DNA of 35,480 bases, from contig JAFTBN010000045.1 in assembly GCA_017455185.1 (NCBI GenBank), positions 1 through 35,480 on the forward strand. The letters run 5' to 3'. Made by a program: the position numbers and the translations under genes. The stretch is from Clostridia bacterium. Its GTDB lineage: Bacteria > Bacillota > Clostridia > Oscillospirales > CAG-272. Shown piece after piece: positions 1 through 35,480 of the stretch; the first letter of the stretch is position 1; each line of letters begins with the position of its first letter. The notes under the pieces are model-generated. The model saw only the letters and a program-made list of their open reading frames with translations, did not search any database and was not told the DNA's origin.

Positions 1-1
1 T

Positions 2-118
2 GGAAGACCACGAATTCGTCCTTTGCCTGACCCAAATGCACCAAAGAGACATGTTGGCAGACCACGTAAAGATGAAGTGTTAACCAAAAATGAAACCGAC
101 GATGACAAGGCCCTATAG
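2..118 (+). CDS. C-terminal end of an AT-hook-like protein (partial)
   Basis: An open frame enters from the left edge and ends at TAG (116-118), leaving 38 residues. It begins GRPRIRPLPD and contains a second VGRPRKDE segment followed by an acidic end (ETDDDKAL). Two GRPR cores with flanking basic residues and prolines resemble AT-hook minor-groove DNA-binding motifs. Such tails occur on bacterial DNA-binding proteins, but the catalytic or folded part lies outside the window, so no function can be given. The frame could also be chance, since only 38 codons are seen, but the repeated GRPR core argues for a real tail. Confidence 0.5.
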   Translation, partial: GRPRIRPLPDPNAPKRHVGRPRKDEVLTKNETDDDKAL

Positions 119-138
119 TACAAAAATTTGGGAAATTA

Positions 139-390
139 TTACTGTAACACTTCTGCTGTTTTATCGTTTGAAAACTTTTTTTTCGTAATATCCCGATAGA
201 CGGCTTTTACGTCGGATCGATTTAATTCATTTGCAATTGCAAAGGCCGTAGAGCCAATCACTATGGCCAGGGTTAAGCATATTGCCAAAACTTTCCATCC
301 AAATCTGCGGGATGGCTTTTTGGATTCTTGCAATGACGTTTCAAGTTCGCCGTGTAAAGAATCTGTTTGTTGAGATTGTTTCAAATTCAT
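139..390 (-). CDS. Small single-pass membrane protein, unknown function
   Basis: 83 residues. The ATG at 390 is preceded by an excellent ribosome binding site (AGAAGGAGG, 6 nt upstream of the start). The first 30 residues are polar and basic at the end (KKPSRR), followed by one hydrophobic helix (about residues 32-53, VLAICLTLAIVIG) and a charged outer segment of about 30 residues. This is the layout of a small type II membrane protein or an uncleaved signal anchor. It lies 77 nt downstream of the secreted hydrolase-like gene on the same strand, with no visible terminator between them, so co-transcription is likely. I do not recognise a family. Confidence 0.6.
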   Translation of the reverse strand: MNLKQSQQTDSLHGELETSLQESKKPSRRFGWKVLAICLTLAIVIGSTAFAIANELNRSDVKAVYRDITKKKFSNDKTAEVLQ

Positions 391-467
391 GAAATGCCTC
401 CTTCTGCATATGGTTCAATTTGTGTTCGTTTGTGCGTGAATTTTCCAGATACATGGTTGTTTTTGCG

Positions 468-1988
468 TTAGAGTAGAACTGGCAAATGACATTGTGTAGT
501 TTCGTTAGCAAGTGGTTCAAATGCTTCATTGGCATTTACATACTGATCATTGACAAAAGCAGTGAACAGATTAACATCAAATCCCTCTAAAATTTGAATG
601 ACATTGGTTTCATTAGACGGGGTTGGCTCGTCATCATCATATAGGATTTGGTATGCTTCGCCTGAGCAAAAATAGCCGTCCTGATCTAGGAAGAATGAAG
701 CTCCGCCAATTTGAAACCAGTATCCGGTCAGTTTCGGGGAATAGGGATGAGATTCCAGTTCTTCTTTTGTTGCATCGCGCAATGTGCAATGGTTGATCAT
801 ATCACAGAAAGAATGGATCGCCGCCTCGTCTTGGATCAGACGACCTTCCAGTACGGAGTCAAACCTGGAACGTATGTATGCCTTGACTGGGTAATCCAGG
901 ATGATTTTGTTTGGATCAACGGTCTGCCCCTTAAATCCGCATTGATAGCATCTGCCGGTCATTGGGTTTATCGAGTGTGATTCCAGTTGAGAATAGGCGC
1001 AATCCGTGCAAAGACGTCGGTGCTGATACTGATTGACCGGGGAGTAAGTGATGGTATGTGGAACGGATGCGATATAGTACAGGCAGTCGGAGCAGTCCAC
1101 TCGGTGAGAGGAAGAATTCAATGGCGACGTATAGAGGTCGTGAATGCAGGGCGTATAGGCAAAAAGTGAAAAATCTGAATAGTTCGGCAAATAGTATGGG
1201 CAATTGGTTGCAGCATGCTCGTACAAACCATAAGATCCCCATTTTGACAGGAGGACTGTCCCTGCGAGGGTTCCATCGGTTGAAAGAATGACGGCAGAAT
1301 GTTGTTCTGTTCCGTTGTAGTAATAAACAAGAATGTCACCGGCGGAGCAAGTTGAAGTGCTATGATAGCAGTCGCTTTTCAAAGTGGACGGATAGTTGAG
1401 CCAATAGGAGTTTGTTGAGCTTGAATCATACCACGCATATGAGTGACAATTGTATCGACCTGTTGCGCTTCGATGATAAATGGCGTCAGGATAGACTGAA
1501 GCAACTTCTGCATTCATGGTGGCTATTTCCTCGTTTGAGAAATCGCTGGTGCAAAGCAGGGCGGAGACGGAAAAGCCGGAAGGAGTATTAATTGTTGCTG
1601 AAGCATAGGTGGGTGACGATTTTGGAGCATGCAGACCTAAAACTTTGAAAAGAAGGGCTTGAAAGAAGTTGCACTGTAAGCCAGTGCGGTTTTCCTGCTT
1701 TGTTAGGACCGCCTGCAAGTCTTCTCTTTGCATTAATTCAGAAAAAGCTTCCGATTTTTGCAGCAATTGATCGTAACCGACTTTTGAATCTTCATAGAAG
1801 GCAAGAAGGTGGATGTCGGGAGAGTCGAGAACGAAAGCAAAAAGAGCTTCGGTGCTCATATTTTTCGGGTTGCATGAGTTGGATTGGTCGTTTTCTTCGT
1901 GGGCCGAAAAAACAGAACTGACGGAAATGGTCAAAAAGGCAAGCAGAAGTGTAAAGCAAAGAAAAGCCTTTGATTTTGTTTTGTACAT
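468..1988 (-). CDS. Secreted protein with NCHSYAW-type Cys/His hydrolase-like domain and CxxC pairs
   Basis: 506 residues from the ATG at 1988, chosen over an in-frame start 42 nt upstream because AAGGAG lies just before it and a signal peptide then starts at residue 1 (basic MYKTKSK, a hydrophobic core to about residue 26, and a probable cleavage site after VFSA). Residues about 170-280 hold RYNCHSYAW (Cys181, His182), GDILVYY, QHSAVI (His230) and SKWGSYGLYEH. This arrangement suits a papain-like NlpC/P60 or CHAP-like amidase or peptidase fold, but that is inference. Residues 281-352 carry several Cys/His pairs (CSDC, CTDC, CYQC) that look like small zinc or disulfide modules. The last 150 residues are unrecognised. 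It lies downstream of blaR1 with a 118-nt gap. Cell-wall or envelope action is plausible but unproven. Confidence 0.7.
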   Translation of the reverse strand: MYKTKSKAFLCFTLLLAFLTISVSSVFSAHEENDQSNSCNPKNMSTEALFAFVLDSPDIHLLAFYEDSKVGYDQLLQKSEAFSELMQREDLQAVLTKQENRTGLQCNFFQALLFKVLGLHAPKSSPTYASATINTPSGFSVSALLCTSDFSNEEIATMNAEVASVYPDAIYHRSATGRYNCHSYAWYDSSSTNSYWLNYPSTLKSDCYHSTSTCSAGDILVYYYNGTEQHSAVILSTDGTLAGTVLLSKWGSYGLYEHAATNCPYYLPNYSDFSLFAYTPCIHDLYTSPLNSSSHRVDCSDCLYYIASVPHTITYSPVNQYQHRRLCTDCAYSQLESHSINPMTGRCYQCGFKGQTVDPNKIILDYPVKAYIRSRFDSVLEGRLIQDEAAIHSFCDMINHCTLRDATKEELESHPYSPKLTGYWFQIGGASFFLDQDGYFCSGEAYQILYDDDEPTPSNETNVIQILEGFDVNLFTAFVNDQYVNANEAFEPLANETTQCHLPVLL

Positions 1989-2022
1989 AAAAATCTCCTT
2001 CTTGTCGAATATTTGGCAGAAT

Positions 2023-2039
2023 ACTACCACCTCAGTAGT
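2023..2039 (-). promoter_or_regulatory. ACTAC/GTAGT dyad upstream of the secreted protein gene
   Basis: A 5-bp inverted repeat (ACTAC, 7 nt, GTAGT) sits about 35 nt upstream of the start codon at 1988. The half-site resembles those seen in BlaI/MecI operators, and a BlaI homologue is encoded next door. I see no good -35/-10 pair around it, so its role is uncertain. Confidence 0.25.
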
Positions 2040-2106
2040 TGGCGGGATGAAATCCGCTTTCTTTTTTGTGGTTTTTCAAGTTTGAAACTTGGGCTGTCGG
2101 ATAATA

Positions 2107-3018
2107 TTATGCTGCATTAGTCAGTAACATGTAGGATATGACAGCAATCAAAAGACCAAAGCCAATGGCTGAAGCTACTGTCATTTTTTTATAGGAGATG
2201 ACGTGTTCAATTCTGGTTCTGATTTTTGCGCCGCCGAATGATGCCGCAAACAGTGTTTTGTTCTCCTGAACATCAAGTAGTGCGAGAGCATATTCTTTTT
2301 GCTTGTTTTTTGGCAGTTTGGATAGCGCTGATTCATCGCATGCCAATTCGATGTCCGAAAGGAATGTTTTCAAGAAGATCCAAACAAACGGATTGAACCA
2401 GTGGATCGCTGCCGTTACAAGCGCGAGGATCCGCCAAAAGTTATCGCCTCTGCGGATGTGTCTTGTTTCATGAAGCACGACGAGTTCAAGCTTTTCGGAG
2501 TCTTTCATGAAATCAGGAATGATAATGCGAGGTCGGATTATTCCATATACTGCAGGTGTATTTACCTTTTTCGAGCAGTATACGCGGTCATAGAGGTGTT
2601 TTGCGTCTTTCAGTTCAAAAAGCGTGTTGATATAAATGATTGTAAGGGTCGTACATATTGCAATCGCGATTATGGCCCATACGATGGCGCCATATATGAA
2701 AACATCTGCGAGCAGAGGCGTCTTGTATGCGAGAGGAAAATAATCGTTTGCGGCCATAATGGCATTTGAAAGCGAAAAACTCGTTAATCCGTTATTGTAA
2801 ATGACAACGGTTCGGGTCGTAAATTGGGACAGAAGTGTCATAAGTCCGTATTTGCTTCCGATCCCGATCGGAAGCCAGAATCGTAAGAGCGGGATTGCCC
2901 AAAGAACGACGATGATCCGACGCGGGATCTTTTTGATCATTCGTATCAGCATGACAATGGCCCCTGTCAGTGATGCGATGATGCTCATATTAAGCAACCA
3001 GTAAAACAGTTCGTCCAT
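2107..3018 (-). CDS. BlaR1-like M56 family membrane metallopeptidase, short form
   Basis: 303 residues. The family transmits an envelope signal by cleaving, or triggering cleavage of, the partner BlaI repressor. Hydrophobic segments lie near residues 4-26, 33-52, 104-131, 195-219 and 282-299. The zinc protease motif HETRH is at residues 183-187, followed by ELACDES (224-230), the usual position of the third ligand. Classical BlaR1 and MecR1 are about 590 residues with a C-terminal penicillin-binding sensor domain. That domain is absent here, so the signal must come from the membrane part, the external loop (about residues 60-100) or another protein. The start lies 3 nt after the BlaI stop, which indicates translational coupling. 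Confidence 0.85.
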   Translation of the reverse strand: MDELFYWLLNMSIIASLTGAIVMLIRMIKKIPRRIIVVLWAIPLLRFWLPIGIGSKYGLMTLLSQFTTRTVVIYNNGLTSFSLSNAIMAANDYFPLAYKTPLLADVFIYGAIVWAIIAIAICTTLTIIYINTLFELKDAKHLYDRVYCSKKVNTPAVYGIIRPRIIIPDFMKDSEKLELVVLHETRHIRRGDNFWRILALVTAAIHWFNPFVWIFLKTFLSDIELACDESALSKLPKNKQKEYALALLDVQENKTLFAASFGGAKIRTRIEHVISYKKMTVASAIGFGLLIAVISYMLLTNAA

Positions 3019-3021
3019 GGT

Positions 3022-3372
3022 TCATTCTTTGTCAATCAATTTGCGCAGTTCGGCGATTTCAGATTCTGAAAGAGGCTTGTCTTCGAGCAGGGCGGAAAAC
3101 AAGGCTTTTCTGGATCCATCAAACAGTCTGTCTATGAGTCCGATCGCTTCGCTTTTTTGCGCATCTTCCTTTTTTACGATAGTCGTGCAAATGAAACCGG
3201 GGTCCTCTCTTTTTACGTAACCTTTTTCAATTGCTTTCTTGATGATGGTATAGGTCGTGTTTTTATTCCAGCCTATCGTTTTGTCTGCAATCAAACTGAT
3301 CTCTTTTGCACTGATCGGCTCGTTTTGCCAAATGATTTCCAATAACTTAATTTCACTGTCAAAAAGTTTCAT
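3022..3372 (-). CDS. BlaI/MecI/CopY family transcriptional repressor
   Basis: 116 residues, full length for the family (about 115-130). Residues 1-70 form the winged helix: LFDSEIKLLEIIWQN, then AKEISLIADKTIGW, then the recognition part NKNTTYTIIKKAIEKGYV and the wing KREDPG. The C-terminal part (SEAIGLIDRLFDGS... to the end) matches the helical dimerisation and cleavage region. It is the first gene of a minus-strand group with the M56 protease. Its own promoter (3403-3431) carries two dyads, consistent with autorepression relieved by BlaR1-dependent proteolysis. A ribosome binding site (GGAGG) precedes the ATG. Confidence 0.9.
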   Translation of the reverse strand: MKLFDSEIKLLEIIWQNEPISAKEISLIADKTIGWNKNTTYTIIKKAIEKGYVKREDPGFICTTIVKKEDAQKSEAIGLIDRLFDGSRKALFSALLEDKPLSESEIAELRKLIDKE

Positions 3373-3384
3373 AAAAAAGCCTCC

Positions 3385-3402
3385 GGACTATTTCTATAGT
3401 CC
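3385..3402 (-). promoter_or_regulatory. Probable BlaI operator, downstream site
   Basis: A perfect 7-bp inverted repeat, GGACTAT-4 nt-ATAGTCC, lies between the -10 element and the ribosome binding site of the BlaI-type gene and overlaps the expected transcription start. Position and symmetry fit an autorepression operator. Confidence 0.6.
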
Positions 3403-3431
3403 ATTCTACTGCAATAGTCTGCAGTTGTCAA
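3403..3431 (-). promoter_or_regulatory. Sigma-A promoter of the blaI-blaR1 group, with an internal dyad
   Basis: Minus-strand TTGACA (3426-3431), a 17-bp spacer and TAGAAT (3403-3408). The spacer is almost exactly a second dyad, ACTGCA-6 nt-TGCAGT (3408-3425). Its central ATAGTC matches the half-site of the downstream operator, so a repressor bound here would block both promoter elements. Confidence 0.75.
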
Positions 3432-3476
3432 GAGGTTTTTTAAAAAAATCTTTTTGTGTTCATGAACAGTGAAACT

Positions 3477-3494
3477 GCCCGCATTTGCGCGGGC
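3477..3494. terminator. Short GC-rich hairpin in the divergent intergenic region
   Basis: GCCCGC-6 nt-GCGGGC, with no clean T-run on either strand. The 328-bp gap between the BlaI gene and the permease gene holds this hairpin and the two divergent promoters. I see no gene in it. Confidence 0.25.
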
Positions 3495-3603
3495 TGTGTT
3501 CGTTCAAGGGTAGTATCCTATTCGGATAATGGATTACATGTTTCTGTACAGAAATATCTATATTCTTCTCTGCAGGTTTCTGTTAACACGAGGCCGAAAA
3601 GGC

Positions 3604-3632
3604 TTGACATCGGATGGCTCTGACCGTATAAT
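3604..3632 (+). promoter_or_regulatory. Perfect consensus sigma-A promoter of the permease gene
   Basis: TTGACA (3604-3609), 17-bp spacer, TATAAT (3627-3632). Transcription should start near 3639, giving a leader of about 60 nt before the ATG at 3701. Confidence 0.85.
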
Positions 3633-3700
3633 GGGACGCGTACACAGGCGGGAACCGAGGTTTTTGCCTGCTTTATTTCAGTCTGTCCGGAAGAGAGAGT

Positions 3701-4648
3701 ATGTATTACTATTTTCTTTTGTTTCTGGCCGTTGTCGGCATTGTGATAACGTTCTGCCTTGGGAAGAAATATCAACTGATCCTTCACGGAACCACCGAAA
3801 GCGTGTATTTGCGGATGCTGGCGGTTTCGGTGGCAGAATTCCCGATTTTTTTAGCCATCGCCAATTTTAAAATCCGGTTTGACGGGTACATGCTGATTCT
3901 GTCCTCGATTCTGGCTTTGATTGCCTTGATCAGCATGCTGATTACCCTGGCCGCCTATTCAAAGGGAAACATGATTATCTATACCATGTTCCAGATGGCG
4001 GGCGGAATGCTTCTGCCGTTCGTGTACGGCATCGCATACGGAAACAACTTGTCCGTTTGGAGAATCATCGGAATCGTTTTGATGGTGTTCGCCTTGATTT
4101 TCTCGGTGTTCAAGGAACTCAGGGAGGCTTTCGGAACCGGAGATCGGAAAGGCCGGATCTTTTTGCTTCTGTGCGTTGCCATTTTCTTCGTAAACGGTTC
4201 GACCAGCATCGTGTCCTATATTTATGCCAATGGGATTTACGCCGCGAGCGACTACACCCCCGAGACCGGCGCTTTTCTGGTTGTCAACCGGATTGTCACG
4301 ATTGTCTTCTCGCTGGTCGGTCTTGGCTTGGTTGCGCTGATGCACCGCGGGAAGCCCAAGGAACCATCCCTGGATTCCAAGGGAAATCTGATGAGCGTCA
4401 AACGGGTGGTCGGATGGTGTCTGCTGCTGTTTTTGCTGATGGCCGGTGTGGACGGAGTCAGCGCCTATCTGCAGCTGATCTCGGCGTCAGCCATTCCGGC
4501 GGTCGCCATCTATCCGATCATTACGGGAGGAACGGTCGTGCTGACCGGCATTGCCGGATTTGTCTTCTTCCATGAGAAGGTGACCAAGCGTGCCGTTGTC
4601 AGCATCATCCTGACGTTCCTTTCTACGGTTCTGTTCGTTTTCGAATAA
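3701..4648 (+). CDS. DMT superfamily (EamA-like) membrane transporter
   Basis: 315 residues with about ten hydrophobic helices and very short loops, in two similar halves separated near residues 145-150 (charged linker FGTGDRKGR). That is the usual 10-TM layout of drug/metabolite transporters, built from two EamA repeats. The final helices (VVLTGIAGFVFFHEKVTKRA, then a last helix) match the typical EamA ending with FFxEK. The substrate cannot be told from sequence. The gene is monocistronic, with a consensus promoter about 70 nt upstream and a strong terminator directly after the stop. A purine-rich GGAAGAGAGAG precedes the ATG. Confidence 0.8.
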   Translation: MYYYFLLFLAVVGIVITFCLGKKYQLILHGTTESVYLRMLAVSVAEFPIFLAIANFKIRFDGYMLILSSILALIALISMLITLAAYSKGNMIIYTMFQMAGGMLLPFVYGIAYGNNLSVWRIIGIVLMVFALIFSVFKELREAFGTGDRKGRIFLLLCVAIFFVNGSTSIVSYIYANGIYAASDYTPETGAFLVVNRIVTIVFSLVGLGLVALMHRGKPKEPSLDSKGNLMSVKRVVGWCLLLFLLMAGVDGVSAYLQLISASAIPAVAIYPIITGGTVVLTGIAGFVFFHEKVTKRAVVSIILTFLSTVLFVFE

Positions 4649-4650
4649 GA

Positions 4651-4694
4651 AAAACAGCATCCCTGACCTGTCCGGTCCCGGATGCTGTTTTTTG
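4651..4694. terminator. Bidirectional rho-independent terminator
   Basis: A 12-bp perfect stem (AAAACAGCATCC with GGATGCTGTTTT), with a smaller GACC/GGTC stem in the loop and T-runs on both strands. It ends the plus-strand permease transcript and the convergent minus-strand metal ATPase operon. Confidence 0.9.
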
Positions 4695-4717
4695 CCTGCA
4701 CGCTGGCAGGGCAGCTT

Positions 4718-6652
4718 TTATGCTTTTTTCGAGGAATAATGCAATGTGCGCATGGCGTTGAGCACGGCCAGGACGCACACGCCTACGTCGGCGAAGATGG
4801 CCATCCACATCTGTCCGAATCCCAGGGCGGTCAGCAGAAGAACCGCAAATTTGACGCCCAGGGCAAAGACGACGTTTTCCCACACGATCCTGCGGGTGAA
4901 GCGCGCAATGCGGATTGCCTTGACCAGCTGGGAAAGGGAATCGTTCATCAGGACGATGTCGGCGGCTTCTATGGCCGCGTCCGATCCGAGGGCACCCATG
5001 GCGATGCCTACGTCCGCCCGGGTGATGACCGGTGCGTCATTCACTCCGTCCCCCGCAAAGAGCAGTTTGCCGCGGGGGTTCTTTTCTTTCATCCGTTCCA
5101 TCTCTTCGGTCAGGGCACGGACTTTGTCCTCAGGCAGAAGCTGTGCCCGGAATGCGTCGATACCGGTCTTGTGCGCGACATCCGCGGCGGTCTCCTCCCG
5201 GTCGCCGGTGAGCATGACGACGGGCCGGACGCCCAGCTCATGCAGTTCGTTCACGACCTGCGCCGCCTCCGGCTTGAGTTCATCCCGGATGACCGCATAG
5301 CCCGCATAGACGCCGTCCACGGCCATGTGCGCGACGGACCCGCATTCGACAGGTTCAGCGGGTGTAAGACCCGCTTCCGCCATCAGGTCGGCGTTCCCGA
5401 TCAGGACGGCATGTCCCGCAACCTGTGCGCGGATGCCGCGGGCATGGGCGGTCGTGACGTCCTCCATGCTTTGAACGTCTCGGGCTTCCGGTTCTTTTCC
5501 GTATGCCTGGCGGAAAGCCAGCGCAATCGGGTGGGAAGAGGAGGCTTCAGCGTGTGCCGCATAGTACAGGAAGCGCTCTTCGTCGATTCCTTCGGGATGC
5601 AGCGCGTCCACGGCGAAATTACCTTTGGTCAGCGTGCCGGTCTTGTCAATGCAGAGAACCGAGGCAGAGGCCAGATCCTCCAGATGATTGCTTCCCTTGA
5701 CCAGGATGCCTTTGGCGGACGCTCCGCCGATTCCGCCGAAATAGGAAAGCGGAATGGAAATAACCAAAGCGCAGGGGCAGGAAACGACCAAAAAGGTCAG
5801 GGCCCGCTTGATCCAGTCTCCCCATACAGGGGCATTCCCGGCTGCCAGGATGACGAGCGGGGGAAGAATGGCTAGAGCCAAAGCGGAGAAAACGACGACG
5901 GGGGTGTACCAGCGGGCGAATTTCGTGATGAAGTTTTCGCTCTTGGATTTGTTTGAGCTGGCGTTTTCCACCAATTCCAGGATCTTGGAGACCGTGGACT
6001 GCCCGAACGTCTTGGTCACGCGTACATGGAGCAGGCCGGTCTGGTTGATGGAGCCGGACAGAACCGGGTCGGACTCCCGGACCTGCTGCGGGCGGGATTC
6101 GCCCGTCAGGGCACTGGTGTCCACCGTGGATTGTCCCTGAAGAACGACGCCGTCCAGCGGGATTTTTTCGCCGGGCCGCACCACAATGACCTGTCCGATC
6201 TGAATCTCGTCCGGGTCGGTCTGCTCAAAACTTCCGTCCTCGAGCAGAAGATTCGCGCTGTCCGGACGGATATCCATCAGGGACGCGATGTTTTTGCGGC
6301 TCTTTCCGACCGCGATGCTCTGGAAGAACTCTCCAACCTGATAGAACAGCATGACGAACACGGCTTCGGCGTATTCGGGCTCCATATCGGGGAAGAACCC
6401 GATGGCAAGAGCACCCAGCGTCGCGACGGTCATCAGGAATTTTTCACTGAACACCTGACCGTGCCCGATGTTTTTGAAGGCGGTCAGGAGCACGTCGTAT
6501 CCGATCAGGAAGTAGGGAACAAGATACAAAAGCAGCCAGACGAACCAGGGCAGGTCCGGAAAGGCGCCCGCCTTGTCCGGAATCAGGACTGCCAGGAGCA
6601 GAACGGCGCTGACAATGATGCGAAACAGACGCTTTTTTTGCTTTCTTGTCAT
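4718..6652 (-). CDS. cadA: P1B-2 type heavy-metal (Zn/Cd/Pb) translocating ATPase
   Basis: 644 residues. The protein exports divalent soft metals at the cost of ATP. Visible motifs are TGES (183-186, actuator), the CPC metal site in a membrane helix (292-294), DKTGTLT with phosphorylated Asp336, SSSHPIA (the HP locus of P1B enzymes, 374-375) and GDGVNDAP (534-541). Near the end, Lys in ALGVKFAV and Asp in IFADVG are the residues expected in the zinc/cadmium/lead subgroup rather than the copper subgroup. The N-terminus starts directly with membrane helices. The HMA domain usual in CadA/ZntA is missing and is encoded as a separate gene 4 nt upstream. The neighbouring ArsR-type sensor supports metal-inducible resistance. 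Confidence 0.93.
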   Translation of the reverse strand: MTRKQKKRLFRIIVSAVLLLAVLIPDKAGAFPDLPWFVWLLLYLVPYFLIGYDVLLTAFKNIGHGQVFSEKFLMTVATLGALAIGFFPDMEPEYAEAVFVMLFYQVGEFFQSIAVGKSRKNIASLMDIRPDSANLLLEDGSFEQTDPDEIQIGQVIVVRPGEKIPLDGVVLQGQSTVDTSALTGESRPQQVRESDPVLSGSINQTGLLHVRVTKTFGQSTVSKILELVENASSNKSKSENFITKFARWYTPVVVFSALALAILPPLVILAAGNAPVWGDWIKRALTFLVVSCPCALVISIPLSYFGGIGGASAKGILVKGSNHLEDLASASVLCIDKTGTLTKGNFAVDALHPEGIDEERFLYYAAHAEASSSHPIALAFRQAYGKEPEARDVQSMEDVTTAHARGIRAQVAGHAVLIGNADLMAEAGLTPAEPVECGSVAHMAVDGVYAGYAVIRDELKPEAAQVVNELHELGVRPVVMLTGDREETAADVAHKTGIDAFRAQLLPEDKVRALTEEMERMKEKNPRGKLLFAGDGVNDAPVITRADVGIAMGALGSDAAIEAADIVLMNDSLSQLVKAIRIARFTRRIVWENVVFALGVKFAVLLLTALGFGQMWMAIFADVGVCVLAVLNAMRTLHYSSKKA

Positions 6653-6656
6653 GTCT

Positions 6657-6878
6657 TTATTTTCTGCGCAGCGTGCAGTCCGGTTCTACTTTCTTGCAGG
6701 TTGCAATCACTTTCTTTATAATTTCATCCTCTTTGTCATCCTGGATTTCCAAGGTCATTTTTAACGCAAGGAAATTGACTTTGCAGAACTGTACGCCGTC
6801 AATCTTGGCTACGGCGTCCTCCATCTTTTGCGCGCAATGAGCGCAATCCAGGTCTTCGGTTTCAAAAACGACTTTCAT
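6657..6878 (-). CDS. Free-standing HMA metallochaperone-like protein
   Basis: 73 residues from the ATG at 6878, which has AAGGAG in front. A longer in-frame start is rejected because it overlaps the upstream regulator and adds non-homologous residues. The fold is one HMA domain: beta strand MKVVFETEDL, the metal loop DCAHCAQKM (Cys13 and Cys16), a helix, then VNFLALKMTLEI. The acidic residue just before the CxxC loop (DCAHC) is typical of zinc/cadmium HMA domains rather than copper ones. Two further Cys (CKKVEPDC) lie near the C-terminus. It probably delivers metal to, or senses metal for, the ATPase whose start is 4 nt downstream. Confidence 0.88.
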   Translation of the reverse strand: MKVVFETEDLDCAHCAQKMEDAVAKIDGVQFCKVNFLALKMTLEIQDDKEDEIIKKVIATCKKVEPDCTLRRK

Positions 6879-6933
6879 GTGCAACTCCTTTTCGGTATGT
6901 TCGCATACCGCTTTTTCTTTTCTGTCAGTGGGA

Positions 6934-7299
6934 TTATTTGTCTTCGTTGATGTGTTCCATGCCCTGAAGGATAATGGACTTGACGTGGTCGTCGTCCAGC
7001 GCATAGATGACGGATTTTCCGCTTTTCCGGTAGCGGACCAACCGGGCCTGTTTTAAAATGCGGAGCTGGTGGGATACGGCGGAAATGGTCATGTTCAGGA
7101 TGGCAGCCATATCGCATACGCACATCTCATGGATGGAGAGCAGACTCAGAATGCGGATCCGGCTGCTGTCTCCGAAAATGCGGAACAGGTCCGCCAGGTC
7201 GTACAACTGTTCCTGCGGCGGCAGATTCAGCTGTGCCTGATCGATGATTTCCTTGTGAGTGCGGGTTTCTTCGCACACGGGCGCGTTTTTCTGATTCAC
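6934..7299 (-). CDS. ArsR/SmtB family metal-responsive repressor
   Basis: 121 residues from a GTG at 7299. An in-frame extension is rejected because GAAGGAG lies just upstream of the GTG and the operator would fall inside the longer version. The winged helix spans about residues 35-105. Metal sites are readable: CVC in the alpha-3 helix (Cys60, Cys62, as in CadC/CmtR), one N-terminal Cys (Cys9), and the complete alpha-5 motif DxH-x10-HxxE (Asp103, His105, His116, Glu119) of zinc sensors such as SmtB and CzrA. It should release DNA on binding metal and derepress the HMA and ATPase genes behind it, 55 nt downstream. Confidence 0.92.
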   Translation of the reverse strand: MNQKNAPVCEETRTHKEIIDQAQLNLPPQEQLYDLADLFRIFGDSSRIRILSLLSIHEMCVCDMAAILNMTISAVSHQLRILKQARLVRYRKSGKSVIYALDDDHVKSIILQGMEHINEDK

Positions 7300-7313
7300 G
7301 GCTCTTTCTCCTT

Positions 7314-7343
7314 CAGTTGAACATTTGAATAATTGTTCAACTG
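7314..7343 (-). promoter_or_regulatory. ArsR/SmtB-type operator
   Basis: Two overlapping symmetries: a perfect 10-bp inverted repeat (CAGTTGAACA at 7314-7323 with TGTTCAACTG at 7334-7343), and inside it a near-perfect TTGAA-6-TTCAA palindrome (7325-7340) of the family's known operator type. It begins at the expected transcription start and runs to the ribosome binding site of the regulator gene. Confidence 0.8.
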
Positions 7344-7348
7344 TTTGC

Positions 7349-7377
7349 ATTATACTCCGTTTCATACCGTGCGTCAA
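7349..7377 (-). promoter_or_regulatory. Promoter of the metal-resistance operon
   Basis: Minus-strand TTGACG (7372-7377), a 17-bp spacer and TATAAT (7349-7354). The operator follows immediately. Confidence 0.85.
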
Positions 7378-7485
7378 GAGGGAAACAGAAAAAAGTTTTT
7401 CAGGCCGGCGCAATTCTCTCCGCACTCTGTCCGGATGGCACGGGGGCGCCGGGGTGCAGTTAATAATATGTTCATTTTTTCAATT

Positions 7486-7491
7486 TATAAT
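7486..7491 (+). promoter_or_regulatory. Candidate -10 element of the activase-hisS transcript
   Basis: TATAAT in an AT-rich stretch, 33 nt upstream of the activase start. No convincing -35 hexamer is seen at 16-18 bp, so this is a tentative call. Confidence 0.4.
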
Positions 7492-7524
7492 AATCTGTTA
7501 GTTTAAACCCTTAAAAGGAACCCA

Positions 7525-10509
7525 ATGAACAATTTACAGATACAGATAAGAGAAGGAACCTACGCGGGAATCGACATCGGGTCCACGACGGCCAAACTGG
7601 TTGTGGTGGAGAACGGTGTATGCGTATATTCCAAATATGAGCGACATTTTTCTCAGGTCCGTCAAAAAACCAAGGAGATGCTTCTTGCGGCTGAATCCTT
7701 CCTGAAGGGGAAGCAGATCGGCGTTTCCGTGTCGGGCTCTGCCGGCATGGGGATGGCGAAAGCGGCAGGGCTGCCGTTTGTCCAGGAAGTGTTTGCCACG
7801 GGTGAAGTGGTCCGGTTGCTCGAACCCGACACGGGCGCGGTGATTGAACTGGGCGGGGAAGACGCGAAGATCATCTTTTTCGCCGGCGGTATGGACGAAC
7901 GGATGAACGGGACCTGCGCAGGCGGAACCGGCGCGTTTATCGACCAGATGGCCACCTTGCTCAACGTCACCGTGGAGGAGATGGACGAACTGTCCCTGAA
8001 GGCCGAGCGGATTTATCCCATTGCCTCCCGCTGCGGCGTTTTCGCCAAAACCGACATTCAGCCGCTGCTGAACCAGGGGGCGAGAAAAGAGGACGTAGCC
8101 GCTTCCATTTATTATGCCGTGGTGAATCAGACGATTGCCGGCCTGGCACAGGGCCGGAAACTGGACGGAAAGATTATGTTTCTGGGCGGCCCGCTGTATT
8201 TCTGCCGGGGACTGCGCAAGGCTTTTGTGGACGTACTCAAGCTGAGCGAAGACCGGGCGGTGTTTCCGGAATACGGAAGGATCTCGGTTGCGCTCGGCGC
8301 GGCCGTATACGCCTCCGAAACCCAGAAGACGTTCAGCTACGAAGGTTTGCTGGACGCCATCGACCAGAGCATCCGGGAAAAGGTGCAGATTGCGCACGAC
8401 AGACCCCTGTTCGAATCGCAGGAGGAATACGACGCGTTCCTGACCGAGCACGCCAAGGCGTCGGTCCGGATGGCAGATCCCGCTGCTTACAGCGGCGACG
8501 CCTGGATCGGCATTGACTGCGGAAGCACCACCACCAAAGTGGTTCTTCTGGGGGAAGACGGGCAGATTCTGTATTCCTATTATTCTTCCAACCGGGGAAA
8601 TCCGATTGAAATCGTGAAAGGGTGCCTTCTTTCCATTTATGATCTTTTGCAGGACCGGATTGTTATCCGCGGCAGCGCCGTGACCGGTTACGGCGAAGAA
8701 CTGATTCGCCGCGCGTTCCATGTGGACGAAGGGATTGTCGAGACGCTGGCCCATTTCAATGCCGCCCGTTATTTCAATCCGGACGTCGATTTCATCCTGG
8801 ACATCGGCGGGCAGGACATCAAATGCTTCAAGATCCGGAACGGCGCCATAGACAGCATCATGCTCAACGAGGCATGTTCGTCCGGGTGCGGGTCGTTCAT
8901 TGAGACGTTTGCCCGCTCCATGGGATATGAAGTGGCCGAGTTTGCCCGGCTGGGGCTGTTCGCCAAAGCGCCGGTCCCCCTTGGAACCCGCTGCACCGTG
9001 TTCATGAATTCATCGGTCAAGCAGGCGCAGAAGGACGGCGCGAGCGTGGGGGATATCTCGGCGGGACTTTCGATGAGCGTGGTGAAAAACGCCATTTACA
9101 AAGTCATCCGGGCGCATTCCGCGTCCGAACTCGGAACGCACGTTGTGGTTCAGGGCGGAACGTTTCTCAATGACGCGATCCTGCGCAGCTTTGAAAGAGA
9201 AATCGGGCAGACCGTGGTCCGTCCGAACATAGCGGGCCTGATGGGAGCATACGGCGCGGCTCTGTATTCCAGGGAACTGGGCAAGGAGAAGTCCGGGCTT
9301 CTGAGCCGTGAGCAGCTGGAGCAGTTTACACACACTTCCCGCGGGGCGGTTTGCAAAGGCTGTACGAATCACTGTCAGCTGACCATCAACCTGTTTAACG
9401 GAAACGAACGTCTGGTCTCGGGCAACCGGTGTGAAAAGGGTGCCGGCATGGCGCCTGGCACGTATGAGGTGCTTCCGAATCTGCATCAGTTCAAGCGCGA
9501 CGCGTTCGAGCAAATGGCCAAGGACCCTGGGCAGGCAAAAAGAGGAACCGTCGGGCTGCCGATGGCATTGGGCATGTTTGAACTGATGCCGATGTGGCGG
9601 GCGTTCTTCCGTCATCTGGGGTATGCCGTGGTTCTGTCCGGCCCGTCGACGAGAGCCCTGTACGCAAAGGGACAGTTCAGCATTCCGTCCGACACGGCCT
9701 GCTATCCGGCCAAAATCATGCACGGACATATGGAGGACCTGATTGAAAAAGGCGTGGATGCCATTTTCTATCCCGCTCTGACCTACAACATGGATGAAAA
9801 GGCGGGGGACAACCATTACAACTGTCCGGTGGTGGCTTACTATTCCGAACTACTGGCCGGAAACATGGATTCGCTTTCCAAGGTTGATTTCTGGTATCCG
9901 TATCTGAACATCAACAGCGAGAAGGAACTGAGTGAGGAACTCTTCCGGTTCCTTTCCGGGAAGCAACCGGACAAGAAGATTACCAGATCGGAAGTCCGTG
10001 AAGCGGTGCGCTATGCCCGCGGCGAGTACCAAAATTGGATGGACCGGATTTATAAAGAGGGGCTTGAGGCACTGGCCTATGCCCGCCGAACCGGGCACAG
10101 GGTGTTGATATTGGCCGGACGTCCTTATCATGTGGATTCCGAAATCGGGCACGGTATCGATAAGCTGGCGACATCTTTGGGCTTTGTCGTGGTCAGCGAG
10201 GACAGCGTGGCGCAGCTGGCGCAACCGTTCCGCGTTCACGTCCTGAATCAATGGACGTATCATTCCCGCCTGTACCGCGCCGCGCGGTTTGCGACCGAGA
10301 ATCCGGATGTGGAACTGGTTCAGCTGGTCTCCTTCGGGTGCGGCGTCGACGCGATTACGACGGATGAGGTCCGTTCCATCCTGGAGACGAACGGCCGTCT
10401 TTATACACAAATCAAAATTGACGAGATTACCAATCTCGGTGCGGTGCGGATCCGTCTGCGCAGCCTGATCGGCGCGCTGGACGCCGCGAAGTCATTAAAA
10501 GAAGAATAG
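7525..10509 (+). CDS. Two-domain acyl-CoA dehydratase activase (BadF/BadG/BcrA/BcrD ATPase family) with C-terminal DUF2229-like part
   Basis: 994 residues. Members of this ASKHA ATPase family use ATP to push an electron from a [4Fe-4S] cluster into 2-hydroxyacyl-CoA dehydratases or benzoyl-CoA reductases. Two copies of the activator domain are visible, each with a phosphate loop (GIDIGSTTAK near residue 16, GIDCGSTTTK near 329). Each also has a Cys pair with identical spacing: Cys131 and Cys170, and Cys451 and Cys490, 39 apart, as I recall for the cluster ligands of HgdC. A CxxCxxxC cluster (610, 613, 617, then Cys636) begins the C-terminal part, which resembles DUF2229. In relatives the partner domain is often fused to give about 1,400 residues. 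Here it is a separate gene 12 nt downstream. Confidence 0.88.
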   Translation: MNNLQIQIREGTYAGIDIGSTTAKLVVVENGVCVYSKYERHFSQVRQKTKEMLLAAESFLKGKQIGVSVSGSAGMGMAKAAGLPFVQEVFATGEVVRLLEPDTGAVIELGGEDAKIIFFAGGMDERMNGTCAGGTGAFIDQMATLLNVTVEEMDELSLKAERIYPIASRCGVFAKTDIQPLLNQGARKEDVAASIYYAVVNQTIAGLAQGRKLDGKIMFLGGPLYFCRGLRKAFVDVLKLSEDRAVFPEYGRISVALGAAVYASETQKTFSYEGLLDAIDQSIREKVQIAHDRPLFESQEEYDAFLTEHAKASVRMADPAAYSGDAWIGIDCGSTTTKVVLLGEDGQILYSYYSSNRGNPIEIVKGCLLSIYDLLQDRIVIRGSAVTGYGEELIRRAFHVDEGIVETLAHFNAARYFNPDVDFILDIGGQDIKCFKIRNGAIDSIMLNEACSSGCGSFIETFARSMGYEVAEFARLGLFAKAPVPLGTRCTVFMNSSVKQAQKDGASVGDISAGLSMSVVKNAIYKVIRAHSASELGTHVVVQGGTFLNDAILRSFEREIGQTVVRPNIAGLMGAYGAALYSRELGKEKSGLLSREQLEQFTHTSRGAVCKGCTNHCQLTINLFNGNERLVSGNRCEKGAGMAPGTYEVLPNLHQFKRDAFEQMAKDPGQAKRGTVGLPMALGMFELMPMWRAFFRHLGYAVVLSGPSTRALYAKGQFSIPSDTACYPAKIMHGHMEDLIEKGVDAIFYPALTYNMDEKAGDNHYNCPVVAYYSELLAGNMDSLSKVDFWYPYLNINSEKELSEELFRFLSGKQPDKKITRSEVREAVRYARGEYQNWMDRIYKEGLEALAYARRTGHRVLILAGRPYHVDSEIGHGIDKLATSLGFVVVSEDSVAQLAQPFRVHVLNQWTYHSRLYRAARFATENPDVELVQLVSFGCGVDAITTDEVRSILETNGRLYTQIKIDEITNLGAVRIRLRSLIGALDAAKSLKEE

Positions 10510-10521
10510 GAATTTGTTGTC

Positions 10522-11847
10522 GTGAAGAAGAAAAAAGAAAGTGAAAAGCCCGGGCAGAATGCGTGCAGCTGCGCGATGTGCCCGGCTTACGAAGAAGAGG
10601 TGAAGCGCGTCCTTTTTACCGAGGAGATGCGCCAAACGCATACCATTCTTTTGCCGACGATGCTTCCCAGACATTTCAAGATCATTTCCGCCATCTTCCA
10701 TCATTTCGGGTACAACACCGAAATATTGGACGACGGGCTGAACGGAGACAGCCGTCAGGTGATTGAAGCCGGGCTGGCCAATGTACACAACGACACCTGC
10801 TATCCGGCTCTGCTGATCATCGGGCAGATGCTGACCGCTCTGAAGAGCGGACGGTACGACACGCACAAGGTTGCGCTGCTCCTGCCTCAGACGGGCGGAG
10901 GCTGCCGGGCATCCAATTACATCTTCCTTGCCCGGAAAGCTCTGAAGAAGGCCGGATTTGAATACGTCCCGATCATTTCACTGAATTTCTCGGGACTGGA
11001 GGACAATCCCGGTTTTAAGATTACGCTTCCGATGCTCCGGCCTGCCATGTACGGCATTCTTTACGGCGATCTGCTGATGTGGCTGGTCAACCAGTGCAAG
11101 CCCTATGAGGTTGAACCGGGTTCAACCGAAAAACTGGCGGACGAGTGGAGCGACCGGATTGTGAAGCAGCTTGAGGCAAAACGGATCTCCTATCGGGCCG
11201 TCCGGCAGAACTACGCGCAGATTGTGAAAGATTTTGCCGCTTTGCCCAAGACCGGAGAGAAAAAGGTGCGGGTCGGCATCGTGGGTGAAATCTTCGTGAA
11301 GTTCTCGCCCCTGGGCAACAACGACCTGGAGAAATTTCTAATCGACGAGGGCGCCGAGACCGTGATGGCGGGTTTGCTGGATTTCATCCTGTATTGCATC
11401 GTAAACCCGATGATCGATTTCAAACTGTACGGCTTTTCCCGGAAAACGGCTGCCGTTTACCGGCTGGTTTACCGGTATGCTCTGAAGAAACAGCGGGATA
11501 TGGCAAAGGCGGTCCGGGAGAACAGCGATTTCCATGTTCCGGGTGATTTTGAAAAAACCAGGAAACTCATTCAGGGCATCATCGGCGAGGGCGTGAAAAT
11601 GGGAGAGGGCTGGCTTCTGACCGCTGAGATGATGGAACTGATCGAGAGCGGAGCCGAGAACGTGGTCATCACCCAGCCCTTCGGCTGCCTGCCGAACCAT
11701 ATCGTGGGCAAAGGAATGATGAAGCCGGTCAAGGAAAGATATCCGCATGCGAACCTGGTGGCGATTGATTACGATTCGGGCGCCACGAAAATCAATCAGG
11801 AGAATCGGCTGAAGCTGATGCTGGCCAATGCACGGCTCAAACAATGA
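10522..11847 (+). CDS. HgdB-like / acyl-CoA dehydratase activase-related protein
   Basis: 441 residues from a GTG, with AGGAA a short distance upstream. The sequence continues where the fused relatives of the upstream activase continue: Cys-rich start (CSCAMC), LLPTMLPRH, NDTCYPA, LPQTGGGCRASNY, VGEIFVKFSPLGNNDLE and TQPFGCLPNHIVGKG. These Cys positions (CYP, GGGC, GC in FGCLPNH) are the kind that hold Fe-S clusters in dehydratase B-type subunits. No true substrate-specific dehydratase alpha/beta pair lies nearby, so the reaction is unknown. It is co-directional with, and tightly packed between, the activase and hisS (14 nt to hisS). Confidence 0.82.
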   Translation: MKKKKESEKPGQNACSCAMCPAYEEEVKRVLFTEEMRQTHTILLPTMLPRHFKIISAIFHHFGYNTEILDDGLNGDSRQVIEAGLANVHNDTCYPALLIIGQMLTALKSGRYDTHKVALLLPQTGGGCRASNYIFLARKALKKAGFEYVPIISLNFSGLEDNPGFKITLPMLRPAMYGILYGDLLMWLVNQCKPYEVEPGSTEKLADEWSDRIVKQLEAKRISYRAVRQNYAQIVKDFAALPKTGEKKVRVGIVGEIFVKFSPLGNNDLEKFLIDEGAETVMAGLLDFILYCIVNPMIDFKLYGFSRKTAAVYRLVYRYALKKQRDMAKAVRENSDFHVPGDFEKTRKLIQGIIGEGVKMGEGWLLTAEMMELIESGAENVVITQPFGCLPNHIVGKGMMKPVKERYPHANLVAIDYDSGATKINQENRLKLMLANARLKQ

Positions 11848-11861
11848 AAGGGGACATTTGA

Positions 11862-13217
11862 ATGGGGACAAAAATACAACCGAGGACATTGCCGGGCTTT
11901 ATGGAGCTGTTGCCCGGAACGCAGCAGGTCTTTGAAAAAATCCGCTCGGTTCTGGAGGAAGTCTACCGCCTGTATGGCTTTTTGCCGCTGGATACACCTG
12001 TTTTGGAATCCTCCGAAATCCTCCTGGCCAAGGCCGGAGGCGAAACCGAGAAGCAGATTTACCGTTTTTCCAAGGGGGACAGCGACCTGACCATGAGGTT
12101 CGATCTGACTGTTCCGCTGGCGAAATACGTGGCTTTGCACGCCGGAGAACTCGTTTTTCCGTTCCGTCGGTATCAGATTGGCAAGGTGTACCGCGGCGAG
12201 AGAGCCCAGAGAGGACGCTTCCGTGAATTCTATCAGGCGGACATCGACATCATCGGAGACGGAAAACTGTCGGTCTACCACGACGCGGAGATTCCGAGCG
12301 TGATGTATGAAATCTTCACGCGGCTCGGCCTGAAAGACTTTGTAATCCGGCTGAACAACCGCAAGATTCTTTCGGGCTTCTTCTCCTGGCTGGGAATTGG
12401 GGACAAAACCCAGGACGTGCTCAGGATTGTGGACAAAATCGACAAGATAGGGCGTGAAAAAGTGATCCAGGAAATGAGCGGGATCGGCGTCTCGGACGAG
12501 ATCTGCGGGAAGGTGATTGATTTCATCGGGTTCCGCGGCTCCAATGAGGAAGTGGAAGCGCTTCTGAACCGATACGCGGGCTGCAACGAACTATATGACG
12601 AAGGTGTTCGGGAACTGGGGGACGTGCTGCGTGCCATCTCCTCGTTCGGAGTGCCGAAGGAAGCGTTCGCCGTGGATCTGTCCATTGCAAGAGGACTGGA
12701 TTATTACACGGGTACGGTGTACGAAACCACGCTGCTCAAGCATCCCGAAATCGGAAGCATCTGTTCGGGCGGACGGTATGACAATCTGGCTGAATACTAT
12801 ACGGACCGCAAACTGCCGGGCGTCGGTATGTCAATCGGGTTGACTCGTCTGTTCTTCATTCTCAACGAACGGGAGTATCTGTCCGGGCAGTTCAAGGCTC
12901 CCGCCGACGTGATGATTCTTCCCATGACAGAGGATATGGCTCCCGCCATCTCTCTTTCTTCCCGCCTGCGCGCTGAAAAAATCCGGACGCAGATCTGTCT
13001 GGAAGAGGGCAAGTTCAAGACCAAAATCCATTACGCGGACCGGCTGGGCGTGCGGTATGTGCTGTTTCTGGGTGAGGATGAAATCCGAAGCGGAATGTAT
13101 GCGCTCAAGGATATGCAGACGGGCGAGCAAAAGTCGCTCTCGTTTGAGGATTGCGTGAAAACGGTTCGCGCGATGCAGAATGAGGTGAACAACTCTCCCA
13201 TCGTAATAATGGAATAA
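11862..13217 (+). CDS. hisS: Histidyl-tRNA synthetase, eukaryote-like type
   Basis: 451 residues. Class II synthetase motifs are visible: FDLTVPLAKYVA, the motif 2 region VYRGERAQRGRFREFYQADID, the histidine-binding ARGLDYYTGTVYE, SGGRYDNL, and motif 3 GVGMSIGLTRLF. The N-terminal PRTLPGFMELLPG in place of the usual KGTRD.LP, and FDLTVPLAKYV in place of RPEGT...R, are features of the eukaryotic/archaeal-like HisRS lineage, which some bacteria carry. The C-terminal anticodon-binding domain starts near residue 345. AAAGGGG precedes the ATG. The gene ends the activase transcript at a strong terminator. Confidence 0.93.
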   Translation: MGTKIQPRTLPGFMELLPGTQQVFEKIRSVLEEVYRLYGFLPLDTPVLESSEILLAKAGGETEKQIYRFSKGDSDLTMRFDLTVPLAKYVALHAGELVFPFRRYQIGKVYRGERAQRGRFREFYQADIDIIGDGKLSVYHDAEIPSVMYEIFTRLGLKDFVIRLNNRKILSGFFSWLGIGDKTQDVLRIVDKIDKIGREKVIQEMSGIGVSDEICGKVIDFIGFRGSNEEVEALLNRYAGCNELYDEGVRELGDVLRAISSFGVPKEAFAVDLSIARGLDYYTGTVYETTLLKHPEIGSICSGGRYDNLAEYYTDRKLPGVGMSIGLTRLFFILNEREYLSGQFKAPADVMILPMTEDMAPAISLSSRLRAEKIRTQICLEEGKFKTKIHYADRLGVRYVLFLGEDEIRSGMYALKDMQTGEQKSLSFEDCVKTVRAMQNEVNNSPIVIME

Positions 13218-13254
13218 CATAAAAATTAAATTATAACCGAAAAATGATTATGAG

Positions 13255-13293
13255 AACAGGGGGCGGATCGAGAGGATCCGTCCCCTGTTTTTA
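13255..13293 (+). terminator. Rho-independent terminator after hisS
   Basis: A 15-bp stem (AACAGGGGGCGGATC with GATCCGTCCCCTGTT, one G-U pair), a loop of about 5 nt and a T-run on the plus strand. Confidence 0.93.
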
Positions 13294-13303
13294 TCCGGTT
13301 CCC

Positions 13304-13345
13304 AAAAAACGCCCCGGCGGCCGGTGAGCCGTTTCGGGGCGTTTT
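13304..13345 (-). terminator. Terminator of the minus-strand regulator/membrane pair
   Basis: An 11-bp stem (AAAACGCCCCG with CGGGGCGTTTT) with a further small GC stem in the loop. On the minus strand it is followed by TTTTTT. It lies directly after the stop of the regulator gene. Confidence 0.88.
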
Positions 13346-13356
13346 GGATGGTGAGG

Positions 13357-13911
13357 TCAATCTTCCTCCTGGCCTTCGTTGTTCCGAATGACGCGCCGTG
13401 CCTGTTCCACAAGTCTGTCTCGCAGCCAGCCCGGCGTGAGGATGGTCACATCGGAATGCACGGCCAGCACGGCGGCCAGGAAGTGGTCTATGCTGTGGAA
13501 TTCGCATTCGTAGCGATTGGTCATTTTGCGTTCCCGGATGTATCGGTTCAGTTCGATGACGCCGATGCGTTCCTTGATTTCCAGCGTAGCCGTATAGGGA
13601 ATCTGGAGCTGGATTACGGTCTTGTCTCCGGCTTCGGTGGTGATCTGTCCTTCGTCGTCCATCATGGTTTCGTCGTTCTGCGTAGTGATGACCGAAGGAA
13701 GGGCGTAAGGGGACAGATAATAGTAACCCCGTTTCTTGGCCAGATAGGCCAGGGGCGCGCCGAGCTGATCCCGAAGATATTCGATGTCACGCTGGGCCTG
13801 CCGTCGGGAAATCCGGAATTTTTCGGACAGGGACTGGGCGTTCGGATAGGCCATGGACTGTATTTTCTTGTGCAGCCATTGGATGCGCGTGGTGGAGGAA
13901 ATGCCGATCAT
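13357..13911 (-). CDS. Compact HTH regulator with WYL-type C-terminal extension but no visible WYL core
   Basis: 184 residues. Residues 1-65 form a winged helix of the DeoR/YafY kind (RIQWLHKKIQS, AQSLSEKFRISRRQAQRDIEYLRDQL, wing KKRGYYYLSP). The C-terminal part (about 95-178: LQIPYTATLEIKER, FHSIDHFLAAVLAV, ILTPGWLRDRLVEQARRVI) resembles the WCX extension that closes WYL-domain regulators. Typical relatives are about 300 residues with an Sm-like WYL ligand domain between the two. Here only about 30 residues separate them, so that domain appears absent. The start overlaps the stop of the upstream membrane gene by 4 nt (ATGA), so the pair is translationally coupled. Confidence 0.72.
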   Translation of the reverse strand: MIGISSTTRIQWLHKKIQSMAYPNAQSLSEKFRISRRQAQRDIEYLRDQLGAPLAYLAKKRGYYYLSPYALPSVITTQNDETMMDDEGQITTEAGDKTVIQLQIPYTATLEIKERIGVIELNRYIRERKMTNRYECEFHSIDHFLAAVLAVHSDVTILTPGWLRDRLVEQARRVIRNNEGQEED

Positions 13912-14792
13912 TGGTCCGAACCCTCCGTATCCTGCGGCTCTTTCGGGTCAGGTTCCTCCGCTTTTTCGGCCTCGACCGGCTCTTTTCGAGGAAAGAGCGT
14001 GGCCTTCAGGGATGCGTAAAAGCAGAAGGCTCCGTGAATCAAAAGGGGAAGAAGGGCGACGTAAAAACGGCTGTAGGGGTCGCTCAGGACAATCTTTCCG
14101 TTGGGAAGCAGGGCGCAGACGACCAGCACAGGGGGCAGAAGCAAGACGCAAAGGGCTTTGGAAGCCAGATAGAGCTTTTCCCGCTTTTCGGCCAGAGTAT
14201 AGTGGGTTTGGGACAGGCTGTGCACCAATACGGCGGATACGGCGAAGCCGAGAATCTTCTTGATGTCGCTGTTCAGGGTGGTATGCCAGTCGAAGTAAGC
14301 AATGAGCAGCATGGTGCAGGCCCAGAGAATGGAAACGGTGTTCCGGACGAAGGTCAGGGCGGTCTTTGTGCTTTCCGGCAGATTCCAGAACGGAAGCAGG
14401 GCCGTAACAAGACCTGCAAAGAGGACCGTCAGAACAAGATGCGCCAGGGGCTGAAAACCTGAAAGACTCTGTGCCGTAAGCTGCATGGTCAGATCGAAGA
14501 GGAGACCTGCCAGAATCAGGAATTGCAGAACCGTATCAGCCTTTTCGGACGGCGCGGAAACGACAGGGCGGGGCGCTTCTTTACCCCGCAGGGCGAAAAG
14601 CGGATAGAGAACGGTGAAGAGAACGGCCAGGATCAGCAGAACAAGATACAGAATCTGCGGCCAGCCCAGGTCGAAATACCAGAGTTCTCCGTCAAAAAAA
14701 GAAGTGAACAATACGGCGAAGAGAATCACTTCGGCAAAAGCAACGCACAGCGGCACCAGAAAAATCGGGAAGAGCCTTTTATTGTTCTCCAT
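13908..14792 (-). CDS. Eight-helix integral membrane protein, unknown function
   Basis: 294 residues with about eight hydrophobic helices (near 8-32, 43-67, 86-108, 114-136, 147-165, 177-195, 208-230 and 242-264) and an acidic, proline-containing cytoplasmic tail (PVEAEKAEEPDPKEPQD) of about 25 residues. No catalytic motif or known transporter signature is visible. A GGAAAGGAG site precedes the ATG and a promoter lies about 40 nt upstream. The gene is first in a two-gene transcript with the small HTH regulator, which suggests regulator and membrane protein act together or that the regulator controls this operon. Confidence 0.7.
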   Translation of the reverse strand: MENNKRLFPIFLVPLCVAFAEVILFAVLFTSFFDGELWYFDLGWPQILYLVLLILAVLFTVLYPLFALRGKEAPRPVVSAPSEKADTVLQFLILAGLLFDLTMQLTAQSLSGFQPLAHLVLTVLFAGLVTALLPFWNLPESTKTALTFVRNTVSILWACTMLLIAYFDWHTTLNSDIKKILGFAVSAVLVHSLSQTHYTLAEKREKLYLASKALCVLLLPPVLVVCALLPNGKIVLSDPYSRFYVALLPLLIHGAFCFYASLKATLFPRKEPVEAEKAEEPDPKEPQDTEGSDQ

Positions 14793-14828
14793 TTCGCTCG
14801 CACTCCTTTCCTTTTATTTATATAGGCA

Positions 14829-14857
14829 ATTATAGCAGAAAATCGGTGGTAAAACAA
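14829..14857 (-). promoter_or_regulatory. Promoter of the membrane protein/regulator pair
   Basis: Minus-strand TTGTTT (14852-14857), 17-bp spacer, TATAAT (14829-14834). Confidence 0.7.
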
Positions 14858-14942
14858 GATACCATACAGGAAAAAACGGCCCCGGCGGCCCCGGATGAAG
14901 GGCAAAAAGAGTATTTTTCAGAAAAGAAGGCTCATTTTTTCG

Positions 14943-14971
14943 CCTGTTTGGCAGGTTCCGGGGCAAACAGG
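14943..14971. other. Inverted repeat in the divergent region upstream of the S10 operon
   Basis: CCTGTTTG-13 nt-CAAACAGG, a perfect 8-bp stem without a following T-run. No gene is visible between 14,858 and 15,101; this repeat and a GC-rich patch (14,876-14,894) are the only structure I see there. Confidence 0.35.
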
Positions 14972-15101
14972 ACTGTTTGGGCGTGTGGTGCCCGGACAAT
15001 TCTGTCATATCAGGAACCGTTTCTTTTTGAATTTAGGCATGTTGTACAAACAGGATTGCTGATTTCTGTGAAAGTTCTCTGTTTTACAGGAAAGAAAAAA
15101 G

Positions 15102-15130
15102 TTGAATAATCGGCCTTCTTGTGGTATAAT
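15102..15130 (+). promoter_or_regulatory. Main promoter of the S10-spc-alpha supercluster
   Basis: TTGAAT (15102-15107), 17-bp spacer, TATAAT (15125-15130). Transcription should start near 15137, about 300 nt before rpsJ. Confidence 0.85.
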
Positions 15131-15136
15131 GGCAAA

Positions 15137-15440
15137 GCTTGATGTGCGATGAAGCGGGAGGTTGCTGTTAGAGGACGCTTTAACAGGTAATTTCCGTGGA
15201 GTATGTCCGACAACCGGGCGAGTGTGTGAATTAGAATGACAGGCATTTTGTGCTTTCTTAATTCCCCGGAGTTTGCTCTGGCAGATGCTGATGCCAGGCA
15301 AAGTCCGTAATTTTACGGGAGCGAATGAAACACGAGACGCCGTGTACAGACTAAAATGCCACTTGACAAGCAAGTATTCCCATCTGTTACTACACACATG
15401 CGGGATGGGAACAACCCATACTTAGAAGGAGGCAAACCAA
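15137..15440 (+). promoter_or_regulatory. Long structured 5' leader of the ribosomal operon
   Basis: About 300 nt with no open gene but several local hairpins: CTGTTA/TAACAG (15165-15186), CTGGCA/TGCCAG (near 15280-15299), CCGTA/TACGG (15305-15318), ACACG/CGTGT (near 15330-15345), ACTTG/CAAGT (15361-15375), and an 8-bp TTCCCATC/GATGGGAA stem (15377-15411) just before the AGAAGGAGG ribosome binding site. Ribosomal operons are commonly autoregulated through such leaders (L4 on S10 in E. coli). Which protein binds here cannot be told from sequence. Confidence 0.6.
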
Positions 15441-15749
15441 ATGGCAACAGAGAAAGTAAGAGTCAGACTTAAGAGCTATGATCACAAGCTGATTGATACT
15501 GCCGCTGAGAAGATTGTGGATGTCGCGAAGAGAAACGGCGCCGAAGTTTCGGGACCCGTTCCGCTGCCGACCGAAAAGGAAATCATCACCATTCTTCGCG
15601 CTGTTCACAAATACAAGGACAGCCGCGAGCAGTTCGAGACTCGTACGCACAAGAGACTGATTGACGTCATCAAACCGTCCAAGAAGGTCATTGATGAACT
15701 CATGAGAGTCGAACTTCCTGCCGGCGTTGAAATCGAAATTAAGCTGTAA
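15441..15749 (+). CDS. rpsJ: 30S ribosomal protein S10
   Basis: 102 residues, normal length. It binds the 3' domain of 16S rRNA in the 30S head and, as NusE, also takes part in antitermination complexes. The typical beginning [21 protein letters not shown] and the [22 protein letters not shown] segment identify it. A strong AGAAGGAGG site precedes the ATG. It is the first gene of the supercluster, behind a long leader, and is separated from rplC by an unusually long 167-nt spacer. Confidence 0.98.
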
Positions 15750-15828
15750 GATTACAGCTCATCAAGCAGTTTCGGTTCAGACAGACAAGAAGCAGTATTA
15801 TTTGTCCAAAACAAAGACAACAGCCTCG

Positions 15829-15897
15829 CCCTTTAAAACCCAAACGGGCGGTAGGTAACTTTGTAAGTCATGTTGGCACTCGGAAGAATGTCAACCA
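15829..15897 (+). other. Two hairpins in the rpsJ-rplC spacer
   Basis: CGCCC/GGGCG (15829-15852, extendable by CCT/AGG) and GTTGGCA/TGTCAAC (15874-15897, one G-U pair) lie in the 167-nt spacer, the second one ending about 8 nt before the rplC ribosome binding site. No T-run follows, so a terminator is unlikely. A regulatory or RNA-processing site is possible. Confidence 0.45.
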
Positions 15898-15916
15898 ATA
15901 ATTTATGGAGGAAAAA

Positions 15917-16603
15917 ATGAAAAAGGGTATTATCGGTAAGAAAATCGGTATGACTCAGATCTTCGACGAGACAGGAAATGTGATCCCTGTCACCCTCATT
16001 CAGGCCGGTCCCTGCGTGGTGGTTCAGAAGAAGACCGTTGAGAACGATGGCTACGATGCCATCCAGCTGGGTTTTGATGACGTAAAGCCTCAGCACATGT
16101 TTAAGACCAAGAAGAACGGCAAGAAGCGCAAGATTTTTGTGTGCGCAGCCAAGAAGGGCCATTTTGCAAAATGGCTGGGTAGCGATTCCGCTCCGGTGCT
16201 CAAGCACCTCAAGGAATTCCGTCTGGATGACTGCTCTGCGTATGAGAGCGGCGCCAAGGTGACCGCCGATACCTTCGCCGAGGGCGAAAAGGTCGATATA
16301 ACCGGTTTGACCAAGGGCCACGGATACACAGGCGTTATCAAAAGATGGAATCAGCACACGCTGTCCAAGACACACGGCGTCGGTCCTATCCACCGCGAAG
16401 TCGGTTCCATGGGTCCTAACTCGGATCCGTCCCGTGTTTTCAAGAACAAGCATATGGCCGGCCAGTATGGTAACGAACGTGTGACGATGCTGAACCTCAA
16501 AATCGTTAAGATTGACGCAGAAAAGAATCTGATCGCCGTCAAGGGTGCCGTTCCCGGTGCCAAGGACGGAATCGTGTTCATCCGCGATTCGATCAAAGCG
16601 TGA
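15917..16603 (+). CDS. rplC: 50S ribosomal protein L3
   Basis: 228 residues from the ATG at 15917. An in-frame ATG 12 nt upstream is rejected because it overlaps the TGGAGG ribosome binding site. Early 50S assembly protein reaching toward the peptidyl-transferase centre. Family landmarks are GIIGKKIGMTQIF, KGHGYTGVIKRW and the tip segment HREVGSMGPNSDPSRVFKNK. It is slightly longer than the usual 205-210 residues, with extra residues in the region around 80-110. Confidence 0.98.
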   Translation: MKKGIIGKKIGMTQIFDETGNVIPVTLIQAGPCVVVQKKTVENDGYDAIQLGFDDVKPQHMFKTKKNGKKRKIFVCAAKKGHFAKWLGSDSAPVLKHLKEFRLDDCSAYESGAKVTADTFAEGEKVDITGLTKGHGYTGVIKRWNQHTLSKTHGVGPIHREVGSMGPNSDPSRVFKNKHMAGQYGNERVTMLNLKIVKIDAEKNLIAVKGAVPGAKDGIVFIRDSIKA

Positions 16604-16622
16604 GTAGAAGGAGGAAACAACA

Positions 16623-17348
16623 ATGCCAAACGTAAAAGTTTATAACATGGCAGGCGCCGAAGTCGGCGAACTCGCTTTGAATGAAACAATTTTTGGTGCT
16701 GAAATCAATGAAGTTGTCCTTCACCAGGCAGTAAAGACTTATCTTGCAAATCAAAGACAGGGTACACAATCCACCCTGACCCGTACCGAAGTCAGCGGCG
16801 GCGGCAAGAAGCCGTGGAGACAGAAGGGTACAGGACGCGCCCGCCAGGGTTCCACCCGCGCTCCGCAGTGGACACACGGCGGTATCGCTCTCGGCCCGAA
16901 GCCGCGCGACCATCGCATCTTTATCAATAAGAAGGTTCGCAAGGCCGCTCTGTTCAGCGCGCTGTCCGCAAAAGTTGTGGCAGGCGATCTGGTAGTGGTC
17001 GATCAGATTTCGATGGACGAGTTCAAGACCGCAACCATCGCGAAGATGCTCAAGGCCTTCGGATTTGAGAAACAGGTTCAGAAGAACTACAAGACCTACA
17101 AACTGGACGAGAACGGCGAACTTCTGACCGGTCCCGACACCATTGCAACACGCACCGCAACCGTTCCGCAGAGCGCTCTCGTGGTTCTGCCCGCGGTCGA
17201 CGAGCACGTTGTGAAGAGCGTTGCGAACATCGCCTATGCGCAGTCCGCCCTGGCTACGAACCTGAATGTCTATGAGGTTCTGCATGCCGAGAAGCTGGTG
17301 CTGACCGTAGACGCCGTCAAGAAACTCGAGGAGGTATATGCAGGATGA
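16623..17348 (+). CDS. rplD: 50S ribosomal protein L4, with internal insertion
   Basis: 241 residues, against about 207 in most bacteria. L4 lines the exit tunnel and in E. coli represses its own operon. The extended loop SGGGKKPWRQKGTGRARQGS is intact. The extra length lies near residues 149-179 (KQVQKNYKTYKLDENGELL and following), between the RNA-binding core and the ALVVLP...LNVYEVLHAEKLVLT end. It overlaps rplW by 4 nt. Confidence 0.97.
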   Translation: MPNVKVYNMAGAEVGELALNETIFGAEINEVVLHQAVKTYLANQRQGTQSTLTRTEVSGGGKKPWRQKGTGRARQGSTRAPQWTHGGIALGPKPRDHRIFINKKVRKAALFSALSAKVVAGDLVVVDQISMDEFKTATIAKMLKAFGFEKQVQKNYKTYKLDENGELLTGPDTIATRTATVPQSALVVLPAVDEHVVKSVANIAYAQSALATNLNVYEVLHAEKLVLTVDAVKKLEEVYAG

Positions 17349-17638
17349 AAATGCTTCAGGATATTATCATCGCTCCCATTATTTCCGAGAGCAGCATGAG
17401 CGGGATTGAAGGCAAGAAGTATGCGTTCCGCGTTCAGGCGGACGCCACCAAACCCGAAATCGCCGCTGCGGTTGAAAAAATGTTCAAGGTCTCGGTTGCG
17501 TCGGTCAACACCGCCAACATGAAGAGAAAACCGAAGAGAGTCGGCGTTCATGCCGGATATACGGCTGAGTGGAAGAAGGCTTATGTCACCCTGACATCCG
17601 ATTCCAAGCCGATTGAATTCTTCGAAGGTCTGAATTAA
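17345..17638 (+). CDS. rplW: 50S ribosomal protein L23
   Basis: 97 residues. L23 sits at the tunnel exit and is the docking site for trigger factor and SRP. The start [16 protein letters not shown], the [24 protein letters not shown] helix region and [13 protein letters not shown] loop are family features. The ATG overlaps the rplD stop (ATGA), implying coupled translation. Confidence 0.97.
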
Positions 17639-17655
17639 GGATAGGAGGAATTGAG

Positions 17656-18486
17656 ATGCCTACAAGAAAATTTAAGCCAACGACTCCTTCCAGAAGAAAC
17701 ATGACCGTTCCGACTTTTGACGAAGTCACACGGACATCCCCTGAGAAGAAACTCGTTGTGATCAAGAAAAAGCATGCCGGCCGCAACAGCTATGGCCGCA
17801 TCACCGTTCGTCATCAGGGCGGCGGCAACAAGATCAAGTACAGAATCATCGACTTCAAGCGTCAGCAGTCCGGCGCATGCACCGTCATCGGTGTGGAATA
17901 TGACCCGAACCGCTCCGCTTATATCGCTTTGGTTGAGAACGAAGCCGGCAACAGAAGCTACATCATCGCTCCTGTCGGCCTGAAGGACGGCGACAAGGTC
18001 TATGCAGGACCGGATGCCGACATCAAGCCGGGCAACACGCTGCCGATCGGAAACATTCCGGTAGGTACCATGCTGCACAACATCGAACTGTATCCCGGCA
18101 AGGGCGCACAGCTCGCTCGTTCCGCCGGTGTGTTCGCACAGCTGATCGCGAAGGAAAACGGCGTCGCGCAGGTTCGTCTGCCTTCCGGCGAAGTTCGGAT
18201 TATCCGTCTGGATTGTCTGGCTTCCATCGGTCAGGTCGGCAACGTTGAGCACGACACGGTCAAACTCGGTAAAGCCGGAAAGACCAGACATCTGGGTATC
18301 CGTCCTACCGTTCGCGGTTCGGTTATGAACCCGGTTGATCACCCTCACGGTGGTGGTGAAGGTAAGTCCCCTGTGGGCCATCCCGGACCGGTTACTCCTT
18401 GGGGTAAGCCCGCTCTCGGTTATAAGACCCGCGATACAAAGGCTCGGACCAACAAGTTCATCGTGAAGCGCCGTAACGCGAAATAA
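17656..18486 (+). CDS. rplB: 50S ribosomal protein L2
   Basis: 276 residues, normal length. L2 binds 23S rRNA near the peptidyl-transferase centre and is required for subunit joining. Diagnostic segments are [27 protein letters not shown] and the highly conserved [15 protein letters not shown] with its essential His. GGAGG precedes the ATG by 6 nt. Confidence 0.99.
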
Positions 18487-18500
18487 GGAGGGATGACGAA

Positions 18501-18782
18501 ATGAGTAGAAGTAGTAAAAAGGCTCCTTACGTTGAGGAGAAACTGTTCAATCGCATCGTGGCGATGAACGAAAAGAACGAAAAGAAGGTCATCAAGACCT
18601 GGTCCCGTTCTTCCACTATATTCCCTGAATTCGTCGGACACACCATCGCGGTACACGACGGCAAAAAACACATTCCGGTGTTTGTGACAGAGGATATGGT
18701 AGGCCATAAACTGGGTGAGTTTGCCTTGACCCGTACGTTCAAGGGCCATTCCGGCTCCAAGACGTCCAATACGGCGAAATAA
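18501..18782 (+). CDS. rpsS: 30S ribosomal protein S19
   Basis: 93 residues. S19 sits in the 30S head and pairs with S13. The body [31 protein letters not shown] and [18 protein letters not shown] are typical. GGAGG ribosome binding site; 14 nt after rplB. Confidence 0.98.
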
Positions 18783-18804
18783 TTGAGAGGAGGCACAATC
18801 GAAT

Positions 18805-19140
18805 ATGGAAGCAGTAGCATATTTAAAGTATGCGAGAATTTCACCTCGGAAAGTTCAGATCGTGCTCGATCTCATCAGAGGCAAGGATTACGATGACGCG
18901 ATGGCGATTCTGAAGAATACGCCCCGTGCCGCATCCGAGCATCTGATTAAGCTCTTGAAGAGCGCCAAGTCCAATGCGGAGAACAACTTCCACATGGATC
19001 CGACCACGCTGTATGTCTCAAAATGCTTTGTGACACCCGGTCCGACGCTCAAGAGAATCATGCCGAGAGCGAAAGGCAGCGCAGACAGAATTATGAAGAG
19101 AACCAGCCATGTGACCATGGTGGTTGCTGAAAAAGAGTAA
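18805..19140 (+). CDS. rplV: 50S ribosomal protein L22
   Basis: 111 residues. It contacts all 23S domains, and its beta hairpin reaches the exit tunnel. The [15 protein letters not shown] start and the hairpin region [21 protein letters not shown] are canonical and of normal length. AGAGGAGG precedes the ATG. Confidence 0.98.
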
Positions 19141-19158
19141 GAAGGAGGGTAAGAACTA

Positions 19159-20025
19159 ATGGGTCAGAAAGTTAATCCCCATGGTATGCGTGTGGGCGTA
19201 ATCAAAGATTGGGACTCAAGATGGTTCGTCTCCGATGAGAAATTCGGTGATACCCTTGTGTCGGATGATAAAATCAGAAAATATCTGAAGGCAGAACTGA
19301 AGGAAGCCGGCGTACCGAAGATCGAGATTGAGCGCCGCAACGTTTACGATGCCCGCGAAGGCAAGAACAATGAGCTGGTCAAGGTCATTATTCACTGTGC
19401 AAAGCCCGGTTATGTAATCGGTAAAGATGGAGGCTCCATCGAAAAGTACAGAAAAGCCGTTGCGGAAATGGTCAAGGGAGCCAAAGTTTCCCTGGACGTT
19501 GTGGAAGTCCGCAATCCGGATCTGAACGCGCAGCTGGTTGCCGAGAACATTGCCGGCCAGCTGGAAAGACGTATCGGTCACCGCAGAGCCATGAAAATGG
19601 CAATCCGCAATACCATGCGTCTGGGCGCGAAGGGCATCAAAATCAACTGCGGCGGCCGTCTGGGCGGCGTAGAAATTGCCCGTACCGAGCATTATCATGA
19701 AGGAACCATCCCGCTGCAGACTCTGCGTGCGGATATCGACTACGGTTTTGCAGAAGCTGCAACGACCTACGGCCGTATCGGCGTCAAGGTTTGGATTTAC
19801 GCAAGCGGCGAGGTCTTGAAGGAAGTTACAAGACCCGGATTCCGTGACAACAGAAACCGCAGAGACAACAACCGTCGCAACGACAATCGTCGCGGCAACG
19901 GCGGTGACCGCAGAGATGCGAACGGCGCAAATCGTTTCAATGGCAATCATGACAGAAGAAATGCGCGTCCTCGTCCGGCAGGCGATCATCAGGCTCGGAC
20001 TCCTAAAGAAGGGGGTGCAAACTAA
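19159..20025 (+). CDS. rpsC: 30S ribosomal protein S3 with long Arg/Asn-rich tail
   Basis: 288 residues, against about 210-235 normally. The core ([22 protein letters not shown] domain with [47 protein letters not shown]) is complete and ends near residue 218. A low-complexity tail of about 70 residues follows, with repeated RDN, NRR, RRG and GGDRRD units. S3 forms part of the mRNA entry helicase site, so a basic disordered tail there could contact mRNA or rRNA. The stop overlaps the rplP start by 1 nt. Confidence 0.97.
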
Positions 20026-20459
20026 TGTTAATGCCTAAGAGAGTAAAGTATCGTCGCGTACAGCGCGGTCGTCTTAAGGGTAAGGCTTCCCGCGGAAACA
20101 CCATTTCCAACGGTAAATACGGTCTGGTTGCGCTGGAACCCGCTTGGATTACCGCAAACCAGATTGAAGCTGCCCGTATTGCTATGACCCGTTACATCAA
20201 GCGTGGCGGACGTGTATGGATTAAATTGTTCCCTGACAAGCCGATTACCGAGAAGCCGGCTGAAACCCGTATGGGTTCCGGTAAAGGTTCTCCGGAATAT
20301 TGGGTAGCCGTTGTTAAGCCGGGCCGCGTCATGTTTGAAATGGACGGCGTTGATGAACAGACTGCTCGTGAAGCTATGCGTTTGGCCGGCCACAAGCTGC
20401 CGATTAAGAGCAAGTTCGTGGCAAAAGAGGAAGAAAAAGTGGAGGAGGCTGAATCATGA
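20025..20459 (+). CDS. rplP: 50S ribosomal protein L16
   Basis: 144 residues from the first ATG ([11 protein letters not shown]), which is 9 nt after GGGGG and overlaps the rpsC stop by one base. A second ATG 6 nt later is also possible. L16 organises the A-site region of 23S r[27 protein letters not shown] is diagnostic. A short acidic tail ([10 protein letters not shown]) extends past the usual end. Confidence 0.97.
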
Positions 20460-20653
20460 GAGCGACTGAATTGAATACCATGTCGGTGGAAGCTCTGGAA
20501 GCCAAGCTTCAGGATCTGAAGACTGAGCTGTTCAACCTCAGATTCCAACATACGACCAATCAGCTGGACAATCCGCATAAGCTGACAGACGTAAAACGGG
20601 ACATCGCCCGTGTGATGACCGTTCTTCAGCAGAAGAAATCGAAGGAGGCTTAA
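20456..20653 (+). CDS. rpmC: 50S ribosomal protein L29
   Basis: 65 residues, two helices ([34 protein letters not shown]... [14 protein letters not shown]). It lies at the tunnel exit beside L23. ATGA overlap with rplP and one-base overlap with rpsQ show tight coupling. Confidence 0.96.
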
Positions 20654-20913
20654 TGATGGAAGAGAGAGCACTGAGAAAGACCAGAGTCGGTATCGTTTCC
20701 AGTGATAAGATGGACAAGACCATTGTAGTCTCCATCGAAGACAATGTGAAGCATCCCGCTTTCGGTAAGATTATTAAACACACCCTGAAAGTTCATGCAC
20801 ATGACGAAAAGAACGAGTGTGGTGTCGGTGATAAAGTCGAAATCATGGAAACCCGTCCTTTGTCCAAGACAAAGAGATGGAGACTGGTTCGCATCATCGA
20901 AAAGGCTAAGTAA
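20653..20913 (+). CDS. rpsQ: 30S ribosomal protein S17
   Basis: 86 residues from the first of two adjacent ATGs. The GAAGGAGG site is nearest to the first. S17 is a primary 16S-binding OB-fold protein: [57 protein letters not shown]. Followed by a 68-nt spacer with a hairpin. Confidence 0.97.
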
Positions 20914-20943
20914 TTATTAAACTGAATTGAATCACGAATAGTA

Positions 20944-20961
20944 AGTACGTCGAAGCGTACT
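20944..20961 (+). other. Hairpin between rpsQ and rplN
   Basis: A perfect 6-bp stem, AGTACG-6 nt-CGTACT, ends about 10 nt before the rplN ribosome binding site. No T-run. Possible processing or regulatory site. Confidence 0.4.
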
Positions 20962-20981
20962 GAAACAGTAGGAGGAAAACA

Positions 20982-21350
20982 ATGATTCAGCAACAATCAT
21001 TAATGAAAGTCGCCGACAACACCGGCGCCAAGGAATTAATGTGCATTCGTGTGCTGGGCGGAACAGGCCGCAGATACGCAGGTGTCGGCGACGTTGTGGT
21101 TTGCTCGGTCAAGAAGGCAATTCCCGGTGGCGTTGTAAAGAAGGGTGACGTGGTTAAAGCAGTGATTGTCCGGACCGTTCACGGCATTCAGCGTGCGGAC
21201 GGTACGACACTGAAATTTGATGAAAATGCAGCCGTTATTGTCAAGGATGACAAAACACCTACAGGAACCCGTATCTTTGGGCCTGTTGCCCGTGAGCTCC
21301 GCGAGAAGGAATATCTGAAGATTCTTTCTCTGGCTCCCGAAGTGCTTTAA
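20982..21350 (+). CDS. rplN: 50S ribosomal protein L14
   Basis: 122 residues, normal. It forms part of an intersubunit bridge. [25 protein letters not shown] and the end [23 protein letters not shown] are characteristic. AGGAGG precedes the ATG; rplX follows after 12 nt. Confidence 0.98.
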
Positions 21351-21362
21351 GGAGGAACGAAA

Positions 21363-21680
21363 ATGAAAAAATTGCATGTTAAGACAGGCGATAACGTAAT
21401 CGTTCTTTCGGGTGACGATAAGGGCGTGCAGGGCGAAGTGATCACCACTTCTCCCCAGGAAGGTAAGGTTATTGTGAAAGGTGTTCACATGATCAAGAAG
21501 CATGTGAAGCCCAGAAGACAGGGCGAAGCCGGCGGTATCATCGAGGCGGAAGGCGCTATCTATGCGTCCAAAGTCGCTGTGTACTGCTCGAACTGCAAGA
21601 AAGGCGTTCGTACGGCTCACAAACTTCTGGATAACGGAAAGAAAGTCCGCGTTTGCGCTAAATGCGGCCAGCAGCTGTAA
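21363..21680 (+). CDS. rplX: 50S ribosomal protein L24
   Basis: 105 residues. Assembly initiator of the 50S subunit with an N-terminal KOW motif ([20 protein letters not shown]). The C-terminal part carries two CxxC pairs (YCSNCKK, VCAKCGQ), a possible zinc ribbon seen in many bacterial L24 proteins and potentially useful in zinc-replete conditions, as for S14 and L36 here. Confidence 0.97.
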
Positions 21681-21694
21681 GGGAGGAATCAGAA

Positions 21695-22237
21695 ATGGCA
21701 AGACTTAAAGATAAATATGTTGCCGAGATTGCTCCGGCTCTGATGGAAAAGTATTCCTACAAGAGCGTAATGCAGATCCCGAAGCTGGACAAAATCGTGG
21801 TGAACGTCGGTGTGGGCGATGCGAAAGACAACGCCAAGGCACTGGACGCCGTAATCCGTGATCTGACAACCATTACCGGTCAGAAGGCAATCGCAACGAC
21901 TGCCAAGAAGTCCGTTGCAAACTTCAAGATCCGTGCCGGCATGAAGATCGGTGCGAAAGTTACCCTGCGCGGTGATCAGATGTATGAATTCATGGATCGT
22001 CTGTTCAACTTCGCACTGCCTCGCGTACGCGACTTCCGCGGTATCAACCCGAACGCGTTCGACGGCCGCGGCAACTACGCCCTGGGCTTGAAGGAACAGT
22101 TGATTTTCCCGGAAATCGAGTACGATGACGTGGAAAAGATTCGTGGTATGGACATTTGCTTTGTCACCACCGCGAACACGGACGAAGAAGCCAGAGAGAT
22201 GCTGAAGATGTTCGGCGCTCCTTTCGCTAATGCTTAA
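21695..22237 (+). CDS. rplE: 50S ribosomal protein L5
   Basis: 180 residues from the ATG at 21695, which follows GGGAGGA. A longer in-frame version would overlap rplX and is rejected. L5 binds 5S rRNA and the P-site t[21 protein letters not shown], the loop [19 protein letters not shown], and [20 protein letters not shown] are diagnostic. Confidence 0.98.
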
Positions 22238-22252
22238 TGGAGGAATACGAAG

Positions 22253-22438
22253 ATGGCAAAAAAGGCTATGATTTTGAAGCAGCAGGGCCCGCAGAAGTTC
22301 TCGACCAGACGGTACAACCGTTGCAAGATCTGCGGACGTCCGCATGCCTATCTGCGTAAGTACGGTGTCTGCCGTATTTGCTTCCGTGAATTGGCATACA
22401 AGGGTCAGATTCCCGGCGTAAGAAAAGCTTCTTGGTAA
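22253..22438 (+). CDS. rpsN: 30S ribosomal protein S14, zinc type
   Basis: 61 residues, the short zinc-binding form (S14Z). The knuckle is CKICGRPH...YGVCRICF (two CxxC pairs). The end [11 protein letters not shown] is universal for this form. The start [11 protein letters not shown] follows GGAGG. A 166-nt spacer with hairpins separates it from rpsH. Confidence 0.98.
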
Positions 22439-22452
22439 GAAAAGAATTTGAC

Positions 22453-22567
22453 AGGCACTTCTGCTCCGGCAGCTGTGCTTGTTACCCCCTCACAATTGGA
22501 AGGAAGTTAATCGAGTCTTCGGACCGTTGGGCTTAACCACCGATTGGCCGCCATGATGAATGGCAGC
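22453..22567 (+). other. Structured spacer between rpsN and rpsH
   Basis: Two hairpins: AGGCAC/GTGCTT with an inner CTGC-TCCG-GCAG (22453-22480), and GCCGCCAT/ATGGCAGC with a 5-nt loop and one mismatch (22547-22567). A pairing AGTTAA/TTAACC may link the part between. In E. coli S8 represses the spc operon by binding mRNA near L5. A comparable site just before rpsH is possible, but this is inference. Confidence 0.45.
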
Positions 22568-22604
22568 AAGAAAATGTTTAACTTGCATAAGGAGGAAAAA
22601 GATT

Positions 22605-23006
22605 ATGCAAATGTCAGACGTAATTGCGGATATGTTGACACGCATCAGAAATGCGAATTCCGCGAAGCATGCAACTGTTGATATTCCTGCTTCCAATATG
22701 AAAAAGGCAATCGCCGAGATTCTGACCGAAGAAGGATATGTACAGGGATTTGAAGTGATCGATGAAGAAGGCAAGCAGGGTACGATCCGCGTTACTTTGA
22801 AGTATGCGGCGAACAAACAGCGCGTTATCCGCGGCATCCGCCGCGTATCCCGCCCCGGTCTGCGTATCTACGTCGGCTGCGAGGATATGCCGAAGGTCAT
22901 GAACGGCCTGGGTATTGCAATCGTTTCCACTTCCAAAGGTATTATGACGGATAAGAAAGCTCGCAAGCTGAATGTCGGCGGCGAAGTTCTCGCGTTCGTG
23001 TGGTAA
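22605..23006 (+). CDS. rpsH: 30S ribosomal protein S8
   Basis: 133 residues from the ATG at 22605 ([17 protein letters not shown]), preceded by AAGGAGG. A longer in-frame start at 22560 is rejected as it adds non-homologous residues and lies in the hairpin region. Primary 16S-binding protein; GLRIYV and the end [20 protein letters not shown]... GEVLAFVW are canonical. Confidence 0.98.
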
Positions 23007-23020
23007 TAGGAGGCTAACAA

Positions 23021-23626
23021 ATGTCTAGAATTGGTAGAGAACCCATTACCGTACCGGCCGGTGTAAAAGTAGAGATTGCAGAAGGAAACGTAGTCACGAT
23101 TTCCGGTAAAATCGGCACATTGACCCGCACATTCAGTCCGGACATGTCGATTAAATGTGAAGACGGCAAACTGAAGGTTGAGCGTCCCCTGACCGCGGAC
23201 GGCAAAGAGACCGATGATCCCCGTCTGAAGAGCCTGCACGGCCTGACCCGTGCGCTGCTGAACAACATGGTTGTCGGTGTAAGCGAAGGCTTCACCAAGA
23301 CCCTGGTGATCAAGGGCGTCGGTTATCGTGCAGTCAAGAAAGACAATACCGTTCGCCTGTACGTCGGTTACTCGCTCATCAAGGGCAAGGGTGACGAGAT
23401 GGTACCGCAGGCTCAGTATTGCATTGAAGCGCCTGAGGGCATTACTCTGGAAGTTCCTGAAAAGACCGCTGACCCGATGATCATCATCAAGGGTGCAGAC
23501 AAGCAGGTCGTAGGTCAGATCGCCGCTGTCATCAGAGGCAAGAGACCGCCTGAACCGTATCACGGCAAGGGCATTCAGTATCAGGGTGAGCGCATCCGTC
23601 GTAAGGCCGGCAAGACCGGTAAATAA
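23021..23626 (+). CDS. rplF: 50S ribosomal protein L6, slightly enlarged
   Basis: 201 residues, against about 178-182 usually. L6 lies near the factor-binding site. SRIGREPITVPAGVKV, HGLTRALLNNMVVGVSEGF, GVGYRA and KRPPEPYHGKGI are typical. Extra residues appear around LTADGKETDDPRLKS (about 65-80) and in YSLIKGKGDEMVPQAQYC (about 122-140), between the two similar halves and inside the second. Confidence 0.97.
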   Translation: MSRIGREPITVPAGVKVEIAEGNVVTISGKIGTLTRTFSPDMSIKCEDGKLKVERPLTADGKETDDPRLKSLHGLTRALLNNMVVGVSEGFTKTLVIKGVGYRAVKKDNTVRLYVGYSLIKGKGDEMVPQAQYCIEAPEGITLEVPEKTADPMIIIKGADKQVVGQIAAVIRGKRPPEPYHGKGIQYQGERIRRKAGKTGK

Positions 23627-23645
23627 AGGAAAGGAGAGATAAGTC

Positions 23646-24005
23646 ATGGTTTCAAGAAAAGACCGTAATCAGGCTCGTTTGAAGAGACATAAGAGAGTCA
23701 GAGGCAAAGTTACGGGCACAGAAGCTCGTCCGCGCCTGGCAGTTTATCGCTCCAATGCCAATATTTCTGCACAGATTATTGACGATGTGAAGGGCGTTAC
23801 ACTGGTTTCCGCTTCCACGTACGGCGCAGGTTTCGAAGGAAACGGCGGCAACAAGGAAGCAGCAAAATTTGTTGGACAGAAGATTGCCGAGAAGGCAATC
23901 GCAGCAGGGATTACCGAAGTCGTATTTGATCGCGGCGGTTATCTTTATCACGGACGTGTATCGGAGTTGGCTGCAGCTGCTCGTGAGGGCGGACTGAAGT
24001 TCTGA
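23646..24005 (+). CDS. rplR: 50S ribosomal protein L18
   Basis: 119 residues. It binds 5S rRNA with L5. [48 protein letters not shown] are diagnostic. Its stop codon falls inside a hairpin stem of the following spacer. Confidence 0.98.
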
Positions 24006-24058
24006 GTGATCTTGCGTCATTCAGTCCGGTTTGTACACTGTTCAATCTGCATTGAACA
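24002..24058 (+). other. Tandem hairpins between rplR and rpsE
   Basis: CTGAGTGA/TCATTCAG (24002-24024, one G-U pair, overlapping the rplR stop), then a perfect 8-bp TGTTCAAT-CTGC-ATTGAACA stem (24039-24058) ending 4-6 nt before the rpsE ribosome binding site (TGGAGG). Formation of the second stem could affect rpsE initiation. Confidence 0.5.
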
Positions 24059-24077
24059 TTAATGGAGGAAAACACAA

Positions 24078-24590
24078 ATGGCTAAAAAGTTTGTACCGAC
24101 GGCTGCTGTTGCTGAAGAATTGGAAGAGCAGCTCGTCGCACTGAATCGTGTTTCCAAGACCGTAAAAGGTGGCCGTGTGGCCCGTTTTGCCGCAATCATG
24201 GTGGTTGGCGACAGAAACGGTCACGTCGGTGTAGGACTTGGCAAAGCGGCCGAAGTTCCGGAAGCAATCCGCAAGGGTATTGAGGATGCTAAGAAGAACA
24301 TGATTTCGGTTTCGCTGAAGGGTACCACAATCCCGCACGAAGTGATTGGTGAATATGGAGCAGGCCGCGTTTTGATTAAGCCTGCTGCAGAAGGTACCGG
24401 AGTTATCGCCGGTAACAAAGTCAGAATGATTCTGGAACTTGCCGGCATTTCGAATGTCCGTGCAAAATGCCTGAGATCCAACAACCCGACGAACGTAGTG
24501 AAAGCGACCATCGAAGGTTTGAAGGAACTGCGCACCGTTGAGGAAGTGGCCGAGATTCGCGGCATTTCCGTAGACCAGGTAAAGGGCTGA
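24078..24590 (+). CDS. rpsE: 30S ribosomal protein S5
   Basis: 170 residues, normal. S5 acts in decoding fidelity and the mRNA entry helicase site. [34 protein letters not shown] and [18 protein letters not shown] are typical. rpmD follows after 13 nt. Confidence 0.98.
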
Positions 24591-24603
24591 GGAGGATTCG
24601 AGC

Positions 24604-24786
24604 ATGGTAAAGATTACACTTGTTAAGAGTTTGATTGCTGCCAAGCCGAACACGGTTGCCACCGCGAAATCTCTTGGCTTGCACAAGGTCGGTCATTCGG
24701 TTGTGATCGAAAACACACCTGAACTGAGCGGAAAGCTTCGCATTCTTGCTCATTTAATTACGGTTGAACCCGTAGAAAATGCGTAA
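24604..24786 (+). CDS. rpmD: 50S ribosomal protein L30
   Basis: 60 residues: [30 protein letters not shown] with the usual ferredoxin-like pattern. Present in this cluster in most but not all bacteria. GGAGG precedes the ATG; its end lies 13 nt before the rplO start, and the rplO ribosome binding site overlaps its stop. Confidence 0.97.
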
Positions 24787-24799
24787 GGAGGTGCTTGAA

Positions 24800-25246
24800 A
24801 TGTCTTTGAAATTAAATGATCTCAGACCTGCTGAAGGTTCGGTGAAACTGAACTGGCGTAAAGGCAGAGGCCCCGGTTCCGGTAACGGCAAGACCGCCGG
24901 CAAAGGCCACAAGGGTCAGAATGCCCGTTCCGGCGGCGGTGTCCGTCCCGGATTTGAAGGTGGTCAGCTGCCGCTTTACAGAAAGCTTCCGAAGCGCGGA
25001 TTCAAGAATCATTTCGCAGTTGTGTATGCAACCGTGAATGTGAGCGATCTGTCTTCTTTCGAGGCCGGTTCTGTTGTTGATTTGGAAGCATTGCAGAGCA
25101 AAGGCTTCGTAAAGAATGCCTATGACGGCTTGAAAGTGTTGGGCAATGGTGAATTGGAAGTTGCTTTGACAGTCAAGGCTTCAAAATTTTCTGCAAGTGC
25201 TAAGGAAAAGATTGAAAAGGCTGGCGGAACTGTAGAGGAGGTATAA
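24800..25246 (+). CDS. rplO: 50S ribosomal protein L15
   Basis: 148 residues from the ATG at 24800, preceded by AAGGAGGTG. An in-frame start 21 nt earlier overlaps rpmD and is rejected. Late assembly protein with the extended glycine-rich arm [20 protein letters not shown] and [19 protein letters not shown]. Three bases separate it from secY. Confidence 0.98.
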
Positions 25247-25249
25247 GGG

Positions 25250-26566
25250 ATGTTTCAAACTTTCAAAAATGCCTGGAGAATTCCGGAGTTGAGAAAAAAG
25301 ATCCTGTTTACCTTTTTGATTATCGTCCTGTACAGAATCGGTTCCAATATCCCTGTTCCGTATGTAAACGGTGAAGCAATCAACGGGTGGTTTACCTCTA
25401 CCGCCGGAAGTTCGATCCTGACGTATTTCAACATTCTGTCGGGTTCCGCTCTGAGCTATGGTACGCTGTTCGCCCTGTCCGTTTCTCCTTACATTACGGC
25501 ATCAATCGTGGTACAGCTTCTTTGCGTCGCGATTCCTGCCCTCGAAAGATGGTCCAAGGATGAAGCAGGCCGCAAGAAGGTCAATGTTCTGACCCGAATC
25601 ATCACGGTGGTTCTGGCTATCGTTACCGCGTTGGGCTATGCTTTGCTGCTCCGCAACAACAGCAGCGCAGACAACATGCTGCTTGTAAACGGCGCAAAAA
25701 CCACTGCATGGCAGATTATTGTCATGGTGGCCTGCTATTGCGCGGGTGCCGCAATTGTCATGTGGCTCGGCGAAAAGGTCAACGAACATGGTATCGGGAA
25801 CGGCATTTCCATCATCCTGTTTGCAGGTATTGTTTCCAGAGGTCCGGCCCTGATCGGCGGTCTGTGGAGCATGATTACAAGCGATAAGTATCATATCGCA
25901 GTCGGCATTCTGCTTGGCGTCCTTTCGGTTGCCATTACGCTTGCTCTGATCGTCCTGATCGTTTGGGTGACAAACTCCGAACGTCGGATTCCGATTCAGT
26001 ATGCGAAGAGAACCGTCGGGCGGAAGATGTATGGCGGTCAGTCCAGCAACCTGCCGTTGAAGTTGAATATGGCCGGCGTTATGCCGATCATCTTCGCCAA
26101 CTCCATCGTTGCGATTCCGGCTACCATTGCTTCTCTGATGTCGAAAGAGAACTGGTTCACCCGTTTCGTGGACAACTGGTTTGATACCGACACATGGATT
26201 TACATTGTTATAAATGTAATTCTGATTATCGCTTTCTCGTACTTCTACATTATGATTTCTTTCAACCCTGTGGAAGTTGCGAACAACATCAAGGATAACG
26301 GCGGTGCGGTTCCGGGTATTCGTCCCGGAAAGCCTACTTCCGATTACATTCAGAAGGTTCTGAACCGTGTTACGCTGATCGGCGCTGCGTTTTTGACGAT
26401 TGTTGCGGCTCTGCCGTTGATCATCAATGCTGTGTCCGGCGGTCAGTTTGCGGGCATTGCTTTCGGCGGAACATCCATCCTGATCGTGGTTGGCGTTGCG
26501 CTTGAAACCGTTCGTGAGCTTGAATCGCAGATTACGATGCGTAACTACAAGGGCTTCCTTGATTAA
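25250..26566 (+). CDS. secY: Preprotein translocase subunit SecY
   Basis: 438 residues with ten membrane helices, the channel of the Sec translocon. MFQTFKNAWRIPELRKKILFT, the plug region, GIGNGISIILFAGIV, and the cytoplasmic loop RRIPIQYAKR are family signatures. The C-terminus ends YKGFLD without an extra tail. It needs SecE and SecG, encoded elsewhere. AGGAGG lies in the end of rplO. Confidence 0.98.
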   Translation: MFQTFKNAWRIPELRKKILFTFLIIVLYRIGSNIPVPYVNGEAINGWFTSTAGSSILTYFNILSGSALSYGTLFALSVSPYITASIVVQLLCVAIPALERWSKDEAGRKKVNVLTRIITVVLAIVTALGYALLLRNNSSADNMLLVNGAKTTAWQIIVMVACYCAGAAIVMWLGEKVNEHGIGNGISIILFAGIVSRGPALIGGLWSMITSDKYHIAVGILLGVLSVAITLALIVLIVWVTNSERRIPIQYAKRTVGRKMYGGQSSNLPLKLNMAGVMPIIFANSIVAIPATIASLMSKENWFTRFVDNWFDTDTWIYIVINVILIIAFSYFYIMISFNPVEVANNIKDNGGAVPGIRPGKPTSDYIQKVLNRVTLIGAAFLTIVAALPLIINAVSGGQFAGIAFGGTSILIVVGVALETVRELESQITMRNYKGFLD

Positions 26567-26584
26567 TTCATTTTGGTGATTGGC

Positions 26585-27223
26585 ATGAATTTAATACTCA
26601 TGGGTGCTCCCGGTGCGGGAAAAGGCACACAATCAACAAAAATTTCTGAGCACTATGGTATTCCTGCTGTTGCGACCGGAGATATTCTCCGGTCCGCAAT
26701 GAAGGAAGGCACAGAGCTCGGAGTCAAAGCCAAATCCTTTATTGAAGCCGGCCAGCTGGTTCCGGACGAAGTGGTGATTGGCATTATCAAAGAGCGTCTT
26801 GCCGAAAAGGATTGTGCAAACGGATTCATCCTGGATGGATTCCCGCGTTCCATTCCTCAGGCGGAGGCTTTGCAGGCTATGGGCGTTCACATCGATGTTG
26901 TCATCAGCATTGAGGTGGCGGACGAAGTAATCGTAGAGCGCATGAGCGGCCGTCGGGTTTGCTCCTGCGGAGCTTCCTACCACGTCGTGTTCAATCCTCC
27001 CGCCAAGGAAGGCATTTGCGACCGGTGCGGAAGCGAACTGTACATTCGTCGGGACGATGATCCTGCCACAGTGCAAGAGCGTTTGAAGACTTATCATACG
27101 CAGACCGAGCCTTTGAAGGATTTCTATGCGAAGGCCGGAATTCTTGAAATTGTTCAGGGCAGAGAAGATGTGGCCGATACAACCAAGGCCGTCTTTGAAG
27201 TTTTGAAGAAATTTGAAGGGTAA
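26585..27223 (+). CDS. adk: Adenylate kinase with altered zinc knuckle
   Basis: 212 residues from the ATG at 26585. A TTG 12 nt upstream is also in frame but the family starts at MNLILMGAPG. It interconverts AMP+ATP and 2 ADP. P-loop GAPGAGKGTQ, the AMP region ATGDILRSAM, and DGFPRS are present. The LID carries Cys126, Cys128, Cys145 and Cys148. The first pair reads VCSCG, CxC instead of the usual CxxC of Gram-positive zinc enzymes. The ribosome binding site (GGTGAT) is weak compared with the neighbours. Confidence 0.97.
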   Translation: MNLILMGAPGAGKGTQSTKISEHYGIPAVATGDILRSAMKEGTELGVKAKSFIEAGQLVPDEVVIGIIKERLAEKDCANGFILDGFPRSIPQAEALQAMGVHIDVVISIEVADEVIVERMSGRRVCSCGASYHVVFNPPAKEGICDRCGSELYIRRDDDPATVQERLKTYHTQTEPLKDFYAKAGILEIVQGREDVADTTKAVFEVLKKFEG

Positions 27224-27227
27224 TGAA

Positions 27228-27989
27228 ATGATTCAGCTTAAGAACGCTCAGCAGATTCAAGCCTTGAAGGATGCTGGAAAAATAACGGGTGAAGCATTAC
27301 TGGCTGCCAGAGATGCTCTCCGAGTCGGAATGACAACGTACGAATTGGACAAAGTCGTACACGATTACATTGTAAAGGCAGGTGCCACGCCCTCCTTCCT
27401 GGGATACGGCGGATTTCCTGCCAGTGCATGCATCAGCATTAACGATGAAGTCATTCACGGGATTCCGGACCGTAAGCACGTCATCCAGGACGGCGATATC
27501 GTCAAAGTGGATGTCGGTGCTTACTACAAGGGATACCATGGTGACAGCGCCAGGACCATTCCTGTCGGAAAGGTCAGCGAGGAAGCTATGCGCCTGATCA
27601 AGGCGACAAGAGAAAGTTTCTACGCGGGCCTTGCGGCTGTGAAGGACGGGAACCGAATCGGCGACATCGGCGCGGCTGTAGATGCCGTTGTGTGCAAATA
27701 CGGGTTTTCGACTGTACGGAAGTATGTCGGACATGGAGTGGGACGCGACCTGCACGAGGCGCCGGATGTTCCGAATTACGGCACACCCGGTCGTGGACCG
27801 AGGCTTTGCCATGGTATGGTGATTGCCATCGAGCCCATGGTGAATGTGGGAACGTACGAAGTATATGAGCTCCCGAACGGATGGACGGTGAAAACCCGCG
27901 ACCATTCCCTGAGTTCTCATTACGAAAATACAATCGCGTTGACCGAAAATGGTGTTATCAATCTGACTTTGATTGAAGAGGATTTTTAA
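27228..27989 (+). CDS. map: Methionine aminopeptidase, type I
   Basis: 253 residues from the ATG at 27228. A TTG at 27213 inside the adk end is rejected because GAAGGG fits the ATG. It removes the initiator Met from nascent proteins. [26 protein letters not shown] (two metal Asp), [13 protein letters not shown] (His ligand), IEPMVN and the final Glu in [12 protein letters not shown] give the full dinuclear site. No N-terminal SEC-C zinc extension. Confidence 0.98.
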
Positions 27990-28006
27990 TCCACTGGAGG
28001 GATATT

Positions 28007-28225
28007 TTGGCAAAAGATGATGTGATTGAATTTGAAGGTGTCGTTCTGGAGGCTTTGCCCAACGCGACTTTCAAAGTGAAATTGCCGAACGGCCATATCG
28101 TTATGGCTCACATTTCCGGCAGACTTCGGCAGAATTACATTCGTATTTTACCGGGAGATAAGGTAACCGTGGAAGTTTCGGTCTATGATCTGACAAAAGG
28201 CCGGATCACATGGCGCGCCAAATAA
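28007..28225 (+). CDS. infA: Translation initiation factor IF-1
   Basis: 72 residues, starting at TTG ([19 protein letters not shown]...), the only plausible start: the family begins AKDDVIE and GGAGGG lies 7 nt upstream. Small OB-fold protein that blocks the 30S A site during initiation. [23 protein letters not shown] is diagnostic. A TTG start may moderate its level relative to neighbours. Confidence 0.97.
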
Positions 28226-28249
28226 ACGGTGGAGTGCGAAGGGAAAGAA

Positions 28250-28263
28250 CATGCCCCGGCATG
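28250..28263 (+). other. Small palindromic hairpin between infA and rpmJ
   Basis: CATGC-CCCG-GCATG followed by ATTTTT. It is too short for a confident terminator inside an essential operon. It may attenuate transcription or be a processing site. Confidence 0.3.
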
Positions 28264-28296
28264 ATTTTTAGTATGAAAGGTTGGTATAGCTAGCTC

Positions 28297-28410
28297 ATGA
28301 AAGTGAAACCGTCCGTAAAGAAGATATGCAATAAATGCAAAATCATTAAGAGAAGAGGGATTGTCATGGTCATCTGTGAAAATCCCAAACACAAGCAGAG
28401 ACAGGGTTAA
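28297..28410 (+). CDS. rpmJ: 50S ribosomal protein L36, zinc type
   Basis: 37 residues: [20 protein letters not shown], then [17 protein letters not shown]. The zinc ligands Cys11, Cys14, Cys27 and His32 are present (CxxC, C-x4-H). It is easily missed for its size. The position between infA and rpsM is standard. Its ribosome binding site is odd: the nearest purine run (GAAAGG) ends about 17 nt before the ATG, with a TAGCTAGC palindrome between. Confidence 0.97.
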
Positions 28411-28450
28411 TCCCGTCCTTCGAATTTAGAAACGAGAGGTGAAATAAAGA

Positions 28451-28819
28451 ATGGCTCGTATTGCTGGTGTTGATATCCCGAATAACAAACGCGTAGAAAT
28501 CGCTTTGACTTACATTTATGGAATCGGCAGAAAGAGTTCCAACGATATCCTGGCGCAGACCGGTATTGATCCCGACACCCGCGCGAAGGATCTCACGGAA
28601 GATCAGATTGCTCAGATCCGTGATGTCATTGAAAATCATTATGTGGTGGAAGGTGACCTTCGCCGTAATGTTGCTCTGGATATCAAGAGAATGGTCGATA
28701 TCAACTGCTATCGTGGTATCAGACACAGAAAAGGCTTGCCTGTAAGAGGACAGAGAACGAAGACGAACGCCAGAACCAGAAAAGGTCCGGCTAAGACAAT
28801 CGCGAATAAGAAGAAATAA
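28451..28819 (+). CDS. rpsM: 30S ribosomal protein S13
   Basis: 122 residues. It sits at the top of the 30S head and contacts the P-site tRNA and L5. [51 protein letters not shown] and the basic tail [16 protein letters not shown] are canonical. Confidence 0.98.
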
Positions 28820-28835
28820 AGGAGTGGCATAAACG

Positions 28836-29231
28836 ATGGCTAAAACAAATGCAAAAGTCACTAAGAGACGCCGCGACAGACGTGTGGTTGAAAAGGGTGT
28901 GGTTCACATCAATGCTTCTTTCAACAACACCATCGTGACGATTACCGATATGCAGGGGAACGCTCTTGCATGGGCATCTGCCGGAGAACTTGGTTTCAAG
29001 GGTTCCAGAAAATCGACACCGTTTGCTGCACAATCCGCTTCTGAAACAGCTGCAAAAGCTGCGTTGGAATATGGTCTGAAGAGTGTTGAAGTTTACGTTA
29101 AGGGCCCCGGCTCGGGACGTGAATCCGCTATCCGTGCTTTGGAGACCGTCGGAATCCAGGTTACCCTGATCCGTGACGTCACTCCGATCCCGCACAATGG
29201 ATGCAGACCGCCTAAGCGTAGACGTGTATAA
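28836..29231 (+). CDS. rpsK: 30S ribosomal protein S11
   Basis: 131 residues. Platform protein near the E site. [49 protein letters not shown] and the invariant end [16 protein letters not shown] identify it. Confidence 0.98.
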
Positions 29232-29246
29232 GAGGAGGAAACAGTA

Positions 29247-29843
29247 ATGGCAGTAGATAGAGTACCGATTTTAAAGAGATGCAAAGCGCTGGATATCAAT
29301 CCTTCCGTTTTGGGTTATGATAAAGAATCGAACCGTCAGGTCAAAAAGACCAACAAGAAGATGAGCGAATATGCACTGCATCTGAGAGAGAAGCAGAAGG
29401 CAAAGTTCATCTATGGCGTTTTGGAGAAACCCTTCCGTAACTATTACGAAAAGGCTGCAAAGATGCCCGGTCAGACCGGTGAAAACCTGATGACCATGCT
29501 GGAAAGCCGCCTGGACAATGTTGTCTTCAGAATGACCATGGCTCGTACCAGAAAAGAAGCCCGTCAGCTGGTGGATCATCATTTTGTTACCGTAAACGGC
29601 AAGTCCGTCAACATTCCTTCCTACCTGGTTAAGGCAGGCGACGTCATTGAAATTGCTGAAAAGTACAAGAGCAATGACCGCATGAAGGAAATTTGCGAGA
29701 GAACCGCTGCCCGCCTTGTTCCTTCCTGGATCGAATGCGATAAGGAAAACAAGAAGGCTACGATTACGGAACTCCCGAAGAGAGAACAGATTGAGGACAT
29801 CCCTGTTAACGAGACATTGATCGTCGAGTTGTATTCCAAATAA
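29247..29843 (+). CDS. rpsD: 30S ribosomal protein S4, zinc-free form
   Basis: 198 residues. Primary 16S-binding protein; in B. subtilis it represses its own gene. The N-terminal region ([20 protein letters not shown]) lacks the four-Cys zinc knuckle, so this is the C-minus form. The S4 domain ([36 protein letters not shown]) is complete. A 181-nt structured spacer separates it from rpoA. Confidence 0.97.
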
Positions 29844-29859
29844 TACGGAGCGTGCGGCC

Positions 29860-29995
29860 GTGCATTTTGGAATCAATTTGAAATGCACCCGTGTCTTCGT
29901 GGTTTTTTGAGCAGAAAGCCGGGACTTCCCGGGGCCGGTTTGAAGGCCGGCGGGAATATCCGGATTGTAGAAGCCCGAATCTTCAGAAATGAAGA
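29860..29995 (+). other. Structured spacer between rpsD and rpoA
   Basis: GTGCATTT/AAATGCAC (29860-29888, perfect 8 bp), then GC-rich dyads (CCGGGACTTCCCGG and GCCGG/CCGGC, about 29925-29953), then TCTTCA-GAAA-TGAAGA (29980-29995), a 6-bp stem closed by a GNRA tetraloop about 12 nt before the rpoA ribosome binding site. No strong T-run follows the first stem (the TTTTTT at 29903-29908 comes 15 nt later). Candidate regulatory or processing region. Confidence 0.5.
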
Positions 29996-30024
29996 GAACT
30001 ATTAAGTAGGAGGTATTATTTGGA

Positions 30025-30999
30025 ATGATCGAAATAGAGAAGCCTATCATTAAAATAGATGAGCTGAGTGAAGACGGCACTTTTGGTCGTTTTGTCGTTG
30101 AACCGCTTGAAATCGGTTATGGCATTACCCTGGGTAACTCTTTGCGCAGAGTCCTTCTGAGCTCTCTGCCGGGATATGCAACCACCAGCGTCAAGATTGA
30201 CGGTGTGGTACACGAGTTTTCCGTGATTCCCGGTGTTGTTGAAGACGTGACTGAGATCATCCTGAACGTCAAGGGCATCGTTGCCCGCCTGCATACGTCC
30301 GAACCCGTTGTGGCCGTGATTGACGCGGTCGGCGAGAAGGAAGTCACTGCCGGCGATATCAGACTGAATGGGGACATTGAGATCCTGAACCCGAATCATC
30401 ACATCGCATATGTGGATGAGGGCGAAAGATTTTATATGGAACTGACGTTTGAAGGCGGTCATGGATATGTTTCCCAGGAGCGCAACAAGCAGCTGCACAC
30501 ACAGCTTGCCAACGCAACAACTTCTGCTCCGATTGGAACAATCTATACAGACTCCATTTATACACCGGTCAATTCTGTAAACTATACGGTGGACAACACC
30601 CGTGTGGGCAATATCACAGATTATGACAAATTGACAATCGAAGTGTTAACGAATGGAACGATTTCTGCAAAGCATGCGATTTCATTAGCATCCAAGATTC
30701 TCAACGAGCATCTGAAATTATTTGAAGATCTGTCCGATGAAAAACTGCCCGAGACAGTTCTGAGCGATGGCGAGGAACAGAAGAAGGGCAAAGTTCTTGA
30801 GATGATGATTGAGGAGCTTGACCTTTCCGTGCGCAGTCAAAACTGCCTGAAGCGCGCAAGTATTAATACGGTTGAAGAACTGATCAACCATACAGAAGCT
30901 GAGATGATCAAAGTTCGTAATCTCGGCAAGAAGTCGCTTGAAGAAATCACCCAGAAGCTGAAATCCCTGGATTTGGATTTCAAGCAAGAAGAAGACTAA
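30025..30999 (+). CDS. rpoA: DNA-directed RNA polymerase alpha subunit
   Basis: 324 residues. The N-terminal domain (to about 230) dimerises and seeds polymerase assembly: [27 protein letters not shown] is the conserved core. A linker leads to the C-terminal domain (about 255-315: [19 protein letters not shown] and [12 protein letters not shown]), which contacts UP elements and activators. Full length with no oddity. AGGAGG lies 15 nt before the ATG. Confidence 0.98.
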
Positions 31000-31019
31000 C
31001 GGTAAGGAGGGAATAGAAA

Positions 31020-31394
31020 ATGCCCGGTTATAGAAAACTCGGTAGAGTGACTTCTCACAGAAATGCGATGCTTCGCGGCCTGGTCACTTTGCTGTTGGAT
31101 AAGGGTCAGGTCGAAACCACATTGACCCGTGCAAAAGAAGTACAGTCTGTAGCGGAAAAGATGATTACCGCTGCAAAGAAATCTTACAATTACCGTGAAA
31201 GCGGAGATAAGGCGAACGCTTACAATCAGCGTCGCGCATTGTATGCGTATATCACCCGTCCGGAAGTGGTCGAGAAGGCCGTTTCCAACATCGCTCCGAA
31301 TTATACGGACCGCAATGGCGGTTATACCCGCATTGTAAAGATGGGTCCGCGTCGCGGTGACGCTGCCGAGATGGCAGTCATCATGCTTGTCTAA
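31020..31394 (+). CDS. rplQ: 50S ribosomal protein L17
   Basis: 124 residues. [49 protein letters not shown] and the end [23 protein letters not shown] are canonical, with a short extension inside (the NYTDRNGG segment is normal). It is the last gene of the supercluster. Confidence 0.98.
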
Positions 31395-31422
31395 TTGATG
31401 AATCAATAAACAGACAGGAAAG

Positions 31423-31484
31423 ATAGAGTTTTCCCGGGTATGCAATCGGATTCATACTTCCGGGGAAACTCTATTTGCTTTTTG
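31423..31484 (+). terminator. Strong terminator of the ribosomal supercluster
   Basis: A stem of about 20 bp (ATAGAGTTTTCCCGG... with CCGGGGAAACTCTAT, plus GTATG/CATAC after a 2-nt bulge) followed by TTGCTTTTT. Confidence 0.93.
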
Positions 31485-31500
31485 ACAGGAAGGAGGAAAC

Positions 31501-32184
31501 ATGATCGTCGGAAAATCATTTGAAGCGGTTTATACCAAGGCCCTGTTTGATCTGGACGGAACACTCGTGGATTCCGGCCCGGGCATTACCCGGTCCTGCC
31601 AATACGCGCTGAAGCAATTCGGCATTGAGGTGGAGGACCCCTCCACGCTGCGGTTCTTTGTCGGACCGCCCCTGACGCAGGCCTTTCCCGAGTTTTTCGG
31701 ATTCGATGAGGAACAGACGCGTCAGGCCATAGTCTATTACAGACAGTATTACAGGGATAAGGGCCTGTACGAAAGCAAAGTGTATGACGGGATCCCCGAA
31801 CTGCTGGCTTCGATGCGCAGGCGGGGTATTGCCTGCTACGTTGCGACGAGCAAGCCCGAGTTTTATGCAAAACAGGTGCTGGAATACCACGGCATTCTGG
31901 ACAGCTTTGACTTCGTGAGCGGAGCCATGATGAACGAGGGCCGCGGACGTAAGGAAGAAACAATAAATTTCTTGTTAGAACATGAGAATGTTACAAACAA
32001 AAAAGAATGTTTAATGATTGGCGACACAAAGTTTGATGTCATCGGAGCCGCCGCATGCGGGCTGGATTGCCTGGGCGTCAGCTTCGGGTTCGGAACGCCG
32101 GAAGATCTGCTCCGGCACGGGGCCCTGGCCGTGGCCGAAACCCCGGCTGAAATACTTGAAAACGTACCGTGGCTTGTGCTATAA
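31501..32184 (+). CDS. HAD-superfamily phosphatase, phosphoglycolate phosphatase-like
   Basis: 227 residues. Motif I FDLDGTLVDSG (Asp nucleophile), an alpha-helical cap, motif II VATSK, motif III lysine (GRKEET region) and motif IV MIGDTKFDVIGA are all present, as in Gph/PpaX-like enzymes. The substrate cannot be read. AAGGAGGAAAC precedes the ATG. Codons at 31,951-32,037 are strikingly AT-rich against GC-rich flanks, as if a tract had been exchanged. The glnS promoter lies in its last codons, and a terminator separates it from rplQ. Confidence 0.87.
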   Translation: MIVGKSFEAVYTKALFDLDGTLVDSGPGITRSCQYALKQFGIEVEDPSTLRFFVGPPLTQAFPEFFGFDEEQTRQAIVYYRQYYRDKGLYESKVYDGIPELLASMRRRGIACYVATSKPEFYAKQVLEYHGILDSFDFVSGAMMNEGRGRKEETINFLLEHENVTNKKECLMIGDTKFDVIGAAACGLDCLGVSFGFGTPEDLLRHGALAVAETPAEILENVPWLVL

Positions 32185-32185
32185 T
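32156..32185 (+). promoter_or_regulatory. Candidate glnS promoter within the end of the HAD gene
   Basis: TTGAAA (32156-32161), 18-bp spacer, TATAAT (32180-32185). It overlaps the HAD stop codon and lies about 50 nt before the glnS start. Confidence 0.6.
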
Positions 32186-32233
32186 CAAACTGCGTTTACG
32201 GAGAGTTTTTACCGCGAAGTTGTGAGGTTTACC

Positions 32234-33889
32234 ATGGAAGAAGTAATGCAAGGCAATTTTATACATGACGTGATCGACGAGGACCTGAAGGTCTATCCCA
32301 ATCTGAAGATTCATACCCGTTTTCCGCCTGAGCCCAACGGATATCTGCATATCGGTTCGGCAAAGGCCATCATGATCAATTACAAGACGGCCCAGAAATA
32401 CGGCGGTCTTTTCAACCTGCGCTTTGACGATACCAACCCTTCCAAAGAGGACACGGAATACGTCGAAGCCATCGAAGAGGACCTCAAGTGGCTGGGTGCC
32501 GTTCCCAACGGAGGCATCTATTACGGGTCGGATTATTTCGATCAATGCTATGCCTATGCCCTGAAACTGATTCGCGACGGCCTGGCTTATGTGGACGACC
32601 TGGATGCGGAGCAGCTTCGGCAATACCGCGGTACTCTGACAGAGCCCGGAAAGGAAAGCCCGTACCGCAATCGTTCGGTGGAGGAGAACCTTGATCTGTT
32701 CGAACGGATGCGCAAAGGGGAATTCCCGGACGGAAGCAAGACGCTTCGGGCCAAAATCGATATGTCCAGCCCGAACATGAACATGCGCGATCCGGCCATT
32801 TACCGCATTCTGCACGTTTCCCACCATCGGCAGGGAGACAAGTGGTGTATTTATCCTCTGTATGACTTCGCACACCCGATTCAGGACGCGATCGAGGGCA
32901 TTACCCATTCTCTTTGCTCCCTGGAATTTGAAAATCACCGGCCTTTGTACGACTGGGTCATCGAACACATCGGGGTTCAGAACAACCCCAATCCCAAGCA
33001 GCGCGAATTCGCCCGCCTGAATGTGACCTATACCGTTATGAGCAAGCGCTATCTGCGCCGTCTGGTGGAAACGGGTCTTGCGGACGGATGGGACGACCCC
33101 CGTCTGCCGACTCTGTGTGCGCTTCGCCGCCGCGGGTATACGCCTTCCTCCATTTTCAAATTCGTGGAGGACGCCGGTATTTCCAAAGCGGACAGCCTGG
33201 TGGATATCGCCATGCTCGAGGCAAACATCCGGGACGAACTGAATGACTCGGCGCCCCGCCGCATCGCGGTCAAGCATCCGATTCATATGGTGATTACCAA
33301 TTATCCTGAGGGAAAGACCGAGGAGTTCGAACTCCCCAACAATCCGAACCATCCGGAAACAGGGACAAGGAAGGTTCTCTTCTCGAGAGACCTTTACATT
33401 GACGAGGAGGACGTTTCCCTCAACCCGCCTCCGAAATATCAGCGGCTCAAACCCGACGGGGAAGTCCGCCTGATGGGCGCTTACATCGTGAAGTTCGAAG
33501 GGGCAGACGTGGACGAAGAGGGACACATCACCGAGGTTCGGGTCAGCGCCGATCTGGTGTCCGGCAACGGCAATCCGTCCGACGGAAGAAAAGTGAAGGG
33601 GACCATTCACTGGCTTTCCGGCGATAACGCCGAGAAGGCCACGCTGATGCTCTACGATTCTCTCTTCACCGAAGCCGATATGAACAAGGTGGACAGCGCG
33701 GATTACGACCGGTATCTCAATCCGAACTCGGTGGTCCGGATCGAAAACGCATTGGTCGAGAAGACCCTGGCGCAAAGCAACCCGGGGGACCGGTTCCAGT
33801 TCGTACGGGATGCGTACTATTGCAAGGACACAAAATATCCGAACACCTACAACCGGATCGTATCGCTGAAGGCACCCAAGAAAGACTGA
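32234..33889 (+). CDS. glnS: Glutaminyl-tRNA synthetase
   Basis: 551 residues from the ATG at 32234 (MEEVMQGNFIHDVIDEDL), with GTGAGG upstream. Longer in-frame starts lie inside the HAD gene. Class I synthetase charging tRNA-Gln directly. Signatures are RFPPEPNGYLHIGSAKAI (HIGH-type His39-Ser42), FDDTNPSKEDTEYVEAIEEDL, and the KMSKS-type TVMSKRYLRRLVE near residue 270. LCSLEFENHRPLYDW and the beta-barrel anticodon domain at the end are GlnRS rather than GluRS features. Many Bacillota lack GlnRS and use GatCAB, so acquisition by transfer is plausible. Confidence 0.96.
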   Translation: MEEVMQGNFIHDVIDEDLKVYPNLKIHTRFPPEPNGYLHIGSAKAIMINYKTAQKYGGLFNLRFDDTNPSKEDTEYVEAIEEDLKWLGAVPNGGIYYGSDYFDQCYAYALKLIRDGLAYVDDLDAEQLRQYRGTLTEPGKESPYRNRSVEENLDLFERMRKGEFPDGSKTLRAKIDMSSPNMNMRDPAIYRILHVSHHRQGDKWCIYPLYDFAHPIQDAIEGITHSLCSLEFENHRPLYDWVIEHIGVQNNPNPKQREFARLNVTYTVMSKRYLRRLVETGLADGWDDPRLPTLCALRRRGYTPSSIFKFVEDAGISKADSLVDIAMLEANIRDELNDSAPRRIAVKHPIHMVITNYPEGKTEEFELPNNPNHPETGTRKVLFSRDLYIDEEDVSLNPPPKYQRLKPDGEVRLMGAYIVKFEGADVDEEGHITEVRVSADLVSGNGNPSDGRKVKGTIHWLSGDNAEKATLMLYDSLFTEADMNKVDSADYDRYLNPNSVVRIENALVEKTLAQSNPGDRFQFVRDAYYCKDTKYPNTYNRIVSLKAPKKD

Positions 33890-33892
33890 AAA

Positions 33893-33914
33893 TGTCCCTG
33901 TTCAAACAGGGACA
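33893..33914. other. Inverted repeat just after glnS
   Basis: A 10-bp repeat (TGTCCCTGTT, 2 nt, AACAGGGACA). No T-run on the plus strand, so it is a hairpin of uncertain role. Confidence 0.4.
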
Positions 33915-33962
33915 AACAGAATCAAACGAGGACATGCCCTTTGGCGGGCACGGATGAAAAGA

Positions 33963-33992
33963 CGGCGGGGCCTGCCATGGGCGGCTCCGCCG
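33963..33992 (+). terminator. Probable glnS terminator
   Basis: CGGCGGGGCC with GGCTCCGCCG (one G-U pair), followed by TTTGT. The T-run is short, so efficiency is uncertain. The rest of 33,993-34,148 shows no gene. Confidence 0.55.
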
Positions 33993-34148
33993 TTTGTATA
34001 AGAGCAGGGGCGTACGTTTCGCATGCGTTACGCGGCAGGGGCCGGTCAATGGCGGAACAGATGCAAGAGTCAAAATGAAGGCAGTCCGATTCCGAAGGCC
34101 AGACTGTCCCCGTGATCTCCGTCCTTATAAACCAATGATGGAGGAAAA

Positions 34149-34223
34149 ATGTTTCATTCCGGACAGGTTTCGGGGAACCGGAAGTCGTCGCGCAGGAAAG
34201 GAAGGAAAGCAAGGATAAGATGA
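34149..34223 (+). CDS. Possible 24-residue basic peptide
   Basis: An ATG 5 nt after TGGAGG opens a 24-codon frame, MFHSGQVSGNRKSSRRKGRK plus ARIR, whose TGA overlaps the ATG of the next gene (ATGA). Nine of the last fourteen residues are Arg or Lys. It could be a leader peptide coupling translation to the next gene or a chance frame. The very good ribosome binding site is the main argument. Confidence 0.35.
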   Translation: MFHSGQVSGNRKSSRRKGRKARIR

Positions 34224-34522
34224 CAGAATATACAAAGGCAAAGAACGCCCTGATGGACTGTCTGAGAAAAAAGGGGTTCCCGGACGCGTTCGGCGAGGAA
34301 ATCGCCAAGAATCTGGGCGGGCCCCGGGCCATTCTTCGTATGTGCTCCTATCTGGAACGAAGCGGCCCCATTTCTGCCGAGGAAATCGTGGACGAGATGC
34401 TCTGCATCCGGGAGGAAATCCAGACCTGGCGGGCCAAGAAGGCCAAGGAACGAGCCAACGCGGTGTACAACGACGTGCTTTGGAACGGGCTGAATCCGGA
34501 CGGGGACGAATCGGAGGGGTAA
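34220..34522 (+). CDS. Small soluble protein of unknown function
   Basis: 100 residues, largely helical and charged. It begins MTEYTKAKNALMDCLRKKGF and continues EIAKNLGGPRAILRMCSYLE, then EEIVDEMLCIREEIQTWRAKKA, with an acidic end (NPDGDESEG). No membrane segment and no recognisable motif. AAGGA lies 5 nt before the ATG. It stands between glnS and decayed genes and may be co-translated with the short basic frame upstream. I do not recognise the family. Confidence 0.65.
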   Translation: MTEYTKAKNALMDCLRKKGFPDAFGEEIAKNLGGPRAILRMCSYLERSGPISAEEIVDEMLCIREEIQTWRAKKAKERANAVYNDVLWNGLNPDGDESEG

Positions 34523-34541
34523 CAGGGGAAAAGAAAAAAGC

Positions 34542-34563
34542 GCCGGCCGCTGAACGGCGGCCC
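34542..34563 (+). terminator. Possible terminator after the 100-aa gene
   Basis: GGCCGC-6 nt-GCGGCC hairpin within GC-rich sequence, 20 nt after the stop. The following sequence is not T-rich, so this is weak. Confidence 0.35.
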
Positions 34564-34570
34564 TCATAAG

Positions 34571-34858
34571 ATAGTTTTATCGTTTTCAGGAATGCTCTGC
34601 AATGAAGCGGGTGTAGAGGTTTCATACATCAATGAGGAAACGGCGTTTACGCTTGAATTTTCAAGAGACGACCGGAATATCCCGCCAAAGAGTGGCGGGA
34701 TAACCGAAGCGGAGCTGTTGGTGCTGTCTTTGCTGAAACAATCACCGTCCATGACAAATGCTGAACTGGCGGATGCGTCTGGGATAGTCTGAGAGAACGA
34801 TATCCCGACTTCTCGCAGTGATGAAAAACAGAAAGCTTTATGAACTCCGGTAAAATTA
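34571..34858 (+). pseudogene. Decayed winged-helix (AlbA_2/AAA_4-regulator-like) C-terminal fragment, frameshifted
   Basis: From 34571 the frame reads IVLSFSGMLCNEAGVEVSY... and, after a polar linker (RDDRNIPPKSGG), enters a helix-turn-helix: TEAELLVLSLLKQSPSMTNA, ELADASGI. It then stops at a TGA (34788-34790). Shifting frame by one base at about 34,783 restores the expected continuation SERTISRLLAVMKNRKLYELR, the recognition helix and the start of the wing. So the gene is broken by a 1-nt indel. It also lacks its N-terminal domains and is cut off where the next remnant begins. This wing pattern is usual at the C-terminus of AlbA_2/AAA_4-type regulators, but that family call is tentative. Confidence 0.65.
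34678..34702. repeat. Perfect 10-bp inverted repeat inside the winged-helix remnant
   Basis: TATCCCGCCA-AAGAG-TGGCGGGATA. It lies within the linker-coding part of the remnant and is not followed by a T-run. Confidence 0.5.
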
Positions 34859-35079
34859 GGGTCAACGCTAACGGAAAAAGCATTGATGTGTGGCTGATCT
34901 ATCGGTGTTAACAGTGCAAGCACTCCTGGAATCTCACGTTTTATGAAAGGACAAAACCCGGCAAGATTCCAGCAGAACTATTTGAAGCGTTTCTGGAAAA
35001 TGATCATGATACCGCCATGGCTTATGGCAGGGACATTGATTTTCTGAAAAGAAATAATGCTGAATTATCCACAAAGTAA
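34840..35079 (+). pseudogene. DUF1062-like fragment with an in-frame stop
   Basis: The frame from 34840 reads MNSGKIRVNANGKSIDVWLI YRC, stop (TAA at 34909-34911), then QCKHSWNLTFYERTKPGKIP and on to NNAELSTK before the final TAA (35077-35079). The pattern NSGKxRVNANGK-x-DVWLIYxC-x-xCKHxWNLTxYER is that of DUF1062 proteins. The stop replaces a residue between the two Cys of a CxxC. The N-terminal part, with its first CxxC, is missing. The two remnants abut, so a deletion probably joined them. Confidence 0.75.
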
Positions 35080-35094
35080 AAACTGACTATTACA

Positions 35095-35125
35095 TAGCCG
35101 GAGCTGACGAACTCAGTCCCGGCTA
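35095..35125. other. Hairpin upstream of the acetyltransferase gene
   Basis: TAGCCGG/CCGGCTA enclosing CTGA-CGAAC-TCAG. No T-run. It could be the worn terminator of the remnant upstream or a leader element of the acetyltransferase gene. Confidence 0.35.
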
Positions 35126-35153
35126 GGGTATCGATTACGGAGAAAAACCAATT

Positions 35154-35480
35154 ATGACAATCAAACTGGAACCTATCAATGAGAATAACAGAGATGCTGT
35201 TCTGGCCCTTTCCGTGCGGGAGGATCAGCCCTTCGTCGCCCCAAACGACGTCTCTCTGCGAGAGGCGGATGAGGCGAACGCGGAGCAGCCCGGCATGGCC
35301 CGGCCCTTTGCCATCTATGCAGATGAGAAGCTGGTGGGCTTCTGCATGTTCGCATTCAATTCTGAAGAAGAGGACGAGGATGACCGCTACTGGCTATGGC
35401 GCTTTATGATCGACCGGAACGAACAGGGCAAGGGCTATGGCCAGGCCGCCCTGCAGGAGATCATCAACTACTTCAAAGAA
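35154..35480 (+). CDS. GNAT family N-acetyltransferase (partial, runs off the window)
   Basis: The ATG at 35154 follows CGGAG. 109 residues are seen: MTIKLEPINENNRDAVLALS, VREDQPFVAPN, an acidic middle, then KLVGFCMFAF, DRYWLWRFMIDRNEQGKGYG and QAALQEIINYFKE. The R/Q-x-x-G-x-G/A acetyl-CoA loop is NEQGKGYGQAAL. The VREDQPFVAPN start and WRFMID resemble spermine/spermidine or multidrug acetyltransferases of the BltD/SpeG type. The substrate is inference. GC is higher than in the remnants just upstream. The C-terminal part is outside the window. Confidence 0.85.
   Translation, partial: MTIKLEPINENNRDAVLALSVREDQPFVAPNDVSLREADEANAEQPGMARPFAIYADEKLVGFCMFAFNSEEEDEDDRYWLWRFMIDRNEQGKGYGQAALQEIINYFKE

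Follow-up and report, generated by a model that had tools for sequence, protein, structure and literature searches.

A BlaI and short M56 protease switch without a beta-lactam sensor precedes a putative secreted cysteine hydrolase in a Clostridia genome

Results

In the 35,480-nucleotide stretch of DNA analysed here (the window), a BlaI-type repressor and a shortened BlaR1-type M56 metalloprotease are followed on the same strand by the gene of a secreted protein. The pair belongs to a separate branch of the BlaI/BlaR1 system, carried by gut clostridia, in which the protease ends after its final membrane helix. We hold with moderate confidence that it forms an autoregulated operon on a sensor-less BlaR1-type switch, which would drive the window's papain-like cysteine hydrolase by read-through.

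Four ORFs occupy positions 139–3372, all on the minus strand and at the positions first assigned to them. The winged-helix repressor BlaI (116 aa, 3022–3372) matches Pfam PF03965 Penicillinase_R with 75.5 bits (E 5.6e-21, cut-off 22.6), and the 303-aa M56 protease (2107–3018), which starts 3 nt past the blaI stop, matches PF05569 Peptidase_M56 with 133.8 bits (E 9.3e-39). The original prediction had described four genes on one strand, among them a BlaI repressor and an M56 protease lacking the beta-lactam-binding domain, with no beta-lactamase beside them. These points were confirmed: Pfam identifies no penicillin-binding sensor or transpeptidase domain of the BlaR1/MecR1 kind in the protease, and no beta-lactamase was seen by eye among the ORFs of 1–6652. 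The fourth ORF (83 aa, 139–390), which has a single hydrophobic segment at residues 29–56, had been counted as a one-helix member of the module. This assignment was not sustained, as the protein matches the N-terminal part of a membrane protein of about 495 aa; a paralogue in its own genome lies at C61, and the ORF is probably a truncated paralogue or remnant.

The short form of the protease recurs in relatives. Among 246 genomes of the family, 34 matches scored above 150 bits, in 33 genomes, and the group is set off by a score gap, the next match (147 bits) lying in a 1266-aa frame; searches of viral contigs and of plasmids gave no matches. The short members measure 297–320 aa (48 full-length sequences, aligned; five rows that were fragments or split frames were dropped from the tree). 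The gluzincin signature of BlaR1/MecR1, HEXXH plus ExxxD, is present in the window protein (HEXXH at 183–187, E224xxxD228) and is kept in all 48 (H183, E184, H187, E224, D228), as is a loop phenylalanine (Phe261, in the window's S260-F261); in 45 of them the residue before it is A, P or S. In the window protein the final hydrophobic segment (278–303) runs to the C-terminus at residue 303.

A sigma-A-type promoter with tandem operators lies upstream of blaI on the minus strand (3384–3431, promoter score 11 of 12), so that a putative dyad operator stands at the repressor's own promoter, as expected of a BlaI/MecI system. The -35 element is TTGACA (3426–3431) and the -10 element TAGAAT (3403–3408); the first operator runs downwards from 3419, and the perfect palindrome GACTATAGAAATAGTC occupies 3386–3401. 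A 48-column matrix made from 29 loci other than the window gives the window promoter-operator a score of 57.5, lower than that of 26 of the 29 members (range 29.2–82.3). The promoter-operator pattern fits 29 of 35 blaI upstream stretches, the six off-pattern ones being the window (its -10 differs), L096, L179, L197, L199 (at a contig edge) and L200. By eye, and under the matrix threshold, an operator can be seen before blaI in L179, and a second, partial one in L096. In the window's own genome the pattern has just two matches, the window site and one before an M56 remnant and a lipoprotein gene (C60), while the control pattern has none. Across the family, 33 distinct operator sites were found in 32 of the 246 genomes (34 rows, against 2 rows for the control). 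Two sites (G060, G012) precede lipoprotein genes leading into blaI-M56, and another (G110) precedes a lone lipoprotein gene. Since 29 of the 33 sites, the window's included, lie directly 5′ of blaI at 23–52 bp, the switch would mainly control its own operon and the cargo within it. The tandem operators are strongly conserved in relatives and, as far as sequence can tell, resemble the tested BlaI operators of Clostridium thermocellum.

The cargo of the switch differs among loci, often being a membrane protein of about 320 aa and small lipoproteins (loci read by eye were added to the cargo walk for the tally of the former; the walk halts at antisense ORFs, so that cargo was missed in several loci). 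The hydrolase is a minority cargo: in the family sample it was found at one of 34 short-M56 loci, namely the window, several loci ending soon past M56, and in the class sample at none of 17. The operon might also be a beta-lactam response in disguise, in which wall damage would induce BlaI/M56 and the hydrolase or membrane proteins would aid survival. This has been proposed for BlaI regulons of C. thermocellum in the available parts of one report (PMC8457756), and BlaI/MecI can, according to another, be bound by a peptidoglycan dipeptide that weakens its hold on DNA (PMC3305447). However, the short M56 lacks the penicillin-binding domain, and neither a beta-lactamase nor a PBP was found among nine cargo proteins scanned with Pfam or, by eye, among the downstream ORFs inspected. 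We therefore consider a beta-lactam response possible but improbable.

Pairing of the switch with the hydrolase family was examined from the hydrolase side in 80 of 222 relatives (78 loci, with DNA up to 8 kb on each side). No BlaI/M56 was present at 76 of the 78, nor at any of 13 family loci, L016–L028 (8 of the 13 carry the motif NC..[YFW]A, and four appear identical to L044, L049, L056 and L061). The two remaining loci, L095 and L096, were reached through this hydrolase search and not through the M56 search; L095 has the same gene order and strand as the window, and L096 carries an operator scoring 62.3 directly 5′ of the hydrolase gene. Thus the co-occurrence sought by the original prediction exists, in two further loci, but is absent from most of the hydrolase loci examined. 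In trees the three pairings did not cluster, shuffles being equally low in 500 of 500, and the trees cannot separate repeated gain from gain followed by loss.

In the window, the M56 and secreted genes are separated by a 118-bp gap (1989–2106); at several other loci, by contrast, the cargo gene overlaps M56. The operator matrix has no match in the gap, and no promoter-like or terminator-like sites are listed there on the minus strand. An inverted repeat, ACTAC-N7-GTAGT at 2023–2039, was discarded as an operator of the secreted gene, having the wrong spacing and no match to the matrix. Because no operator precedes the secreted gene, its control in the window would be by read-through, and we infer co-transcription with blaI and M56. 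The claim that BlaI/M56 controls an envelope hydrolase thus stands in part: the operators are of BlaI type and one lies directly before the hydrolase gene in L096, but the window's secreted gene has none of its own and the hydrolase is seldom the cargo. The hydrolase could alternatively be an independently transcribed gene that happens to lie just downstream of an autoregulated blaI-M56 pair. The gap, the missing operator and the rarity of the pairing (2 of 78 hydrolase loci, the window not counted) are compatible with such an accident. Nevertheless, a rough expectation for chance (78 x 33/246 x 10 kb/2.2 Mb x 1/2 for the same strand) is about 0.02 loci against the 2 seen, both pairings involve the short subfamily on the same strand, and the L096 operator immediately precedes the hydrolase gene; we regard an accidental neighbourhood as unlikely.

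The secreted protein (506 aa, 468–1988; start taken as the ATG at 1988, not the GTG at 2030) comprises a signal-peptide-like N-terminus with a hydrophobic segment at residues 5–30, a helical N-terminal region, a Cys-His domain, Cys/His-rich repeats and a C-terminal region. As originally described, it carries NCHSYAW (residues 180–186) and CxxC pairs (CSDC, CTDC, CYQC). It matched no family at useful E-values in Pfam, NCBIfam or PHROGs and nothing in viral contigs, and a single-sequence PDB search returned chance matches only. Matches occurred in 11 of the 246 family genomes, its own included, those in G227 and G125 being confined to the Cys/His-rich repeats.

The domain (residues 122–286, 1131–1625) has a predicted fold resembling that of NlpC/P60-CHAP cysteine hydrolases, and the Cys-His active site expected of it has candidates in C181 and H230; the domain also contains S248, K249 and H258. 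The AlphaFold2 model has a pLDDT of 94.4 and a pTM of 0.88. Its matches in VIA were consistently enzymes of the NlpC/P60-CHAP kind, the best with a Z of 6.2 and an rmsd of 3.5 over 97 residues, although a Z near 6 may mean no more than a common arrangement, and in Foldseek it had no match at E ≤ 0.001 (best E 0.12). The full-length model did slightly less well, with tudor domains at useless scores in Foldseek and NlpC/P60 enzymes at Z up to 5.8 in VIA. A profile search found LytE with the C and H aligned (E 0.026); from E 0.21 upwards its list also includes unrelated RNA-binding domains. The family motif is NC[HY]S[YF]A[WF]..HS..SKWG..H. The family alignment (A4) comprises the window and 67 of 85 domain ORFs, after exclusion by choice of fragments, one masked row and several others. 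C181 and H230 are invariant. The scan pattern contained [YF]NC[HY]S[YF]A[WF], so that the invariance of N180, C181, S183 and A185 follows from selection; W196, H230, S231, S248 and K249 lie outside it. Of 15 domains compared with Pfam, five matched CHAP (PF05257) at 19.1–23.3 bits, all below the cut-off of 26, and six matched DUF7689 (PF24738) at 13.8–24.2 bits, with only the L022 domain (24.2) over the cut-off of 22.6; the window domain matched neither. Because L022 exceeds the cut-off, the family could be a remote branch of DUF7689, for which a literature search by name found no paper.

The C-terminal region (residues 373–483, 540–872) is homologous to a separate lipoprotein encoded 14 bp after the hydrolase gene at the nearest relative, L034 (blastp 31% over 111 columns, E 1e-10, pairwise; phmmer E 5.6e-6 among 6853 ORFs). 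A different family of about 180 aa, of which the one member inspected has a lipobox, adjoins 8 of the 78 hydrolase loci, and L035 has six ORFs of the hydrolase kind. Some members come from genomes labelled Mycoplasmatota, a group that generally has no peptidoglycan; therefore, cleavage of the cell's own wall is not the sole role of the family. These four observations would suit an effector-like hydrolase directed against other cells and induced by envelope attack, with the C-terminal region or lipoprotein as its keeper, but a fused keeper would be unusual and the N-terminus resembles an ordinary signal peptide; we rate this reading as the least probable.

Discussion

We propose that BlaI occupies the two tandem operators overlapping the -10 and start region of the blaI promoter, as suggested by their sequence and by the C. 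thermocellum operators. By analogy with BlaR1, the short M56 would be a membrane-embedded zinc protease whose active site faces the cytoplasm. It would receive an envelope signal, perhaps via the outer loop that links helices 2 and 3 and is conserved (N85, Y93, P95), and then cut itself and/or BlaI. Derepression would lead to transcription of blaI, M56 and, through read-through, the next gene, which in many relatives is the membrane protein of about 320 aa and/or a lipoprotein and in the window would encode a secreted cysteine amidohydrolase or peptidase with a papain-like fold of the NlpC/P60-CHAP type. We call it "envelope-directed" on account of its predicted fold and signal-peptide-like N-terminus; the likeliest substrate would be a cell-envelope amide bond, e.g., in a peptidoglycan stem peptide. 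A broader and rather doubtful extension is that the short M56 proteases of Clostridia make up their own class of BlaR1-like receptors, sensing by the outer loop instead of a penicillin-binding domain, within a portable promoter-plus-receptor cassette whose envelope cargo has been repeatedly exchanged, and that muropeptide products of the window hydrolase could act back on BlaI and so close a loop.

Pairs of BlaI and M56 are generally regarded as regulators of beta-lactam resistance, and a subfamily without the drug sensor cautions against resistance-gene labels. The conserved promoter-operator may be used for listing targets of the switch. Together with cargo that points to the envelope, these features make it directly testable what short M56 proteases sense. 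The cargo hydrolase comes from a family that has hardly been described and whose candidate active site is clear. In the accessible literature on BlaI/M56 operons, sensor-less BlaR1 and BlaI with NlpC, mostly titles and abstracts, we found no description of this system.

Its closest counterpart is the BlaI_1845 operon of C. thermocellum, which according to the available sections of the report encodes BlaI, BlaR1 and two hypothetical proteins, is autoregulated and constitutes the regulon of its own repressor (PMC8457756). Four GACTAT sites, forming two inverted pairs before that operon, were tested there by EMSA, and the window shares this arrangement of half-sites in a BlaI/BlaR1-type operon. 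In contrast, those authors read their system as a beta-lactam response, and the same sections name no hydrolase of the window family. With the staphylococcal BlaI-BlaR1 and MecI-MecR1 systems the window shares a BlaI-type repressor and an M56 gluzincin with HEXXH and ExxxD, and the loop Phe would correspond to the BlaR1 self-cut position, before Phe284, as given in the accessible part of that work (PMC9834060). The window pair differs from them in lacking the extracellular penicillin-binding sensor, and no beta-lactamase or PBP2a target was seen. Relatives of the window domain show profile likeness to DUF7689 around the Cys motif. The window domain would resemble the NlpC/P60 and CHAP hydrolases (LytE, MepS, SagA, CwlO) in its predicted fold, with the Cys at a helix start and the His on a following strand, whereas the window family has a motif of its own and all 15 domains fall under the Pfam CHAP cut-off.

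Genes and Composition of the Module

The module at 139-3372 was originally predicted to comprise a BlaI repressor, an M56 protease, a secreted protein and a small protein, and this was borne out. All four genes lie on the minus strand: blaI (3022-3372), the M56 protease gene (303 aa, 2107-3018), the secreted protein gene (506 aa, 468-1988) and an 83-aa ORF (139-390). BlaI and M56 are supported by Pfam matches well over the cut-off, and the Pfam scan found no family in the secreted protein or the 83-aa ORF. The window represents one whole contig, C16, and the G+C content of the module is 43.2% vs. 52.1% in 3701-35480. Residues 21-58 and 55-83 of the 83-aa ORF match, in collinear fashion, the N-terminal region of a frame of 495 aa on contig C61 of the same genome, and matches were found in 36 of 246 family genomes including this one, mostly within frames of ~450-680 aa. 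Judging by these alignments, the ORF looks like a shortened copy of a longer protein. At the contig start a plus-strand ORF runs off the edge; its C-terminal end (2-118) contains GRPRI and GRPRK stretches.

A Sensor-Less Switch With Variable Cargo

The idea that the BlaI/M56 pair controls an envelope-directed hydrolase was partly right: we find a sensor-less switch with envelope cargo, of which the predicted papain-like secreted hydrolase is just one. Genes downstream of the switch differ between loci. In a set of 36 switch loci (the window, L095, L096 and 33 family loci), clustering placed a ~320-aa membrane protein in 13, and five more were recognized by eye (L176, L190, L192, L198, and L199); the same protein occurs in 11 of 17 loci from the wider class. 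One lipoprotein family is present in 7/36 loci and a second, of larger lipoproteins, in 4/36. Eight of nine cargo proteins scanned had no Pfam family at E <= 0.01, the ninth, from L096, being a solute-binding protein. The NCHSYAW protein (the putative secreted hydrolase) is cargo in the window, in L095 (blaI, M56, and hydrolase on one strand) and in L096 (hydrolase, 110-aa secreted protein, 748-aa lipoprotein, blaI, and M56 on one strand). In L096 a full operator precedes the hydrolase gene (matrix score 62.3), and blaI is preceded by a -35-like TTGACA and one palindrome, seen by eye and below the matrix threshold. In G073, a genome of the same genus, the cargo behind the switch is a secreted protein of 859 aa (L179:1547-4126) that bears an NCYGYAL motif. 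A Pfam scan gave it no family, and its likeness to the NCHSYAW protein is limited to the motif.

The Promoter-Operator

TTGACA-N6-GACTATTGTGATAGTATAGACTATAGnAATAGTC or a variant of it precedes blaI in 29 of the 35 upstream stretches compared, the exceptions being those of the window (TAGAAT for TAGTAT), L096, L179, L197, L199 (contig edge), and L200. With a matrix built from the 29 fitting stretches, the window being left out, the window operator (3384-3431, minus strand) scores 57.5, lower than 26 of the 29 members. Within 1.61 Mb of loci, matches of at least 40 were confined to blaI promoters, the L096 hydrolase gene, the operon starts of L197 and L200, and contig C60 of the window's genome; those scoring 18-40 were other-strand readings of sites or, in L188 and L202, blaI promoters. 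Pattern searches returned two matches in the window's genome and none for the control pattern; 32 of 246 family genomes gave 34 rows, corresponding to 33 distinct sites, vs. 2 control rows. Of these sites, 29 directly precede blaI. The operators of G060 and G012 precede lipoprotein genes followed by blaI-M56, that of G110 a lipoprotein gene alone, and that of C60 a remnant M56 gene plus the beginning of a lipoprotein gene. In the class set, the stretch ahead of M56 reaches a matrix score of at least 25 in 10/17 loci. PMC8457756 describes GACTAT as the half-site of C. thermocellum BlaI_1845, with four copies in two inverted pairs preceding its own operon and binding tested by EMSA.

At the C60 site (20553-20843; L205:8554-8844), a mismatch-free promoter-operator leads straight into the final ~80 codons of an M56 gene of the short type, after which a lipoprotein gene starts near the contig end. 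This looks like a deletion that would have left cargo under the operator, or possibly an assembly artefact. In G110 (contig C62, L224:1489-2199) the operator directly precedes a 197-aa lipoprotein gene, and no BlaI gene was found in the surrounding 3-kb stretch; this gene is perhaps a target in trans.

Linkage of Switch and Hydrolase

BlaI/M56 genes were found at two of the 78 hydrolase loci and at none of the 13 family loci (L016-L028); therefore, most members examined are regulated otherwise. No operator lies directly ahead of the window's secreted gene. With so few targets of the switch elsewhere, the simplest reading is that this gene would be transcribed by read-through from 3431. The three hydrolase pairings need at least three changes on the M56 tree and at least two on the hydrolase tree, for which the bootstrap had not settled. 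These changes fit repeated pairing of switch and hydrolase. Alternatively, a gain of the pairing may have been followed by losses. Shuffled labels do as well as the real pairings on both trees (500/500 each).

The Putative Secreted Hydrolase

N180, C181, H182, S183, A185, W196, H230, S231, S248, and K249 are kept in 68 hydrolase sequences, N180, C181, S183, and A185 being invariant by selection, as [YF]NC[HY]S[YF]A[WF] was in the selection pattern. H258 is kept in 66/68, and one relative outside the set (L024) has Tyr at H182. The domain model (mean pLDDT 94.4, pTM 0.88) aligned best with NlpC/P60 enzymes in VIA-align, led by 2evr (Z 6.2, rmsd 3.5, 97 residues) and followed by SagA, LytE, MepS, CwlO, and C. 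difficile autolysins, with CHAP and Tae amidases lower; Foldseek returned nothing at E <= 0.001. In a profile-based sequence search, C181 and H230 fall on the Cys and His of LytE (E 0.026); chance RNA-binding-domain matches appear from E 0.21 up. Among 15 domains, five match the CHAP profile, none over the cut-off, and six match DUF7689, L022 alone over the cut-off; the window domain matches neither. S248, K249, or H258 could be the third catalytic residue. In L034 the gene of the nearest relative is followed, 14 bp on, by a lipoprotein gene whose product matches residues 373-483 of the window protein; such a split-and-fused pair suggests that the two parts act together at the membrane.

NCHSYAW-domain proteins also occur in genomes labelled Mycoplasmatota (L039, L040, and L099), a group that as a rule lacks peptidoglycan, and in others labelled Bacteroidota, Planctomycetota, Pseudomonadota, and Actinomycetota. 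One contig carries six consecutive NCHSYAW-type ORFs (L035:923-9926). By eye, a single frame in L019 (7368-8897; apparently the same gene in L061) combines an NCHSYAW domain with CxxC pairs, membrane helices and a putative XRE-type helix-turn-helix, resembling a fusion of regulator and effector.

The Short M56 Protease

The window M56 query gave 34 matches >150 bits in 33 of 246 family genomes, whose open frames span 203-370 aa; one of them contains an in-frame TGA and three are apparently cut by contig ends. Below this group the scores drop to 147 bits, and from there on long frames prevail. Across the class, matches at E <= 1e-45 occur in 18 of 391 genomes, the window's own included. The window's genome also contains a second BlaI/M56 pair (contig C78, 6843-9241; L206), whose 638-aa M56 continues beyond the protease domain with Listeria-Bacteroides repeats and leucine-rich repeats of the BspA type. 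Full-length short members (n = 48) are 297-320 aa long. H183, E184, H187, E224, D228, the loop Phe261, and R269 are kept in all 48, as are N85 and P95, and Y93 in 47. The last hydrophobic segment of the window M56 (278-303) coincides with the protein end, and the protein is therefore without a sensor domain. According to the structure paper PMC9834060, BlaR1 has HEXXH and ExxxD motifs and an N-out, C-out topology, and it cuts itself between Ser283 and Phe284. By analogy with that topology, residues 56-99 of the window M56 would lie outside.
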